From Pontibacter aquaedesilientis (GTDB lineage: Bacteria; Bacteroidota; Bacteroidia; Cytophagales; Hymenobacteraceae), in the NCBI RefSeq assembly GCF_014773225.1, contig NZ_JACXAJ010000001.1, positions 248,001-312,000 on the forward strand: a stretch of 64,000 bases of DNA, read 5' to 3'. A program made the translations under genes and the position numbers. The notes beneath the pieces are model-generated. The model ran no database searches and was not told where the DNA came from. It was given only the letters and a program-made list of their open reading frames with translations. Below are positions 1 to 64,000 of this stretch, piece by piece; position 1 is the stretch's first letter, and every line of letters begins with the position of its first letter.

Positions 1-305
1 TTAACCGCTTCTCGGCCAGCGGCATTTGCGAGGCGCTAAGCAGAACGTTGCAAGGAGAAAAATTTGAGATCTTTCTGAGTGGCGGCGGCATGCACAACCC
101 GCTCCTGATCCAGAACATACAGGAAATGCTGCCCGGCGTGACTGTCCGGAACACCGAAGAACTGGGCGTTTCGCCCGACGCGAAGGAGGCTGTGCTGTTT
201 GCCACGCTGGCCAATGAGTGCCTGGTGGGCGAGCCCATCGATTTTGGGCCGGGCCAGACCCGCGTGCCCTCCGTGCTCATGGGAAAGATCAGTCTGCCGG
301 AATGA
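1..305 (+). CDS. anmK: Anhydro-N-acetylmuramic acid kinase, C-terminal part
   Basis: The reading frame is open from the window edge and ends at a TGA at 303-305. The visible ~100 residues carry the typical C-terminal signature of AnmK: FLSGGGMHNP, followed by LGVSPDAKEAVLFATLANE and a closing segment ending in LMGKISLPE. In the family this enzyme phosphorylates and opens 1,6-anhydroMurNAc to give MurNAc-6-phosphate during peptidoglycan recycling in the cytoplasm. The N-terminal part lies outside the window. It is separated by 50 bp from the SusC gene downstream, which is functionally unrelated. Confidence 0.88.
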   Translation, partial: NRFSASGICEALSRTLQGEKFEIFLSGGGMHNPLLIQNIQEMLPGVTVRNTEELGVSPDAKEAVLFATLANECLVGEPIDFGPGQTRVPSVLMGKISLPE

Positions 306-355
306 AATTGAAAACCTAGATCACCTATTATGTACAGTACAAAACAATTAGCACT

Positions 356-3300
356 ATGAGAAAAATCTACTTAGAAAGGGGAGTCGCCGTGAAGGGCGTC
401 CTCTTGTGTATGCTCCTGCTGACCATGGTAAGCCAGATTGCATGGGCACAGGTCACACGCTACACCGTAACGGGAACTGTAACAGACGCCCGCACCAAAT
501 CCCCGTTGCCGGGTGTTGTGGTTAAGTTTCAGAACCAAAACATCGCCACGGCCACCGATGGCGCCGGGCAGTATACCTTGTCGGCTAACCTGCCGGCCGG
601 TACATACCAGCTCAACTTTTCCTTCATCGGATTCAAGCCGGAATCCAGATCATTGGTGCTAGGCAGCCAGAACGACGTAACGGTGGATGCCCAGATCAGC
701 GAAGACATCGTGGGATTGGAGGAAGTGGTGGTAACCGGTACCTCGGTGGCAACGAGTAAAAAGCAACTTGGCAATGCCATCTCCACGGTTTCTGCGGCTT
801 CCCTCGAAAACAGTGTGGCCACTTCTGTCGACCAAGCATTGGCGGGTAAAGTGGCAGGTGCACAGATCTCACAAAACTCCGGTAACCCTGCTGGCGGTAT
901 CAGCGTGCGTCTGCGCGGTACCAGCACGGTGGTAGGTTCCGGTGACCCGCTTTACATCGTGGATGGTGTGATCATCAACAATGGCTCCCCGGAGCTGATT
1001 GACCTGGGTGGCTATGCCCAGAACCGCCTTGTCGATATCAACCCGAACGACATCGACCGCATTGAGATCATCAAAGGCGCTGCGGCGGCGGCCATCTACG
1101 GCTCACGGGCCAGCAACGGGGTAGTGCAGATCTTTACCAAACGCGGTAAGGAAGGAAAACCGAAAATAGACTTTTCGACCCAGTTCAGAGTGAGCGAGGT
1201 GCGCAAGACACTGGACTATAACCAATACCCGTTCCGCTTCGTGAACACACTGCCTGGTGACCTCACACAGGAGCCCGTGCAGCGCTACGACTACCAGGAC
1301 AAGATTTTCCGGACAGGATTTGGCACCGAAAACAACGTGTCTGTTTCGGGTGGTAGCGCCAACACGCAGTATTACATGAGCGGCAACTTCCTGAGAAACC
1401 AGGGTATTGTCGATAACACCAATTTCACAAGGGGAGGAGCCCGCCTGCGGGTTGACCAGACGATTAAGGATTGGCTATCTGTTTCGATGGGCGCCAACTA
1501 CGTGCTGAGCACGAGTGAGGAGATTCCGAACGGTGGACTGAGCGAGGCCTACGGGGCCCTGACAGGCTTTATCTTCAGTAACAACTTCATCAACCCTGAG
1601 CCGGTGGACGGGGTCTACCCATCTACCGCACCGACCGCCATCCTAAGAAGAACGAATCCGTTGGAAGCGATCGACCGGTTTGAGTTTGAGCAGCGCACCA
1701 ACCGTTTCATCGGCGACTTTCAGGCAAACATGACACCTATCAATGGCTTGAATATCAACTATGTGCTCGGTTACGATAATTCCACTCAGATCGGTACAGG
1801 CTTCATACCGGTAGGGAACACTACGCCATCTTACAACGCTGGTTACTCACGCCGCGCCGACCGTACCGCCTATCTGCTTAACAATGACCTGAATGCATCG
1901 TACCGCACCTTCCTGGCCGACTGGCTGGAATCCACGACAGGTATAGGGGGCACGGTGCAGACCGAAAAATATTATACCACAGGCATAACAGGTACGCAGC
2001 TTGGCCCGATTGCCCAAACCAGTACCAGCGGCGCGACCGTTGTCTCAAATGATAGCCGCATAGACCTCAATATCATGGGTTTCTTTGCGCAGCAGACTTT
2101 TGGCATTGGTGACCGACTATTCCTGACAGGAGCCGGGCGCTACGACGTGTCTTCGGTTTTTGGCGTGGACAACAGGTGGCAGTTCTATCCGAAAGTGAGT
2201 GGTAGCTACCTGGTCTCCAACGAAAAATTCTGGCAGGGCTTAAGCAGCATTGTTCCTATTTTCAAGCTGCGGGCATCGTATGGACAAGCCGGTAACCTGA
2301 CGGCCATTGGTGCTTATGAGCGCTATACCAATTATAACCCTGTTTCATTACCTGGTCAGCCTGGCGTAATACCGTCCACTCTGTTGGGTAATGCATCCAT
2401 TAAACCGGAGCGGCAGGTAGAAACCGAGGTTGGAGCTGACATGAGCCTCCTGAACGGTAGACTGGGACTGGAATTCTCGGTATACAAGAAAGATGTGAAG
2501 GATCTGTTGCTGTTCGTTGGCTTGACGCCTTCTACCGGGTATCTGAATCAATTTGCGAACATCGGTACCATGACCAACAAAGGATTCGAACTGATGCTGA
2601 CCGGTGCACCGGTGCAAACAGAGAGAATCCGCTGGACTTCCACCTTGATCTATTCCCGAAACAAGAATGAGGTGAATGACATACCGGGCGGCGTATTGAC
2701 GTTCCCGGGTGGATTTGGTCAGGTAGCAGCCGTGAACGGTTTTCCGTTGGGCTCCTTCTACAGCACGTACTTTGCCCGCAACGCTGATGGGTCTCTGCTC
2801 CTTAATCCAGCCGGCCTGCCGCAAGCCGACCGTGTAGGCCGCAACCCCGAAACCGGTCAGCCTACCGGAGCCACCAAACCGAAAGTGATCGGTGACCCGA
2901 ACCCGGACTGGACAGGATCGTGGGTGAACGAACTGATGGTTGGCAATAGCCTGTCGTTCCGTACCCAGTTTGACGCAGCCTATGGCTTTGACGTGTTCAA
3001 CTTCACGCGCCGCGTGGGAGAGCGCGACCTTTACGGTGGCCTGGCCGGTTATGAGCCGGAACTGAGAGGTGAGGTGCCAAAAGGTACGTCGGCCGCTTTG
3101 TTCGGTATTTTCGAGAATTTCATAGAAGACGGTTCTTACATTAAGCTAAGAGAGGTTTCGGTGGCCTATGACTTCAAACCCGCTTTTCTGGGTGGCAATA
3201 ACGTACGCCTCAGCCTGGCAGGCCGCAATCTGTTCTCGATTGACGATTACAGTGGCTATGATCCGGAAGTGAATGCCGCCGGCCAGAGCAACGCGGTAAG

Positions 3301-3367
3301 AGGCTTCGACTTTGTGGAGGTGCCGATACCAAGAACCTACGCACTGGGCCTTAACCTCACGTTCTAA
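356..3367 (+). CDS. SusC/RagA-family TonB-linked outer-membrane transporter
   Basis: This 1003-residue protein has a signal peptide (hydrophobic core near residues 13-28, cut after ...IAWA). A carboxypeptidase-regulatory-like beta-sandwich follows (about 35-125, VTGTVTDARTKSPLPGV), then a TonB plug (about 130-260, with PLYIVDG and AAAIYGSRASNGVVQI) and a long C-terminal beta-barrel. It should import an oligomeric nutrient through the outer membrane with TonB energy, together with the SusD-like lipoprotein 27 bp downstream. No glycosidase, protease or sigma/anti-sigma gene adjoins the pair, so the substrate cannot be read from context. The start is the first ATG giving an export signal. Confidence 0.95.
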   Translation: MRKIYLERGVAVKGVLLCMLLLTMVSQIAWAQVTRYTVTGTVTDARTKSPLPGVVVKFQNQNIATATDGAGQYTLSANLPAGTYQLNFSFIGFKPESRSLVLGSQNDVTVDAQISEDIVGLEEVVVTGTSVATSKKQLGNAISTVSAASLENSVATSVDQALAGKVAGAQISQNSGNPAGGISVRLRGTSTVVGSGDPLYIVDGVIINNGSPELIDLGGYAQNRLVDINPNDIDRIEIIKGAAAAAIYGSRASNGVVQIFTKRGKEGKPKIDFSTQFRVSEVRKTLDYNQYPFRFVNTLPGDLTQEPVQRYDYQDKIFRTGFGTENNVSVSGGSANTQYYMSGNFLRNQGIVDNTNFTRGGARLRVDQTIKDWLSVSMGANYVLSTSEEIPNGGLSEAYGALTGFIFSNNFINPEPVDGVYPSTAPTAILRRTNPLEAIDRFEFEQRTNRFIGDFQANMTPINGLNINYVLGYDNSTQIGTGFIPVGNTTPSYNAGYSRRADRTAYLLNNDLNASYRTFLADWLESTTGIGGTVQTEKYYTTGITGTQLGPIAQTSTSGATVVSNDSRIDLNIMGFFAQQTFGIGDRLFLTGAGRYDVSSVFGVDNRWQFYPKVSGSYLVSNEKFWQGLSSIVPIFKLRASYGQAGNLTAIGAYERYTNYNPVSLPGQPGVIPSTLLGNASIKPERQVETEVGADMSLLNGRLGLEFSVYKKDVKDLLLFVGLTPSTGYLNQFANIGTMTNKGFELMLTGAPVQTERIRWTSTLIYSRNKNEVNDIPGGVLTFPGGFGQVAAVNGFPLGSFYSTYFARNADGSLLLNPAGLPQADRVGRNPETGQPTGATKPKVIGDPNPDWTGSWVNELMVGNSLSFRTQFDAAYGFDVFNFTRRVGERDLYGGLAGYEPELRGEVPKGTSAALFGIFENFIEDGSYIKLREVSVAYDFKPAFLGGNNVRLSLAGRNLFSIDDYSGYDPEVNAAGQSNAVRGFDFVEVPIPRTYALGLNLTF

Positions 3368-3394
3368 TCTTCTACCATCAAAAGGAATCATAAC

Positions 3395-4711
3395 ATGAAA
3401 AATATAGCTTCTTATTTAAAAATAGGTCTGTTATCCGGCGCTTTGCTGCTAACGAGCGGCTGCGAACTGGACATACCGAACCCCAATGCGGCCAGCGACA
3501 TCGAAGTACTCAATTCACGCGAAGGTATAATTGCCCTGAGTGTGGGCATGCGACAGTTTTACTCCACTTCCGGGTTAGAGGCGGCCTTGCTATACCCTGG
3601 TGTGACAGGTCGAGAGATGAAAGGCGTGGCGACCTTTACCAATGTGCTGGAACTGGAAGCGGGCGGTACTTCATTGCCTACCTTCAACGGCAACATCCTG
3701 GGGCTCTGGGCGCGAATGCAGCGCACCATGCTCATGAGTGAGCAGACTCTGGAGAATGCCCCGAAGATCCAAACGCTGACGGGCGGTACCCTAAGCGGGG
3801 TGATGGCGCATGCACACCTGTTCAATGCGATCGCGCTGGCGAACCTGGCCAATGCATTCGAGCAGGCCAATGTTGAAACCAGCCGAACCGATAAGGTGAC
3901 GTTCAGGCCAAGAGCCGAGGTACTGGCAGAGGCCATTTTCCATCTGAACCAAGGTATAGCGTTGATCGAGGCCACCCCTATCTCGCAGGAGTTTGTGACA
4001 CAGGTGACCGGTACTGCCTTCGACCTACGCAATACGCTGTATGCCTACAACGCCAGGTATAACCTGTATGCCGGTAACTACGAGGCGGCTATTGCCAATG
4101 CCAATAAGGTGGACCTGAGCAAAAAATCAGAATTTGTGTACAGCACGCTGAGCCCCAACCCGATCTACAATACCATTTTCATACTGGCCTACTTCAGACC
4201 GCGCGATAAATTCGGTCTTCCGGATGCTCTGTTTGAGGCAGCAGATATGCGTTATCCTTTTTACATGACCGATCCGAGTGCCGATGTGGCGGGCGACCTT
4301 GTGAAAACACTGGCTGGTTTCTTCAACACACAAACGGCCAGCATACCGGTATACCTGCCCGACGAGATGAAACTCATAAAAGCAGAGGCAATACTGCGTT
4401 CGAACGGTTCGCTGGACGAGGCGCTGGCATTGATCAACCAGGTGCGGACACAGACAGCTGGCGATCCCTTTGGGGTGCATGCCGGGCTTCCGGCTTACAC
4501 AGGTCCGGTTACAAGAGAGGCGCTTTTGCTGGAGGTATACAAGCAACGCTCCGCCGAAATGTATTTGAGCGGTCAGAAGTGGGAGGATAGCCGTCGTTTC
4601 GGTCGCCCTGGCCCGCCGAGCAACACCACTGAGCGTAACCGCAACTTTTACCCATACCCGGACCAGGAGCGCCGTAACAACCCGAACACGCCAAACGATC
4701 CGGCTATTTAA
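3395..4711 (+). CDS. SusD/RagB-like outer-membrane lipoprotein
   Basis: The 438-residue product starts with a lipoprotein signal ending in LLTSGC, with Cys the likely lipidated residue, followed by ELDIPNPNAASD. The body is alpha-helical and TPR-like. The C-terminal segment around LLLEVYKQRSAEMYLSGQKW and WEDSRRFGRP is typical of the RagB/SusD family. It would sit on the cell surface as the lid of the SusC channel encoded just upstream, and both genes form one transcription unit closed by a terminator. At 438 residues it is shorter than many SusD proteins (about 500-600), as in the compact RagB/SusD subgroup. The substrate is unknown. Confidence 0.9.
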   Translation: MKNIASYLKIGLLSGALLLTSGCELDIPNPNAASDIEVLNSREGIIALSVGMRQFYSTSGLEAALLYPGVTGREMKGVATFTNVLELEAGGTSLPTFNGNILGLWARMQRTMLMSEQTLENAPKIQTLTGGTLSGVMAHAHLFNAIALANLANAFEQANVETSRTDKVTFRPRAEVLAEAIFHLNQGIALIEATPISQEFVTQVTGTAFDLRNTLYAYNARYNLYAGNYEAAIANANKVDLSKKSEFVYSTLSPNPIYNTIFILAYFRPRDKFGLPDALFEAADMRYPFYMTDPSADVAGDLVKTLAGFFNTQTASIPVYLPDEMKLIKAEAILRSNGSLDEALALINQVRTQTAGDPFGVHAGLPAYTGPVTREALLLEVYKQRSAEMYLSGQKWEDSRRFGRPGPPSNTTERNRNFYPYPDQERRNNPNTPNDPAI

Positions 4712-4750
4712 ATTTAGGCACTATACCTGAAAGGGTAGCCACCAAATAAA

Positions 4751-4800
4751 TCACCTCCTATACCTGGCTGTCAGTTTAGCCAGATATGGGAGGTGGTTTT
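4751..4800. terminator. Intrinsic terminator between convergent genes
   Basis: TCACCTCC pairs with GGAGGTGG, and inside it TGGCT pairs with AGCCA around a short loop. A run of T follows on the plus strand, and an AT-rich tract follows on the minus strand (GATTTATTT when read in reverse). It lies between susD (+) and the GAF gene (-), so it probably serves both. Confidence 0.75.
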
Positions 4801-4822
4801 GTAATGGGCAGGTATAAAAGCC

Positions 4823-5347
4823 CTAAATATTACTTTTGAGTTTGTTCAGTTCTTCTTCTATGGCCGGACTCAGCACCAGGATGAGGTGCTCGGAGAAAGC
4901 GGGGTTTTCAAGCGGTTTTGCGTCCATCAGCGCGATAAGGCCAATCGGCTCGCTTTCTTCACTTAAAAAAATACTGCCCAGGTAGCTTTCGATATTTAAC
5001 TCCTGCAGTTCGGCATCTTCCGGAAAATTCTTGGAAACATTGAAAGGGTAATAGCAGAACTTTTGGGTGAGCACTGAGTCACAGGGCGTATGCTGAAGCG
5101 GGTAGGTGAAGTTATCGACCACTTTTTTGTTTTTCAGGAAAATGCAGGTCGTGATGTGCTGGTTGTCGTCAGACAGCAGACCGATCAGAACGTACAGGGC
5201 TCCGGTGTGCTCTGCAATAAAAACCCCTACCTCGTGCAAGAAGTTATCGTGCCTGGCTTTGGACGTGAGCGAAATCGCCGCTTCCAGTGTGGCATGCTCC
5301 TGCTCGCCCAGTTCATAATTCCAGTGATGAACAAATCTGTATTCCAT
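4823..5347 (-). CDS. GAF-domain sensor protein
   Basis: The 174-residue soluble protein is essentially one GAF domain. The core is FTYPLQHTPCDSVL, then KFCYYPFNVSKNFPEDAEL, then ESYLGSIFLSEESEPIGLIA and LMDAKPL. This matches the small-molecule-binding GAF type seen at the N-terminus of many bacterial kinases. No output domain is attached, so it may act by protein contact or be a remnant of a larger sensor. It has no signal peptide. It converges on the SusD gene and has its own upstream region. The ligand is unknown. Confidence 0.75.
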   Translation of the reverse strand: MEYRFVHHWNYELGEQEHATLEAAISLTSKARHDNFLHEVGVFIAEHTGALYVLIGLLSDDNQHITTCIFLKNKKVVDNFTYPLQHTPCDSVLTQKFCYYPFNVSKNFPEDAELQELNIESYLGSIFLSEESEPIGLIALMDAKPLENPAFSEHLILVLSPAIEEELNKLKSNI

Positions 5348-5557
5348 TGATTTCTCCCTACAGCTTTTCCCTACTTACAAAACTAAGGAAATACCTATTA
5401 AGTTGCCATTCACGTAATTTCAATTTGTGAGAGACTTACACTATACCGTGAACCGGCGCCAGACAAGGGCTAGTTCACCATAAAAAATCTGCCTGTCTGG
5501 CGGCTTTAGTCCGTATTCTGTGAACAGAACGCAATCTTAACCTAACTTAAACCATAT

Positions 5558-6337
5558 ATGCTTCCTGATAACCGCTGGCCGGTCCAATATTTCGGCAAAA
5601 GATTCTGTACGCTGCTGTGGCTTGTTGCCTTCTCGATGCTGGTGAGTTTCCGGGCAGAGGCGCAGGTGATTTACAAGGGAGGCTCCAATGTGCAGCTCCT
5701 TTACGGGCGCAACCTCAATCAGTCGGGGCAGCTCGCTACCATCACCCTGGAGCATTTTGGGGATGTCGGTGCATTTGAGCACTTCGGTTTTGCAGACCTG
5801 TTCAACGATGCCAGCCTGGCTGCTCCCAACCTGTACCTAGAGTGGTACCCGAAACTCAGCCTGAGCCGTGCCACGAAAAGTGAGGTGAGCCTGGGGCCGA
5901 TAAGCGATGTGCTGGTAGGCGGCGGCATTAACGTGCTGTTCGGCGGCACAGAAGACTTTTTCGCCTACACGGCAGGTCCGGCGTTCAAATTCCGTATACC
6001 TGGCCAGGGCTTACTGCAACTCGAAACTTATTACTACAAACAGCATGGCGCTGAATACCACGGCACCTACCAGATTACGCCGAGCTGGGACATTCCTATA
6101 CCTATAGCAGCGCGTGCCCGTTTTCGTTTCCGGGGTTTCATGGATTTTATAGGAGATCGCGGGCCGGGTACCACGCAATACCTCACGCAGCCACAACTTT
6201 TCGTGGATATGGGTAATTTCTGGGAAAAGCCCGGCAAGGTATACGTTGGTTCGGAGTGGCGCTACTGGCACAACGTAGTCGGTATAGCAGGGCTTAATGA
6301 GTCGATTTTGCAGGCCAACGTGCTCTTTACACTGTAA
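5558..6337 (+). CDS. Outer-membrane beta-barrel protein, Tsx/DUF5020-like
   Basis: The 259-residue protein has an N-terminal hydrophobic export segment (about residues 17-33, ending ...SFRAEAQ). Alternating amphipathic strands follow, with a closing strand ILQANVLFTL that ends in an aromatic plus hydrophobic residues, as outer-membrane barrels do. The pattern LATITLEHFGDVGAFEHFGF, then YLEWYPKLSLSR and WEKPGKVYVGSEWRYWHN, resembles the nucleoside-specific channel (Tsx) and DUF5020 families. The barrel topology is fairly clear; nucleoside specificity is inference. The start is the first ATG, and the export signal begins about 16 residues in. Confidence 0.6.
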   Translation: MLPDNRWPVQYFGKRFCTLLWLVAFSMLVSFRAEAQVIYKGGSNVQLLYGRNLNQSGQLATITLEHFGDVGAFEHFGFADLFNDASLAAPNLYLEWYPKLSLSRATKSEVSLGPISDVLVGGGINVLFGGTEDFFAYTAGPAFKFRIPGQGLLQLETYYYKQHGAEYHGTYQITPSWDIPIPIAARARFRFRGFMDFIGDRGPGTTQYLTQPQLFVDMGNFWEKPGKVYVGSEWRYWHNVVGIAGLNESILQANVLFTL

Positions 6338-6410
6338 GGAGATAGCCAGCCTAGGACACAGGAATTATTCGCACGCAGGATTTTATGCTTTCGGTCACTT
6401 TTTCAAACGG

Positions 6411-8936
6411 TCACCTTTTCAAAAACGGGGCAGTTTTGCTTTTTCCGGACCTGGCCACCTGCTCCGGTGTTCCGGCTACTACTACGTTGCCACCTTCCTC
6501 ACCTGCTCCCGGGCCAATATCGATTACCCAGTCGCTGGCGGCGACTACGCGCATGTCGTGCTCTACTACGATCACGGTATTGCCGGCCTCTACCAATTTG
6601 TTCAGTTGGGTCATCAGTTTTTCAACGTCGGCTGGGTGCAGACCGGTAGTGGGCTCATCGAGTATGTAGAGCGTGTTTCCGCGCTGCGATCGTTGCAGTT
6701 CCGTGGCCAGTTTGATGCGTTGCGCTTCGCCGCCCGAAAGCTCTGTGGCTGGCTGACCGAGCCTCAAATAGCCCAAGCCTACTTCCCTTAGCACAGTAAG
6801 AGCCCGATGCACGGCCGGTTCCTCGTCAAAGAACTGCCAGGCGGTATCCACGGTCATGTCCAGCACTTCGGCTATGTTCTTGTCGCGGTAGGTTACCTCC
6901 AGGGTTTTGGCGTTGTAGCGGGCACCCTGGCAAACCGGGCAGGGGGCATATACGCTGGGCAGAAAAAGTAACTCCACCATCACAAAGCCCTCCCCCTGGC
7001 AGTTTTCGCAGCGGCCCTTGGCTACATTGAAGGAGAAACGACCGGCGTCATAGCGGCGAGACTTCGCCATGGGTGTTGCGGCAAACAGCTTGCGCACATG
7101 GTCAAACAAGCCGGTGTAGGTGGCCATGTTGGAGCGCGGGGTACGCCCGATTGGTTTCTGGTCTACGCGCACCATTCGTTTTATGTGCTCTAGCCCTTCC
7201 GTGATATGCCCTGCCGAGTGGATTGGGGCGGCCCGTTCCAGTTCATCGCCTTCCTCTTCCTCCACGGGTAGTTCATGGCCCAGGTGCGCGGCCACTAACT
7301 CAACCAGTACCTGGCTGACCAGGCTCGATTTGCCCGATCCCGACACGCCTGTTACAGCGGTGAATACGCCCAACGGAAACGCAGCAGACAGGTTGTGCAG
7401 GTTGTTCCGGGTCACACCCTCCAGCCGCAGCCAGGCTTTAGGTGCTCTAGGCTGGCTGTTGAGTCCTGCAGATTTGCCAAACAGGAAGGCGCCGGTGCGG
7501 GAAGCCTTGATTTTTCGCAGTCCTTCCGGCGGTCCGCTATACAGAATCTCGCCACCTTTCTCACCTGCAGCCGGGCCAACGTCCACAATCCAGTCAGCAT
7601 GCCGGATCACTTCCATATCGTGCTCCACGATGAAGAGCGAATTGCCCGCTTGCTTGAGCCCGTCCAGTGCCTTGAGCAGCGCCACCGTATCGGCGGGGTG
7701 CAGACCTGCCGAAGGCTCGTCGAGCACGTAAACCACGCCAAACAGATGGGAGTAGAGTTGGGTGGCCAGCCGCAAACGCTGTAGTTCTCCCGGCGACAGG
7801 GTAGGGGTGCTGCGCTCCAGCGACAGGTAACCCAGACCCAGATCCAGCAATACGTTAATGCGGGCGCAGAGATCCTCGGCGATGCGTTGCGCCACAATGG
7901 TCTGCTCCGGATGGTCAGCTTCCTGCTGCTCGTGTCCTTTGGCTGTACCGTCGGCAAATGGGCGTAGTATACCTGCCACCCGCTTCAGCGGCAACCTGGA
8001 CAGCTCAGTGATATCAAGACCGGCAAACTTTACAGACAAGGACTCGGGGCGCAGGCGCTTGCCCTGGCAGGTAGGGCAGTCGGTACTCAGCATATACTGC
8101 ATCACCCGCCGTTTCATGAGCGGGCTGTTGGTATGGGCGAAGGTATGGAACACGTGCCGACGGGCACTGCTGAACGTGCCCATGTAATTTGGCTCCTCTT
8201 TGCGTTTGAGGGCGCCTTGCGTTTGCTCGGGGGTATAGCCGGGGTATACTGGCACAACGGGCTGCTCCTCTGTGAAGAGTATCCAGTCGCGGTCTTTTTG
8301 GGGCAGGTCGCGCCAGGGCTTGTCTACGTCGTAGCCAAGCGTTACCAGTATGTCGCGTTGGTTTTGTCCGCCCCAGGCAGTGGGCCATGCCGCAATCGCC
8401 CGCTCCCTGATCGTGAGCGAGTCGTCGGGCACCATCGACTTTTCGGTGACTTCATAGATGCGGCCCAGGCCATGGCAGGTAGGGCAGGCACCCTCGGCGG
8501 TATTGGGCGAAAATGCCTCTGCATAGATGATGGACTGCCCCAGTGGGTAGTCGCCTGCGCGGGAATAAAGCATGCGCAGCAGGTTAGAGAGCGTGGTTAC
8601 GCTACCAACCGAGGAGCGTGTGGTAGGTGTGCCGCGTTGCTGCTGTAAGGCTACGGCCGGTGGCAAACCATTGATGGCGTCCACTTCCGGCACGGCCATC
8701 TGGTGAAACAACCTGCGGGCATAGGGCGAAACGGATTCCAGGTAGCGGCGCTGCGCCTCGGCGTAAAGCGTTCCGAAGGCCAGCGACGATTTGCCCGAGC
8801 CGGATACGCCCGTGAATACCACCAGGGCATCGCGCGGTATGGCCAGGCTGATGTTTTTCAGGTTATGTTCGCGTGCACCGCGTATCTCTACGAAGCCGGT
8901 AAACTCTTTGGGTTGTGCTTTATTGTCTTTTGTCAT
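6411..8936 (-). CDS. UvrA2-type excinuclease ABC subunit A paralogue
   Basis: The 841-residue protein has two ABC ATPase modules. Module I has a Walker [10 protein letters not shown] near residue 41, [16 protein letters not shown], a variant signature LSPGELQRL and Walker [14 protein letters not shown]. Module II has [13 protein letters not shown], the full zinc module CENC...CPVC, signature LSGGEAQRI and [13 protein letters not shown]. It is about 100 residues shorter than canonical UvrA, and the first zinc module shows only one CxxC pair (AEGACPTC). Both points fit the UvrA2/DrrC-like class, often linked to DNA-damage or DNA-intercalating-drug tolerance and lacking normal UvrB interaction. 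It is third in a minus-strand run after a histidine kinase and a VLRF1 protein. Confidence 0.88.
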
Positions 8937-9071
8937 GAGCAGGTTCAGGTATCAGGTAGGGCGCAGGTATACAATAACCGCTACAGTGAATGGGTGCGTA
9001 TACGCAAAATCCGGTAAAACTATCTCAGAAACGAAGCAACAGGTATAGGAAAGCAGCAGTTGTTGTGGTGC

Positions 9072-9881
9072 CTACCAGTCTTCTATGGTATCTTCCTCAT
9101 CATCCGGGTCATGGCCAGTGAAATCATCTTCCCAATCGTCTGTTATATAAACCTCATCATCTAAGGTATAGGCATCGTTCAGATCCTCCTCAGCAGCTGC
9201 GGTGGAGGAAAGCTGGTCCAGGAAATCCTGCAGCACAGGCACAGCGGCAAACCCGGTGTCGGTGAGGCTAATCAGCTCCCCGCACTGCAGAAAGCGGTTG
9301 GTGTCGAGCAGCACGTCGTAGATGGGGGTATGGATGTGCTTTGGGATTTTGTACAGACGCGGGTCGTCTTTGGTGAAAGGGGTTCTGACTTTGGAATTGA
9401 ACAGGTAAGGAATAAGCGTTTTGGAGCAGCTGATGGCGATGCGCTGTACCTCATGCTCCTCGAAATACTCCTGCAGCCGACCGTTGATGTTTTCAAAGAA
9501 TTCTAATGTTTCGCCTAACCGCACCCGTGAACCTGCCCGGGACTTGCCTTTGGTTTTGAGGTACTTGATCTGGCTTTTGCCCTGTTTTTTGCGCACCATG
9601 TACGAACGGAATACCTTATGGTCCAGGCAGCGGCCGTTCTCAAAATAACCCAATGCGCAGCTACCCGATTGTATTAGCAGGATCACGTAGTTCATGTGCT
9701 TCTCCAACGCAATACCTGTGTATGGCAACGGTAGCGGCAACCTGAAGTATACCTGCTCATTCCCACCTTCATCCAGAAGCGCGAGCCGGTGCTTGTCGGG
9801 GTCATACTCTGTGCGCACAGCGGAGGCCTCGAGGGTTCGGAGCAGTTCAGCGGCTTTGTCTTTGGGCAGAAATCGGTTCAT
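9072..9881 (-). CDS. VLRF1-type (Vms1/ANKZF1-like) peptidyl-tRNA hydrolase homologue
   Basis: The 269-residue protein contains HKVFRSYMVRKKQGKSQ, followed by KGKSRAGSRVRL and ETLEFFENINGRL. This is the core of the Vms1-like release-factor domain: in the eukaryotic members ANKZF1/Vms1 the same region reads HR-YTVR-K-G--Q with a later SAG--LRRYNE. The catalytic-loop Gln aligns with Q104 here. The eukaryotic enzymes release nascent chains from stalled large ribosomal subunits, so a ribosome-rescue role is plausible but inferred. The last ~50 residues are highly acidic and probably disordered. It starts 31 bp after the histidine kinase stop and precedes UvrA2 by 135 bp. Confidence 0.7.
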   Translation of the reverse strand: MNRFLPKDKAAELLRTLEASAVRTEYDPDKHRLALLDEGGNEQVYFRLPLPLPYTGIALEKHMNYVILLIQSGSCALGYFENGRCLDHKVFRSYMVRKKQGKSQIKYLKTKGKSRAGSRVRLGETLEFFENINGRLQEYFEEHEVQRIAISCSKTLIPYLFNSKVRTPFTKDDPRLYKIPKHIHTPIYDVLLDTNRFLQCGELISLTDTGFAAVPVLQDFLDQLSSTAAAEEDLNDAYTLDDEVYITDDWEDDFTGHDPDDEEDTIEDW

Positions 9882-9912
9882 GGGTATTGGGCGGAGAGGC
9901 AGACGAGCTGTT

Positions 9913-12474
9913 TTACTTTTTCAGGTATACCCGGAAGGTGGAGCCGACCCCTAACTGGCTTTCCACCTCTATGTGGCCACCGGCGTTTTCCACGATCTTT
10001 TTCACCATGTAAAGCCCGATACCGGAGCCCTCCACGTGATTGTGCATGCGGCTGAACATCGTGAATAGCTTTTGACTCCCTGACAGGTTCATCCCCAGTC
10101 CATTGTCCTGGACCATCAGCAAATAGAAGCTTCCTTTTGGATGGCAGGTGATCCGGATTTTGGGTTTGCGGTCCGGCGAACTATACTTGATAGCGTTGGA
10201 GAGCAGGTTGTAGATGACGGAGCGCAGGTTTTTATGCGAAAAGTGAAGATAAGGACAGGCTACAATGTCTATATCCAGCTCCGCCCCGGCCACATCCATC
10301 TGGGAAGATAGGTCCAGCCGGACATCGTTGATCACTTCTGCCAGGTCAATCAAGGTGGCTTCCGGGCTATTTTCCTTCTGCAACTTGATGACCTCGGTCA
10401 GGTGATCGATGGTTCGCTTAAAGCGCCTGATGGAATCTTCGATCATGCTGACGACCTGCGTCAGTTCTTCTGATTTCAGTAACTCAGGTGGCATAGACTC
10501 CAGCAGGATCTGCACCAGTCTCTCAATGTTGAAAATCGGCGCTTTCAGGTCATGAGAGGCCGTATAGATAAAATTGTCCAGATCCACATTGGTGCGTATC
10601 AGCTGTTCGTTGGCGGCGCTTAGCTGCAGGTTCGTGGCAGCCAGTTTCCTGGAAAGTGCCTTTGCTTCCTGCCCACTTGCTTCTACCCGATGAAACGCTT
10701 CTACCTGGTCTGTGATATCTGATACCAAGGTATAGAAACCGGCGACTTGTCCATCTCTTATATCCGGCACGTAGCTGGTCCTGATGTACTTGACGAAGTC
10801 TTTTCGATAAGGCATTTCACTCTCAAAATCGAGCCGTTCGCCGGCTAGAGCCCGGTCGATATACTGTTTCACGCCCTCGTAGGCACTTTCGCCCACCACC
10901 TCGCGGACAGAGCGACCCAGTAGGTCAGCAGATTTGATAGGGAACCAGGATTCGTAGGCCTTGTTGGCAAAACGGTACTTTTCTTCCTTGTCGAGGTAGC
11001 CGATCAGCACAGGCAGGGCGTCGGTGATAAGACGGAGCTGCTCCGCACTCTGCTCTACTTTTTGCCGGGCCCGCACCTGCTCTGTTACATCCTGCGCGTA
11101 CACCATCACGCCATCCACTTTGCCGTGCTCGTTCTGGCGTGCCATGTAGGTAAAGGTGAAAAGGATCTCCTCTGGTTCATCCCCTTCGTGGCGCGCCAGC
11201 ATCAGCGGAAACTCGTTGCCTTCATAGAGTTTGCCCGTTTCATATACCTGATCCAAAATGCCAGGTATGGCTGAATCCTTCAATTCAGGCAGCGCATCCA
11301 GCAAGGGTTTGCCCAGCATTTTACGGCCCGGGAAGATCTTTTGGAAAGCCGGGTTCACCAATTGGAAAACGTGCTTTGGTCCATCCAGCAACAGAAATGG
11401 GATAGGGGCATCCACAAACAACGTTTGGAGACGCTTATGCTGCAATTCCGTTAAGGCTTTGGAGCGCTCCAACTCCTGAGTCCGGAGCGCTATGCGCGCC
11501 TCCAGCTCCATGTTGAGTTTCTTCAGTTCTTCCTGGGCAGCGGAGAGCTCCGCATTGGCCTGCATCAGTTCGAGGCGGGCTTCTACCTGCGCGGTTACCT
11601 GGTAGGCAAACACCATAATGCCCTCTATGATCCCTTGTAGGTTGCGGACGGGCTGGTAGGTGAAGTTATAGTAATTCTCGCCTAAATGGCCCGTGTTGGC
11701 ATGGTCCAGTTGCACCTTCATCTCGACGGCGTACACGCTTTCACCGGTTTCGTATACCTGGTTCAGCAAGTGCACGATGCCCTGCCCTTTTAGCTCAGGC
11801 ATGGCCTCAATAATCGGTTTCCCCAGCAGGGGGCGGTCCCCCACAAGTTCCTGATAGAGGGGGTTGACGAACTTGAATACATGCTGCGGGCCTTCAAAAA
11901 GGCAGATCAGCGCGGGGGCCTGCATGAAGGTGTTGTAGAGTTTCTGGCGTTCAAGCTCAGCTTCTGCTCTGGCCGAAACCAACTGGGCCTTCGTGATTTT
12001 CTGCTCACCGGAGAGCACCTCCACCAAATGCTCGCTTTGCTCCAGCTTTTCCTGGGTAAGCACCTGCTCACTCACGTCCACCACCTTGTGAAGTATATAC
12101 TGGATGTTTTGCGCCTCATCCATGATGGGGGTATTGGTCGGAAGCCAGTATTTTTCCTTGAATTCACCTGAACCTAGTGGCAGCTGTACATCATAGCGCT
12201 GCAGAGCCATTTGGTGGGGCTTCTTGTGCTGCAGCACCCAATTCAGGGAGTACTGTAAATTCTTAATACCATCTGGGGCAGAAAGGGCTGGGTTTTCTGG
12301 AAACACATCAAAGAGGTAACGGTCTTTTATTTCGTCCAGAGTACGATGTGTAGCTGCCAGATAAGGTTTACTGGCCGACAGGATGGTGAAATCAGGAGCT
12401 AGGAGCAGGTATAGATCAGGTACTGCTTCTATAAAATGTAGTAGTTCTGTTGGCAAGGCAGCAATCTTTGTCAT
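9913..12474 (-). CDS. Four-PAS sensor histidine kinase (soluble)
   Basis: I start it at the ATG at 12474 (MTKIAALPTELL), giving 853 residues; an upstream start at 12513 adds 13 residues unlike the family. PAS repeats lie near residues 10-125, 185-305, 345-460 and 470-590; the second and third share FKFVNP/FQLVNPAFQKIFPGRK-like segments and look duplicated. Coiled-coil linkers lie between them. The HisKA motif is TASHDLKAPI, with phospho-acceptor His. The ATPase has N-box NLLSNAIKYSS, DNGLGMN and GSGIGLYMVKKI. No transmembrane segment or receiver domain is present, so it should be a cytoplasmic sensor passing phosphate to a regulator encoded elsewhere. The ligands are unknown. Confidence 0.9.
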   Translation of the reverse strand: MTKIAALPTELLHFIEAVPDLYLLLAPDFTILSASKPYLAATHRTLDEIKDRYLFDVFPENPALSAPDGIKNLQYSLNWVLQHKKPHQMALQRYDVQLPLGSGEFKEKYWLPTNTPIMDEAQNIQYILHKVVDVSEQVLTQEKLEQSEHLVEVLSGEQKITKAQLVSARAEAELERQKLYNTFMQAPALICLFEGPQHVFKFVNPLYQELVGDRPLLGKPIIEAMPELKGQGIVHLLNQVYETGESVYAVEMKVQLDHANTGHLGENYYNFTYQPVRNLQGIIEGIMVFAYQVTAQVEARLELMQANAELSAAQEELKKLNMELEARIALRTQELERSKALTELQHKRLQTLFVDAPIPFLLLDGPKHVFQLVNPAFQKIFPGRKMLGKPLLDALPELKDSAIPGILDQVYETGKLYEGNEFPLMLARHEGDEPEEILFTFTYMARQNEHGKVDGVMVYAQDVTEQVRARQKVEQSAEQLRLITDALPVLIGYLDKEEKYRFANKAYESWFPIKSADLLGRSVREVVGESAYEGVKQYIDRALAGERLDFESEMPYRKDFVKYIRTSYVPDIRDGQVAGFYTLVSDITDQVEAFHRVEASGQEAKALSRKLAATNLQLSAANEQLIRTNVDLDNFIYTASHDLKAPIFNIERLVQILLESMPPELLKSEELTQVVSMIEDSIRRFKRTIDHLTEVIKLQKENSPEATLIDLAEVINDVRLDLSSQMDVAGAELDIDIVACPYLHFSHKNLRSVIYNLLSNAIKYSSPDRKPKIRITCHPKGSFYLLMVQDNGLGMNLSGSQKLFTMFSRMHNHVEGSGIGLYMVKKIVENAGGHIEVESQLGVGSTFRVYLKK

Positions 12475-12861
12475 GTCATTTAATCGAAATATAAAAGGTA
12501 ACTCCCCGCACAATCAGCATAAAATTAATGAGGAGTACGAAAATCGGTTAAGCCGGTTTGGCTCATCTCAGGAACTTGGTTTCGGAGGGGATAGGCCAGT
12601 TTTTTATATTCTGTGAATATCGGATTTTTTAAATAAATCTGCAACCGTTCCCGCCTTAGCTGCCTGGAAACTGCCAGGTAAATAGCTGCGCACCCCAAAT
12701 GGCCCTACCCTGCAAACTCGGGTTATGTTGCCGACAGTAAGTTTGCAGAGGTATATTCCGAAAGAGAAGCAGCGAGAAAGCATTGTATTTCGTACGTACT
12801 CAGGAAGTAGGTCAAAGTACCCGGCTGCAGTCGGGAAATCGAAAGACGAGCATAATCCAAG
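12475..12861. other. Intergenic stretch between divergent genes
   Basis: This region separates the histidine kinase (-) and a small lipoprotein gene (+), so it must hold both promoters. I see AT-rich tracts near 12600-12640 and one AGGTATA copy near 12750, but no convincing gene, RNA or repeat. A minus-strand open frame at 12723-12938 overlaps the lipoprotein gene and has no family resemblance. Confidence 0.5.
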
Positions 12862-13323
12862 ATGAGATGGACACTATTACTGCTGCTGTTGCTGTGCTCC
12901 TGCGTCGCACAACGCGAGGCAGAAAAGCAGCCTGACAAAAAGATACCTAAGTATTACCCGCCCGCCATTGCTGTACCGCGTCCGATTGTAGCCAAAAGGT
13001 CGGTTCTTGTCCCTGTGTTGGAACGAAGCCCGGTAGTCGCTCGTCCTGCCTATACCCTGGAATGCCCTGCCTGTGAGCCTACGATCGTAACAGAAACCCT
13101 ATACCTGCCAGACACGGTGATGCTGGACTCACTGAACAGAGAGTTGGAGATAGAGCTGCTTGCCAACCAGGCCATCCGTAAAAAACTCAAATCCACCGAA
13201 GCGGAACGCGACTTTTGGCAGGAGAAAAATCGACAGAAGTTCTGGACCCTGATCGCCATGGCTGTTTTTGGGTTGCTGTACATCCTGTTTAAAGTACTGG
13301 CCTCCCGGGTGCGTGAAACCTAA
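12862..13323 (+). CDS. Small predicted lipoprotein with C-terminal membrane anchor
   Basis: I do not recognise a family. The 153 residues begin MRWTLLLLLLLCSC, which reads as a lipoprotein signal with the lipidated Cys near position 14. A proline-rich linker follows (PPAIAVPRPI), then a pair of cysteines CPAC, and a helical stretch likely to form a coiled coil (about residues 90-125, SLNRELEIELLANQAIRKKL). It ends with a transmembrane segment (LIAMAVFGLLYILFKVLA) and a short basic tail. A lipid anchor at one end and a membrane span at the other would let it bridge two membranes or hug one. It stands alone between divergent and convergent neighbours. Confidence 0.55.
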   Translation: MRWTLLLLLLLCSCVAQREAEKQPDKKIPKYYPPAIAVPRPIVAKRSVLVPVLERSPVVARPAYTLECPACEPTIVTETLYLPDTVMLDSLNRELEIELLANQAIRKKLKSTEAERDFWQEKNRQKFWTLIAMAVFGLLYILFKVLASRVRET

Positions 13324-13328
13324 AAAAA

Positions 13329-13356
13329 ACAGCCGCTGCCATTTGGCAGCGGCTGT
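13329..13356 (-). terminator. Intrinsic terminator for the alpha/beta-hydrolase gene
   Basis: A perfect 12-bp stem, ACAGCCGCTGCC with GGCAGCGGCTGT, surrounds an ATTT loop. On the minus strand it is followed by eight T (13322-13329 read in reverse). It lies between the convergent lipoprotein (+) and hydrolase (-) genes and clearly serves the minus strand; on the plus strand the T tract is lacking. Confidence 0.85.
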
Positions 13357-13378
13357 TCCGGAAATTCCAATCTATACC

Positions 13379-14215
13379 TTATCGCCGCAGGAAGTCCAGC
13401 AAATGACTGTTGACTTCCTCTTTGTGCGTTACGAACATTCCGTGCGGGGCGTCCTTGATCACGACATACTTGTTTTCCCGGATCCCTTCGGCTGCTTTCT
13501 CGCTGCTGGGTTTAATGGGCACGATCTGGTCCGCATCGCCGTGCATGATCAGGGTCGGTACCCGCACGTTTCGCAATTCCTGTCTGAAATCGGTGTAGGC
13601 CCAAGCTTTGGCTGTTTCGATGGTGCCGCGCGGGGAGGCAAGCGAGGCGATTGTCCAGTCGTAGCGCAGCTGTTCCTCACTCGATTTACCCTTGTTGTCG
13701 CTGTAGTTGTAAAACAGCTTGCTGAACTCTGCCAGGAAAGAAACCCGGTTGGTCTTCAGGGAGTCGATGATTTCTTCCAGTTTCTCATCCGGCACACCAT
13801 CCGGGTTATCGTCCGATTTCTTCACCTTCGGAATAATGGAGCTGATGAGCACTGCCTTGGAAACTCTGTCATCACCGAACATCGAAAGGTAGCGCACCAC
13901 CTCGCCGCCACCCATCGAAAAGCCCACCAGCACACAATGGTAAAGGTCCAGCTGCTCGATCAGGGAGCGCAGGTCAAGGGCCAGGGAGCTGTAGTCGTAG
14001 TGGTGCCAGGGGTGATCCGAATCGCCGAAGCCGCGCCGGTCGTAGGCAATGCAGCGGTAGCCGGCATTCACGAGAGCCTGTATTTGGTGCTCCCACATTT
14101 TGTGGCTCAGTGGCCAGCCGTGTATCAGGATAACGGGTTGCCCTTCACCATAATCCTGGTAATTGATGTACACGTTCTCGCCTTTCTGGATGTCCTCGGT
14201 TTCGATAAATGACAT
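13379..14215 (-). CDS. Alpha/beta hydrolase, non-heme haloperoxidase-like
   Basis: The 278-residue protein shows the hydrolase fold order. An oxyanion region HGWPLSHKMWE comes first, then YDRRGFGDSD. The nucleophile elbow is VGFSMGGGEV with Ser100, the acid is in MHGDADQIVP, and the catalytic His is in DAPHGMFVTHKEE. This pattern matches the cofactor-free chloroperoxidase/esterase group; the natural substrate cannot be told. It has no signal peptide. It is a single gene with its own terminator. A 314-residue open frame on the opposite strand is a shadow. Confidence 0.85.
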   Translation of the reverse strand: MSFIETEDIQKGENVYINYQDYGEGQPVILIHGWPLSHKMWEHQIQALVNAGYRCIAYDRRGFGDSDHPWHHYDYSSLALDLRSLIEQLDLYHCVLVGFSMGGGEVVRYLSMFGDDRVSKAVLISSIIPKVKKSDDNPDGVPDEKLEEIIDSLKTNRVSFLAEFSKLFYNYSDNKGKSSEEQLRYDWTIASLASPRGTIETAKAWAYTDFRQELRNVRVPTLIMHGDADQIVPIKPSSEKAAEGIRENKYVVIKDAPHGMFVTHKEEVNSHLLDFLRR

Positions 14216-14362
14216 AGTTTTAAGTTTGTTTTGGTGTTAGAAATAGGAAAAAAAGCCTGCCGTTTCAGGTCTTTTCCTTTAACTGTGTTTCCATGGAAAT
14301 GTTCCTGTCACATGCAGATTGGGATTCGTTTTCAGGAGGTTGCCCAACCCCGATGGGGGAAA

Positions 14363-15160
14363 TTACTCCACTTCCGTCGGCACTTTCAACTGGAGTATGC
14401 TGGACTGGTCTACTTTGATGATTCCTCGCTTGGGCCGATCCAGATCGATGATGATAAAAACGACCAGGCAGATCAACAGGGTCATCATCATGGCCGGTAC
14501 GGTGGTTCTCTTCTTGCCCAGTCCGCTTGCGTAACCCATCAGGGCACCTGACACAATGAAGACGATGAACAGCAGAAAGAGGATCACCTCCGGCACATGC
14601 AGCGCCAGGATCGCGTTGCGCCTCCCGAAGGCGTCGATCATGTTGTTGAGGGCGTCAATGAAGTAACCTGTCGTTACGTTTCGAGGGTCTACACGGGCGG
14701 CCTTAACCGCTGTGAGCCAAATTTCGTGTTGCTGCTTCTTGGTCTCATTTTCTAGCTTATGGAGCTCACTCACCATCACAGTACCGCTTGCGCTCACGGC
14801 AAGCCGAAGGTCTATGTAGCGTTGCAGTTGCTGTTCAGCCAGTGTATCGAGTGGGGCAGGGAGCAGGTTGGTTCGGAGGAGGGCGGTGCCGATGGTATTC
14901 GCTTCGTGGATCACGGCCTCGCTGCGGTTGTTGAAGCGTTGCAGGGCCATGTTGAAGGTGAAACCAAGTATAAGGGCCAGCAAACCCAGGGTGCCGGCCT
15001 GTATGGTGTTGGTCTGCGTTTTGACATCCACATCAATTTTGGTCTGGTAGTAGTGGCCCAGCCGGTAGCCCAGTTCGTTTGCCAACAGGATCAAAACAAA
15101 CAGGGTAGTAACGATTAAGATACTGTTCTGGTCATACATGATTTCTTTTGAAAAGTCCAT
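14363..15160 (-). CDS. Membrane protein, DUF4239 / bestrophin-like domain
   Basis: The 265-residue protein has hydrophobic segments near residues 13-30 and 50-70 and two near the C-terminus (VILFLLFIVFIVSGALMGYA and TTVPAMMMTLLICLVVFII). The diagnostic stretch is LLALILGFTFNMALQRFNNR followed by EAVIHEANTIGTALLR, typical of the bestrophin-like DUF4239 family. Members are thought to be small integral membrane proteins of uncertain, possibly channel-like, function. No partner gene is obvious; truA lies 95 bp downstream on the same strand's far side. Confidence 0.75.
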   Translation of the reverse strand: MDFSKEIMYDQNSILIVTTLFVLILLANELGYRLGHYYQTKIDVDVKTQTNTIQAGTLGLLALILGFTFNMALQRFNNRSEAVIHEANTIGTALLRTNLLPAPLDTLAEQQLQRYIDLRLAVSASGTVMVSELHKLENETKKQQHEIWLTAVKAARVDPRNVTTGYFIDALNNMIDAFGRRNAILALHVPEVILFLLFIVFIVSGALMGYASGLGKKRTTVPAMMMTLLICLVVFIIIDLDRPKRGIIKVDQSSILQLKVPTEVE

Positions 15161-15255
15161 TTACATCAGCCATACAAGATGTTACTTTTCGCAGCCTGAC
15201 CGATTGCGAATATGCTGTATACGGATATTCGGCAGAAGGTATAGCCCGGAGCGTC

Positions 15256-16065
15256 CTATACGGTTTGCCAGCCGGAAATTATGCTGGGCTGCCCTATACC
15301 TGAAGAGGAACTTCGGGGCGCGAGGTTGAGGTAGGGGTAGGTGACTTTAGAAAGGTATAACCCCTGCGGAAAAGCCGGGCTCAGGATTTTGGGGGTGTGT
15401 TCGGTGGCCAGATAGCTCTCAAACTCATCCAGGCTTAGTGCGCCGGTACCAACCTGCAGCAGTTTTCCGACGATGATACGGATCATCCTGCTCAAAAACC
15501 GATTGGCGGATATCTGAAAACGCAACCTGTCTCCATTTTCAGATGCCAGCCATTGGGCCGTCGTTACATGGCAGAGGGTGCTCTCGTGTGCAGCCGGGGT
15601 AATGCAGAAGTTCTTAAAATCCTTATAAAAGGGGAGCAGGGCCGTAGCGGTTTTCAGGTGGTCCAGGTTCAGGTGCCGGATCAGGTATAGGGAGCTCACA
15701 TCGCTCAGAAAAGGGTCTTTATAGGTATGGATAAAATAATCGTAGCTCCGGCTGTTGGCGTCAAAGCGGGCATGGGGCAGGCCTTCCATCGGTATGATGT
15801 CGAACACAGCAATGTCCGGAGGCAGTACTTTGTTGAGCCGGAACAACATGTCGAATTCCCAGGGTTGGGCGACATCCAGGTGAAAGAAAAACTGGCTGGC
15901 ATGCACACCGGCATCCGTGCGCCCACATCCGACAATGGCCACCGGCGCTCTCAGGATTTTGCCCAGGCACGCCTCTATCGTTGCCTGCACATTTACCCCA
16001 TAAGGGTGCCGCTGCCAGCCCCGGTAGTTGGTACCGCTATACCCAATATGGAAGAAATAACGCAT
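15256..16065 (-). CDS. truA: tRNA pseudouridine synthase A
   Basis: The 269-residue protein begins MRYFFHIGYSGTNYRGWQRH. It contains the catalytic-loop motif VGCGRTDAGVHA, with the nucleophilic Asp51, then FFFHLD and a FDANSRSYDYFI stretch. The C-terminal part has NRFLSRMIRIIVGKLLQVGTG, the TruA dimer and tRNA-binding region. The enzyme converts uridines 38-40 of tRNA anticodon stems to pseudouridine. Length and motif order match the family. It is divergent from the ABC exporter gene. Confidence 0.95.
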   Translation of the reverse strand: MRYFFHIGYSGTNYRGWQRHPYGVNVQATIEACLGKILRAPVAIVGCGRTDAGVHASQFFFHLDVAQPWEFDMLFRLNKVLPPDIAVFDIIPMEGLPHARFDANSRSYDYFIHTYKDPFLSDVSSLYLIRHLNLDHLKTATALLPFYKDFKNFCITPAAHESTLCHVTTAQWLASENGDRLRFQISANRFLSRMIRIIVGKLLQVGTGALSLDEFESYLATEHTPKILSPAFPQGLYLSKVTYPYLNLAPRSSSSGIGQPSIISGWQTV

Positions 16066-16210
16066 GCAATTGTTAGGATTAGACTATGCTGAAATCAGGT
16101 ATACAAGGTAGTGCAAAAACTCAGAACGGATGCCATCCAAAGAATTGCGGACGCTTTAAAGTTTCCGCTACGGATTAATAAGCTTAATTTTGGGATTCAA
16201 GCAGCGCACC

Positions 16211-17959
16211 ATGTCGAAATCCAAAAAGCTTAACAATGTGACCCTGGGCCAGGTCTTCAGAACCATTATCTTGCCCCGTAAGAATTACCTGGCCATTGGC
16301 CTGGTCCTGATCATCATCAGCCGCCTGGCCGGACTGGTGTTGCCGGGAGCCAGCAAATTCCTGATCGACGACGTGATCCCGAACGGAGACAGCACCCTGT
16401 TGAAGTGGTTGATCGGGGCTGTGGTTGGGGCTATTGTGATTCAGTCGGTCACGTCCTTTGCACTGACGCAGATACTGAGCGTGGAGGCGCAGCATTTGAT
16501 CTCGCAGCTGCGAGCCAAAGTACAGCGACACATCATCCAACTGCCCATTCGCTTTTTTGACAATACCAAAACCGGGGAGCTTGTGTCGCGCATCATGACC
16601 GATGTGGAGGGCGTGCGCAATTTGGTCGGGACGGGCTTTGCCCAGATGATCGGCGGGGTGCTGACCTCACTTATCTGTTTGGTGCTGCTTATCTACATCA
16701 GTCCGCTCATGACGGCCTATGTCTTGCTGCCCGTGGCGATTTTCGGTTTCATTTCCCTGAAGGCCTTTGGCAAGATACGGCCTATTTTCCGGGAACGTGG
16801 CGTCATCAATGCCGAAGTAACGGGCAGGCTCACAGAAACGCTCGGAGGCGTGCGCGTGATCAAGGGGTTCAATGCCGAGGAGCAGGAGATCAGAACCTTT
16901 GAAGATGGCGTGACCCGACTTTTCCTGAACGTGAAGAAGAGCCTGATCACCACCAGCCTGGTTACTTCTTCGGCTACCCTGCTGCTGGGCCTCGCTTCGG
17001 CGGGCATCATGGGCATTGGCGGTTACCAGATCATGAGTGGCGAAATGACCTTCGGCGACTTTCTGGCCTTTACGCTATACCTGGGTTTTATGATAGCGCC
17101 TATTCTGCAAATGAGCAATATTGGGAGCCAGTTTACGGAAGCCTTTGCCGGTCTGGACCGTACGGAGGAAATCCTGAATATGCCGCTGGAGAATGCCGGC
17201 GGACAGCGTACCCTCAACCTGGAGCCGATCCATGGGGATGTGGTTTTCGATAAGGTTTCGTTTGCTTATGAGGAAGGGAAGGATGTGGTAAAGGAGATCA
17301 GCTTTAAAGCGCCTGCCGGTTCTGTTACGGCGTTGGTCGGGACATCCGGTTCAGGCAAAACCACCATCGCCGGGTTGGCAGCTTCGTTCCTGAACCCGGA
17401 GAGTGGCACCATCACCGTGGACGGCCACGACCTGCAAACCATCAGCCTGCAGAGCTACCGCAGCCAGCTGGGAGTGGTGCTGCAGGACGACTTTCTGTTT
17501 GAGGGTACCATCCGGAACAACATCCTCTTTCCGCGCCCTAACGCCACAGATGACCAACTCATGCAAGCCGTGGAAGCCGCCCACGTGCAGGAGTTCACCG
17601 ATCGATTTCCTGATGGACTGAACACGCTGATAGGGGAGCGGGGCGTGAAACTCTCAGGCGGACAGCGGCAGCGCATCGCCATCGCTCGTGCTATACTAGC
17701 CGATCCGCGCATCCTGATTCTGGACGAAGCCACTTCCAATCTCGACACAGAGAGCGAAAGCCTGATACAAGCCAGTTTGAAAAACCTGATGCAGGGGCGC
17801 ACAACTTTCGTGATTGCCCACCGACTCAGCACCATTCGCCAGGCCGACCAGATTCTGGTTATTGAGCAAGGGCACATAGTAGAGCAGGGCCGACACGAGG
17901 AATTGCTGGAAAAGAAAGGGAGATACTACCAATTGTATACCTACCAGGCCAGAATTTAA
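16211..17959 (+). CDS. ABC-type exporter, fused membrane and ATPase domains
   Basis: I start at the ATG at 16211 (MSKSKKLNNV); a TTG 21 bases upstream is less likely. The 582 residues comprise a six-helix ABC transmembrane domain (about 1-310) and a nucleotide-binding domain with Walker A GTSGSGKTT, Q-loop VLQDDFLFEGT, signature LSGGQRQRIA, Walker B ILILDEATSNLD and switch His in IAHRLSTIR. It is an MsbA/LmrA-like half-transporter that should homodimerise in the inner membrane and export lipids or drugs. No accessory gene flanks it, so the substrate is open. Confidence 0.92.
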   Translation: MSKSKKLNNVTLGQVFRTIILPRKNYLAIGLVLIIISRLAGLVLPGASKFLIDDVIPNGDSTLLKWLIGAVVGAIVIQSVTSFALTQILSVEAQHLISQLRAKVQRHIIQLPIRFFDNTKTGELVSRIMTDVEGVRNLVGTGFAQMIGGVLTSLICLVLLIYISPLMTAYVLLPVAIFGFISLKAFGKIRPIFRERGVINAEVTGRLTETLGGVRVIKGFNAEEQEIRTFEDGVTRLFLNVKKSLITTSLVTSSATLLLGLASAGIMGIGGYQIMSGEMTFGDFLAFTLYLGFMIAPILQMSNIGSQFTEAFAGLDRTEEILNMPLENAGGQRTLNLEPIHGDVVFDKVSFAYEEGKDVVKEISFKAPAGSVTALVGTSGSGKTTIAGLAASFLNPESGTITVDGHDLQTISLQSYRSQLGVVLQDDFLFEGTIRNNILFPRPNATDDQLMQAVEAAHVQEFTDRFPDGLNTLIGERGVKLSGGQRQRIAIARAILADPRILILDEATSNLDTESESLIQASLKNLMQGRTTFVIAHRLSTIRQADQILVIEQGHIVEQGRHEELLEKKGRYYQLYTYQARI

Positions 17960-17994
17960 GGCCAAGTATAACCTAGCGAATTGAAGCCTGACGG

Positions 17995-18618
17995 TCAGGT
18001 GACATCCTGGTAAGACAGATCGAACTTGGACACCTCCGAATGCTTGATTAGTTTGGAGTGGGCATGGCAGATAGCCGAAAGCTCGCTGTTGCCATCAGCC
18101 TGGAATGTGTTTCGGGGGTAAGCGCAGAACAGAGGGAAGGCTGTGTTCTCCAGAAGCTCATTCCAGTACTGTTCCAGCAAAATGGTACCTGACTTGTTTT
18201 GCTGCTCCCACAAGATGGCGACCATTTCCCCGAAAGCGCGCAATTTCCTTCCGGTTGCCTGCACGCGGTCCAATTGCTCGGTGATGACAGCTGAAAAACG
18301 GTTGAAGTCGGGGCGGTCATCCAGCATGAACTTAGAGAGTGTCTCCTGTGCATCGAGTGGAATGTAACGTGTTGCAGCCTTTAAAGCGCTTACATGCAGC
18401 CCGTAGTTGTGCAATCTTTCCTCCAGGGCATGCAAGTGCTCACTGGTGGCGATCAAAATAACGGATTCCTCCGCCATGATGCCTCCCACCACGAAATCCT
18501 CCAGCATACTGAGGAGTGCTTCCTCGTTCTCATACAGTTGCACGACATGCGAGCAACTGCCAACTTCACACCAAAATGTTTCTGAGTTACATTCTTGCCA
18601 GTCTTCGTGTTTATCCAT
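17995..18618 (-). CDS. MEDS-domain sensor protein
   Basis: The 207-residue soluble protein carries SHVVQLYENEEALLSMLEDF, then ESVILIATSEHLHALEERL, then FGEMVAILWEQQNKSGTILL and FPLFCAYPRNTF. This matches the MEDS (methanogen/methylotroph DcmR sensory) domain, usually fused to kinases or anti-sigma regulators. Here it stands alone without an output domain, so it may sense a small molecule and act through a separate partner. It converges on the ABC exporter gene with 35 bp between the stops. Confidence 0.75.
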   Translation of the reverse strand: MDKHEDWQECNSETFWCEVGSCSHVVQLYENEEALLSMLEDFVVGGIMAEESVILIATSEHLHALEERLHNYGLHVSALKAATRYIPLDAQETLSKFMLDDRPDFNRFSAVITEQLDRVQATGRKLRAFGEMVAILWEQQNKSGTILLEQYWNELLENTAFPLFCAYPRNTFQADGNSELSAICHAHSKLIKHSEVSKFDLSYQDVT

Positions 18619-19148
18619 AATCGTTGTGTTTTACAAGATTGAAAATTTGGGAAGGACCCCACACGCATTAGAAGGGATAATGCCAGCCCCGCCTAGGGGT
18701 GCTCGGCTTATATAAGGTACTGCACTCCCCATATTTAGTTTCAATTGTTTGAAAATACAGATGCAAAATTGCCTTATTTCTATAAAATAATAGGATGGTT
18801 TCTATCTCACCAGCCTCGTTAATACCTATTAAATAGCTGAAAATGATAGTGTTAATTGGTAAATTTAAGCAGAAAGATGCAGGTTGCCGGGCGTTTTTTG
18901 AAGTAAGCAGATAAATGGGGTAGTGCGGTACAGGCAGCATCCTCTGTTTAGGGTTGCAACTGGCATGCGCAGGTCAGTTATTACGTGCTATACCTGTCCG
19001 ATGGGAGGTAGTCTTGTCAGAATGGGTGTAGGGGGCTGTTTCCGGTTATACCTCTTGTTAGCAGTTAATTTTCCGCGCAGGTATAATGCAGCAGCTCCGC
19101 TATACCTTAACTCTCCCAACGCCGTAGGTAGCTTAAACTAAGACCACT
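18619..19148. other. Intergenic stretch, no gene recognised
   Basis: This 530-bp region lies between divergent genes. It is AT-rich in its first half. AGGTATA/TATACCT copies lie near 18979, 19050, 19080 and 19102, an unusual local density. A minus-strand frame of 90 codons at 18668-18940 has no recognisable features and looks like chance. Confidence 0.45.
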
Positions 19149-20513
19149 ATGCAGCAGCTCCTCAAGCCGATCGGCATTTACCCACTGGTATATTTCCGCA
19201 TCCTGTTCGGGTTGCTGATGTTCTGCGAAGGTATAGGCGCTGTACTGATCGACTGGGTGCAGGAGCATTACGTGGAGCCGACCATCCATTTTGGCTACAT
19301 CGGACTGGAGTGGTTAAAGCCGCTGCCCGGCTATGGCATGGTATACCTATACCTGACAATGGCCCTGCTAGGCTTTCTGATCATGGTGGGCTGGCGTTAT
19401 AAGGTCACTTCCTTTTTGTTCTTCCTGCTCTTTGGCTACAGTTTTTTTTGCGAGAAAACCCACTACCTCAATCACCATTACCTGATATGGCTCATCAGTG
19501 GCCTGATGGTCATTCTGCCCGCCCACCGCAAACTGTCGCTGGATGTGCGGCGACAGCCCGAACTCGAAAGCGAGGTGGCCCCGCAGTGGACGCTCTGGCT
19601 TTTCCGGGCGCAACTGGTGCTGGTGTACTTCTACGCCGGGGTGGCCAAACTGCAACCCGACTGGCTGGCGGCCAAGTCCGTGAGCATCTGGATGGCCGCC
19701 AAGACGCACTTTTACGTGATCGGGCCCTACCTCGACACGCCCGCCATGATCTGGCTGGTGGTGTGGGGCGGCATCGTGTTTGACTTTTCCATTGGCTTTG
19801 CCCTGCTCTGGCCTCGCACGCGGCTAGTTGCCTTTTGGGTGGCCTTTGCCTTCCACATTTTCAACTCGGCTGTGTTCCATGTGGGGGTGTTTCCTTATTT
19901 TATGATCGCGGCCAATGTGTTATTTTTCAGCCCGGAACAGATCGCCCGCTGGTTTTTCAAGAAGCGCATATCGCCTGAAACATGGACACTTGCACCGCTT
20001 AGGCAGCCCCGTTGGCAGCTACGACTGGGCGCGCAGTTCTGCATCGTATACCTGACCTGGCAACTGCTTTTTCCGCTGCGGCACTTTTTTATTCCCGGTG
20101 ACGTGAACTGGACCGAAGAGGGACATCGCTTCTCCTGGCGCATGATGCTGCGCACCAAAAGAGGCAGCGTAGATTTTCTGGTAAAGGATGGGGCCACACA
20201 GCACACCGTTTATGTGAACCCAGGCACCTACCTGGTGCGGGAGCAGATGCGGGAACTGCCCAAGCATCCGGACATGATCTGGCAATTCGCCCAGTTCCTG
20301 AAAACCGAGTACCAGCGGCAGGGGATGGAGAGGCCGCAGGTATACGCTATCTCCCAACTGAGTCTCAACGGCTACCCACCGCACCCCATCGTAGACCCAA
20401 CCGTCGATCTGGCGGCTGTGCCTTATACCTGGGGTGCCAAAAGCTGGGTGACACCGCGGCCCGAGGCCGATGGCTGGCCCTGGGCAAAACGGCTTGTGTC
20501 AGAGCGCAAATAA
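19149..20513 (+). CDS. HTTM / vitamin-K-dependent-carboxylase-like membrane protein
   Basis: The 454-residue protein starts with several transmembrane helices (YFRILFGLLMFCEGIGAVL; MVYLYLTMALLGFLIMVG; a Phe-rich segment FLFFLLFGYSFFCEK followed by HYLNHHYLIWL). A periplasmic domain follows with DVNWTEEGHRFSWRMMLR. This architecture is the HTTM family related to vitamin K-dependent gamma-glutamyl carboxylase. The eukaryotic relative carboxylates glutamate; bacterial members have no firmly known substrate. The conserved AGVAKLQPDWL segment lies between helices. It is a single gene converging on a cytochrome c gene. Confidence 0.85.
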   Translation: MQQLLKPIGIYPLVYFRILFGLLMFCEGIGAVLIDWVQEHYVEPTIHFGYIGLEWLKPLPGYGMVYLYLTMALLGFLIMVGWRYKVTSFLFFLLFGYSFFCEKTHYLNHHYLIWLISGLMVILPAHRKLSLDVRRQPELESEVAPQWTLWLFRAQLVLVYFYAGVAKLQPDWLAAKSVSIWMAAKTHFYVIGPYLDTPAMIWLVVWGGIVFDFSIGFALLWPRTRLVAFWVAFAFHIFNSAVFHVGVFPYFMIAANVLFFSPEQIARWFFKKRISPETWTLAPLRQPRWQLRLGAQFCIVYLTWQLLFPLRHFFIPGDVNWTEEGHRFSWRMMLRTKRGSVDFLVKDGATQHTVYVNPGTYLVREQMRELPKHPDMIWQFAQFLKTEYQRQGMERPQVYAISQLSLNGYPPHPIVDPTVDLAAVPYTWGAKSWVTPRPEADGWPWAKRLVSERK

Positions 20514-20569
20514 AATGCTTCTTCAGAGCCTGAACGCAGGTAGCCGGGCAATGCCGGCTCACTACCACC

Positions 20570-21184
20570 TTACTTACCTGGTGCTGCGCTCACGGGAGGT
20601 TGCGGGGCCGGTACTACGTTACTGATCGGTTTGGTTGATTTGAGGTAGGTGAAAACAGCCCGTAACTCCTCATCCGTCATGTGTGCGATCATTTCCCAGG
20701 GCATGGGTGGCAGCAGCATGCGTCCGTTCTCCATCCCCTTGTGCTTGCCCTGCCGTATCGCCGTGAAAAAGTTTTTTTCGGTCCAGTTGCCGATACCGGT
20801 TTTGTCGGAGGTCAGGTTGGAGGCGTAGGAAATGCCCCAGGGCCCTACCCAGGCGGTCAGGGTTTGGGTAACGGCCAGACCTTTCTTCTCCATTTCGGCA
20901 CGGTCTACATCAGGTGGCGGCATATTGGCTGGGTGTCCTGAGAGTGCCCGCGACATGTCATCTACAGGCCCTTTATCCGTCATTTTCTTGGGTGTGTGGC
21001 AGTCGTGGCAGCCAGCGATGAGCACCAGGTGCTCGCCCTGTTTCAGCAGCTGGTCGTTCTGCCCTGACGTCTGGGTGACTTTGATGTCATCATTGTTTTG
21101 CTCAGTACGGGCTTCGGAGCATTGGGCAAACAATGCGATGCAGGCTATTGCCAGGCAACCGATGAAAGAATGTATCCGCTTCAT
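20570..21184 (-). CDS. Monoheme c-type cytochrome lipoprotein
   Basis: The 204-residue protein has a lipoprotein-type signal (IACIALFAQCSE). The heme-attachment motif CHDCH follows, preceded by LKQGEHLVLIAG, and the likely axial ligand Met lies in RMLLPPMPWEMIAHMTDEEL, the usual distal-Met segment. One heme site is visible. It would carry electrons on the periplasmic face of a membrane. It diverges from an ECF sigma/anti-sigma pair 318 bp away, which makes it one conceivable target of that regulator, but nothing in the sequence proves it. Confidence 0.82.
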   Translation of the reverse strand: MKRIHSFIGCLAIACIALFAQCSEARTEQNNDDIKVTQTSGQNDQLLKQGEHLVLIAGCHDCHTPKKMTDKGPVDDMSRALSGHPANMPPPDVDRAEMEKKGLAVTQTLTAWVGPWGISYASNLTSDKTGIGNWTEKNFFTAIRQGKHKGMENGRMLLPPMPWEMIAHMTDEELRAVFTYLKSTKPISNVVPAPQPPVSAAPGK

Positions 21185-21501
21185 AGTTCTGAGTATTAGG
21201 TGAGAGGTAAATTTTTTTACGCTAAAATAACAAATAATATTTTAATAATTATATTTTAGCGAATTACTTAGTCAACAAACGGACAGCGAGGGTGAAAGGT
21301 CTAAACCAATCGGTACGGGAAGTGGCTTAAAGCGAACCGGCTACTTGCCTGCCATTGCCACAAAGGTTGATGGATATGAAGCTAACTGCAAACCTAACCT
21401 GAAGTATTGCCAGCACAGGGGAGCGACTAATTGTACTTTAACTAAAAAGTTGTTTTGCCGTTCAACTCTTGCAAAGCCATTAATCGGTGAAATCAAACTA
21501 T
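21185..21501. other. Promoter region between cytochrome c and ECF sigma genes
   Basis: About 317 bp between divergent genes. It is AT-rich at 21215-21265 next to the cytochrome start, then of average composition. I see no ORF with family resemblance, no hairpin and no repeat. ECF sigma factors often autoregulate, so a recognition site may lie here, but I could not identify one. Confidence 0.4.
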
Positions 21502-22035
21502 ATGTCAGGATTTTTTTTTCAGGATGAGACGGAGCAAAGCATGGTTGCCGCGCTCAGGCAGGGCAGGCAGGAAATGCTAGGGAAACTGTACGACGCTTAC
21601 GCGCCCGTGATGATGGGGGTGATTTCCCGGATTGTGGCGGATACGGAAGTGGCGGAGCAAGTGCTCCAGGAAACTTTTGTCGCCATCTGGACACGCATCG
21701 GGGTATACGACGCCTCCAAAGAGCGCCTGCTCACCTGGGGACTGGCCATCGCCCGGGGCATAGCCCTGGAAGCCGTGAAAGCGGATCGTTACACATCCTT
21801 TGCCCAAAACGAAACTAACCCGTCGCCAAATAAAAATGTACCTTTGCTGAACGGACAGCTTGGTCGCGAAGATATTTGCTCGCTTGCCCCACTGGAAAAG
21901 AGAGCGCTCGAACTGCTATACCTGAAGGGGCGCAGCTGCGCCGAAACGGCAGGGGAGCTCCACATGTCCGAGACAGCATTGAAGGAAGTGCTCAAAAGTG
22001 CATTCACCCATTTAAAGGCAGATAAATCAGCATGA
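21502..22035 (+). CDS. ECF-family RNA polymerase sigma factor
   Basis: I start at ATG 21502; a GTG start at 21487 is also open. The 177 residues show sigma region 2 (LGKLYDAYAPVMMGVISRIV and AEQVLQETFVAIW) and region 4 (LAPLEKRALELLYLKGRSCAETAGELHMSETALKE, a helix-turn-helix). The linker is unusually short on region-3 features, as is normal for ECF factors. Its stop overlaps the start of the next gene (ATGA at 22032), so the two are translationally coupled. The partner is a cupin-containing anti-sigma factor. Confidence 0.9.
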   Translation: MSGFFFQDETEQSMVAALRQGRQEMLGKLYDAYAPVMMGVISRIVADTEVAEQVLQETFVAIWTRIGVYDASKERLLTWGLAIARGIALEAVKADRYTSFAQNETNPSPNKNVPLLNGQLGREDICSLAPLEKRALELLYLKGRSCAETAGELHMSETALKEVLKSAFTHLKADKSA

Positions 22036-22646
22036 ACACAGTTGCAGAGTTTATAGAATCAGGTATACTGGAGCTATATGTACTGGGGGCTGCCAGCGAA
22101 GCAGATGTGCTTGCCGTAGAAAAGATGGCCGCCACCCACCCCGAAGTAAAAGAGGAGATCAGCGAGATCAGCCGGGCCATGGAGCACTATGCCCAGTCAC
22201 GCGCCGTGAAGCCCCGCGCCACGGTCAAGACACTGTTGATGGCCACCATCGACTACCTGGAGCGCATGAAGAAAGGGGAACTGCCGGAGTCGCCCCCGGT
22301 GCTGACGCCGCATTCCCGCCGCAGCGATTTTGACAAGTGGCTGCTGCACCAAGACGCCGTGCACCCCGCCGATGCCGAACAGATCCATGCCCGCATCATC
22401 GGTTATACCCCCACCGCCACCACCGCCATTGTGTGGGTACGGGAACAAACCGAAGAGGAAATACACCACGACGAGCACGAACGCTTCCTGATCGTGGAGG
22501 GCACCTGCCTGATGCGCGCCGGAGAAAAAAACTATAACCTGGCCGCCGGCGATTTTTTTGAAGTGCCACTGCACGCCCCCCATCAACTGACCGTAACATC
22601 GGCTATACCCTGCAAAGCCATTCTGCAACGGCTAAGCGTAGTGTAG
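22032..22646 (+). CDS. Cupin-fused anti-sigma factor (ChrR-like arrangement)
   Basis: The first ~60 residues (FIESGILELYVLGAASEAD, then ATHPEVKEEISEI) resemble the sigma-binding N-terminus of RskA-type anti-sigma factors. No transmembrane segment follows. Residues ~115-200 form a cupin barrel with a metal-ligand set EIHHDEHERFLIVEG and a closing HAPHQL. ChrR, the singlet-oxygen anti-sigma factor, has the same domain order, but its N-domain binds zinc through His/Cys and this one has no Cys there. It should be a cytosolic factor releasing the sigma when the cupin senses a metal, oxidant or organic ligand. The signal is inferred. It overlaps the sigma gene by 4 bp. Confidence 0.8.
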   Translation: MNTVAEFIESGILELYVLGAASEADVLAVEKMAATHPEVKEEISEISRAMEHYAQSRAVKPRATVKTLLMATIDYLERMKKGELPESPPVLTPHSRRSDFDKWLLHQDAVHPADAEQIHARIIGYTPTATTAIVWVREQTEEEIHHDEHERFLIVEGTCLMRAGEKNYNLAAGDFFEVPLHAPHQLTVTSAIPCKAILQRLSVV

Positions 22647-22809
22647 CGCCTGTTTAGGGTGGTCAAACGGTGGCCTGAAAGGCAGAAGCTAGCCTAAGGC
22701 GTTGGCAAATAAAAAAGGCTGGTAATTATCAGTGAAATAATGGTAGCTTTGTAAGCCTCCAATTTGAAACCCCTGTCGGATAACATTCTACCGGCTGACA
22801 TGTTAGACA

Positions 22810-24027
22810 ATGATGAAGAACGATATCCAGGTAGGGGCATTGCCCTACGAAAAGCCAGCATCCATTATACCTGAAAATGATCAGGCCCGCCTGCGGGCGC
22901 TTTACAGGTACGAGATACTGGATTCGGCCCCGGAAGAGTTTTTCGAGAAGATAACCCGCATGGTAGCCCGTCTTTTGAATACGCCCAGTGCCTTTATCTC
23001 GCTTGTGGATGCAGACAGAGTATGGTACAAAGCCAATTTCAGTACGCTGGATGTGCCCTGCGTAGACCGGGAAGACAGCCTCTGCTCGCTCACCATCATC
23101 AACGAGGAGAAGGTAACTGTTTTTGAGAACACCCACGACATCCCCTCGTTGCTGAGCAGCCCTTTTGTGAGCAGCGAAAACGGCATCCGGTTTTATGCCG
23201 GCGCTCCGCTAATAACACATGACGGTTACAACCTGGGTACGCTGTGCGTAATAGACGGCAAGCCCCGAACCATCAGCGAAGAGGAGCAGAAAATTCTTCT
23301 GGATCTGGCCAATCTGGTCATGAACCACATCGAGATGCGCGCGATGGCCCGCAAGGCAATACGCAAGCACGACGAACTGTATGCGGGTTTGGTGCGGGAG
23401 GTGGAGGTTCCCCTCAGGGAGCAGCAATTGCTTTTGAAAGAGGCGCTCCACGTGCCAAAGCCCGTTAACATTCTCAAAACGGCCATACAACTGGTAGACG
23501 ACATGAGCGATAACGTGAGAATGCTTCAGGCTTCCTCCCTGAAAGAGGAAGATGTGCTTATTCTGCAACGCGAAATGGTGCCCATCGCTACGATTGCCAA
23601 AAATGTGGTGGATGAACTGACCCCACTGGCGGATGCCAAAGAACTGGAGGTTTTCTTTACGGTAGCCAGCCGTCGTGAGCTGTTGGTAGACCCAGACATG
23701 GTATACGAAGCAATATTCCTGCTTCTCAATCACCTGATCAAATACACCCCAAAGCAGAGCTCCATCGCCATCGACATATTTGAGGACGAGCAGCGGTTTA
23801 TCGTCGAGATCAGCAATGAGCACAGCACTCTGACCAAAGCCGACCTGAGCAAAATGTTCTTTCGCTATGCGACCCTGGAAGGCAAAGCAACCGGGAATGA
23901 GCACTCCAGCGGGCTGGAACTGGCCCTTGTCAAAAACATCGTACACAGTCACGGCGCATCCATAGTGGCCAGAGTGGCCGAGCGTGGCGAAGGCACCAAC
24001 ATCGTGATCGATTTTCCGACGGTATAG
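22810..24027 (+). CDS. GAF protein with degenerate histidine-kinase-like C-terminus
   Basis: This 405-residue protein opens with a GAF domain (about 25-170: DQARLRALYRYEILDSAPEE, then FISLVDADRVWYKANF and FYAGAPLITHDGYNLGTLCV), as in many cytoplasmic hybrid sensors. The second half looks like a HisKA/HATPase pair but has lost key residues. The His-box position reads VREVEVPLREQ with no His, the G1 box (normally D-G-G) reads ISNEHSTLTKADL, and G2 reads SGLELALVKNIVHSHGA. An N-box-like LNHLIKYTP remains. It may bind a partner or nucleotide without phosphotransfer. Either of the first two ATG codons could be the start. Confidence 0.75.
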   Translation: MMKNDIQVGALPYEKPASIIPENDQARLRALYRYEILDSAPEEFFEKITRMVARLLNTPSAFISLVDADRVWYKANFSTLDVPCVDREDSLCSLTIINEEKVTVFENTHDIPSLLSSPFVSSENGIRFYAGAPLITHDGYNLGTLCVIDGKPRTISEEEQKILLDLANLVMNHIEMRAMARKAIRKHDELYAGLVREVEVPLREQQLLLKEALHVPKPVNILKTAIQLVDDMSDNVRMLQASSLKEEDVLILQREMVPIATIAKNVVDELTPLADAKELEVFFTVASRRELLVDPDMVYEAIFLLLNHLIKYTPKQSSIAIDIFEDEQRFIVEISNEHSTLTKADLSKMFFRYATLEGKATGNEHSSGLELALVKNIVHSHGASIVARVAERGEGTNIVIDFPTV

Positions 24028-24095
24028 GCAGTGGTTGTGTAGATGAGGCTAGGGCGCATAAACTCCTACCCGAATACCAGCCCTTACACCCTGAA

Positions 24096-24728
24096 CTAGC
24101 CTCTTTCGGGCATCATTCTCTTTTGGCTACTATCGTAGTATTTGTTGAATTTGCCCTTGTATTCCTCTTCGTTCAGGGTGCCATCGGCGTCTGCCTCGTT
24201 CCACATGGTATGCAGCCCGTCGGCATATTCTCTTTGGTCCAGCAAGTTGTTGTTATTCTTATCCCAGTTTTCGAATAACTGGGCCTTGGCAAGTTGGGTA
24301 TTAAACTCGTTCATGCTGAGTTTGTTGTCTTTGTTATTGTCCCATGCCGCCCAGTCCCAGTTGGGGTTGTCTTTAAAGCCGAAGTCGTTTGCGGCCGTGC
24401 TCCACTCGCTTTTGTCCAGGGTGTTATCCCCATTTGTGTCCCAAGTGCTAAAAAAGGATGTAGCAAACTCCTCTTTGTTTAGCATATTGTCATTGTTGGC
24501 GTCCCAACCTGTAAAATAGTCGGTGGCAGCAAAATCAGTATACATTCGGGTGCCGTCTATCGCGCTGGCTGTACCTGCAAATCTCCCTGTTTTTTCGGTT
24601 CGCACAGCGGCGGTGTCCTCTGCCATATCTTTTTTATCATTGCCGCCGCAGGCCGCCAAGCCCCCTAATACGAATAGGGTCAATCCTGCCCTGAAGTATC
24701 GCTTTAGATTGTTGAAGTGGTTTTTCAT
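24096..24728 (-). CDS. EF-hand lipoprotein with four to five calcium loops
   Basis: I start at ATG 24728 (MKNHFNNLKRY); an upstream start adds nine residues. A lipoprotein signal ends in GGLAAC. Tandem EF-hand loops follow: DANNDNMLNKEE, DTNGDNTLDKSE, DNNKDNKLSMNE, DKNNNNLLDQRE, and a weaker fifth, EADADGTLNEEE. Each repeat has a W after F/Y about five residues before the loop (FTGWDANND, FSTWDTNGD, WAAWDNNKD, FENWDKNNN). It is a periplasmic or surface calcium-binding lipoprotein. The partner and role are unknown. Confidence 0.85.
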   Translation of the reverse strand: MKNHFNNLKRYFRAGLTLFVLGGLAACGGNDKKDMAEDTAAVRTEKTGRFAGTASAIDGTRMYTDFAATDYFTGWDANNDNMLNKEEFATSFFSTWDTNGDNTLDKSEWSTAANDFGFKDNPNWDWAAWDNNKDNKLSMNEFNTQLAKAQLFENWDKNNNNLLDQREYADGLHTMWNEADADGTLNEEEYKGKFNKYYDSSQKRMMPERG

Positions 24729-25054
24729 GGTTGTAATTGGTTTTATGTAACACAAGTTGTTCCTATGATTTACGAGTGCCCGGTACAGATGGGCTAATAT
24801 TATCTGCTTATTAGTCAGTTGGTTGCAGCTTGTTTGGGGCTAGTGATAAATCCATCGGAACAGCGTATTTACCGCTCGGGCTGTACCAGTATCGGCAGAA
24901 GGTCAGGTTTGCATTGATTGAGGTTGTGCCACAGGCTGGAGGGAACGGCTTACGGAAAAGAGAAACCGGTTATCGGTGAAAAATAAATGTTCAGGATCAC
25001 ATTAGAATAGTTTAAATTATATATACTTGTGCTATACTTTTCCGAGTTAAGATC
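24729..25054. other. Intergenic stretch between divergent genes
   Basis: This 326-bp region must hold the promoters of the EF-hand lipoprotein (-) and a barrel protein (+). The last 60 bases before the + gene are very AT-rich. No ORF, hairpin or repeat stood out. Confidence 0.4.
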
Positions 25055-25672
25055 ATGCAAACACTTTGTCGTGCTATCGCCCTTACGCTGCTGCTGCTGG
25101 CCGTTATTCAAGTTTCGTTAAAAGCCCAGGACAGCCCTCGCAAGGGGTATATCGGGGTAGGGCTGGGGCCAAGTTTCTTACTGGGCAGCAAGGAGGTTAA
25201 AACCGGCACGGGGCTGCATTTGAACCTGCTGAATGTTGGCTACACCATAGGCAAAGGATTTGGCATAACGGGCACATGGGTGGGCGGAGCGCATGCCCTT
25301 GATGTGGAGGACGCAGGACATCACCATGGAAGCAGTTCCACATCGTCGGCACACGTTGAGGTAAACTACGGTGTGCTGATGATTGGCCCGATGTATACCT
25401 TGAATCTGACGGATGTAGATGCTTTGGATGTCAGGTTACGTTTGGGGTCATTTTATACCTCCGAAAAAAGAACTTCCGAAACACTTGTGTATACCTCCGA
25501 AAACAGAACACTCGGCACTTCGATCGGGATAGGTTATCGTAGGAAATTTGCAAACCGCTGGAGCCTGATGCTCTCCTCCGATTATTATGCAGGCAAACAG
25601 CAAATCTATGTGGCAGGAGACCAGAGTACCCGTATCCTGAACTTTACCTCTGGCGTGGGCTTTATGTTGTAA
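25055..25672 (+). CDS. Predicted outer-membrane beta-barrel protein
   Basis: The 205-residue protein has a signal peptide (IALTLLLLAVIQVSLKAQ). Alternating strands follow, beginning YIGVGLGPSFLLGSKE, with later strands GFGITGTWVGG, EVNYGVLMIGPMYTLNL, LDVRLRLGSFYTSE and a C-terminal strand ILNFTSGVGFML. A His-rich loop, AGHHHGSSSTSSAH, sits near residues 89-103 and might bind metal. It resembles small outer-membrane proteins of Bacteroidota generally but no named family. No functional neighbour is apparent; the REP-like array begins just after it. Confidence 0.6.
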   Translation: MQTLCRAIALTLLLLAVIQVSLKAQDSPRKGYIGVGLGPSFLLGSKEVKTGTGLHLNLLNVGYTIGKGFGITGTWVGGAHALDVEDAGHHHGSSSTSSAHVEVNYGVLMIGPMYTLNLTDVDALDVRLRLGSFYTSEKRTSETLVYTSENRTLGTSIGIGYRRKFANRWSLMLSSDYYAGKQQIYVAGDQSTRILNFTSGVGFML

Positions 25673-25700
25673 AAGGTAAGGTATAGCTGCGTGGGAAAAA

Positions 25701-25871
25701 GGCACGAGCTGTAAGCTCGCGCCAGCGGAGGAGTGCTTAACTATGCTGGTGCGGTAACTATGCTAGTGCGAGTTGATGTGCTAGTGCGAGCTTGCAGCTC
25801 GTACTGTTACTTTTTCTGAAGGTATAGCTGCGTGGACAGGTATAGGCACGAGCTGTAAGCTCGCGCCAGCG
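25701..25871. repeat. REP-like repeats, cluster A
   Basis: A single half-unit lies at 25701-25727 (GCACGAGCTGTAAGCTCGCG) and a full unit at 25780-25871. A full unit has two inverted halves around the short palindrome GAGCT-NNN-AGCTC: first CTAGTGCGAGCTTGCAGCTC, then the core GGTATAGCTGCGTGGA, then the reverse-oriented half ending CGCGCCAGCG. Partial halves lie between. The layout resembles bacterial REP/BIME units. Confidence 0.85.
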
Positions 25872-25895
25872 AGGCTAGCGGTGCGCCAGTGAGGT

Positions 25896-26804
25896 TTACT
25901 CCTGCGCCGACTTCTCTACCATCCGGATGGGGAGGTCTTTCTGGTAATCGTACAGCTTGAGTTCCTGAATGTTGGCCGGGAGCCCGAAGCCATTTTCCAG
26001 CAGGGCTTTTGAAACGGCCTGCATGATTCGGCCTTTCAGCAGCACGACGTTTTTCTTATAATCCTTGGTTTCGGCCCAGAAAAACACTTTGATGTTTAAG
26101 GTGCTCACGTCGAGTAAGTCTACTGCGGCATAGGGAGGGTCCTCCTGCAAGACGCCAGGTACACCCAAGGCTGTTCTCTCAATCAGGTCAATGGCTGCCT
26201 GTGCATCATCATTGTAATCTATACCCACCACAAAGTCCATCCGGATACGGCCGTTTTGGGTCAGGTTAGTTACTTTGGAGCTCAGTATTTTGGCATTCGG
26301 GATGTACACATCCCGGCTATCAAAGGTGAGGAGGTGGGTGGAGCGCAGGTGCAGGTTCTGTACTTTCCCGATGGTGTCTTCTACCTCGATGGTGTCCGTT
26401 ATCTCGAAGGGACGGTCGAAGGCAAGTATCAGGCCGGCCAGGAAGTTCTCGGCAATATCCTTGAATGCAAAACCAATCACAAACGCAGATAAGCCTGCGC
26501 TCGCCAGCAAGCCACCCGCCACACCGCTTAGGCCAAGCGCCTGCAAGCCCAGCAGTAGCCCAATGAATATGACAATCCACCGGGTGACCATCGCGATATA
26601 CCGGCCCGTGATCTTGTCATGGGATTTGGTGGTCAGCCGACCTTCCAGCCAATTTTTGATCTTACCCGCCAGCCACACCGCCACCACAAAGATGAGGATG
26701 GTGAGCAGAATGTTGGGAAGCAGAAACAGAAATTTTTCCCAGTAGTAGTTAATCACCGAGATCAGATCAGCGGAAGAATTGCGGTAGGCGTCTTGCATAT
26801 ACAA
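25896..26804 (-). CDS. Small-conductance mechanosensitive channel (MscS family)
   Basis: The 302-residue protein has N-terminal membrane helices (FLLPNILLTILIFVVAVWLA and VTRWIVIFIGLLLGLQAL). The pore helix is AGGLLASAGLSAFVIGFAFK, directly followed by DIAENFLAGLILAFDRPFEI, and the beta-domain has DTIEVEDTIGKVQ and VYIPNAKILSSKVTNLTQN. These are the MscS hallmarks. It releases solutes when turgor rises. It is flanked on both sides by REP-like repeats. Confidence 0.92.
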   Translation of the reverse strand: MYMQDAYRNSSADLISVINYYWEKFLFLLPNILLTILIFVVAVWLAGKIKNWLEGRLTTKSHDKITGRYIAMVTRWIVIFIGLLLGLQALGLSGVAGGLLASAGLSAFVIGFAFKDIAENFLAGLILAFDRPFEITDTIEVEDTIGKVQNLHLRSTHLLTFDSRDVYIPNAKILSSKVTNLTQNGRIRMDFVVGIDYNDDAQAAIDLIERTALGVPGVLQEDPPYAAVDLLDVSTLNIKVFFWAETKDYKKNVVLLKGRIMQAVSKALLENGFGLPANIQELKLYDYQKDLPIRMVEKSAQE

Positions 26805-26989
26805 GGTGTTTGGTTTGAGACAGCAGTTACTACCAACCAGCGCAGCTTTTATTTAACACGCTTATGTCAGTGTAACTGCTCTTTCTAAACGGCAGGCCAA
26901 AGTTACAGTTGCAGTAAGCACCTGGCTTAAGGCTTTGGAATGGCCTGATAAAGTACTTCTGGCCTATGTACAGACCATCCGGTATGTTC

Positions 26990-27186
26990 GCTGGTGCGGG
27001 CTTGTAGCTCCTACTGTTGCTTTTTCTGAAGGGATAACTGCGTGGAAAGGTATAGGCGCGAGCTGCAAGCTCGCGCCAGCGGAGAGTAAATATGCTAGTG
27101 CTAGCTTGTAGCTCGTACTGTTACTTTAGCTGATAATACAGCTGCGTAGAAAATGAAAAGGCACGAGCTACAAGCTCGCGCCAGCG
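26990..27186. repeat. REP-like repeats, cluster B (two full units)
   Basis: Two tandem full units lie at 26990-27081 and 27094-27186. Each pairs a half containing GCTTGTAGCTC with an inverse half containing GAGCTRCAAGCTCGCGCCAG, separated by about 40 bp with CTGATAATACAGCTGCGT or similar. They fill most of the 396-bp gap between mscS and a small lipoprotein gene; the 26805-26989 remainder holds only the mscS promoter region. Confidence 0.85.
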
Positions 27187-27200
27187 AAGGAGTAAAATTG

Positions 27201-27482
27201 CTAGTATTCGCTTCTTCTTTTAGCTCTTTCCTCTAGCGCTTTTAGTTCATGCTCAGCGGCATTAAGCCTGTCTTTAGCGGCTTTTTCACGTTGCCTGGCT
27301 TCTTCCGATAACCGCTCTGCCTCGCGTACCTCTTTTTTCAGTTGATCTACCTCCTGTTGCTGCGTCACTATAGCAGGGTCGTCAGATACCTGACTACCTC
27401 CGAAGGTGGAGCAGCCCAACAACAGCGGGAACAGCAATATGAAACAAAAAGATGAAATAGATTTATGTGTAAGTTCTTTCAT
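27201..27482 (-). CDS. Small coiled-coil lipoprotein
   Basis: This 93-residue product has a lipoprotein signal ending LLFPLLLGC. After a Ser/Gly-rich linker it is one long charged helix (VDQLKKEVREAERLSEEARQ and onward, residues ~42-90) that would form a coiled coil, ending KRRSEY. I recognise no family. The size and shape recall Lpp-like or spacer lipoproteins, but sequence similarity is not evident. It is nested in the REP-like array and is more AT-rich upstream than its neighbours. Confidence 0.6.
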   Translation of the reverse strand: MKELTHKSISSFCFILLFPLLLGCSTFGGSQVSDDPAIVTQQQEVDQLKKEVREAERLSEEARQREKAAKDRLNAAEHELKALEERAKRRSEY

Positions 27483-27736
27483 AATATGTTATTTATGTCT
27501 CTATAGTTACCTACGATTGCATCAATATAAACGATTTCATTTACTGATACTTACACGCAAATAGCAACCTTTAAAATCCTTATAATCTATATGGGATATG
27601 ACTAAGAAGTGATGAAAATACAGGTATGAATTACTAAGGATTAGTGTAGCTGTGGAAAACCAAATAAGGATTTATAAGATTGGATTTATCGTAATTCAGG
27701 GTCTGCTTCCAATGTCGTTAGCTATACCTAGTACTT
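27483..27736. other. AT-rich intergenic stretch
   Basis: A low-GC stretch upstream of the small lipoprotein. I see no ORF or RNA. Base composition drops sharply here relative to the mscS region, and this is the start of the AT-rich accessory segment. One TATACCT copy lies at its right end, just before the next REP-like unit. Confidence 0.4.
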
Positions 27737-27983
27737 GCTAATGCGAGCTTGTGGTTCAAGCTGTTACCTGTGCTGACGGTATAGCTGCGTGGAAAAGATA
27801 AAGGCACGAGCTACAAGCTCGCGCCAGCGAAGGGCCAGCGAGGGTAAGCAGTCTTTTGCTGTGGCTGAATTTAAGCATGCTGGTGTGAGCTTGTAGCTCG
27901 TATCTTCTCTTTCAGGTAATATCAAACTCAAGTAAACGCATGCTAGTGCAAGCACATGCTGGTGCGAGCTTGTAGCTCGTATC
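27737..27983. repeat. REP-like repeats, cluster C
   Basis: A full unit lies at 27737-27829, its first half degenerate (GCGAGCTTGTGGTTCAAGCT). Two single halves in the same orientation lie at 27879-27903 and 27958-27983 (GCGAGCTTGTAGCTCGTATC). The last one ends 7 bp before the stop of the transposase pseudogene, a typical position for REP elements relative to their RAYT gene. Confidence 0.8.
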
Positions 27984-27990
27984 TCCACTA

Positions 27991-28559
27991 TTAAGCAATA
28001 GCAATTTCCAGCAAACCCTTTCCGCCACTAAAATCTATCGCGCTGCTATACTTCCAATGCTCCGGCTCCGATACAAAGCCAGCTTCTACAGGGTTGTTAT
28101 GGACGTAGTCGATTTTCTGATTTATCACGGCAGCGCTCCAAAGCACGATAGGCTTGTTGTGCTGCTGCCAAAACTGCCGGTGCTTTACGTTGCTGTTCTT
28201 CAGGCCAGCCCGTTCCATCAGCCATAGCATCCATTCCTTCCGGCTCTCCTGATTGTGTTCGGCAATACTCAGTCCCCCTTTGAAGGGGGTAGGGGGATGT
28301 TTTGCTTTGAAGTATAAGTCTTCAGCTCCTTCAGCAGCGCGCTCGGGTTTTTATCGCTGGCCCGGAAGATGAGTTGCACGTGGCTGGGCATAATACACCA
28401 GGCATATATCTCCATCCCTTTGTTTTTGCGGCAATAGTCCAGGCTGTCTGTAAGTATGGCAAAGTACTCTTCATGCGTGAATACGTCTATCCAGTACACC
28501 ACGGCAAAACTCACAAAGTATAGCCCTTCCTTGTTATGGAATTTATATTTCCTGCTCAT
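27991..28559 (-). pseudogene. REP-associated tyrosine transposase (RAYT), broken
   Basis: The start at 28559 opens a Y1-transposase frame (MSRKYKFHNKEGLYFVSFAV) with AWCIMPSHVQLIFRAS and the putative catalytic Tyr82 in LKTYTSK. The frame ends at a palindromic insert and resumes in another frame as AEHNQESRKEWMLWLMERAG, then FWQQHNKPIVL and DYVHNNPVEAGFVSEPEHWKYSSA, all standard RAYT C-terminal motifs. The HUH motif also reads H60-V-Q62 instead of the usual HxH. Two lesions suggest a dead gene. It lies amid REP-like repeats, which a functional relative could have spread. The two halves appear as separate frames at 28269-28559 and 27991-28230. Confidence 0.85.
28271..28304. repeat. Palindromic insertion inside the RAYT gene
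   Basis: The 16-bp palindrome CCCCCTTTGAAGGGGG (28274-28289) is followed by TAGGGGGATG, so read in reverse it is CATCCCCCTA then the hairpin. The insertion puts the RAYT halves out of frame. The layout (C-run, two or three bases, then a C-rich hairpin) is the same as in the inverted repeats around the DUF559 gene at 36.2-36.7 kb, although the sequences differ. Confidence 0.7.
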
Positions 28560-28626
28560 GTAAGGTTTATACTTTAAATAGCAGTTTGCAGATGTAGGTA
28601 TTTGTACGCTAGTGCAAGTAAAAATT

Positions 28627-28718
28627 GCTAGTGCGAGCTTGCAGCTCGTACTGTTACTTTAGCTGAAGGTATAGCTGCGTGGAAAAGAAAAGGCACGAGC
28701 TACAAGCTCGCGCCAGCG
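28627..28718. repeat. REP-like repeat, unit D
   Basis: One full, well-preserved unit: half GCTAGTGCGAGCTTGCAGCT, spacer with GAAGGTATAGCTGCGTGG, inverse half GCACGAGCTACAAGCTCGCG ending CCAGCG. It lies 68 bp upstream of the RAYT start and only 8 bp after the stop codon of the AbiC-like gene. The array therefore brackets the transposase on both sides. Confidence 0.85.
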
Positions 28719-28726
28719 GGGGGAGG

Positions 28727-29569
28727 CTAAACGGTTGCTTTATTAGGATTTAGATACATTTCTATTTTATCGAACTTTACTTTGAAGTCCTCAGCAAAAG
28801 GTTTAAAAAGAGGATTTTCAGTACTTGTTAGTGCTCTTTGAAAGTGGAATAACTGATTTTGTAATTTAGATTCATAAAAGATTTTAACTCTAATTTTATG
28901 TAAGTTGAAATCTGCATCAGAGTTTACTTTTGTTAACTCTACTAGAACTTCAAGCAGACTTAGTACATAAGTAGTATTAAGATAAATCTTATACAGCTTT
29001 TTTTCATCATAACTGTAGTACCTCACGTAAAGCTTACCTCTATGGTAGTATGATTTTTTAGCAAGTGGAGTCAGGACTTTTGCAGCAATACTTATTGCGA
29101 ATTCTTTTTTATCAGAGTAGTTTTCAATTTCCTTATCAAAGGTTTTCCCAATAGCTTTGTCATCAAATTTCTCTTTTAAGCTAGCGGTGAAACTAATAGT
29201 ATCCAATAAAGAATTGATTTCGGATAATATCTCAGAAATCTGAGGGCTAATAAAGGCTAGTTGCGCTTGTTGGTGGTCTTTTCTGAAGTTCCTAATTTGA
29301 ATGTTGTTGGCCCTTAGTTGTTCTTGAAATGATAAATATACTAGTACTGCTGCTGTAAGATTTATTATAGGAGCTGTTAATCCTCCAACTGCGTCGCCAA
29401 TCGGGCCAGCATTACCCATATAATCACCCAATTTATCTATAGGAGCATCTTTATACCATAGCCAAACCCAAAAAGTACAAAAAAGAATTAAAGTTGTAAT
29501 TAGTAATCCGATTGAAGCTGTACTTTTCATCTTTTCAGCAATTTCTTGCTGATGTTCTGATTTATTCAT
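28727..29569 (-). CDS. Putative phage abortive infection (AbiC-like) membrane protein
   Basis: The 280-residue protein has a transmembrane helix at 14-36 (TASIGLLITTLILFCTFWVW), the motif LGDYMGNAGPIGDAVGGLTA, and a second helix (LTAAVLVYLSFQEQLR). A coiled linker follows (NNIQIRNFRKDHQQAQ) and a variable, mostly helical C-terminal part. The G(D/S)-x-x-G-P-x-x-D-x-x-G-G-x-x-x-P-I segment before helix 2 is the signature of the putative AbiC family. These are thought to protect the population by stopping infected cells. Composition is strikingly AT-rich relative to neighbouring core genes, which suggests transfer. It has its own start region, with no overlapping partner. Confidence 0.65.
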   Translation of the reverse strand: MNKSEHQQEIAEKMKSTASIGLLITTLILFCTFWVWLWYKDAPIDKLGDYMGNAGPIGDAVGGLTAPIINLTAAVLVYLSFQEQLRANNIQIRNFRKDHQQAQLAFISPQISEILSEINSLLDTISFTASLKEKFDDKAIGKTFDKEIENYSDKKEFAISIAAKVLTPLAKKSYYHRGKLYVRYYSYDEKKLYKIYLNTTYVLSLLEVLVELTKVNSDADFNLHKIRVKIFYESKLQNQLFHFQRALTSTENPLFKPFAEDFKVKFDKIEMYLNPNKATV

Positions 29570-29685
29570 TAATATTCTGAGGATAACTGAATTGCATTTT
29601 AACTTTGTTTATAATAAGTCAAATACTTTGATAAGTTAGGAAGTCTGGGCTAAAAGTGTAAGTGTGATTGTGGTTAAATTGTAAT

Positions 29686-30180
29686 TTATAGTTGTGCACC
29701 TAAATGTCTAAGCATTTCAATTGTATTGGTGTAGCGTATTCCAAATGGTTCACATACATCAGGTATTTTAATTTTATTCTTCCTATTTGGTTGGCTCAGT
29801 TCATGAGTTATAATAGTCACATTTTTTGCAAGTGCATATGAAACTAGCCAAGCATCTGCTTCGTCAGCATCTAAAAATTCATCTAGTGCTTTTTGTAAGT
29901 AATGGGTACTCTTAGAGGCTGCCCAATTGACTATATCTGAATATGATGTAATAATAGTTTCAGTATTTTCAAAGAAGCTATCAGGTAAATTTTGCTCACA
30001 CCATTGTTTTAAAGCATCTTCATTTTGAAAAAGCTCGCTTTTAACTTTATCTATACTGATAATCTTACCTTCTACAGCTAGTTGTCTAATTTTTTCCCAA
30101 AAGCTTGTGAATATATCAAAGGGATATGCAGCCCGATGAGCTTGAATAAAGAAATTGCTATCTACTACAAAAACACTCAT
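29686..30180 (-). CDS. DUF4411-type PIN-domain protein
   Basis: The 164-residue protein starts MSVFVVDSNFFIQAHR, with the first PIN Asp at position 7. It carries further acidic positions in DKVKSELFQ, DEFLDADEADAWLVSYAL and THELSQP, and ends after ...VCEPFGIRYTNTIEMLRHLG. This is the DUF4411 branch of PIN ribonuclease-like proteins. Its start ATG overlaps the stop of the ImmA/IrrE gene (TGATG), so they are translationally coupled. PIN proteins with a COG2856-type partner are a recurring predicted toxin-antitoxin pair; here the PIN protein would be the nuclease toxin. AT-rich. Confidence 0.8.
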   Translation of the reverse strand: MSVFVVDSNFFIQAHRAAYPFDIFTSFWEKIRQLAVEGKIISIDKVKSELFQNEDALKQWCEQNLPDSFFENTETIITSYSDIVNWAASKSTHYLQKALDEFLDADEADAWLVSYALAKNVTIITHELSQPNRKNKIKIPDVCEPFGIRYTNTIEMLRHLGAQL

Positions 30181-31316
30181 CAGTTAGAATAAAGCTTTTG
30201 GTTAATGAAATTTTGATAAGTTTCGCCTCTAAGTCCAGTTATTTTATATGCATCTCTATATAAAAGAGATTGTTCTTTTACTGCTCGATCTACGTGAGCA
30301 GCAAAACTCAGACTTAATCTTTTCTTTTGTGTTGCATAAAAGTCACCACCTCCTTTTTGGTTTTCTTTTCTAAACTTCACCTCACTAACATAAGAGTTGT
30401 AAAATTGAAAGAAAGCAGGTTTTGTAATCTTGCTTAAATCTAAAGCTCTTCTTGCAACTACTATAGGACTTACTTTGAAATGTTTTGCTATATATATTAT
30501 ATCTGGTTTTACTTGCCAAATAGCATTAAAAGATTCGGCTGGTACTAAAAATTCAGCGGCAACTTTGTCACATAATTGCTCTATGGGATCATTTGCTGGT
30601 AAAAGCTGTCGGAAGTCGAAACCGGCACTTTTACCTGTCCATATATGTGCCAATTCATGAATGATGGTAAAAAGCTGAGCAGCTTTGCCATCGGCAGAAT
30701 TTATAAACATAAAAGGAGCTATGTCATCAACTAAAACAAAGCCCCTACATTCTTCAACTTTGATTGGCCTGCTTGTATTATTCTCAACAATGCTATTGAA
30801 ATTTACAATAATGCCAATTTCTTCAATGGCTTGAGTAATGAATTCTAAGGTATCTTCATACCTTTTAAAATTACTTGCCCAATCGTTCTCTAAGCCCAGT
30901 GTAGATCTTATGTCTTCTACAATTTTTAAATAATCATTGACCTCTTCAAACTTTCCAACAAATGGTAAGGCTTTGAAGTCATGTTCTTGCAAATATTCTT
31001 TCAACCAATCTTGTCGTCTCTGAACAATTAATATTGTCTCATATACATTGAGACTAACTTTAGTGGTCTCAGTATTTCCAGTACGAAAAAAAGGAAACGG
31101 AATATCTTCCTTAGGCGGTTCCTTTAAGAATAAATAACCAAAAGGTATATGAACCTTATTAGAAAAATCTTGAAGCTGCTTAACCGTTGGTGTTTTTTTA
31201 TTATCAAGCCAATCTAAAATTCTAGGAAATTTTGGGGCAAATTCATGCAACTGATATCCCGCCCGAGTTATAGCCCAGACAAGAATATCCGTATTTATGT
31301 TAATTTCGGTTTTCAT
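30180..31316 (-). CDS. ImmA/IrrE-family metallopeptidase with N-terminal XRE-like domain
   Basis: The 378-residue protein has an N-terminal helix-turn-helix-like region (WAITRAGYQLHEFAPKFPRI, then KTPTVKQLQDFSNKVHIPFG). The peptidase core is IIHELAHIWTG (H220, E221, H224) with the downstream Glu of AAEFLVPAESF (E255). ImmA/IrrE proteins cleave or regulate repressors; in this two-gene arrangement they act as the antitoxin or regulator for the PIN protein. The start is ATG 31316. A TAGATTTG -7-like element lies just upstream. It is divergent from the hrpB fragment. Confidence 0.85.
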   Translation of the reverse strand: MKTEININTDILVWAITRAGYQLHEFAPKFPRILDWLDNKKTPTVKQLQDFSNKVHIPFGYLFLKEPPKEDIPFPFFRTGNTETTKVSLNVYETILIVQRRQDWLKEYLQEHDFKALPFVGKFEEVNDYLKIVEDIRSTLGLENDWASNFKRYEDTLEFITQAIEEIGIIVNFNSIVENNTSRPIKVEECRGFVLVDDIAPFMFINSADGKAAQLFTIIHELAHIWTGKSAGFDFRQLLPANDPIEQLCDKVAAEFLVPAESFNAIWQVKPDIIYIAKHFKVSPIVVARRALDLSKITKPAFFQFYNSYVSEVKFRKENQKGGGDFYATQKKRLSLSFAAHVDRAVKEQSLLYRDAYKITGLRGETYQNFINQKLYSN

Positions 31317-31324
31317 TTAGCCCT

Positions 31325-31332
31325 CAAATCTA
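31325..31332 (-). promoter_or_regulatory. Possible -7 promoter element for the ImmA/PIN pair
   Basis: Read on the minus strand, TAGATTTG fits the Bacteroidota -7 consensus TAnnTTTG. It sits only 9 bp from the ATG at 31316, which would give a nearly leaderless mRNA. I see no TTG-like -33 element at the usual spacing, so this is tentative. Confidence 0.35.
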
Positions 31333-31517
31333 ATATAATTTTATTAGTTACATATATTATATAAAAAGGTTTTTCGAAGCATTAATGATTTCATTTCTTA
31401 CGTTTAACCTGATCTATACCCTTTACATTATACTTTTCACCTACCTTTGTATAAGTAATATTTTATAATGTAACTCATTATAGCTAAAATTTCATATACA
31501 TCAAGTAGGATATCCCC

Positions 31518-31769
31518 TTGCCCTTCAACCCATTTACAATAGACCTTCCCGTTAGGGAAATCATAGCTGCTGTTAGGGAATACATTGCGGCCCAGAATAC
31601 GCTGATCGTAAATGCCCCTCCCGGAGCCGGTAAAAGCACCTTGCTGCCGCTGGCTTTGCTGGACGAGGCCTGGCTTTCGGGCCAGAAGATTGTCATGTTG
31701 GAGCCACGGCGCCTGGCAGCTAAAACCATTGCCGAACGCCTGGCGCAACTGCTGGGCGAGGAGGTATAG
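31518..31769 (+). pseudogene. Truncated copy of the 5' end of hrpB
   Basis: From a TTG at 31518 this reads MPFNPFTIDLPVREIIAAVR, then NAPPGAGKSTLLPLALLDEA, and ends ...AQLLGEEV at a TAG at 31767. The same stretch begins the intact hrpB at 33664. I count about 21 mismatches in about 250 bp (roughly 92% identity) and 8 residue differences in 83. Similarity starts at the start codon and stops abruptly after GAGGAGGTA. The two copies flank the Hip module, so this is probably the stranded end of the older hrpB allele. It contains the Walker A but no DEFH box and cannot be a helicase. Confidence 0.85.
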
Positions 31770-31911
31770 GCAGATTTCCGGCGCTATACCTATACCCAAG
31801 CTATACTTTCTCATGCTGCTATACCTTTGCAAACCACTTGCTAAAACTGCACGATGCAATTCGATCTATAGCGTGGCATACCTGCAAGATGTAGTAAACT
31901 AATATTTGTTC

Positions 31912-32047
31912 CACATTATAGTGTGATATTAAGTATATTTCATCAGATGTATTGCTTTAATTTTATTGAAATCACATTATAATGTGATAATTAATTAAAA
32001 TCTACTATTTTTGTAAAGCTATACACACTAAATCACATTATAATGTT
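31912..32047 (+). promoter_or_regulatory. Three palindromic operators ahead of the Hip module
   Basis: CACATTATAGTGTG lies at 31912-31925. The perfect CACATTATAATGTG lies at 31973-31986, within the longer palindrome ATCACATTATAATGTGAT. CACATTATAATGTT lies at 32034-32047. Starts are exactly 61 bp apart, about six helical turns. The third copy contains the hipB start codon (ATG at 32043), so binding there would also cover the start. HipB-type regulators bind such inverted repeats as dimers and autorepress; HipB is the obvious ligand. Confidence 0.8.
32006..32013 (+). promoter_or_regulatory. Likely -7 promoter element for hipB
   Basis: TATTTTTG matches the Bacteroidota -7 consensus TAnnTTTG. 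It lies between the second and third operator, 30 bp before the hipB start, where binding of both operators would block it. No clear TTG -33 element is seen. Confidence 0.5.
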
Positions 32048-32255
32048 AGCTCAGGAACTTGGGGAACAGATCAAACGCCGGCGCGACATGCTGCACATTA
32101 CACAGCCCGATCTGGCAGAATTAGCCGATATCAACGTCAATACGCTGTATCGGATTGAAACGGGCAAAGCCAATCCGACGCTCAAGGTCTTGCATAAGCT
32201 GGCAGAAGTGCTCGGTATGGAGCTGAAGTTGGAGGTAAAGAAACCAAACTTTTAA
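32043..32255 (+). CDS. hipB: HipB-like antitoxin regulator (XRE helix-turn-helix)
   Basis: The 70-residue protein is one XRE helix-turn-helix domain: GEQIKRRRDMLHITQPDLAE, then ADINVNTLYRIETGKANPTL and KVLHKLAEVLGMELKLEVKK. The short C-terminal tail matches HipB, whose beta-strand tail forms the dimer. It should bind the three upstream palindromes and dock with the kinase. The stop is 3 bp before the HipS-like gene. Its GC content is like that of the chromosome, unlike the AT-rich region before it. Confidence 0.85.
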   Translation: MLAQELGEQIKRRRDMLHITQPDLAELADINVNTLYRIETGKANPTLKVLHKLAEVLGMELKLEVKKPNF

Positions 32256-32258
32256 GCG

Positions 32259-32582
32259 ATGCGGCAAGCGGGAGTTTATAGAAATGGGACCTTAGCCGGA
32301 TTACTCACCCAGTACCCAGACAGGCGATATGAGTTCAGGTATACCGATGAGTGGTTTCAGAACAGTGCCTTGCCTGCCATCAGCCTGACGCTGCCTAAAA
32401 CGGAGCAGGTATACCTGTCCGATCACTTGTTTCCTTTCTTCTTCAACATGCTGTCGGAGGGTGTCAACCGGCAACTGCAGGCCCGCCAGCTGAAGATCGA
32501 TGAGAAGGACTATTTCGGACTGCTGTTAGCCACCGCCGGGGCCGATACCATCGGGGCGGTTACCGTAAAACCACTTTCTTAA
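32259..32582 (+). CDS. hipS: HipS-like protein (isolated HipA N-terminal subdomain)
   Basis: The 107-residue product corresponds only to the first subdomain of HipA: MRQAGVYRNGTLAGLL, then PAISLTLPKTEQVYLSD and LFPFFFNMLSEGVNRQLQ, then DYFGLLLATAGADTIGAV. In the tripartite HipBST systems the homologous HipS is the antitoxin that blocks the kinase HipT. Its start is 3 bp after hipB and its stop is 6 bp before the kinase gene, so all three are one operon. It is complete, with no sign of a frameshift joining it to the next gene. Confidence 0.82.
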   Translation: MRQAGVYRNGTLAGLLTQYPDRRYEFRYTDEWFQNSALPAISLTLPKTEQVYLSDHLFPFFFNMLSEGVNRQLQARQLKIDEKDYFGLLLATAGADTIGAVTVKPLS

Positions 32583-32588
32583 ACCCCT

Positions 32589-33614
32589 ATGGCCTTTCCT
32601 GAAATAAATACATGTCCGGGTACTTTGGCAGCGGGTTTCCATACCTACAGCCGCACCTGTCTGGTACGCGTTTTCGACGGCAAAAAGGTAAGTCATGTGC
32701 TACCTTACAACGCGCCGCAGACGAGCGAAGAAGACGCGCAGAAGTTTATAGAGAACCGAAAGCGTATCTCCATTTCGGGTGTGCAGGAGAAACTATCGCT
32801 GGTGCTGGACAAAAATAAACTGCGGCTGACGCAGCCAGGCGAGCAGGGCACTTATATTTTAAAACCCATTCCCCGCGACCTCAGAAAAGTGAATCAAGTG
32901 CCTGCCAACGAGCACCTGACCATGCAGATCGCGCGGCAGGTATACGGTATACAGACAGCGGAGAATGCACTCATTTTTTTCAAGAACGGAGAGCCTGCTT
33001 ACCTGACCAAACGCTTCGATGTGAAGCCGGGCGGAAGTAAGTATGCCGTAGAAGATTTCGCCTCGCTGGCCGGCAGAACCTCCGAAACAGCCGGCCCGGA
33101 TTTTAAGTACGATTATACCTACGAAGCCCTGGCCGCCTTGGTCAAACGTTACATAGCGGCGGCTGTCGTAGAATTGGAAAAGCTGTTTTCGCTGGTCGTG
33201 TTCAATTATCTGTTCTCGAACGGAGATGCACACCTGAAAAACTTCAGCATCATCGAAACACCAAATGGCGACTTTATGCTGAGCCCTGCCTATGATCTCA
33301 TCAACACCCGGATTCACGTAGATGATTCGTACCTGGCTCTGAAGGGAGGCTTGTTTCAAGACGAGTATGAAACCGCTAGCTTTGCAGCGAACGGTTACTA
33401 TGCCTACGACGACTTTTATGAGTTCGGGATGCGAATCGGCATCAGGGAATCAAGAGTCAGCAAGCTTTTAAATTCATATCGGGAAGAAAAGGAAGCCATC
33501 AGTGATCTGGTGTCGCGTTGTTTTCTGGATAACGAAACAAAAGCCCTATACCTCGAGCAGTATCAGGCGAACCTCAGGGCACTTAACTATTCCTATAGGG
33601 CATTGATACCATAA
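32589..33614 (+). CDS. hipT: HipT-like serine/threonine kinase toxin
   Basis: The 341-residue protein is a HipA-type kinase without the N-terminal subdomain. The glycine-rich loop is KRISISGVQEKLSL with Ser61-Ile-Ser63, the SIS autophosphorylation motif typical of HipT (S57/S59 in E. coli). The catalytic loop is FSNGDAHLKNFS with Asp213, and the metal site is LSPAYDLINT with Asp236; the corresponding E. coli HipT residues are at closely similar positions. E. coli HipT phosphorylates tryptophanyl-tRNA synthetase; the target here is unknown. Confidence 0.85.
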   Translation: MAFPEINTCPGTLAAGFHTYSRTCLVRVFDGKKVSHVLPYNAPQTSEEDAQKFIENRKRISISGVQEKLSLVLDKNKLRLTQPGEQGTYILKPIPRDLRKVNQVPANEHLTMQIARQVYGIQTAENALIFFKNGEPAYLTKRFDVKPGGSKYAVEDFASLAGRTSETAGPDFKYDYTYEALAALVKRYIAAAVVELEKLFSLVVFNYLFSNGDAHLKNFSIIETPNGDFMLSPAYDLINTRIHVDDSYLALKGGLFQDEYETASFAANGYYAYDDFYEFGMRIGIRESRVSKLLNSYREEKEAISDLVSRCFLDNETKALYLEQYQANLRALNYSYRALIP

Positions 33615-33663
33615 GGCCAAACCCTTAATTCCTAATTATTAATTCTTAATTCTCAACTGAATT

Positions 33664-36117
33664 TTGCCCTTCAACCCATTTAACATAGACCTTCCCGTTA
33701 GGGAAATCATACCTGCCGTTAGGGAGCACCTTTCGGCACAGAACACGCTGATCGTGAACGCCCCTCCCGGAGCTGGTAAAAGCACCTTGCTGCCGCTGGC
33801 TATCATGGACGAGGCCTGGCTTTCGGGCCAGAAGATCATCATGCTGGAGCCACGGCGCCTGGCAGCCAAAACCATTGCCGAGCGCCTGGCGCAACTGCTG
33901 GGCGAGGAGGTAGGCCAGACCGTGGGGTACCGCATCCGTTTCGAGACGCGCATTTCGGAGCAAACCCGCATCGAGGTTGTAACCGAAGGCATCCTTACCC
34001 GCATGATCCACAGCGACAGGGCACTTACGGGCGTGGGCATTGTGATTTTTGATGAGTTTCATGAGCGCAGCATCCATGCAGATGTAGCCATGGCCCTGAG
34101 CCGGGAGGCGCAGCACGCACTTCGCCCGGACCTGCGCATTATGGTGATGTCGGCCACGTTGGATATGCCCCAGCTTACCAAACTGCTGCAGGCACCGGTG
34201 GCGCAAAGTATGGGCAGGCAATACCCCGTCGAGACCATTTACACCGGCGATGCCGACGACAGAATGCTGCCCGAAATGACGGCCCGTATTGTGCAGCAGG
34301 CAGCAAAGGAGCGGGAAGGGGATATCCTCGTGTTCCTTCCCGGCGAAAACGACATCCGGAAAGTAGAAGAACTGCTCCGCAGGCAACTGCGCGATTTTAA
34401 GATACATCCGCTGTTTGGTATGCTGCCTTTTAATAAGCAGTACGCAGCCATTATGCCCAACCGCGAAGGCAAACGCAAAGTGGTGCTGGCCACCAGCATT
34501 GCCGAGACCAGCTTAACCATAGAAGGCATTACGGTGGTAGTGGATACAGGCTTTGGCAAAACCTCCCGCTTCGATCCGAAGTCCGGTTTGTCTCGGCTCG
34601 AAACCGTGCGCATCTCCAAAGACGCAGCCGACCAGCGTGCAGGTCGTGCAGGGCGTTTAGGCCCAGGTACGGCTTACCGCATGTGGAGCAAAACCACGCA
34701 CGAGCGCATGGCCCCCCACCGCACCCCCGAAATTCTGGAAGCAGACCTGTCGTCGTTGGTGCTGGATATGGCGCAATGGGGCATTATGGATATCCGTGGC
34801 CTTACCTGGCTGAATCCTCCTCCGAGAGCGGCCCTGCAGTCTGCCACCGAAATGCTGCACCAACTGCAGGCACTGGAGCATGGCCGTATTACCGAGCATG
34901 GAAAAAAAATGCACGCCCTACCATGTCACCCGCGTATTGCCCACATGTTGCTCAAAGCCGAGGAAACCGATCAGGTGGCCCTGGCCTCCGATATTGCCGC
35001 TATCCTGGAAGAGCGCGACCCCCTGGACCGCAACGCCGGCATCGACATTAATCTAAGAATAGAAGCCCTTCGCAGGTATAGAAAAGAGCAGGGGCAGGGC
35101 AAGCGTTTCGGGAAGATAGAGAAGGTAGCCCGCTCGTACCGCAGCATGTTTAGCATAGAGGCCGATAACAGTACTTTTGATGAGTATGAAACTGGTGTGC
35201 TGCTAACGCATTGCTACCCCGAGCGCATTGCCTATGCACGCCCCGGAAACAACGCGCAGTTCCAGTTGGCAAACGGCAAGTATGCCTCTGCAGGCCACCG
35301 CGATGATTTGGCTTACGAGCCCTGGCTGGCCATCGCGCACCTGCATGCCGGAGGAGAGGATAATCCGGGCCGTATTTTTATGGCATCACCGCTTAACCCC
35401 AAAGACCTGGCCCCGCTCGTAAAACAGCAGGTAAGCTACCATTGGGATGTGAACGACGGAGAGCTTACCGCCTCCATGGACACTCGGATTGGAAGCATTG
35501 TGCTGCAAAGCAAACCGCTACCAGCCCCCGACGAGAAGCACCGCGTGCCGGCTATGATCGAAGCCATCAAGCACGAAGGCGAGCACCTCCTGGACTTCAA
35601 CCACGACCTAAGCCAATGGCAAAACCGCGTGCTGAGTCTGCGTAAGTGGCGCCCTTCCGAGTTCTGGCCCGATGTTAGCACCTCCACGCTGCTCATGACC
35701 AATGCCGATTGGCTAACCCCACACCTCTACGACATAGAGCACCCCGACGACCTGATGAAGCTGGACCTCCAACCGATTCTGGAAGCCAAATACCTGAATG
35801 AAGAGCAACGCACCAGGCTGGACGTACTGGCCCCGGCTTTTCTGACCTTGCCTGATGGCTCAAGTATAGAACTGGAGTATAAACCCGATGGCGCACAGCC
35901 AAAGCTGGAAATTCGCCTGCAAGATGTGCTAAGCTGGGAGCAAAGCCCAACCGTAGACGAAGGCGAAATGACCGTAGAGCTGGCTTTATTAACCCCAGAG
36001 CTAAAGCCTATCACAACTGTATCAGACCTGGCTAGCTTCTGGAAGGGGAATTATAGGGTTATCAAAAGGCAACTGGAAGTGGTGTTTCCGGAAGTGGAGT
36101 GGGAGAGGGGCCTTTAA
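33664..36117 (+). CDS. hrpB: ATP-dependent helicase HrpB
   Basis: I start at TTG 33664, because a stop and no ATG precede it in frame; the truncated copy at 31518 uses the same TTG. The 817 residues carry Walker A APPGAGKSTLLPLA, the DEFH box (IVIFDEFHERSIHAD), SATLD, FLPGENDIRK, the arginine-finger region DQRAGRAGRLGPG, and the HrpB-specific C-terminal domain. It is a DEAH-type helicase of full family length; its cellular role in bacteria is poorly defined. Only one AGGTATA copy lies inside it. The 5' ~250 bp duplicates 31518-31766. Confidence 0.92.
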   Translation: MPFNPFNIDLPVREIIPAVREHLSAQNTLIVNAPPGAGKSTLLPLAIMDEAWLSGQKIIMLEPRRLAAKTIAERLAQLLGEEVGQTVGYRIRFETRISEQTRIEVVTEGILTRMIHSDRALTGVGIVIFDEFHERSIHADVAMALSREAQHALRPDLRIMVMSATLDMPQLTKLLQAPVAQSMGRQYPVETIYTGDADDRMLPEMTARIVQQAAKEREGDILVFLPGENDIRKVEELLRRQLRDFKIHPLFGMLPFNKQYAAIMPNREGKRKVVLATSIAETSLTIEGITVVVDTGFGKTSRFDPKSGLSRLETVRISKDAADQRAGRAGRLGPGTAYRMWSKTTHERMAPHRTPEILEADLSSLVLDMAQWGIMDIRGLTWLNPPPRAALQSATEMLHQLQALEHGRITEHGKKMHALPCHPRIAHMLLKAEETDQVALASDIAAILEERDPLDRNAGIDINLRIEALRRYRKEQGQGKRFGKIEKVARSYRSMFSIEADNSTFDEYETGVLLTHCYPERIAYARPGNNAQFQLANGKYASAGHRDDLAYEPWLAIAHLHAGGEDNPGRIFMASPLNPKDLAPLVKQQVSYHWDVNDGELTASMDTRIGSIVLQSKPLPAPDEKHRVPAMIEAIKHEGEHLLDFNHDLSQWQNRVLSLRKWRPSEFWPDVSTSTLLMTNADWLTPHLYDIEHPDDLMKLDLQPILEAKYLNEEQRTRLDVLAPAFLTLPDGSSIELEYKPDGAQPKLEIRLQDVLSWEQSPTVDEGEMTVELALLTPELKPITTVSDLASFWKGNYRVIKRQLEVVFPEVEWERGL

Positions 36118-36135
36118 GTTAGAAAGTTAGAAAGT

Positions 36136-36180
36136 CAGACCTCACAGCGTCTTTTATGCCTGTGAGTGTCTGGCTTTTGG
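36136..36180 (+). terminator. Probable terminator after hrpB
   Basis: CAGACCTCACAG pairs, with two interior mismatches, with CTGTGAGTGTCTG around a loop of about 12 bases. GCTTTTGGTG follows; the T run is short. It lies 18 bp after the hrpB stop. Confidence 0.5.
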
Positions 36181-36201
36181 TGTTTAGTTAGGCAGTGCCG
36201 G

Positions 36202-36249
36202 GTCCAACCACCCCCAGCCCCTCCTTGTCCAAGGAGGGGAGTTTTTCTT
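36202..36249 (+). repeat. Left inverted repeat of the DUF559 unit
   Basis: It begins GTCCAACCACCCC, followed by a perfect 9-bp hairpin CCCCTCCTT / AAGGAGGGG around GTCC (36218-36239), then AGTTTTTC. Read inward this is a hairpin followed by five T, terminator-like. Apart from four or so mismatches it equals the reverse complement of 36644-36691. Its last bases overlap the stop codon of the DUF559 gene. Confidence 0.85.
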
Positions 36250-36604
36250 ACTTACTAAAGTTATCGCTGATCTCATGCAAAACGGCTTCTAATTGTTGGA
36301 ATACCTCTTTGTTCTCGAAACGAATGACTTTAATGCCTAGGCTATATAGCGCTTGTTCGCGTTCCTGGTCTGCTAATTCTGCCGCTGCATGGTTATGAAC
36401 TTGTCCGTCTAATTCTACAGCTAACCTTTCAGAAGGGCAGTAAAAATCAAGGATAAAGTTTCCGATACTGTGCTGCCTCCTGAACTTGCGGCCCATAAGT
36501 TGAGCACCTTTCAAATATTTCCAAAGTTCGCTTTCAGCACTAGTAGAATTGTTGCGTAACCCCCTTCTAAAATCCTTTAGGTATTGCCTGTTGTGCAGCT
36601 TCAT
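36248..36604 (-). CDS. DUF559-family endonuclease-like protein
   Basis: The 118-residue protein is a compact DUF559 domain: AESELWKYLKGAQLMGRKFR, then RQHSIGNFILDFYCPSERLA, then VELDGQVHNHAAAELADQE and GIKVIRFENKEVF. Asp53 and Glu64/Asp66 are the acidic positions of the restriction-endonuclease-like (Vsr-related) core. It would cut or nick nucleic acid; no substrate is known for this family. It has no adjacent methylase or restriction gene. The promoter must lie in the ~40 bp between its start and the right repeat. Confidence 0.85.
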   Translation of the reverse strand: MKLHNRQYLKDFRRGLRNNSTSAESELWKYLKGAQLMGRKFRRQHSIGNFILDFYCPSERLAVELDGQVHNHAAAELADQEREQALYSLGIKVIRFENKEVFQQLEAVLHEISDNFSK

Positions 36605-36643
36605 TGTTCAATAGATTTTGCTATTTATAGACAACGGCTCCGA

Positions 36644-36691
36644 AACAAAAATTCCCCTCCTTAGACAAGGAGGGGCTAGGGGTGGTTGGAC
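36644..36691 (-). repeat. Right inverted repeat of the DUF559 unit
   Basis: It reads inward (minus strand) GTCCAACCACCCC, then the hairpin CCCCTCCTT / AAGGAGGGG around GTCT (36654-36675), then AATTTTTG. It differs from the left copy at a few positions (T for C in the GTCC loop, T for C before AGCCCC, A for G before TTTTT). Its terminator-like end also points inward, so both ends would stop outside transcription before the gene. Confidence 0.85.
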
Positions 36692-36813
36692 TTGGTACAG
36701 CAACACACCCTGACTCAGACAAAATGAATAAGAAGTGTTAACAAAATCCCGCCTTCTGGAGAAAAAGAAATACTTAGCATTAATAGAATGCTAAGTATTT
36801 AAAACTGAGGATT

Positions 36814-37104
36814 ATGATTCAGAAAACCTACCTGAAAACCAAGGACCAGTGCAAGGTGAAGTTTACCATCAGCATGGAAAATGCAGAAAAAATCGAGCTT
36901 GTGGGGCTGAATGACGATTGGTCAAATCCGGTGGCCATGGGCAAAAAGAAAGGCGACATCTTTGAATGTGTGAAGACCTTGCCCAAGAATAGCCAGCACG
37001 AGTTTAAATACCTTGTAAATGGTTCGGAATGGCGCAACGACCCAGACGCCGACGGGGAGACGTCCAATGAATACGGAGGCACTAACAGCCTATTGGTCAT
37101 TTAA
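36814..37104 (+). CDS. Isolated glycogen-binding (isoamylase N-terminal/CBM48-like) domain protein
   Basis: The 96-residue protein is a single early-set domain: KCKVKFTISM-like start (CKVKFTISMENAEKIELVGL), then NDDWSNPVAMGKKKGDIFEC, FKYLVNGSEWRNDPDAD and a terminal NSLLVI strand. Such domains bind alpha-glucans, as in the AMPK beta subunit and isoamylases. No enzyme domain or starch gene is attached. The role may be binding or regulation; that is inference. Confidence 0.8.
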   Translation: MIQKTYLKTKDQCKVKFTISMENAEKIELVGLNDDWSNPVAMGKKKGDIFECVKTLPKNSQHEFKYLVNGSEWRNDPDADGETSNEYGGTNSLLVI

Positions 37105-37131
37105 AAATTGCCCTATACAGCCGAAGCATTC

Positions 37132-37554
37132 CTAGTTGCTTATACCTGAGATGTAAGAGGCAATTTCTTCTTCCGTCTCCTGCATGTGTTCGTAGGCAAA
37201 CTTCTGGAGCACATCGCAACTAACCCTGTCCAGCACACCAAAAATGCGCGCCTCACTGATCACTTCTTCGTTCCAGTTCGAAGCGATGAGCATGATCGAT
37301 TGTCCGTTATAATGCGTGAGGTCCACCAGGTCGGCGCTTAGGTTAGGCGAAGGCCACTTGCCGGCGGCAATGCGGTAGCTGCCCGGTTCCCAGCGGGGCG
37401 GACTGTGCTTGATGTCGGGTACGGGCATAAAATAGCCGTCTTCGACGGCGCCCATAAACAAAACATTGTCTTTCTTTAGAGTATTCGGTACCAGGGTTTT
37501 GGGGTCAGGCATGACGGTGCCGGTTTCTTCCAGCGTTTTTTCAGGGTGTTCCAT
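37132..37554 (-). CDS. Hypothetical protein
   Basis: I do not recognise this 140-residue soluble protein. It has a conserved-looking core: LKKDNVLFMGAVEDGYFMP, then PPRWEPGSYRIAAGKWPSPN, DLTHYNGQSIMLIASNWNEE and ARIFGVLDRVSC. The C-terminal tail is an acidic helix (EHMQETEEEIASYISG). There is no signal peptide or membrane segment. It converges with the CBM48-like gene and precedes a DinB-type gene on the same strand across a 184-bp gap. Confidence 0.55.
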   Translation of the reverse strand: MEHPEKTLEETGTVMPDPKTLVPNTLKKDNVLFMGAVEDGYFMPVPDIKHSPPRWEPGSYRIAAGKWPSPNLSADLVDLTHYNGQSIMLIASNWNEEVISEARIFGVLDRVSCDVLQKFAYEHMQETEEEIASYISGISN

Positions 37555-37737
37555 AATTATAATACTTCAGCGCAGGGAAGGGGGTTGTACAGTTAGAGCA
37601 GATGAGGTGGTACACTCTAAAAAAGGCCTCCGAAACGAGACTGTTTTATGCGAGTTATAAGAGTTATACAAGACAGAAAACAACTGTCCACAGCAAGTAT
37701 AACTTCCTAACTTCCAAACTTTCTAACTCCTAAACTC

Positions 37738-38217
37738 TTAAACTTCCCAATCTCCCAGCAACCTTCTCAACACCATGATCTGGCCCAGGTGATAGGCATT
37801 ATGCTCGGCAACCAGCATGGCTTCTCGAAGCAGGTTCTGGCCACTGCCATGCGGAAAAGGTTCATACAGGTTGTGATTCTGGTCTTGCACCAGCCGGATC
37901 ATTTCCTGCATACCTTCCTTCAAGTCTTTGATACATTCGTCCAGGGCCTGCTGGCTTTTCGGGGACTTCTCCTTTGGCCAGTAGTCATCGGGCCAGTTGG
38001 GTTCCACATAGCCGGGGTTGCGGCTGAAGTCCAGGATGTCGTGCAGCGTAAAGCGCATGTGGTCGATCAGTTGCCAGATGGTATAGGGTAGATCAGCAGC
38101 AGTCTTGCCGGCCACTTCGGCGCTTATACCTGACAGGTATACCTCCAGCGGCTGGTAGGCTTGTCCGCCCTGCAAAAGCTTGACTAACTGGTCGCGCAGT
38201 ACCTGGTCTTTGTCCAT
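37738..38217 (-). CDS. DinB-family metalloprotein
   Basis: The 159-residue protein is a four-helix DinB fold with the His triad in LIDHMRFTLHDIL and AEHNAYHLGQI (the last two His), the usual divalent-metal site. DinB proteins act as metal-dependent hydrolases or thiol transferases; the substrate is unknown. It lies 21 bp after the acyl-CoA synthetase gene on the same strand, so the two are probably one operon. Confidence 0.82.
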   Translation of the reverse strand: MDKDQVLRDQLVKLLQGGQAYQPLEVYLSGISAEVAGKTAADLPYTIWQLIDHMRFTLHDILDFSRNPGYVEPNWPDDYWPKEKSPKSQQALDECIKDLKEGMQEMIRLVQDQNHNLYEPFPHGSGQNLLREAMLVAEHNAYHLGQIMVLRRLLGDWEV

Positions 38218-38238
38218 GGGCTTAAGTTGTTTGAAAGT

Positions 38239-40053
38239 TTAGTTATAAAGCGATTGCACGAATGCACCATACTTCTCCAGTATTACCTTTCGTTTCAGCT
38301 TCAGGGTAGGGGTCAGTTCACCGCCTTCGGTGGTCCACTCGGCAGGTATAAGCACAAACTTCTTGATCTGCTCCACCGGGTTAAAAAGCTGGTTGAATTC
38401 GTTAACCGATTCCTTTATCAGGGAGTAGGCGTCCTTGTCTTCTACCACAGCCTGGTTGCCGGGGTAGGTTTTGCCCTGCTGGGTATACCAAGCCCGGAGT
38501 TTGCTGAAAGCCGGCACGATGAGCGCCCCCACATACTTCTGCGATTCGCCCACGACCATGATCTGCTCGATCCAGTTGCTCTCCACCATCTTGTTTTCAA
38601 TCGGTTGCGGGGCCACGTACTTGCCGCCGCTTGTCTTAAAGAGCTCCTTTTTCCGGTCGGTTATCTTCAGGAACTTGCCGTCTACCAGTGTGCCGATATC
38701 GCCGGTGTGCAGCCAGCCGTCCCGGATGGCCTCAGCCGTCAGGTCAGGTCGCTTGTAGTAGCCTACCATCACGTTAGGGCCTTTGCAAAGAATCTCACCG
38801 TCTTCCGAAATTCTCACTTCCACGCCCTCCAGCAGCGGCCCCACCGTGCCGAACATGCGGTTCTGTTCTGAATAACGGTTACCGCTGATGATCGGGGATG
38901 CCTCAGTCAATCCATAGCCTTCCATGATGATGATTTTGGCAGCGGTGAAGACGCGCAACAGACGTACCTGGCAGGCGGCGGCCCCGGTGATAATTGCTTT
39001 TACGTTGCCGCCCAATGCCTGCCGCCACTTACTGAAAACCAGCCGGTCGGCCACCGCCAGCTGTAATTTGTAGCTGAGCGGCATGGGTTTGTTGATCTCG
39101 AACTTTTCTGCCAGTTCCAGCGCCCAGAAAAACAGACGCTTTTTGTTGCCTTTCAGCTGTGATCCTTTGGCCACGATGCCTTCGTAGATTTTCTCGAGCA
39201 GGCGCGGCACGGTGGTAAACAGGGTAGGCTTTACTTCGCGCAAATTCCCGGCTATACCTTCCATGCTCTCGGCATAGTAAATAGACACACCGGAGTAGAA
39301 ATAACAGTAGGTGGCCATACGCTCGAAGGCATGGTTGAGGGGCAGGAAGCTGATCGCCCGCTTTTTGAAAACGCCGATCTCCTGTATGACCAGGGCGCTG
39401 CTGAACACATTGCTGAGCATGTTGAAGTGCGAGAGCATAACCCCTTTGGGAGTGCCGGTGGTGCCGGAGGTATACAGGATCGTGGCGACATCGTACTCCT
39501 GCACTGTTTCCCGGTTTCGGTTTAGCTGTTGCTCCAATTCGGGATTTAGATCGGTCAATAATTCCGCCCAGTGTGGGGCATCAGCCGTGTGTCTGAAAGT
39601 ATAGATGGCTTGCAGCGCGGGCAACTCCCGGCGCATGCCGTCAATTTTGTGGTAGAGCGATTCATTGCCTGCAAACACCATTCTCACGCTGGCATCCTGT
39701 AGAATAAATCGAAGTTCGTCGGGGTTGATGGTCGGGTAGATGGGCACGGAGATGGCACCGATTTGCTGAATGGCCATGTCGACCAGCATCCACTCCGGGC
39801 AGTTCTGGCTCAGGATGGCAATCTTGTCGCGACCCTCCACAGTGCCGTCGCCCCTGGAGAAGCCCAGTTGCAGCAAGGCGCCGCTGATGCGGTCAACCAG
39901 GCGTTGTACTTCCGAGGTGCTATACCTTTTCCATTGGTCGTTCTCCTTCGTGGCCAGCATGTCCTCCAGCGGAAAATGATGGCCTTGCCAGGCAATGCAG
40001 TCAAATAACCGCCTGGGTTTGGATGCCGAATGGTTGTCTTCTCTTTTTTTCAC
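38239..40053 (-). CDS. Long-chain acyl-CoA synthetase
   Basis: The 604-residue protein is an AMP-forming adenylate synthetase. It has the P-loop-like YTSGTTGTPKGVMLSHFN (catalytic Lys), the adenylate motif EGYGLTEASPII, the TGDIGTLVDGKFLKITDRKK hinge, and a C-terminal lid with TPTLKLKRKVI. This layout and length fit FadD15-type long-chain fatty acid ligases that activate fatty acids for degradation or lipid synthesis. It has no membrane helix. It is followed by a DinB gene. Confidence 0.92.
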   Translation of the reverse strand: MKKREDNHSASKPRRLFDCIAWQGHHFPLEDMLATKENDQWKRYSTSEVQRLVDRISGALLQLGFSRGDGTVEGRDKIAILSQNCPEWMLVDMAIQQIGAISVPIYPTINPDELRFILQDASVRMVFAGNESLYHKIDGMRRELPALQAIYTFRHTADAPHWAELLTDLNPELEQQLNRNRETVQEYDVATILYTSGTTGTPKGVMLSHFNMLSNVFSSALVIQEIGVFKKRAISFLPLNHAFERMATYCYFYSGVSIYYAESMEGIAGNLREVKPTLFTTVPRLLEKIYEGIVAKGSQLKGNKKRLFFWALELAEKFEINKPMPLSYKLQLAVADRLVFSKWRQALGGNVKAIITGAAACQVRLLRVFTAAKIIIMEGYGLTEASPIISGNRYSEQNRMFGTVGPLLEGVEVRISEDGEILCKGPNVMVGYYKRPDLTAEAIRDGWLHTGDIGTLVDGKFLKITDRKKELFKTSGGKYVAPQPIENKMVESNWIEQIMVVGESQKYVGALIVPAFSKLRAWYTQQGKTYPGNQAVVEDKDAYSLIKESVNEFNQLFNPVEQIKKFVLIPAEWTTEGGELTPTLKLKRKVILEKYGAFVQSLYN

Positions 40054-40177
40054 AAAACCTTATCCCTTTCATCAACTGTTTGGGACTAAGTGCATGGCGC
40101 TCTTTGCCGGTGCAAAGTGGGCATGCCCAATAGCCGCTTATACAGGTGTTACTGCGATTCGGGCTTCTGTGTTTTGG

Positions 40178-41308
40178 CTAGGGCCGCTGGGTCCACCATT
40201 GGCTTTGCGGAATCTGCCGGTGCAGGATGATCGGTTCGCCTATGCGCGGGGTAGTCATGGGGACACCCAGTTCCTTCGCTTTCTGGCTGGCCCGCTCTAT
40301 CGGGTCGGTCCAGCTGTGCATGGCCAGCGCGAAGGCACCCCAATGGATCGGCATGAGCAGTTTGCCATTCAGGTCGAGATGCGCCTGCACAGTTTCCTCT
40401 GGCATCATGTGGATGTTGGGCCAGAGCTCGTTGTACTGTCCGCACTCCATCAGGGTAATGTCGAAGGGACCATACTTCCGGCCGATTTCCTTGAAGCCAT
40501 CAAAGTAGCCGGTGTCGCCGCTGAAAAAGATGCTTTCGTGCTTGCCTTGAATCACCCAGGAAGCCCAGAGCGTCTTCATTCTGTCTGAAAAGCCACGGCC
40601 GGAGAAGTGCCGGGCTGGCGTCGCGACAAATTTTATACCTTCCAAATGCGCTTCCTGCCACCAGTCCAGCTCGGTGATTTTGCTGGCAGGCACGCCCCAG
40701 CGCTCCAGGTGGGCACCCACCCCAAGGGACACATAAAAGTGCCCGGTCTTGGCTGCCAGTTTTTTGATGGAACTGAAGTCGAGGTGGTCATAATGGTCGT
40801 GGGAGATCAGGATGGCGTCGATCTTGGGCAGGTCCTCGATGGAGATCGGGAGCTTGTCGTTGAACCTGGTCGGGCCCAGAAAGCTGACAGGAGAGGCCAC
40901 TTTTCCGAGCATGGGGTCTACCAGAATGCGCTTCCCGTCTAGCTCGATCAGGAAGGCAGAATGTCCGAACCAGGTCAGTACGGTAGCGGAGTCCTGGGCG
41001 GTATCGAATTGACGGGGATCGACCGGCAGCACAGGTATAGACCAGTCCGGGCGCAGGTCATCCGACCTCCCGAATAATCTGGAGTTGATCATTTTCACAT
41101 AGCCCTTAAACCCTATATCCATGTTGGTCTCCACGGGATTATGAAACACCCCATCACCATAGTTGGGCGATTGCCGGATAGTTTCCAGTCGGTTGCCCTT
41201 GGCCTCACTGCCAAACTGGGGCGAAAGAGACATAAAGCTGCAGCCAGCTACTGACACCAGGACGAAAAGGACCAGGAAAGTGTAAAAAAAGATTCTTTTT
41301 AAAGGCAT
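40178..41308 (-). CDS. MBL-fold metallohydrolase lipoprotein (NAPE-PLD/UlaG-like)
   Basis: I start at ATG 41308 because MPLKRIFFYTFLVLF... with the lipobox VSVAGC follows directly; an upstream start at 41335 is also open. The core carries FGHSAFLIELDGKRILVDPM, DAILISHDHYDHLD, ATPARHFSGRGF, FFSGDTGYFDGF and MPIHWGAFALAMHSW, the metallo-beta-lactamase fold of the NAPE-hydrolysing/UlaG group. It is probably a periplasmic lipoprotein hydrolase acting on a lipid or lactone; the substrate is not known. Confidence 0.85.
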   Translation of the reverse strand: MPLKRIFFYTFLVLFVLVSVAGCSFMSLSPQFGSEAKGNRLETIRQSPNYGDGVFHNPVETNMDIGFKGYVKMINSRLFGRSDDLRPDWSIPVLPVDPRQFDTAQDSATVLTWFGHSAFLIELDGKRILVDPMLGKVASPVSFLGPTRFNDKLPISIEDLPKIDAILISHDHYDHLDFSSIKKLAAKTGHFYVSLGVGAHLERWGVPASKITELDWWQEAHLEGIKFVATPARHFSGRGFSDRMKTLWASWVIQGKHESIFFSGDTGYFDGFKEIGRKYGPFDITLMECGQYNELWPNIHMMPEETVQAHLDLNGKLLMPIHWGAFALAMHSWTDPIERASQKAKELGVPMTTPRIGEPIILHRQIPQSQWWTQRP

Positions 41309-41396
41309 GGATGAGCTTAAATAGGGTGCCTGCAATATACTATATCGTAATGATTGCTAAAGAATAACAGAGGCTGTAGGCAGGATGTTTAGATAT

Positions 41397-41442
41397 AAAA
41401 AAAGCGGCCTATCTGCCAGGCTATACCTTTGCAAACAGGCCG
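41397..41442 (-). terminator. Probable terminator after the small multidrug export gene
   Basis: On the minus strand CGGCCT pairs with AGGCCG across a 26-base loop and is followed by GC and seven T. It sits about 40 bp past the stop of the gene at 41482. The large loop weakens the call. Confidence 0.5.
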
Positions 41443-41481
41443 ATTGGTTATGTGGACTCCGGAAAGTTGACCGGAAATCGA

Positions 41482-41955
41482 TTAATTTAAAGACAGCTGT
41501 GCTATACCCATGTGACCCAGGTAGGTGGCAAGCGCCATGAACACTGATGAGATGATCACCCCCAGGCTAATGGCCAGGAAAGCCTTCTTGCGCTCGATCT
41601 TGAAGATATTGGCCGCAATCGTACCCATGTAGGCACCGGTGCCAGGCAACGGGATCATCACGAATACCATTAACCCCCAGAAACCATGCTTCTGCACGTT
41701 GTCACCGGCCAGTTTCTTGGCCCGCTTCGACAGAAAAACCACCCCTTTCTTATATACCTTGAAGGGCCAGAACTTACGGCTAAAGGTATCGATCAGCCAC
41801 ATGAATATCGGGAACACCAGGGTATTGGCCACTGTACCGATCAAAAAGGCCACGATGAAATGGACGTTGTTCAGGATAGCGTAAGGTATACCTGCACGCG
41901 CCTCCCCAAACGGGGAAATGCTCAAAAGGAAGGTATAAAGAAGCGTTTCAAACAT
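41482..41955 (-). CDS. Small multi-drug export protein family (COG2426-type)
   Basis: The 157-residue membrane protein begins MFETLLYTFLLSISPFGEAR and has PYAILNNVHFIVAFLIGTVA, a long basic cytoplasmic stretch (YKKGVVFLSKRAKKLAGD), FVMIPLPGTGAYMGTIAANI, and a C-terminal helix. The conserved SPFGEARAGIP and PLPGTGAYMGT motifs define this small family; an export role is only suggested by the name. Single gene with its own terminator. Confidence 0.82.
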   Translation of the reverse strand: MFETLLYTFLLSISPFGEARAGIPYAILNNVHFIVAFLIGTVANTLVFPIFMWLIDTFSRKFWPFKVYKKGVVFLSKRAKKLAGDNVQKHGFWGLMVFVMIPLPGTGAYMGTIAANIFKIERKKAFLAISLGVIISSVFMALATYLGHMGIAQLSLN

Positions 41956-42413
41956 AAACTTTGTAAAAGTAGGCTATTACGGCATAAAATGCCTGCAAAT
42001 ATAATATCAATACCTGTGGCTATACATCAATTAGTAGCGGAACATGTTAAATTAGTTTAAATGTTCCTGCTGCCCCCCTGAGCTGTAACTCCCTGAATAT
42101 TATTGGTGTAACAGGTAAGGTCAGGGAATGATTCAACGTGATTTGGTAGTTTTTTGATATAGTGATTTTAAAATTATAATTATAGAACTGATAGAAATCG
42201 CACCATAGTTCAGTTAATGTGTAGTTATGGGCTGGTTTTAAGGCGTTTACTATGATTCAGGAAAATGTTTAAGTCTGATGAAAGGGTAGGCGTTTAGTGT
42301 TTTATTTTGAATTAATTCAAGTTTTATTTTGAAGCGATGTGATTCGTCCAGCTATACCTCCTAAACAAGCAGGTGCAGAAACCATGGATTCCTGCACCTG
42401 CTCATTCATCAGC
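41956..42413. other. AT-rich intergenic stretch
   Basis: About 458 bp between two minus-strand genes. It is low in GC (runs such as TTTAAAATTATAATTATAG near 42170). I see no ORF, hairpin or repeat other than one TATACCT copy near 42353. Confidence 0.4.
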
Positions 42414-43511
42414 TTATAAAGGTTGCTGTGGAGGCGGCACAATATAGACTTCCTCCACAATTTCCACGACCTCAACTGCTGTAGGCGAATCGCTTGGCTG
42501 CTTGTTTTGCTTTTTGCGGCCTTTGCCCATGAGCGCAATAGCTGCAGCCCCCGCTGCCGCCACAACGGCTCCAGTGATGACCGGGTGAGTTACAGCCCGG
42601 GTATACAGACTGGTCGACATGGTATCTTTAATGTGGCCATGTATGCGGCCGCCCTCGCCCGGTTGATACAAGGTACCTTCCCGTTGCCGTGCTGGTTCGT
42701 CGCGTAACTGCTGATCGGTCATCAGCTCTTCGCTAGACAGGTCCATCAGCCCCGGTGCCAGGCGGTTGGTGATACTCATGAATTTGCCGCCTCCGCCAAC
42801 CGTGATGTCACGTTTCTCGTGCGTGGCTGCATACAGAATAGCCTGGGCCACTTCTTCAGGCTCGTAGACAGGCGGTGGGAGTGTGAGTTTGTGTGCTGTG
42901 TAATTTTTGGCGTGCTCGGGATAAGGCGTGTTAATGGACGATGGTTTGATCAGCGTGACCGATACGGGTGCCTTCTCTTCCTCCAACTCAATGCGTAAGG
43001 CATCGGTAAAGCCCTTTACGGCATGCTTGCTGGCACTGTACATGCCCTGCATTGGTATAGCCACATCGGAGAGAACACTGCCAATGTTGATGATCGCGCC
43101 GCCCCGGTTGCGCAGGTGCATGGCCGCCATTTGCGAACCGTATACCAGTCCCCAGAAGTTGGTGTCGAAGAGGCGGCGGTTGTCATCGTCGCTCACCTCC
43201 AGCAGTCGGCCGTAGACCGACACGCCGGCATCGTTCACCCAGGTGTCGAAGCCGCCGAAATGGGAGAGGGCCACATCGGCTATTCGCTGCACATCCTGTT
43301 GCCTGCCCACATCCGCCCGCACAGGTATAGCCTGGCCGCCGTTCTCGTTTATTTCCTGTGCGATGTCCTGCAGTGCCTTTTCATTGCGGGCCGCGAGTAC
43401 CAGTCGGGCTCCTTTTGCAGCAGCTGCGAAAGCCGTTGCCAGCCCAATACCGCTGGAAGCGCCTGTCATCACGATCACCTGATCGTGCAATGGTTTAAGT
43501 TTGATCGCCAT
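42414..43511 (-). CDS. SDR-family oxidoreductase with C-terminal membrane segment
   Basis: The 365-residue protein has the short-chain dehydrogenase core: TGASSGIGLATAFAAAAKGA, NDAGVSVYG, IINIGSVLSD and YSASKHAVKGF with catalytic Tyr and Lys. About 110 residues follow, including one hydrophobic segment (TGAVVAAAGAAAIALM) and a basic/acidic tail. Such C-terminally extended SDRs are common in Bacteroidota, and the tail may anchor the enzyme to the membrane. The substrate is not apparent. Confidence 0.85.
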   Translation of the reverse strand: MAIKLKPLHDQVIVMTGASSGIGLATAFAAAAKGARLVLAARNEKALQDIAQEINENGGQAIPVRADVGRQQDVQRIADVALSHFGGFDTWVNDAGVSVYGRLLEVSDDDNRRLFDTNFWGLVYGSQMAAMHLRNRGGAIINIGSVLSDVAIPMQGMYSASKHAVKGFTDALRIELEEEKAPVSVTLIKPSSINTPYPEHAKNYTAHKLTLPPPVYEPEEVAQAILYAATHEKRDITVGGGGKFMSITNRLAPGLMDLSSEELMTDQQLRDEPARQREGTLYQPGEGGRIHGHIKDTMSTSLYTRAVTHPVITGAVVAAAGAAAIALMGKGRKKQNKQPSDSPTAVEVVEIVEEVYIVPPPQQPL

Positions 43512-43686
43512 AAGCTTTAAGTTTGTTTTGAAAATTGGAACAGTACTCTTCTAGCGTACGGCGATAAAGTGAAGCAGTATAGGGCCTTGTCGCGAATATT
43601 ACCCAAATTATCAGGTATAGCATGCAGTCGGACACAACGAGAGCAGGCTATATAGCGTATGCTGAATCTGAATAAAGTCTCTGCGT

Positions 43687-44238
43687 ATGTTTTTATCTTA
43701 TGTGTTCCAGGATTGGGATGCGAACAAACAAAACCTCAAGGGCAGGCTCGTCATGGTGCTTTTCCGCCTGGGCCGACCGGCATCCATCAATAAGTTCTTC
43801 CGAATCATCTGGCTGCCTTACCTGGCCTTCTATAAAATACTGGTTGAGTGGTTCATGGGCATTGAATTGCCGCATTGGACCACGGTCGGCAAGGGATTCT
43901 TTCTGGGGCACGGGCAGGCGCTCGTGGTAAATGGCTGTGCCGTGATTGGGGAGAACTGCTTTTTCCGGCACTCGACCACCATTGGTAACATCAGGCGTGA
44001 GGACGGCAGCTATACCGGTTCTCCGGTGATCGGCAACAACGTCGAACTCGGCTCTAATGTATGCATCATCGGTGAGGTCCGGATCGGTAACAACGTCCGC
44101 ATTGGGGCCGGGTCTGTGGTGGTGAAAGACATACCTGACAACTGCATTGCCGTAGGCAACCCGGCACGTGTCATCAAGCAGCTAGCGCCAGTTGATCCGG
44201 CACCGGCGATGGCGCCAGAAATGCTGACCCAGGCTTAA
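43687..44238 (+). CDS. Serine acetyltransferase-like hexapeptide protein
   Basis: The 183-residue protein has a short hydrophobic N-terminal region and then left-handed hexapeptide repeats (GKGFFLGHGQALVVNGCAVI, GENCFFRHSTTIG, GNNVELGSNVCIIGEVRIGN) ending GNPARVIKQ. This is the CysE/LpxA-type acyltransferase fold. Without the N-terminal helical domain of CysE it may acetylate a sugar rather than serine. It is a single gene. Confidence 0.8.
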   Translation: MFLSYVFQDWDANKQNLKGRLVMVLFRLGRPASINKFFRIIWLPYLAFYKILVEWFMGIELPHWTTVGKGFFLGHGQALVVNGCAVIGENCFFRHSTTIGNIRREDGSYTGSPVIGNNVELGSNVCIIGEVRIGNNVRIGAGSVVVKDIPDNCIAVGNPARVIKQLAPVDPAPAMAPEMLTQA

Positions 44239-44265
44239 AAGTCAGTAGGGCCGGGCCGGCTATAC

Positions 44266-44994
44266 CTAGTTTTTGCCGCTCCTGGTGAAAGGCACAAAAA
44301 TCACCGGCATGAGGTTCTTGGTGATAAGCTTCCCTTTCTTCTTTTCAATCAATTTCAGGGTTTGCGTCCTGTAGGCAGGGCCCACCGGTATCACCATCCT
44401 GCCGCCTTCCTTAAGCTGCTCCAGCAGGGGAGGCGGTATCGTTTCAGCGCCGGCTGTCACCACAATGGCATCGTATGGAGCGTGTTCCTCCCAGCCCTGG
44501 TAGCCGTCTCCTATCTTCACCTGCACCTGTTCATAGCCAAGCTTTTTCAATCGGGCGGCGGCGGCGACTCCGTGCTCAGGCACGATTTCGATGGTATAGA
44601 CTTCCCTCACAATTTCTGCCAGCACGGCTGCCTGGTATCCAGAGCCCGTTCCTATTTCCAACACCTTCATTTGAGCAGTAGGCCTGATCACCTCTGTCAT
44701 GTAGGCGACCATATACGGTTGTGAGATCGTCTGTCCGAGGCCGATCGGCAAGGCGTGGTCGGCGTAGGCTTTAGAAGCGACTTCCGGGGGGACAAACAAA
44801 TGCCTCCTGACGGTGCGCATCGCTTTCAATACAGCCAGGTCAGACACGCCCCGGGCTTCGATCTGGCGCCTGACCATATGCTCCCGCTTTTCCTCGAAAG
44901 GATCTTTTTGAACAGGGCGGTTGCCCTGATTGAGAATGGGGAAAGCCAGTAATGAGATAAGCAGAAGGGTATTAACAGATGGTGACATGGGCAT
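44266..44994 (-). CDS. pcm: Exported protein-L-isoaspartate O-methyltransferase-like protein
   Basis: The 242-residue protein has an N-terminal hydrophobic segment (NTLLLISLLAFPILNQG) suggesting export. It then has the PCMT core: MVRRQIEARGVSD, RRHLFVPPEVASKAYADHAL, GLGQTISQPYMVAYMTEV, LEIGTGSGYQAAVLAE and VTAGAETIPPPL. The enzyme repairs isoaspartyl residues using S-adenosylmethionine. An exported copy is odd because the methyl donor is cytoplasmic, so the segment may be a membrane anchor. Its start is 12 bp after the protoglobin stop. Confidence 0.88.
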   Translation of the reverse strand: MPMSPSVNTLLLISLLAFPILNQGNRPVQKDPFEEKREHMVRRQIEARGVSDLAVLKAMRTVRRHLFVPPEVASKAYADHALPIGLGQTISQPYMVAYMTEVIRPTAQMKVLEIGTGSGYQAAVLAEIVREVYTIEIVPEHGVAAAARLKKLGYEQVQVKIGDGYQGWEEHAPYDAIVVTAGAETIPPPLLEQLKEGGRMVIPVGPAYRTQTLKLIEKKKGKLITKNLMPVIFVPFTRSGKN

Positions 44995-45006
44995 TGGATG
45001 CTAATC

Positions 45007-45591
45007 TTAGAACTCACCCTGATGCACAAATGGATGACACCAAAGCAGGGCTGTTAGTGTGACGGCTTTAAACCAGGCATTGTACATTCCCTCCACGTCC
45101 TCCTGGGAGTGTCCTTTCTTTTTCAGGAAGTCTTTGATGGTGACCGTGATGGGGTAAATGAAGGCCACGATGTACCGGAAGTGCACGATCGGTACAGCCT
45201 GGACCTGATCGGTCTGGTTTTTCTTGGTGGAATGGTGGCGTTTGGCAATTTCATGTTGGTAGTCCAGCCAGGCCTGATCGTAGGGGCGGTGGCATAGGTC
45301 CAGTATCCATTGCTTAAACCTGACCCTGACGGCAGAGAGGTAGTGCTCGTTCGGCTTGCCGTTCTCCCCGAAATAATAGACCAGATGCTCGTTGCTACCT
45401 ACGTAGTTGTACCACAGGTCCAGCACAGCGTCGGTCTGGTCCTGCAGCACATCGCCCGCCATCTTGAGAAAGCGGTTGTCGTCGTCGCTCCACAGCAGAG
45501 TTTTCTTAAGCAGTTCTAGGTCCTGCTTGGTAACGGGAGAATGTTCCAATCCGGCCTCCCCATATGCGTACCCTTTGATGTGTTCTTTCAT
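45007..45591 (-). CDS. Protoglobin-domain protein
   Basis: I start at ATG 45591 (MKEHIKGYAYGEAG); an upstream start adds 11 residues. The 194 residues form one globin domain: DDDNRFLKMAGDVLQDQTDA, then LDLWYNYVGSNEHLVYYFGE, WLDYQHEIAKRHHSTKKNQT (proximal His region) and PIVHFRYIVAFIYPITVTI. Protoglobins bind heme and sense or detoxify O2, CO or NO. It lacks an output domain. It is upstream of pcm on the same strand, so the two may be co-transcribed. Confidence 0.85.
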   Translation of the reverse strand: MKEHIKGYAYGEAGLEHSPVTKQDLELLKKTLLWSDDDNRFLKMAGDVLQDQTDAVLDLWYNYVGSNEHLVYYFGENGKPNEHYLSAVRVRFKQWILDLCHRPYDQAWLDYQHEIAKRHHSTKKNQTDQVQAVPIVHFRYIVAFIYPITVTIKDFLKKKGHSQEDVEGMYNAWFKAVTLTALLWCHPFVHQGEF

Positions 45592-45893
45592 GGCAGTCGG
45601 TGAATTAAGGTATAACGCCTGCAAGCTGTCTGCTGCAGCCTCCTTGTTTCACGACATTTTTAAATTAATTGTTTGCGTTCGAAAGGTATATTGCGTGAAG
45701 GCGTCCTTATGATGAGTTAAACTCTCATTCTGAACATATTTAAATTGCCAATCGAAAGAGAAATACTTAAATACCGTCTAATTTTGCTGCCAATACCTTA
45801 CCGATGGCTGCTAAACCAGCTTACATTCAGTTGCAAGGCAGGTGAGATAGGTTTTGGCTGTTAAATCAAGTTCAGTTTTATGTTGAATCAAAA

Positions 45894-46847
45894 ATGTTAG
45901 ATGTTATAATTCTTCTTGCTGGGTTTGTTTTGCTCATTCTTGGGGCTGACAAATTGGTGGACGCTGCTTCGAGCTTAGCTGCCAAAATGGGTATACCCAA
46001 TATCGTGATCGGGTTAACGATTGTGGCCTTTGGTACATCAGCTCCTGAGTTGGTTGTGAACGTGTTTGCCGCACTTGAAGGAAGCACGGAGATGGTGCTC
46101 GGCAATGTACTGGGCAGTAACATTTTCAATGTGCTGGCGATTCTGGGCGTGTCAGCCATCATTTATCCTCTCTCTGTCAAGACTAACACCACCTGGCTCG
46201 AAATTCCATTGAGTCTGCTGGCTGCCATAGCGGTATTGGTGGTAGCAAATGACATGCTGTTTGACAATGCTGCGGCAGATTATATATCCAGAACCGATGG
46301 CATGATCCTGTTGCTGTTCTTCACCATTTTCCTGGTCTATAACCTGAAGATCGCCCAAAATAACCCCGCAGACGAAGAGGAAACAAAGCCCTATACCTAC
46401 CTGAAAGCCGGGTTATTCATAACTTTAGGCCTTGTAGGGCTGGTCTTAGGCGGCCGTTTGATCGTGACCAGTGCAGTCAGTTTGGCGCAGGCATTTGGTT
46501 TGTCCGAAAGGCTCATTGCCCTGACGGTTGTTTCTATTGGTACTTCGCTGCCCGAGTTGGCTACCTCCATTGTCGCAGTCCGCAAGAAGAAGGTAGACAT
46601 CGCCATTGGCAATGTAGTCGGGTCAAACATCTTCAACATTTTCCTTATACTGGGTGTGTCTGCTATTGTAACCCCGCTTCAGATCAGCGCTAACGCATTT
46701 ATCGACATTGCCATTAACATAGCGGCGGGCATGTTGCTTTTTATCTTCATTTTTACAGGAAGAGGCAGGCAACTATCCAGAGCCGAGGGTATCGTATTTC
46801 TGGTGATATACCTCGCTTACGTGGCGTTCCTGGTGACACAGGGGTAG
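45894..46847 (+). CDS. Calcium/sodium antiporter (CaCA family)
   Basis: The 317-residue protein has about ten membrane helices with two alpha-repeats: VIGLTIVAFGTSAPELVVN with GNVLGSNIFNVLAI, and LIALTVVSIGTSLPELATSI with GNVVGSNIFNIFLI. These GTSxPE motifs hold the acidic residues that bind Ca/Na. It is a YrbG/NCX-like exchanger that should expel calcium from the cytoplasm. It has no accessory domain. It precedes the SulP gene on the same strand by 155 bp. Confidence 0.92.
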   Translation: MLDVIILLAGFVLLILGADKLVDAASSLAAKMGIPNIVIGLTIVAFGTSAPELVVNVFAALEGSTEMVLGNVLGSNIFNVLAILGVSAIIYPLSVKTNTTWLEIPLSLLAAIAVLVVANDMLFDNAAADYISRTDGMILLLFFTIFLVYNLKIAQNNPADEEETKPYTYLKAGLFITLGLVGLVLGGRLIVTSAVSLAQAFGLSERLIALTVVSIGTSLPELATSIVAVRKKKVDIAIGNVVGSNIFNIFLILGVSAIVTPLQISANAFIDIAINIAAGMLLFIFIFTGRGRQLSRAEGIVFLVIYLAYVAFLVTQG

Positions 46848-47002
46848 TTTTAAGTGTTTTCGAACATAGGACCCTTGCTGTCAAGTTTATACCTAGACAC
46901 CAGAAGCAAGCTACGTAAGCTGTATGGTTATATAGCTATATTTGCAAGAATAAAAGTGGAACTTTTACCTTTAAAGAAGCAAATAACCTCAAAGCGCATA
47001 TT

Positions 47003-49243
47003 TTGAATATAGAGGATAATATCAGCAGTGTTGTCGGTAAGTCGAATGTAGAGAACTTGAAGCGGTCTATTTTTAGCAAGCCAGGTAAAGATATTCCCGC
47101 AGGTATAGTTGTATTTCTGGTGGCACTTCCCCTCTGTCTGGGCATTGCATTGGCCAGCGGTGCACCTCTCATTTCAGGGCTTATATCAGGAATCATCGGA
47201 GGAATTGTAATTGGTGCTATTAGTCAGTCCGATGTCAGCGTGAGCGGCCCGGCCGCCAGCTTGACGGCTGTTGTACTGGTGGCTATTCAAAATCTGGAAA
47301 GATTTGAGATCTTTCTCCTGGCCCTGGTGCTTGGTGGTTTGATACAGTTAGCACTCGGCCTGATGAAAGCAGGATTGATAGCGGATTATCTGCCAACCAG
47401 TATCATCAAAGGACTGCTGGCCGCGATAGGGCTTATCCTGATCATCTCGCAAATTCCCTATGCGATGGGAGTAGAGTTGGGTAAAAGTCGGATGATGGAT
47501 TATTCTCAAAACTTCTTTACTGGAGCCCAGCAGAAAGTGACCTTTATCTTCAAGTCCATGGCCCCCGGAGCGATCACGCTTTCTCTAATATCAATGGGCG
47601 TGCTGGTTTTTTGGGATAAGACTTTTATGCGTAAGCTGAAGCTTGTTCCGCCATTTCTGGTGGTGGTGATCTTAGGCGTTATCCTGAATCAGTTCTTTAA
47701 GTATGTTATACCTTCCTTATATCTGGATGGTATCCACCTGGTGAACATCCCGAAAATTGAAGGGTTTGCGTCATTTGTTACTTTCCCTGACTTTACAGCG
47801 ATTGGCAACATTCAGGTATGGACATATGCCTTTACCATCGCATTGATCGCCTCGATTGCATCGCTGCTGGCTATTGAGGCAGCAGACAACCTGGACCCGC
47901 ATAAGCGACGAAGCCCTCCTAACCGGGAGTTGGTGGCGCAAGGTATAGGCAATACACTGGCAGGCCTGGTGGGGGGAATTCCGATCACTTCAGTAATTGT
48001 GAGAAGCTCTGTCAATATTGAGACAGGGGCAGAAACAAAGCTCTCCACAATCATACACGGCACCCTGCTGCTGGTAAGTGTTCTGTTTCTCAGTTCAGTG
48101 ATTAACCTGATTCCCTTGGCATCGCTGGCGGTGCTTCTGTTGGTGGTTGGCTATAAGTTAGCCTCTGTTACCATTTTCAAGAGCATGTACTTAAAGGGAT
48201 GGCCGCAGTTTCTTCCATTTGTTGTGACAACCCTGTCTATTTTGGTTACAGATGTGCTCATCGGTGTCATGATAGGTACCGCTGTCAGCATCTTTTTCTT
48301 GCTCAGAGGTAATTTCTATAATCCGTTTTACATCGAAAGCACGAGCACCCCAAAAGGAAAGGTCTATAGGCTGGAGCTGTCAAATGAGGTGTCGTTTCTG
48401 AACAAACCGGCCATAAAATCCACCTTATGGAATCTGCCTAAAAACTCCCAGATTATCATCGACGCTACGTTTGCCACCTACATCGAGCCTGATGTAATTG
48501 AGATACTGCACGACTTCCAAGATACCTTCGCTCGGGAAAACGATATTGAGGTGATTATGACAGGCCTGCGCGAAAGTTATGCAGCCAAAAACCAGGAGGA
48601 GGTAATGGATGTGAATACGGAGGTAACTAATGTGCTAGCCACACCGCAGGATATCCTGGATTACCTTAAGGATGGCAACCAGCGCTATGTGGACGGTAAC
48701 CTGGTGTCGAGGAGGTTGAGAAACAAAGAGCTGATGGATTTCATAAAAGAAGCCCCATTGGCCGCAGTTGTCAATTCTATAGACATGCGTGAACCCTTGA
48801 ACATGCTTCTGAACACAGGCATCGGGGATTTGATACCGCTGCGTGCTGCAGGTAACCTGATGAGCGATTTTTTGATTTATAGTACCGAAATCGCCTGTCG
48901 GAAGCAAGGTGCCAGGTTGATCCTTCTGATGGGGAACTCCGGAAACTCTTTTATCAGCGAGGCTTTGGAGTGTTATCTAGCTGGTAAAGAATCTTACCTG
49001 TATCCTTTGCTGGGTCCTGCACTTGCTTCTAGAGCGATCAGTCCGGAACAGCTAGTAAAAGAAAACCTCAATAAATTAGTTGACGAGATCACTTTATGGA
49101 ATCTGGCAGAATCTAAGAGAAGAATAATGGATCAAAACCAGTATATCAGGGAGCAGGTGAGTCTAGGTCAGTTGGGACTATGTTCAGCTTTTTTCGATCG
49201 TGAAACAGGAAATATCGAATTCTCTGCACTAGTGAAGGTATAA
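47003..49243 (+). CDS. SulP-family anion transporter fused to a carbonic-anhydrase-like domain
   Basis: I start at TTG 47003 (no ATG lies in frame upstream). The 746-residue protein has a SulP membrane domain (about 30-430; DIPAGIVVFLVALPLCLGIA, SQSDVSVSGPAASLTAVVL), a STAS domain (about 455-525) and a C-terminal beta-carbonic-anhydrase-like domain (about 545-735; GNQRYVDGN, GDLIPLRAAGNLMSD). At the zinc site the ligands are lost: C-x-D-x-R reads S592-I-D594-M-R596, and H-x-x-C reads N645-x-x-N648. So it is probably not a working carbonic anhydrase. SulP/CA fusions are thought to move bicarbonate; here the domain may be a bicarbonate sensor. Confidence 0.88.
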   Translation: MNIEDNISSVVGKSNVENLKRSIFSKPGKDIPAGIVVFLVALPLCLGIALASGAPLISGLISGIIGGIVIGAISQSDVSVSGPAASLTAVVLVAIQNLERFEIFLLALVLGGLIQLALGLMKAGLIADYLPTSIIKGLLAAIGLILIISQIPYAMGVELGKSRMMDYSQNFFTGAQQKVTFIFKSMAPGAITLSLISMGVLVFWDKTFMRKLKLVPPFLVVVILGVILNQFFKYVIPSLYLDGIHLVNIPKIEGFASFVTFPDFTAIGNIQVWTYAFTIALIASIASLLAIEAADNLDPHKRRSPPNRELVAQGIGNTLAGLVGGIPITSVIVRSSVNIETGAETKLSTIIHGTLLLVSVLFLSSVINLIPLASLAVLLLVVGYKLASVTIFKSMYLKGWPQFLPFVVTTLSILVTDVLIGVMIGTAVSIFFLLRGNFYNPFYIESTSTPKGKVYRLELSNEVSFLNKPAIKSTLWNLPKNSQIIIDATFATYIEPDVIEILHDFQDTFARENDIEVIMTGLRESYAAKNQEEVMDVNTEVTNVLATPQDILDYLKDGNQRYVDGNLVSRRLRNKELMDFIKEAPLAAVVNSIDMREPLNMLLNTGIGDLIPLRAAGNLMSDFLIYSTEIACRKQGARLILLMGNSGNSFISEALECYLAGKESYLYPLLGPALASRAISPEQLVKENLNKLVDEITLWNLAESKRRIMDQNQYIREQVSLGQLGLCSAFFDRETGNIEFSALVKV

Positions 49244-49424
49244 ATTCAGGTTTTCTTTAAGCTTGTGGGCATTGTAGCTTTTATGAAGTGCTTATACCTA
49301 GAGGCAGACTTTCACGCCATATTGCTTACATACTTGAAACTGTTGCTGAAAGAATGTAACGGGGAATTTATAGGGTTTTGATTAGGTATGTGGGGTAAAC
49401 CGGGAAGGGTTTAAAGGGTAGATG

Positions 49425-49868
49425 TTAAAGCGATTTTTCTTGAAGCCATTCCTTGGCGTCTTCCTCTTCGGTGAAGACTTTTACCTCAAATTCATTTTTG
49501 ACAAGTTCATAGAATGCATCGAATGAACGCTGCCCATAAATGCCCGGCCCCTGCACATAGGCATAGTAACGTATACCACCTGCCTTGGCCTGCGGCATCC
49601 ACTTCTGAACAAGCCAGTTTACGGCTATCTCCCAAGGTCCAATCAGTTCGTGGTTGCCATGCAGGAAGCCTTTGCAAGGCCTTTCCCGGAGCATAGTCAA
49701 GATCTGAGTGCTACCCATCATCACTGTCTCTAAGGACTGTAACCCAATCCAGTTGGTGGCTATAAAGGAGTTGTCAGACATTCTTCTTATTTCTAAAAAA
49801 ATGTCTCCGTTTGCCTTCTGAAGCTCCTTTTTAGTAGTGGAAGGTGCTATTTCTTTTTTCTCAAACAC
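49425..49868 (-). CDS. SpoIIAA-like small protein, copy 1
   Basis: The 147-residue protein shares a pattern with the gene at 50743: N-W-x-G (ATNWIGLQSLETVM), a HGNHELIGPWEIAVNWLVQ stretch (NxxLxGxW), WMPQAKAGGIRYYA, and a closing F-xEEExAxxWL-xx-SL. Together they look like paralogues with a SpoIIAA/STAS-like alpha-beta fold, but I do not see a named family. It is the last gene of a three-gene minus-strand cluster with the RsbQ-like hydrolase in the middle. Confidence 0.5.
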   Translation of the reverse strand: MFEKKEIAPSTTKKELQKANGDIFLEIRRMSDNSFIATNWIGLQSLETVMMGSTQILTMLRERPCKGFLHGNHELIGPWEIAVNWLVQKWMPQAKAGGIRYYAYVQGPGIYGQRSFDAFYELVKNEFEVKVFTEEEDAKEWLQEKSL

Positions 49869-49936
49869 GCTATTGCTCGTTTAAATTCTAGATAGCCTTC
49901 TCAAACTACCTCCCAGCACCCGAAGTGCATTTTTGT

Positions 49937-50725
49937 TTACAAAAAGCCTTTCATCGCTGCAATCGTTTCTGCAGGAGCACTCAGGTTTGGGCAATGCCCG
50001 GTTGCTTCAAGCACCACCAGCTTACTTCCCTGTATTTGCTGATGGTTATATTCTCCTACGAGTAAAGGAGCGATTGCGTCGTCGGAACATTGCAATATCA
50101 GTGTATCGGTCTTCACCAAAGGCAAATCCTTGCGATGGTCAGACAGGAAAGTTAGGTGGGCAAAGTCTCTCGCTATACCTTTGTGACTCGTGCAGAAACT
50201 ACCTGCCAGCTCCTGGCTTAGCTCAGGCCGGTCAAGGTTCCCCATGATAACAGGGGCAATGGTATTAGACCAACCCAGGTAATCGCTTTCCAGCGATTCC
50301 AGCAGGCCTTCGATAGCCTCCCTGGTAAAGCCCCCAACGTAGTCGCCATCGTTGATAAAACTCGGGGAGGGACAAATAAGCACCAGTTTAGAGAAGCGCT
50401 CCGGTTCCATGATGGCTGCCAGCATGCCAATGATGGCACTGACCGAATGACCCACAAAAATCACGTCCTTCAGCTCCAGTTCCTGGCATATTTCCAGTAT
50501 ATCTGCGGCATAGTCCTTCAAGGAAGAGTAGTTTTCTTTGGAATAGGAGGAAGTGTCGGAGTTACCGAAGCCGATGTGGTCAAAAAGTATGATCTGATAG
50601 TCTTCTTCGAAGCCTGGCGTAATGAAACGCCACATGTTTTGGTCACAGCCGTAGCCATGGGCAAACAGCATTGGTTGCTGGCCCTTGCCTTTCACCGTCA
50701 CGTTATTTCTTTTTAGTACACTCAT
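49937..50725 (-). CDS. RsbQ/KAI2-like alpha/beta hydrolase
   Basis: The 262-residue protein has the RsbQ family signature: FAHGYGCDQNMWRFITPGFE, then FDHIGFGNSD, a nucleophile elbow FVGHSVSAIIGMLA (Ser94), an acid region LQCSDDAIAP and the His in LEATGHCPNLSAPAE. In Bacillus RsbQ works with the RsbP phosphatase to switch on sigma-B under energy stress; plant KAI2/D14 relatives are hormone receptors. No RsbP lies here. Flanking genes encode two related small proteins, the likely partners. It starts 17 bp after the stop of the first of these. Confidence 0.8.
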   Translation of the reverse strand: MSVLKRNNVTVKGKGQQPMLFAHGYGCDQNMWRFITPGFEEDYQIILFDHIGFGNSDTSSYSKENYSSLKDYAADILEICQELELKDVIFVGHSVSAIIGMLAAIMEPERFSKLVLICPSPSFINDGDYVGGFTREAIEGLLESLESDYLGWSNTIAPVIMGNLDRPELSQELAGSFCTSHKGIARDFAHLTFLSDHRKDLPLVKTDTLILQCSDDAIAPLLVGEYNHQQIQGSKLVVLEATGHCPNLSAPAETIAAMKGFL

Positions 50726-50742
50726 CGGATTATAAGATTTAA

Positions 50743-51159
50743 TCAGTGATTAACTAATGAATACTGTCGGAGCCATTGCTCTGCTTTGGACTTGTCATCG
50801 AAAAGCTGTGTCTGAAATGCCGTTAGGTCAGTGTAAAACCGGGATGCCGAAGCCTCCCCGAAGGTCTCCGGCGTGCTGATCATGGCCAGGCGTTTTAATC
50901 CGCTCTTGGCTGCACGCGGAGCCCAGTCCTGAATTACCCAATCCATAGAGTGATCCCAGGATCCTACAATAAGGCGAGTATTGTTAAGGACGCAGGTATA
51001 GCCCTGCTCCTGCAAAACTTTGATGTAAGCTTCTGCCCCGGTCCGAATATTATCCGGAGTAAGGTATCCCATCCAATTGACATAGACCCACCTGTCGGTC
51101 GGCATGACCTCAATAGTCAGGAAAACTCTGCCAAATGCATTTCTTAATTCTTGTTTCAT
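50743..51159 (-). CDS. SpoIIAA-like small protein, copy 2
   Basis: The 138-residue protein parallels the gene at 49425: VYVNWMGYLTPDNIRTG (NWxG), CVLNNTRLIVGSWDHSMDWV, WAPRAAKSGLKRLAMI and a closing FDDKSKAEQWLRQYSL. Clear similarity of layout and several identical positions suggest duplication, though overall identity is low. It is the first gene of the minus-strand cluster with the RsbQ-like hydrolase. Its start has no overlapping neighbour. Confidence 0.5.
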   Translation of the reverse strand: MKQELRNAFGRVFLTIEVMPTDRWVYVNWMGYLTPDNIRTGAEAYIKVLQEQGYTCVLNNTRLIVGSWDHSMDWVIQDWAPRAAKSGLKRLAMISTPETFGEASASRFYTDLTAFQTQLFDDKSKAEQWLRQYSLVNH

Positions 51160-51503
51160 CTTTTACAGCTGTCACCAAAGATAGCTATAAAACAGAACAA
51201 AAAGCATGGCTTATATTTATGCCCTGAGAGATAGGCAGGACTGATTCAGGATCAGGTGAGAACATGGGGGTGGTGGGCTGTTCGGAGATGCGTGTTTTGA
51301 GAGAAATCTTCAAATGAAAACCAATCACCAGCCTACCCAATCATCGGTTTTATGGCCATTGAACAGGCCCCAGGTTACCCTCAGCTTGGTCGTGAAACAT
51401 TTATTTCAAAAAAATTAAACGGAAATAGTTGTAACGGTAACATATTATCTGTATAATTGGTTAACCAATTACAGGTTTGTAAATTATTAGATATAGAAAG
51501 GCT
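51160..51503. other. Promoter region of the alginate regulator
   Basis: About 344 bp between the SpoIIAA-like gene (-) and the GntR-type regulator (+). The left part is of mixed composition, and the last 100 bp is AT-rich and holds one operator palindrome (51455-51470). I see no ORF or other repeat. Confidence 0.5.
51455..51470. promoter_or_regulatory. Operator palindrome for the alginate regulator, copy 1
   Basis: AATTGGTTAACCAATT is a perfect 16-bp palindrome with core ATTGGT-TA-ACCAAT, 33 bp before the regulator start. The core and two-base spacing match the UxuR/ExuR-type FCD operators of E. coli (ATTGGTATACCAAT). Autoregulation is inferred from the position. Confidence 0.75.
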
Positions 51504-52202
51504 ATGGAAGTATTAAGTAATTTTAAGGAGATAGTAGTTGAGAAACCTGCTGATAAGATCATTAAGCAAATAAAGGAACTTATTTCTTCCGGACAGCTGA
51601 AGCCTGGAGACAAACTGCCGCCTGAGCGCCAATTGTGTGAGAAGTTGGGTGTGGGAAGAAGCTATGTGCGGGACGCTATCCGTAAGCTCGAGTTTTACGG
51701 TATTGTCAAGACATTGCCGCAAAGCGGAACCGTTGTCGCAGGCCTGGGTATTACAGCTTTGGAGGGGTTGATTACGGATGTGTTGATGGTAGAGGGGCAC
51801 GACTTCCACTCTTTGATTGAAACACGTTTGATTCTTGAAAAGCAAACCGTACGGCTAGCGGCCATGCGCAGGACTGAGGAAGATCTTGCCGACTTGGAAA
51901 GAGCGCTGGAAGCCTACCGGACAAAGGTTAAAAATGGCAAGCAAGGTATCGAAGAAGATCTGATGTTCCATATCCGTATAGCGGAGGCAAGCAAAAACAG
52001 TGTGCTCAAATCCTTAATGCTCATCGTGACACCCGATATCCTAACACACTTTACCCAACAGAATGTTTGTGGCGGAGGCAGACCCTATGGAGCACTGGAA
52101 GAGCATATGGACATTCTGGAATACATTCGCATACAAGACCCCGATAAGGCAGAAGCTGCCATGAGCACCCACCTGAAAGATGTCGTAAATTTTAAAAGCT
52201 AA
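51504..52202 (+). CDS. FadR/GntR-family (FCD) regulator of alginate use
   Basis: The 232-residue protein has an N-terminal winged helix (KIIKQIKELISSGQLKPGDK, then LPPERQLCEKLGVGRSYVRD, then AIRKLEFYGIVKTLPQSGTV). A C-terminal helical FCD domain follows (LIETRLILEKQTVRLAA, DLMFHIRIAEASKNSVLKSL, LEEHMDILEYIRIQDPDKAE). The spaced acidic and His residues (DxxFH, H in the last motif) are those of the metal/ligand pocket. It should bind a uronate intermediate such as DEH or KDG and control the adjacent genes through three palindromes. Confidence 0.88.
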   Translation: MEVLSNFKEIVVEKPADKIIKQIKELISSGQLKPGDKLPPERQLCEKLGVGRSYVRDAIRKLEFYGIVKTLPQSGTVVAGLGITALEGLITDVLMVEGHDFHSLIETRLILEKQTVRLAAMRRTEEDLADLERALEAYRTKVKNGKQGIEEDLMFHIRIAEASKNSVLKSLMLIVTPDILTHFTQQNVCGGGRPYGALEEHMDILEYIRIQDPDKAEAAMSTHLKDVVNFKS

Positions 52203-52495
52203 TCACACCCAGGTATAGCGCTACTACTTACTGAGAGCCTTGCTGTACCTAGATGGCAAAATAAACGCAAGAAAGGACCTTTGAAAATTAAATTGGTTAA
52301 CCAGTTTAAAGTTTACCAAAATTTCCTTAGCTTAGTAATCTCTTAGGGAAACGACCTGCTAAGTTGCTTTGGTTAGATGTTGAATGAGTTTCACTTCTGC
52401 CTTCACCATCGCAGCGATACCTTAACAGCATATTAAAAGAGGCTAACCGAATCCATAGAAGGTTTAAAATAAAGAAACGATTACTTCAAGCAGTT
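52203..52495 (+). promoter_or_regulatory. Promoter region of the alginate lyase operon
   Basis: The 293-bp gap between the regulator and the PL6 gene holds a copy of the ATTGGT palindrome (52291-52306) and one AGGTATA copy at the left. It is AT-rich and has no ORF or evident hairpin. The palindrome lies 190 bp before the PL6 start, leaving room for a long leader. Confidence 0.5.
52291..52306. promoter_or_regulatory. Operator palindrome for the alginate regulator, copy 2
   Basis: AATTGGTTAACCAGTT differs from the perfect palindrome only in one right-half base (G for A). It stands before the PL6-PL17-kdgF-MFS-SDR-kdgK-eda run. Confidence 0.7.
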
Positions 52496-54877
52496 ATGAA
52501 GAAAAACTACCCCTTTTTTCTGAGCCTTGCTGCCTTTATGGTATTTGGTTGCAGTACGTTTACTAAAACCCATACCTCCACGCCAACAGCAAGCATGGTT
52601 GTGGAGCAATCAGCATTTGCTGCGGCTATAGCCCGTGCGCAACCCGGTGATACGCTGCGTATGGCTGCAGGCGTTTGGCGAGACGCCCGCCTGGTGTTTG
52701 AAGGAAAAGGAACAGCGGATAAACCCATTGTGCTCATGGCTCAATATCCGGGTGCCGTTAAGTTAGAGGGTAAGTCCAGTCTGAAGATTGCAGGGGAGTA
52801 CCTGGTGGTGTCGGGGCTGGTGTTTGTGAATGGCTATACACCAGACGATGCGGTTATCGCTTTTAGAAAAGACAAAGACAACCTGGCCTATAACTGCCGG
52901 GTAACGGAATGTGTGATAGACGGGTATAACCAGCCAGACCGGTTTAAAAGTGACACCTGGATTGACTTGTACGGCCGGAACAATCGCGTAGACCACACTT
53001 ACCTGAACAACAAACTCAACAGTGGCGTTACTTTGGTCGTTCAGCTCAACAGCAAGGAAAGCCAGCAGAACCACCACCGTATCGATCATAACTACTTCGG
53101 GGAGCGGCCTCGCCTCGGCTCCAACGGCGGCGAAACCATGCGAATCGGTACCTCCACTTTATCGCTCACGTCCAGCAACACCCTAGTAGAGAATAACTTT
53201 TTCAACCGCTGCAACGGGGAAGTGGAGATTATCTCCGTCAAATCCGGGGAGAACATCATTCGTAACAATACCTTCTATGAGTCGGAAGGCGTACTAGCGC
53301 TGCGTCACGGCAACAATAACTTAGTAGAGGGTAACTACTTTATCGGCAACAACCGCAAGAACACCGGCGGTATTCGGGTAATAAATGCGGGCCACACGAT
53401 CCAGAACAACTATTTTCAGGATTTGCAAGGCGACCGCTTTTTTGCTGCGCTCGGTGTGATGAACGGAGTGCCAGATTCGCCTATTAACCGCTATCACCAG
53501 GTTAAGGATGTTGTGATAAAAGACAATGCCTTTATGAATTGCGCCCATGTAAAGTTCGGTGTGGGTAGCGACAGCGAGCGCACTGCCACACCGCAGAACG
53601 TAAAGGTGCAGCACAATATCTTCTATACGCCCACTGCGCAGGCCCCATACACCGCCCTGGATGACATCAGCGGGGTTTCCTTCCAGAACAATAAAGTAAT
53701 CGGTACCGCGAAAGGCTTCAAAGTAGACGGATTTGAGCATTCAAATCTTCAGCTACAGAAAACAGCAGAAGGTTTGTGGGCTTCTGCCAATGGGACTCTC
53801 TCTCCTAAGCTTCCAGCTGACGCCAACACAACCGGCGTAAGCTGGTACAAGCCCGAAATCGCAAACGCAGCAGCGGCTTCTATAACAAAGGTTACACGAG
53901 AAAAAGGAGCGCTGGAGCAGGCTATACAAAACGCAACAGAAGGAGCGGTTATCGAATTGCAGGAAGTAGGGGAGTACAACATCAGCAAAACGATAGAGTT
54001 GCCGCACGGCATAACGTTGCGTGCCAAGTCCGGCCTCGCGACAAAGCCTGTCATCCAGATGAGCTACAACGACAAAGGACAGGCGCTGCTCGCGATTGCA
54101 AAGGGCGGCACAGTAAAAATGGAGGGGATTGCCTTCAACGGGTATTCTGACGGAGGTGTAGCCGACCAGGCCATCCGGACAAGCACCAAACCGATGATCC
54201 AGCACTACAATCTGTTTGTAAATAACTGTGCATTCTACGGTTTCAACGAGTCCGGTGCAGGCGCTTTTAAAGCCTACCAGAGCACCTTTGCCGATACAGT
54301 TTCCTTCACCAATTCCAGCTTCGAGGATATTTCAGGTATAGCGATCAACCTGTCGGCCGAACGTGATGACAAAGGCAAGTATAACGCAGAGTATGTTATA
54401 CTAGAGAACTGCCTTTTTAACGGTGTAATGGGGAGCGCCCTGGATTTATACCGCGGCGGCAACGACGAAAGTACGGCCGGCCCATACCTGAAAGTGGACC
54501 ATTGCACCTTCAATAAAGTGAATAACACAGAACTTGGCTCGGTACTGCGCCTGGTGGGCGTGCAATGGGCCGAAATCACTAACAGCATTTTTAGCAACAG
54601 CGGGCAAGGTGGCCGGGCGGTTTTCTTCGAGAGCCCACGCTGGTCGCATAACCGCATCGACTACTCTAATCTCTACCAGTCCGGCAAAATTGACTCCTTT
54701 TATGGCAATGTAACTGGCAAGCACATGTACACAGCGCAACCAGAATATACCCAACCCGGACAAGGCAATTTTCAACTCAGGTCAGGCTCAAAATTATTGG
54801 GCAAAGGCAGCGACGGCAAACCGCTTGGTGCCCTCTGGAGCGACGGAAAACTGAACCCCAACGGAAACAACTTATAG
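52496..54877 (+). CDS. Alginate lyase, polysaccharide lyase family 6 (lipoprotein)
   Basis: The 793-residue protein has a lipoprotein signal (MVFGCS) and a parallel beta-helix typical of chondroitinase-B/PL6. The motifs run from AQPGDTLRMAAGVWRDAR to RVDHTYLNNKLNSGVTLV, GSNGGETMRIGTST, EIISVKSGENIIRNNTFYES and VLALRHGNNNLVEGNYF. The catalytic Lys249 (SVKS) and Arg270 (LRHGN) are 21 residues apart, exactly as in characterised PL6 lyases. The second half continues as another beta-helix with repeats around EYVILENCLFNGV. It should cleave alginate outside or in the periplasm by beta-elimination. Confidence 0.9.
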   Translation: MKKNYPFFLSLAAFMVFGCSTFTKTHTSTPTASMVVEQSAFAAAIARAQPGDTLRMAAGVWRDARLVFEGKGTADKPIVLMAQYPGAVKLEGKSSLKIAGEYLVVSGLVFVNGYTPDDAVIAFRKDKDNLAYNCRVTECVIDGYNQPDRFKSDTWIDLYGRNNRVDHTYLNNKLNSGVTLVVQLNSKESQQNHHRIDHNYFGERPRLGSNGGETMRIGTSTLSLTSSNTLVENNFFNRCNGEVEIISVKSGENIIRNNTFYESEGVLALRHGNNNLVEGNYFIGNNRKNTGGIRVINAGHTIQNNYFQDLQGDRFFAALGVMNGVPDSPINRYHQVKDVVIKDNAFMNCAHVKFGVGSDSERTATPQNVKVQHNIFYTPTAQAPYTALDDISGVSFQNNKVIGTAKGFKVDGFEHSNLQLQKTAEGLWASANGTLSPKLPADANTTGVSWYKPEIANAAAASITKVTREKGALEQAIQNATEGAVIELQEVGEYNISKTIELPHGITLRAKSGLATKPVIQMSYNDKGQALLAIAKGGTVKMEGIAFNGYSDGGVADQAIRTSTKPMIQHYNLFVNNCAFYGFNESGAGAFKAYQSTFADTVSFTNSSFEDISGIAINLSAERDDKGKYNAEYVILENCLFNGVMGSALDLYRGGNDESTAGPYLKVDHCTFNKVNNTELGSVLRLVGVQWAEITNSIFSNSGQGGRAVFFESPRWSHNRIDYSNLYQSGKIDSFYGNVTGKHMYTAQPEYTQPGQGNFQLRSGSKLLGKGSDGKPLGALWSDGKLNPNGNNL

Positions 54878-54880
54878 TAC

Positions 54881-57097
54881 ATGATACACTCGTTACGCAC
54901 CTTTTTCACCGTTTTGCTGGCGCTGGCACTGATGGTTCATGCCTCACCCGCTCACGCACAACAAGCACAGCAATATCCTAGACTTATACTTACACCAGAC
55001 GGAGTAGCTGCCATTAAGGCCACGCTTGGCAATGCCCCCTTGCTTACTTCCAGTTTTCAGGAGACTAAGCAGGGCACCGATGCGCTCATGAGGGCTGGTA
55101 TAAACGTGCCTGTGCCCAAGGATGCCGGTGGCGGGTTTACGCACGAGCAGCACAAACGCAACTACAAGGCCATGCACCAGGCCGGTATCTTGTTCCAGGT
55201 AACCGGCGAAGACAAGTACCTGCAGTATGTGAAGAACATGCTCAACGCCTACGCAAAGCTTTACCCGACGCTGGGCCTGCACCCGGAGCGCAAAGAGCAG
55301 TCGCCGGGCAAGCTTTTCTGGCAAAGCCTGAATGATTGCGTGTGGCTGGTTTATACTATCCAAGCCTATGATGCCGTGAAAGGACACTTGAGCCAGCAGG
55401 AGATTCAAAACATAGAGAAAAATCTTTTCTACCCGGCTGCCCGCTTCCTTTCCGAAGAATCTGCCGAAACGTTCAACAAAATCCATAACCACGGTACCTG
55501 GGCAGTTGCTGCTGTAGGTATGACGGGCTATGTGCTTAACGATAAGAAGCTGGTGCAGCAGTCGCTATACGGACTGGATGAGAAAGGGACGGGCGGATTT
55601 ATAGCGCAGCTCGACCAACTGTTCTCACCGGACGGATACTATACCGAAGGTCCTTACTATCAACGCTATGCTTTGATGCCTTTTGTGGTTTTTGCGCAGG
55701 CGATTGCCAACAACGAGCCGCAGCGCAAGATCTTCAGCTACCGCGACAATATTCTGCTAAAAGCCATTAATACGGCCCTACAGTTGACTTATGATATGAA
55801 GTTTTTCCCGTTCAACGATGCCCTGAAAGAGAAAGACCTGCGGTCGGTAGAACTAGTGTACGGAACCAACATCGCCTATGCCCACACCCAGGACAAGCGT
55901 TTACTTTCTATTGCCGAGAAGCAGGGCGAGGTGATCCTTTCTGCGGAAGGCGTGCAGGTGGCAAAAGCGCTGGATAACAAGGAGGCGCAGCCTTTCAACT
56001 TTACTTCAATGGAACTGCGCGATGGCGCTAAGGGCAACGAAGGTGCTGTGGGTGTGCTCCGCTCCGGCATTCAGGACAAAGACGAGGCCCTGGTGATGAA
56101 GTATAGCGCACAGGGTATGGGCCACGGCCACTTCGACAAACTGACCTGGCTGTTTTACGACAACGGAAACGAGATTATACAAGACTACGGCGCGGCGCGC
56201 TACCTGAATGTGGAAGCCAAGTATGGCGGGCACTACCTACCGGAAAACAAGACCTGGGCCAAGCAAACAGTATCGCATAACACGGTGCTGGTAAACGAGC
56301 AGAGCCACTTCAAAGGCGACTATGACCTGGGTATGAAGTCATTCCCGACATCGCGCTTTTTCGATGTCTCTAACAAGGATGTGCAGGTGATGTCAGCGGA
56401 GATAAAGGAAGTATACCCAGGCGTGAACTTTATCCGCACCATGGCCATGCTCCGCGATGAAGCCTTTGACCAGCCGATTATACTTGATGTGTTTGAGGTA
56501 AACGCAAAAGATTCGCAGCAGCAGTATGACCTGCCTTTATATTACCAGGGGCAGCTGATCAACACCAACTTTGAGGTGCAAAGCAACAGCTCACAACTGA
56601 AGGCGGTGGGGCAGAAGAATGGCTACGAGCACCTGTGGCAGGTGGCGCAAGGCAAGCTGCCTGCAGGTACGGCACAGGTTACCTGGCTCAACGGCAACAG
56701 GTTTTATACTTACTCCACCATTGGCAGTGAGAACGCCGAAATGCTGTTCACGCGCATTGGTGCCAACGACCCTAACTTTAACCTTCGTAACGAGCCCGGG
56801 TTGATGCTCCGCAAAAAAGGCAATGCCGGCCAAACGGTTTTTGTGTCGGTGCTGGAGCCGCACGGCGAGTTTAACGCCAAAGACGAGTACACCACCCAGG
56901 CCAGCAGCCAGATCAAGTCGCTGCGCCTGCAGGAGCAGGACGGCGCTAAAATCATCTGGATAGAGACCGTGAACGGCGATTTGCGTGCCTTTACGTTGGC
57001 TACTAACCCCGCAGCTAAATCTAAGCATAACATAAAAACGCAGTCAGGCAAACTGAACTGGGTAGGACCTTATCACTATTTCAAACTAAAAAAATAA
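54881..57097 (+). CDS. Oligoalginate lyase, polysaccharide lyase family 17
   Basis: The 738-residue protein has a signal peptide (LLALALMVHASPAHA). An alpha-toroid domain contains FNKIHNHGTWAVAAVGM (catalytic Asn/His) and SPDGYYTEGPYYQRYALM (catalytic Tyr), and a beta-sandwich of heparinase II/III type has AQGMGHGHFDKLTWLFYD and AKYGGHYLPENKTWAKQTV. These are the PL17 hallmarks; the enzyme releases unsaturated uronate monomers from alginate oligosaccharides in the periplasm. It starts 3 bp after the PL6 stop, so they are one operon. Confidence 0.93.
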   Translation: MIHSLRTFFTVLLALALMVHASPAHAQQAQQYPRLILTPDGVAAIKATLGNAPLLTSSFQETKQGTDALMRAGINVPVPKDAGGGFTHEQHKRNYKAMHQAGILFQVTGEDKYLQYVKNMLNAYAKLYPTLGLHPERKEQSPGKLFWQSLNDCVWLVYTIQAYDAVKGHLSQQEIQNIEKNLFYPAARFLSEESAETFNKIHNHGTWAVAAVGMTGYVLNDKKLVQQSLYGLDEKGTGGFIAQLDQLFSPDGYYTEGPYYQRYALMPFVVFAQAIANNEPQRKIFSYRDNILLKAINTALQLTYDMKFFPFNDALKEKDLRSVELVYGTNIAYAHTQDKRLLSIAEKQGEVILSAEGVQVAKALDNKEAQPFNFTSMELRDGAKGNEGAVGVLRSGIQDKDEALVMKYSAQGMGHGHFDKLTWLFYDNGNEIIQDYGAARYLNVEAKYGGHYLPENKTWAKQTVSHNTVLVNEQSHFKGDYDLGMKSFPTSRFFDVSNKDVQVMSAEIKEVYPGVNFIRTMAMLRDEAFDQPIILDVFEVNAKDSQQQYDLPLYYQGQLINTNFEVQSNSSQLKAVGQKNGYEHLWQVAQGKLPAGTAQVTWLNGNRFYTYSTIGSENAEMLFTRIGANDPNFNLRNEPGLMLRKKGNAGQTVFVSVLEPHGEFNAKDEYTTQASSQIKSLRLQEQDGAKIIWIETVNGDLRAFTLATNPAAKSKHNIKTQSGKLNWVGPYHYFKLKK

Positions 57098-57102
57098 AAG
57101 AT

Positions 57103-57462
57103 ATGCAAAAGCAAAGTGAAGAGTACTTGTTCGGTGAAACGTTGGCTTGGGAAGAAGTAGCCCCTGGTGTAAAACGTCAGCTGATGGGTTACGACGGAAC
57201 GATTCTGATGGCAAAAGTGCAGTTCGAGGTAGGAAGCGTTGGTGCCGTGCATGAGCATTTTCATGCCCAGGCAACTTACGTGGTGAGCGGCGCTTTCGAG
57301 GTGGAGATAGACGGCCAGAAGAAAGTACTACGCTCAGGAGATGGTTTTTACATTCCGCCGCATGTATGGCATGGCGCCGTATGCCAGGAGGCAGGTGTCT
57401 TGATCGATGTTTTCAGCCCGATTCGCGAGGATTTCTTTAAACCTGAAACACTTACAACATGA
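57103..57462 (+). CDS. kdgF: KdgF-like cupin (unsaturated uronate isomerisation)
   Basis: The 119-residue cupin has the metal-binding set HEHFHAQATYVVSG and IPPHVWHGAV. The N-terminal YLFGETLAWEEVAPGVKRQL is typical of KdgF. KdgF speeds conversion of the cyclic unsaturated uronate produced by the lyases into open-chain DEH. The stop overlaps the next gene by 4 bases (ATGA), so it is translationally coupled to the transporter. Confidence 0.88.
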   Translation: MQKQSEEYLFGETLAWEEVAPGVKRQLMGYDGTILMAKVQFEVGSVGAVHEHFHAQATYVVSGAFEVEIDGQKKVLRSGDGFYIPPHVWHGAVCQEAGVLIDVFSPIREDFFKPETLTT

Positions 57463-58754
57463 AAGTAAAAGGACTCAGGTGGGTTATCGTGAGCATGGTG
57501 GGCTTAGCCACGGTAATCAATTACATCGACCGCAATGCCCTGGCCGTGATGTGGCCCAGTATTGCAGAAGAGCTAAACCTTGGCAAGGATGACTATGCCC
57601 TCATCTTATCCTTTTTCATGGTGGCGTACGCCGTGGGCCAGTCTGCTTTCGGTAAGATTTTCGACAGCCTGGGCACAAGGGCTGGATTCGTGCTATCCAT
57701 TGTAATCTGGTCGGCTTCCATTGCCCTGCATGCGGTTGCCAAATCGGTTACATCCTTCGGTATTTTCCGGTTCACGCTGGGCTTTGGCGAGGCGGGCAAC
57801 TGGCCCGGTGCCACCAAAAGCAACGCCGAGTGGTTCCCGATCCGGGAGCGGGCTTTTGCGCAGGGTATCTTCAATTCCGGTGCATCCATCGGGGCTGTGG
57901 TGTCGGCGCCCATCATTGCTTTGCTTTATGTAGCCATCGGTTGGCGCACCACATTTTTAGTCATTGCTGCCTTAGGCATCATTTGGGTTATTCCGTGGAT
58001 TATCCTCTACAAAGCATCTCCAGGCAAGCACCCTTGGCTAACAGACGAAGAAAGGCAATATATCTTATCAGGACAAAAATCCTCCTTTTTGGCTTCGGAG
58101 CCCGTGGAAGACTATGCGCCAGGCTGGTTTGAAATGCTGCGCTACAGACAAAGCTGGGCTGTAATCGCGACTCGCTTTTTCATCGACCCTGTGTGGTGGC
58201 TGTTCGTGTCGTGGCTTCCGATTTACTTAGCTGACCGATTTGGCTTTGACGTGAAGCAGATAGGCCTGTTCGCTTGGGTGCCTTATGTAGGGGCAGCCAT
58301 CGGAAGCCTTTTCGGGGGCTGGCTGGCTGGCTTCTGGCTTAAAAAAGGTTGGAGTGTCAACCGAACCCGCAAAATAATCATCTCCCTTGGTGGAGCCATC
58401 ATGCTGCCTGCTTTGATCTTGACCGCATTTGCAGCTACGCCGCTAATAGCTGTGTTGCTGATTGCTGTTATCCTGTTTGGGTTTCAGATAGCTATTGGTA
58501 ATATCCAAACATTACCCAGCGACTTCTTCTCAGGAAAATCTGTTGGCTCCTTGGCTGGCGTCAGTGGTACGGCTGCCATTGTGGGTACTCTTATTACCAC
58601 ATGGCTGGTGCCCGTGATTACAGTAGATTCTTATGTTCCTTTCTTCGTACTGGGCGCAATTCTGGTGCCGCTTGCCATGCTTGCTGTTTGGGTACTTAGC
58701 GGCGAGATTAAGCCCATCACGGTGAAAGCAAAACAAGAAACTGTATTGAATTAG
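57459..58754 (+). CDS. MFS uronate transporter (ExuT-like)
   Basis: The 431-residue protein has twelve hydrophobic segments. It has the anion:cation symporter signature VINYIDRNALAVMWPSIAEE, FGKIFDSLGTRAGFVLS, GFGEAGNWPGATKSNAEWFP and SNAEWFPIRERAFAQGIF, close to hexuronate transporters. By position it should import DEH or other alginate monomers across the inner membrane. It lies between kdgF and the DEH reductase. Confidence 0.88.
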   Translation: MKVKGLRWVIVSMVGLATVINYIDRNALAVMWPSIAEELNLGKDDYALILSFFMVAYAVGQSAFGKIFDSLGTRAGFVLSIVIWSASIALHAVAKSVTSFGIFRFTLGFGEAGNWPGATKSNAEWFPIRERAFAQGIFNSGASIGAVVSAPIIALLYVAIGWRTTFLVIAALGIIWVIPWIILYKASPGKHPWLTDEERQYILSGQKSSFLASEPVEDYAPGWFEMLRYRQSWAVIATRFFIDPVWWLFVSWLPIYLADRFGFDVKQIGLFAWVPYVGAAIGSLFGGWLAGFWLKKGWSVNRTRKIIISLGGAIMLPALILTAFAATPLIAVLLIAVILFGFQIAIGNIQTLPSDFFSGKSVGSLAGVSGTAAIVGTLITTWLVPVITVDSYVPFFVLGAILVPLAMLAVWVLSGEIKPITVKAKQETVLN

Positions 58755-58801
58755 TTTTTATCAAATAATTTATAACAATCCTAATTAAATCATAAAGGAT
58801 T

Positions 58802-59569
58802 ATGGAAAATCAATCAGAAAATAGAGTAGCAGTTGTAACAGGTGCCACTGGAGGTATTGGGTTTGAGGTAGCAAAAAGATTAGGTAAAGATAATTTTACG
58901 GTGATCTTAAACGGTATCGACGATAATGCGGGAGCTGAAAAGGTGGAAGAGCTTCGAAAAGAAGGTATCAGAGCAGAGTATTATGGTTTTGATGTTACCA
59001 ATGAGGATGAGGTGAACGGCAATTTTAATAGAATCGGCGAAAACTATGGCAGAATCGATGTTTTGGTAAATAATGCCGGAGGCCTAGGAGGTAGAGCAAG
59101 ATTTGAAGAGATGACGACTGAATTCTACAGAAAAGTGATGGCGCTAAACCTTGATTCAGTGTTCTTTACTTCAAGAGCTGCTATCCCATACCTCAAAAAA
59201 GGAGAAAACGCTTCTATCATCAATTACACGTCAAACGCAGGATGGAATGCCGGCGGACCTGGAGCGGGAATCTATGGCACCTCCAAAGCCGGGGTTCATG
59301 CCATCACCAGAGCACTGGCGAAAGATCTAGCTGAATACGGCATCAGAGTAAATGCGGTATCCCCTGGTACAATCGATACACCATTCCACGCCCAGATCAA
59401 ATCCACCAAGCCTGAAGTATTCGCTTCCTGGAAAGATAATATTATGCTGGGAAGACTGGGCAAGCCTGAAGAAGTAGCTTCTGTTGTTTCTTTCTTGGCT
59501 AGCAAAGATGCCTCATTTATTACCGCTGAGACCATACAAGTAGGTGGTGGGCAGGCCTTGGGTATATAA
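58802..59569 (+). CDS. SDR-family DEH reductase (predicted)
   Basis: The 255-residue protein is a classical SDR with TGATGGIGFEVAKRLG, NNAGGLGGRARF, INYTSNAGWNAGG and YGTSKAGVHAITRA (catalytic Tyr/Lys). It ends GGGQALGI. In alginate loci of Flavobacteriia such an enzyme reduces DEH to KDG with NAD(P)H; that role here is by position. The gene is noticeably more AT-rich than its neighbours, which suggests a separate origin. It is followed by a 150-bp gap with no convincing gene. Confidence 0.8.
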   Translation: MENQSENRVAVVTGATGGIGFEVAKRLGKDNFTVILNGIDDNAGAEKVEELRKEGIRAEYYGFDVTNEDEVNGNFNRIGENYGRIDVLVNNAGGLGGRARFEEMTTEFYRKVMALNLDSVFFTSRAAIPYLKKGENASIINYTSNAGWNAGGPGAGIYGTSKAGVHAITRALAKDLAEYGIRVNAVSPGTIDTPFHAQIKSTKPEVFASWKDNIMLGRLGKPEEVASVVSFLASKDASFITAETIQVGGGQALGI

Positions 59570-59720
59570 AATAGGTAAAGCACAATTATCAGACTGTTTT
59601 AATAAAAAGATGATAGGTTTAGAGGCAAAAGTTGTTGAAGTAACTGGAGGTGTTCATGTTATGGGCACCCACAGCGACCTGAACACTGTTGTTTTCTGCT
59701 TATAATTAACACGAAGCCTT

Positions 59721-60746
59721 ATGAAAAAAGTAGCCTGTTTTGGAGAGGTCATGATGCGCTTGTCTACCCCGGGGCACCAGATGTTTGGGCAAGCCAGGCA
59801 GTTTAACGCCTGTTATGGGGGGGCAGAAGCCAACGTGGCCATTTCACTGGCTACTTTCGGCGTTCCTGCCTCGTTTATTACCCGTGTGCCTGCCAACGAT
59901 TTAGGTGAGTGCGTGTGGCAGGAACTTCGCAGGTATGGGGTGGTAACGCAGGGAGTTTACACAGGCGGAGACCGGCTCGGCTTATACTTTCTGGAAAGCG
60001 GGGCTGGTTTCCGCTCCAGCAAAGTCATCTACGACCGGTCTCACTCTTCCTTTGCTGAACTGACGCTGGGCATGATAGACTGGGAAGCGCATCTTGCCGG
60101 GCACGAGTGGTTTCATTGGTCGGGCATTTCGCCGGCTGTCTCACAAAGTGCGGCGGCAGTTTGCCTGGAGGGTGTCAAGATGGCTAAAAAGCTCGGCTTG
60201 CAGATTTCCTGTGACCTGAACTACCGCAGCAAACTATGGCAGTATACCGATTCGCCGGAGGAAATCATGACAGAATTATTGGCCCGAACCGATGTGGTGC
60301 TTGCTAACCCTGATGATGTGTGGCACTATTTCGGCATAAAAGCGGAGGGGTATGATATAGATGACCCAGCCTATAACGAGGCGGTGCTGCAGCTCCTGGT
60401 GCAAAAGTTTCCCAACATCAAAACCGCAGTCACTACCCTGCGCCGCACCGTAAATGCCAGCCACAATACCTGGGCCGCCTTGATGCTCCAGCATGATGAG
60501 TCACTTGTATCCCAGACTTACGACCTGAACCCGATCATTGACCGCGTAGGCGGAGGAGATTCCTTTATGGCCGGTCTTATTTATGGCCTGATCAAACATT
60601 CGGATGACTTGCAGTATGCCCTGGAATTTGCTGTAGCCGCATCTGCGCTGAAGCATAGCATAGAAGGAGACGCCAACCTAGTGAAAGTGGCCGATGTGGC
60701 CAAGCTGTTAGAGGGTGGCTCCGTTGCCGCACGTGTATCCCGTTAA
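59721..60746 (+). CDS. kdgK: 2-keto-3-deoxygluconate kinase
   Basis: The 341-residue protein is a PfkB-family sugar kinase: FGEVMMRLSTPGHQMFGQAR, GGAEANVAISLATFGVPASF, SGISPAVSQSAAAVCLEGVK, DLNYRSKLWQ and the catalytic GGGDSFMAGLIYGLI with Asp. It phosphorylates KDG to KDPG. It precedes eda by 11 bp. Confidence 0.92.
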   Translation: MKKVACFGEVMMRLSTPGHQMFGQARQFNACYGGAEANVAISLATFGVPASFITRVPANDLGECVWQELRRYGVVTQGVYTGGDRLGLYFLESGAGFRSSKVIYDRSHSSFAELTLGMIDWEAHLAGHEWFHWSGISPAVSQSAAAVCLEGVKMAKKLGLQISCDLNYRSKLWQYTDSPEEIMTELLARTDVVLANPDDVWHYFGIKAEGYDIDDPAYNEAVLQLLVQKFPNIKTAVTTLRRTVNASHNTWAALMLQHDESLVSQTYDLNPIIDRVGGGDSFMAGLIYGLIKHSDDLQYALEFAVAASALKHSIEGDANLVKVADVAKLLEGGSVAARVSR

Positions 60747-60757
60747 AACAATATCGA

Positions 60758-61423
60758 ATGTCTAGACGCACAAGAATTGAAGTAGCCTTAGCCATGGAGG
60801 CAACAGGTTTGATCCCGCTTTTTTACGAAGCCGATTTTGAGGTAGCCAAGCAAATCCTGTGCAGTTGCTACAGAGGTGGAGCCCGGGTTGTGGAGTTTAC
60901 CAACAGGGGAGAGTTTGCGCACGAGGTGTTTGCCGCCCTGGTGAAATTTGCGCGGGTTGAGTTGCCCGAACTCATATTGGGCATTGGCTCCGTTACCGAC
61001 GCAGGCACGGCCGCTTTGTACATGCAGCTCGGTGCTGAGTTTATTGTGACGCCAGTGCTTCGCGAGGATATCGCCAAGGTATGTAACCGCCGCAAGGTGT
61101 TGTGGTTGCCTGGCTGCCAAACGCTTACCGAAATAGCGGCCGCTGAAGAGTTGGGCGCTGAGATTGTGAAGCTTTTTCCGGGCGAAAGTATAAGCCCAGG
61201 TTTTGTATCGGCAATTAAGGGCCCCTGCCCCTGGACTAAGATCATGCCTACCGGTGGCGTGTCCCTGGAGGAGGAAAACCTTGCGCCCTGGTTTAAAGCA
61301 GGGGTAAGCTGCGTTGGGGCAGGATCAAAACTGATGGCGGATAAGTCCAACTACGGTGCTATCGAGCAAACTACAAAAGCGGCCTTGGACGCCATCAAAC
61401 GTATTCGCAATGGGGTAGCCTGA
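60758..61423 (+). CDS. eda: KDPG aldolase
   Basis: The 221-residue protein is a class I KHG/KDPG aldolase: VEFTNRGEFAHEVFA, GIGSVTDAGTAALYMQLGAE, FIVTPVLREDIAKVCNRR, EIVKLFPGESISPGFVSAIK and CPWTKIMPTGGVSLE with the Schiff-base Lys. It splits KDPG into pyruvate and glyceraldehyde 3-phosphate, the last step of the alginate pathway. It closes the main operon; the following gap holds the third operator. Confidence 0.92.
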   Translation: MSRRTRIEVALAMEATGLIPLFYEADFEVAKQILCSCYRGGARVVEFTNRGEFAHEVFAALVKFARVELPELILGIGSVTDAGTAALYMQLGAEFIVTPVLREDIAKVCNRRKVLWLPGCQTLTEIAAAEELGAEIVKLFPGESISPGFVSAIKGPCPWTKIMPTGGVSLEEENLAPWFKAGVSCVGAGSKLMADKSNYGAIEQTTKAALDAIKRIRNGVA

Positions 61424-61576
61424 TTCATCTTATCAGAAGAAACCAATCGAAGCGTTCCAGTTTCTAGTGCCCAATATATCAGTAATTTAGCTTGATTGAA
61501 GGTTTCTGTTACAGGCTGAAAGTTTTTTACTAAAAAAGCCTTATAAAAATAGAATATATGATTAAAATTTAATTAT

Positions 61577-61590
61577 ATTGGTTGACCAAT
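61577..61590. promoter_or_regulatory. Operator palindrome for the alginate regulator, copy 3
   Basis: ATTGGTTGACCAAT matches the two other copies except for the centre (TG instead of TA). It lies 54 bp before the SusC start, with AT-rich bases on both sides. It probably puts the importer genes under the same regulator. Confidence 0.75.
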
Positions 61591-61644
61591 TAAAGGTATA
61601 CCAAAAATCCCTTTTCTAACTTATCACCTTAAACCATTAAAATT

Positions 61645-64000
61645 ATGCAAAATGCTTTACCCGCAAAGCCACAAAGCAGAAATTTGTTGAAATACATGCT
61701 TCTGTACGCTGTGTTGCTGTTGTATTGCGCTACCGGCTACTCACAGGCCGTGCAGAATAATAAGGCGGCCGGCACTGTTACCGGAAAAGTTACCAATGAT
61801 GTGGGAGAGCCCCTGCCAGGTGTGACGATAATAGTGCAAGGTACAACTGTCGGGACGGCTTCCGGAGCTGATGGCAGTTTCGAGGTAAAAGCCGAAGCAG
61901 GCAGTGTTTTGGTTTTCAGGTATATAGGTTTCGAGGAAATGGTGGTGCCTCTGGAAGGGAAGAAGCAACTGAATGTGTCGCTGAAGCCCGACACCAAGCA
62001 GCTAAGCGAAGTTGTGGTGGTCGGTTACGGCGAACAGAAGAAATCGCACCTGACGGGCTCTATCTCCCGACTGGAGAACAAGAACCTGGAGCAGATCCCT
62101 GTCTCACGCATTGACCAGGCTATACAAGGCCAGATTGCGGGTGTAAGGGTTCAGAATATTACGTCTGAAGTCGGCCAGGCGCCTGAAGTGAGTATACGGG
62201 GCGTCAGCTCGATCAGTGCCGGAAGCGCTCCGCTTGTGGTGGTGGACGGTTATCCTACAAACGACGGCCTGGAGTTTATAAACGCTGCCAGCATAGCTTC
62301 GATCGAGGTGCTGAAGGATGCGAGTTCAACCGCAATTTACGGTTCGCGGGGAGCCAATGGGGTAATTCTGGTGACAACAAAGGAGGGTAAGGCAAATGAG
62401 CCACGCTACGATTTCCAGTCCTCATTCGGTGTGAAGTCATTCTATAAGAAAGAGGATGTGATGGATGCCTATGCGTATACCGACATGCTGCTCCGCGAGA
62501 ACCAACTGATTGAGAATGCTGCCGCCGCACGCGCAGGGAGGGAGGCCAAGGTACTGAACTTTACGGCAAGGGAGAAGATGATGCGCCTGATCGCCGATAA
62601 CTCAGGTATAACCGACTGGCAGGACGAAGCTACCCGCGACCTGACAACCATGAAAAGTTACCTGCTGAACGTAGCTGGCGGAAGCGGAAACGTGAACTAC
62701 TTCATATCGGGGCAATACGTGGATGATGAGGGCATACTGAAGGATAACAGTCTGGACCGATTTAACCTCTCTGCCAAAATAAACGCCAAATTAACCAAGA
62801 AGATCAAGATTGGACTTGATATCAAGCCCACCTATACGCGTACCCAAAGGTCTTCGGTGCCTTACGCAGATTTCACCCGTACCCATACCTGGTCGCCGGT
62901 CAGGCACAACGCCTATACCTCTGCTGCCACAGGCTATGCCCTAGGGGAGTATGCGCACGGCAGGCACTACAGGAATATTGTGCTGACCTACATGGATGCC
63001 GAGGGAAACCAGCAGTCTGTTACAAACTCCAACATCTGGGGAACTGGCAATAATAACCCTGTTTCGCGCATGGAAAATGAATCGCGCCAACAGTACGATT
63101 ACCGCCTGGTTGCCAACTCAAATCTGCAGTGGGACATTGTGAAGAACCTACGCTTCAAAACGACATTTGGTACCTACATTAAGTACAGAGACTACGACAG
63201 ATGGCGTAGTTCGCAAGCCGATGAAGCCGGCCTCCGCCTTTCCTCCAATAACACATTGCTCACCAAAGACCTTCTGAGTGAAAACACGCTGGATTACAAG
63301 TGGGCAAAAGGCCAGCATACGATCAATGCACTGGCTGGCTATACCTACCAATACACCGATTACAAGCACACCTCAATAGAGGGCTCGCAGCAGCCTACCG
63401 ATTACGTGCCAACCGTGAATGCGGCCACCACGCTTAACCTGGCAAACTCCTATACCTTAAAGGAAGAGGATGCCCTGATCTCCTACCTCGGGCGTGTTAA
63501 TTATGCCTACGATGACAAGTACCTCCTCTCTGTTGCGATGAGAACAGATGGCTCCTCCAGGTTTGGCGACAGCAGAAAGTATGGTTCGTTTCCGTCGGCA
63601 TCGGCCGGTTGGAACGTTGCCAATGAAGCATTCTGGGCCGAGTACCTGGGCGTTGTCAACCAATTTAAACTGCGCGCCAGTGTAGGCCTGACAGGCAACA
63701 ACAACATCGCCAACTACGTGAATGTGAACACGCTGGCTGGCGCCAACTATGTTTTTGGCGACGGTATAGGCAGTGTCGCACAAGGCCTTGGGCAGATCAA
63801 CGAGACAATCTCCAATAGCGCCATCACCTGGGAAAAAACCCTTGAGTTTGATTATGGTCTTGATTTGGGCTTATTTTCAAACCGACTGTCACTCACCGCT
63901 GACTATTACTACTCTGTAACACAGGATTTGCTCTATCAGCAAAACATCACCGCCATCTCAGGCTATCGCAATTTCTGGAACAACATTGGCCGCATTGAGA
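61645..64000 (+). CDS. SusC-family TonB-linked transporter of the alginate locus, partial
   Basis: The frame opens at ATG 61645 and remains open to the window end (785 residues visible). A signal segment (LYAVLLLYCATGYSQ) is followed by a regulatory-like domain (GTVTGKVTNDVGEPLPGVTI), a plug (VRVQNITSE, PLVVVDGYPTND, SSTAIYGSRGANGVILVTT) and the start of the barrel. By position it should import alginate oligosaccharides. The missing C-terminal part, and presumably a susD gene, lie beyond the window. Confidence 0.93.
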   Translation, partial: MQNALPAKPQSRNLLKYMLLYAVLLLYCATGYSQAVQNNKAAGTVTGKVTNDVGEPLPGVTIIVQGTTVGTASGADGSFEVKAEAGSVLVFRYIGFEEMVVPLEGKKQLNVSLKPDTKQLSEVVVVGYGEQKKSHLTGSISRLENKNLEQIPVSRIDQAIQGQIAGVRVQNITSEVGQAPEVSIRGVSSISAGSAPLVVVDGYPTNDGLEFINAASIASIEVLKDASSTAIYGSRGANGVILVTTKEGKANEPRYDFQSSFGVKSFYKKEDVMDAYAYTDMLLRENQLIENAAAARAGREAKVLNFTAREKMMRLIADNSGITDWQDEATRDLTTMKSYLLNVAGGSGNVNYFISGQYVDDEGILKDNSLDRFNLSAKINAKLTKKIKIGLDIKPTYTRTQRSSVPYADFTRTHTWSPVRHNAYTSAATGYALGEYAHGRHYRNIVLTYMDAEGNQQSVTNSNIWGTGNNNPVSRMENESRQQYDYRLVANSNLQWDIVKNLRFKTTFGTYIKYRDYDRWRSSQADEAGLRLSSNNTLLTKDLLSENTLDYKWAKGQHTINALAGYTYQYTDYKHTSIEGSQQPTDYVPTVNAATTLNLANSYTLKEEDALISYLGRVNYAYDDKYLLSVAMRTDGSSRFGDSRKYGSFPSASAGWNVANEAFWAEYLGVVNQFKLRASVGLTGNNNIANYVNVNTLAGANYVFGDGIGSVAQGLGQINETISNSAITWEKTLEFDYGLDLGLFSNRLSLTADYYYSVTQDLLYQQNITAISGYRNFWNNIGRIE

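Follow-up and report, generated by a model that had tools for sequence, protein, structure and literature searches.

DUF559 nuclease genes between cognate hairpin repeats: a candidate class of small selfish DNA elements in Pontibacter and other bacteria

A DUF559 nuclease gene enclosed by inverted hairpin repeats in a 64-kb stretch of the Pontibacter aquaedesilientis genome (here called the window) is one instance of a recurring unit. In the sequences compared, nuclease and hairpin appear as cognate pairs, gene-less copies of the repeats are dispersed, the occupancy of individual sites varies, the gene is under purifying selection and the pairing of the ends is kept while their sequence changes. 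We interpret the unit, with a probability of about 0.5, as a small selfish element consisting of a homing-endonuclease/Vsr (EDxHD)-type nuclease gene between two cognate hairpin repeats and spread by repair copying. The wider proposition falls a little short of even odds: that DUF559 genes and their cognate C-rich hairpins form an unrecognized class of selfish DNA in several phyla, which employs a structure-recognizing nuclease of the homing-endonuclease type and dispenses with transposase, recombinase, intron and intein, and from which a large part of the C-rich intergenic hairpin repeats in bacterial genomes derives. No link between DUF559 and such repeats was found in the literature searched, which was largely open access, and an earlier description is possible.

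The window unit and its nuclease

The features of the window unit are as follows.

36192..36701, no strand: whole unit, including the inverted arms 36192-36249 and 36644-36701
36206..36214, + strand: left tag AACCACCCC, on the outer side of the core hairpin, where it is conserved in type A
36218..36239, + strand: left core hairpin, 9-bp stem and 4-nt loop; T run at 36242-36246 on the inward side
36248..36604, - strand: DUF559 nuclease gene, 118 amino acids, clade A (PF04480, E 6.2e-32; tree; fold)
36654..36675, - strand: right core hairpin, inverted copy; the + strand A run at 36646-36651 is its inward T run
36679..36687, - strand: right tag, AACCACCCC on the - strand; similarity to genome G035 stops here

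An initial sequence-only reading had described inverted repeats with hairpins around one DUF559 gene, and the arms, the perfect 9-bp stems and the PF04480 match were all recovered. The repeat length of 48 bp given there describes the better-matched part; the full arms are 58 nt each, 86% complementary and separated by 394 nt. Read inward, each arm has a T run after its perfect 9-bp hairpin, as that reading had also stated, and the loops of both hairpins are 4 nt long. No other polypyrimidine hairpin in the window has a stem of at least 8 (loops of 2 to 8 scanned), and the unit ends, folded alone as DNA, form the 9-bp hairpin with z values of -2.2 and -3.5. The inverted-repeat score of the unit is 76, and a score of 40 was reached by just 1 of 253 control windows, so the inverted repeats are not due to chance. 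Judging from the sequence, transcripts entering the unit from either side could possibly stop at a hairpin and its T run; for the transcript of the gene itself, the left hairpin offers no T run.

Besides PF04480, the window protein matched nuclease-type models only (MTES_1575 and DUF2726). Profile searches of the protein found no HUH/tyrosine Y1 domain, and the unit contains no DDE transposase, DUF559 being its sole gene. The AlphaFold2 model (pLDDT 90.4) matched an uncharacterized relative best in Foldseek (3hrl, E 1.1e-8) and next the catalytic domain of I-Bth0305I (3r3p, E 3.6e-5, TM 0.72-0.74 by target), while Vsr (1vsr, E 0.04) ranked below several weaker matches that followed I-Bth0305I. 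The protein is thus predicted to have a homing-endonuclease/Vsr-type fold and to be a hydrolytic nuclease. DUF559 had been described as a family without known substrate, and this now needs softening: the predicted similarity to I-Bth0305I, and more weakly to Vsr, provides leads, with cutting itself something that we infer.

Residues W28, R43, Q44, E64, D66, H70, D79 and R82 are among those invariant in 48 DUF559 sequences, and E24 and D53 are conserved in at least 90% of the same set; by their spacing, we take the conserved residues to represent the EDxHD catalytic motif. The gene is under strong purifying selection (median dN/dS, 0.081; 17 usable of 19 computed pairs). Assignment as a defence gene was rejected, since every PADLOC match was weak (a methyl-directed restriction enzyme ranked best, at E 1.9e-5), as was assignment as a phage gene (three matching phage records, best identity 39%).

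Cognate pairing, gene-less copies and repeat fold

DUF559 units are common in Pontibacter. PF04480 had 145 matches, in 46 of 50 genomes, and flanks were analyzed for 129 of these loci, the other 16 being partial or weak matches. Inverted-repeat scores of at least 40 were found at 115 of the 129 loci, compared with the 1 in 253 control windows, which were shifted by 800 bases, and in other genera at 26 of 33 loci, compared with 1 of 66 control windows; the remaining 14 Pontibacter loci and 7 loci in other genera scored under 40.

Every DUF559 clade has its own hairpin sequence. When 12 hairpin labels were placed on a DUF559 tree of 147 loci with a score of at least 35 (end types were assigned from sequence patterns drawn by eye, leaving 19 rows unlabelled), they required 13 changes, against a minimum of 11 and a mean of 81 after shuffling. 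Among Pontibacter labels, 107 of 110 matched the protein clade, one was mixed (B/C) and two were discordant: at L147 type A repeats seemingly enclose a type E unit, and L170 lies at a contig edge. The position of the tag, outside or inside the core hairpin, varies between units, at times within one clade. The window genome (G000) has two DUF559 genes, both between type A repeats.

Copies of the repeats without a gene are widely dispersed. The strict type A pattern occurs at 13 places in the window genome, where one inverted type A pair (C11:480934/481085) has ∼117 bases between its members, too few for a gene, and where the type B family has eight copies (strict pattern) and no cognate gene. 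Across the 50 Pontibacter genomes, type A copies were found in 45 (up to 135 per genome) and type E copies in 35 (up to 65 per genome), and reversed-pattern controls for both types gave 0 in every genome, which rejects a chance origin. Inverted doublets too short for a gene are frequent among the copies listed. End identity was tested for 17 of the listed type A doublets or units, drawn from five genomes; the two ends were identical in 8 of the 17, against 1.9 expected from within-genome shuffling, which suggests that both ends travel together.

Copy number was associated with the cognate gene. With kinship ignored, the median number of type A copies was 23 in the 27 genomes with the cognate gene and 9 in the 23 without (P = 0.001), and that of type E copies was 11.5 in 26 genomes with and 0.5 in 24 without (P = 0.0002); dependence on the gene of the other type was weaker (P = 0.25 and 0.07, kinship again ignored). 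For each type, the copy numbers of the four genomes lacking DUF559 were 0, 0, 4 and 0. As many as 64 type A or 65 type E copies nevertheless exist in some genomes that lack the cognate gene, which indicates that many copies are relics or were moved by something else. In the window itself, a gene for a RAYT (REP-associated tyrosine transposase; 27991-28559) is split by a solo type D hairpin near 28271-28298 into two open reading frames matching model positions 3-86 and 96-146, in a genome without a type D DUF559 gene; RAYT-type repeats lie at 27162, 27805 and 28694.

In genera other than Pontibacter, a second hairpin, of arbitrary sequence, often stands after the tag AACCACCCC and before the core, while Pontibacter repeats have only a short linker, mostly of 2-3 nt, between tag and core. 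Flush stems of at least 4 bp were present in 21 of 41 distinct spacers of 8-50 nt, compared with 1.6 on average and at most 6 in 500 shuffles, and the 21 pairing spacers comprised 17 distinct stems. Pairing of the second hairpin is therefore kept while its sequence changes, and a folded single strand is probably what is recognized. As a side lead, the tag approximates a mirror image of a stem arm, and an intramolecular triple-stranded fold could be the recognized object: 5.85 positions matched, against 4.96 ± 0.20 in 5,000 permutations, across 13 families that are few and related, with one mismatch in type A and only loose agreement of single positions within type E. The direct-repeat alternative gave P = 0.67. 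Identity with a known RNA family was rejected (0 of 7 loci above the gathering score). One Azospirillum DUF559 flank (L383, 1118-1288) came near the Caulobacter sRNA family CC2171 (RF01867; 69.7 of 75 bits), and from its sequence this family may itself be such a repeat.

Site occupancy and distribution

The window unit lies between hrpB at its left and a gene for a small AMPK1_CBM protein at its right. Downstream of hrpB, type A units are found in, e.g., G000, G044, G046, G029 and G049, and type E units in G010, G015, G040 and G048; other Pontibacter genomes have gene-less pairs, remnants or no recognized copy in the stretch viewed. The DUF559 gene of G035 at this site has a 1-base deletion. 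Similarity of G035 to the window is 94.2% over 3,005 bases and ends at the right tag. Window positions 33701-36689, comprising hrpB and the unit, share this 94.2% identity, compared with ∼73-87% for other G035 stretches, and the sequences make a segment exchange bounded by the unit possible. By look, differences between the two units (window 36192-36701 and L111) seem to concentrate in tag, linker and loop and to be sparser in the gene. Of nine probes for insertion polymorphism between G000 and G035, four had a partner, at identities (∼73-87%) too low for clean junctions.

Comparison of empty and filled sites, which the sequence-only reading had proposed, revealed that one site may hold a unit, a single hairpin or nothing, as at fahA, or a unit or nothing, as at leuS. 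The 3′ end of fahA (named by TIGR01266) carries a type A unit in G000, type D units in G047, G015 and G016, type F units in G040, G048, G011 and G028, a single hairpin in G010, G005 and G009, and none in G003, G049 and G029; 30 loci were read, and many of the remainder have other neighbors. As far as sequence can tell, a single hairpin with matching outer flanks would be the expected remnant of a deletion between the two palindromic cores, an origin also stated for REP doublets (PMC6006769).

Several units lie in frame inside conserved genes. DUF559 occupies one position of leuS in G079, G094, G099 and G078 and another in G084. In G079 and G094, members of one genus, the identity is 91% for the upstream LeuRS part and 52% for the inserts; in the LeuRS alignment, 11 of 15 sequences have no insert at the shared position. 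In metH, DUF559 follows the B12-binding_2 domain in G094, with the frame staying open, and in G051, with a stop 30 codons past DUF559. It is also found inside a UvrD-type helicase (G058 and G052) and, in G058, C-terminally in a protein, presumably PurL, that has a CobB/CobQ-like glutamine amidotransferase (GATase_5) domain. Hairpin sequence is translated next to several of these inserts. No intein domain was found in the eight host proteins scanned, and no target duplication was seen by eye at the junctions of near-identical units. Repeated occupation of one site may reflect tolerance there instead of targeting.

DUF559 units are neither unique to the window spot nor limited to Bacteroidota. 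Among the best 80 loci of a scan of named genomes, 18 were from Pontibacter, all with a score of at least 40, and 62 were not, including Flavobacteria, Pedobacter, relatives of Chitinophaga, Bacteroidales and metagenome-assembled genomes labelled Chlorobiota and Calditrichaeota. Scores of at least 40 were found at 18 of these 62 loci, compared with 4 of 156 controls over all 80, and polypyrimidine hairpins were present on both sides at 35 of the 62, compared with 1 of 118 control windows. A plasmid collection contained 42 records with DUF559, of which nine from outside Bacteroidota were examined together with one Escherichia coli locus. Six scored 52 to 208 (Pseudanabaena, Azospirillum, two Deinococcus, Sphingomonas and Sinorhizobium), three had scores of 16 to 29 and no clear inverted pair (Picosynechococcus, Synechocystis and Photobacterium), and control windows scored 15 to 37, with one of 63. 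The Sphingomonas unit lies between sufB and sufC. The E. coli locus (L395) scored 20 and had no clear inverted pair; directly downstream, to the right of 1806, it has two degenerate, relic-like C-rich hairpins in tandem. On a Trichlorobacter lovleyi plasmid (L396, 1501-1600), an inverted hairpin pair without DUF559 between its members lies in an annotated cobyrinate a,c-diamide synthase gene, and one of these hairpins is 90% identical over 50 bases to the left end of the window unit. Co-occurrence of repeats and DUF559 in further genomes, the check set by the sequence-only reading, thus extends through Pontibacter and other Bacteroidota to Pseudanabaena, Deinococcus and alphaproteobacteria.

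Proposed mechanism, alternatives and known systems

We propose that the repeat, with its C-rich tag beside the core hairpin, would fold when single stranded or as a cruciform and that the DUF559 nuclease would recognize this fold and cut there or at a matching target. Host repair would then copy the unit, or a gene-less version of it, into the cut site. Hairpins that occur singly, like doublets without a gene, would be non-autonomous relatives served in trans, and deletion of the middle of a unit would leave a single hairpin. The units would accordingly be mobile, as the comparison of sequences suggests. The idea of a self-propagating or repeat-maintaining unit had been put forward from the window alone, and the co-occurrence of DUF559 with the repeats and the filled and empty sites strengthen it; movement and cutting are still inferred, and no insertion was seen to happen in the genomes compared. 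Against reading the unit as an element, a hydrolytic nuclease alone cannot rejoin DNA.

The finding that the same positions are held by divergent units leads us to rank homing-like, repair-driven copying first and free single-strand transposition second. In such transposition, as in IS200/IS605 and REP/RAYT, DUF559 would nick a hairpin-ended strand (e.g., of the lagging-strand template), the strand would be inserted elsewhere and host enzymes would seal it. The REPtron-like anatomy of cognate hairpins, inverted doublets and solo copies (PMC6006769) fits this route, and the kept end pairing points to a folded strand. It is nonetheless doubtful, as the protein has no HUH/tyrosine domain and a fold that predicts hydrolysis, and the divergent units that share one leuS position are better explained by a fixed target than by free insertion. 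It is more improbable that DUF559 is a resident repair or maintenance enzyme, a Vsr-like protein that processes hairpins or mismatches and for which the repeats are regulatory or maintenance targets rather than mobile ends. The predicted similarity to the Vsr fold, a Vsr-like Caulobacter DUF559 protein (PMC12907096) and the strong purifying selection would suit such a role. A resident enzyme would not be expected to show variable and changing site occupancy, several unrelated types per genome, copies decayed by stops, or units inside leuS, metH and a helicase gene.

Movement of the repeats in trans by RAYT or another transposase, with DUF559 as a passenger between two copies, would be consistent with the presence of RAYT genes (Y1_Tnp matches) in 43 of the 50 Pontibacter genomes, that of the window included. 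We consider it very unlikely. Of 30 RAYT loci taken, 29 were long enough for comparison; by the same strict patterns, none of the 29 had same-type inverted DUF559-type flanks, compared with 79 of 129 DUF559 loci, and 17 of the 29 had another inverted repeat, with a score of at least 40, which indicates two separate repeat-enzyme systems side by side. A clade-specific hairpin is not expected of a passenger, and G015, G040, G011 and G028 have no Y1_Tnp match yet carry 11 to 25 type A copies. That the hairpins are plain transcription terminators that insulate the gene, with no mobility, has scarcely any credibility left, despite the stable hairpin fold and the T run that lies inward of each hairpin in the window unit: the hairpin sequence is clade specific, gene-less copies are dispersed, and the tag is conserved outside the hairpin. 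Insulation cannot be the whole point, because hairpin-bounded units are also found in frame inside leuS, metH and the UvrD-type helicase gene.

Bacterial genomes are dotted with hairpin repeats, many families of which have no known enzyme. If DUF559 were the enzyme of the C-rich families, repeats of unknown function and a widespread DUF would explain each other. Homing-like spread of hairpin-bounded DUF559 genes would also mean that REP-type elements can be run in a second, independent manner, a hydrolytic nuclease taking the role of the tyrosine transposase, and that selfish DNA can enter essential genes in frame even though it lacks a splicing domain. With several cognate pairs per genome, ready material exists for testing how folded DNA strands are read by a small nuclease.

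With EDxHD homing endonucleases such as I-Bth0305I, to which one DUF559 gene is assigned in PMC9403480, the unit shares the predicted fold of the catalytic domain and the occupation of the same positions in conserved genes by divergent copies (leuS). Unlike them, it is bounded by hairpin repeats, has many gene-less copies and has no intein in the eight hosts scanned, and the window protein, at 118 amino acids, has little beyond the catalytic domain. It may nonetheless be a homing endonuclease of the free-standing type, encoded next to its target. Caulobacter VsrA has a DUF559 domain, and its proposed catalytic residues, E73, D102, D115 and H119, have the spacing of E24, D53, D66 and H70 of the window protein; it acts as a Vsr-like genome-damaging or repair nuclease (PMC12907096). 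Vsr enzymes nick DNA at T:G mismatches and are encoded beside a cytosine methyltransferase. The window unit differs from Vsr in its cognate hairpin flanks and in having no methyltransferase among the four neighboring proteins scanned. Compared with DDE insertion sequences and MITEs, the unit lacks a DDE transposase; its ends are inverted, and the junctions compared by eye showed no clean target duplication.

RIME and other rhizobial palindromes have C-rich arms that resemble the tag, second hairpin and core of DUF559 repeats, and the Sinorhizobium DUF559 locus has C-rich inverted hairpins. RIME-type palindromes are called repeats of unknown function in PMC2573895. CGTC REPs, said in PMC3733652 to lack a transposase, were not equated with DUF559 repeats, given that their stems begin with AT.

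The closest anatomical parallel is with REPtrons (RAYT/TnpA-REP; PMC6006769 and PMC3733652). Both have one small nuclease gene between inverted cognate hairpin repeats, dispersed doublets and solo copies, and coevolution of enzyme and repeat. The REPtron enzyme cleaves and religates its repeat in single-stranded form, and the likeness of the DUF559 unit to REPtrons is one of anatomy, known from sequence. The DUF559 unit has neither an HUH motif nor a catalytic tyrosine, its protein has another fold, and AACCACCCC or a C-rich variant stands in place of the GTAG foot. We read the unit as REPtron-like in anatomy, with a nuclease of the homing-endonuclease type replacing the HUH transposase.
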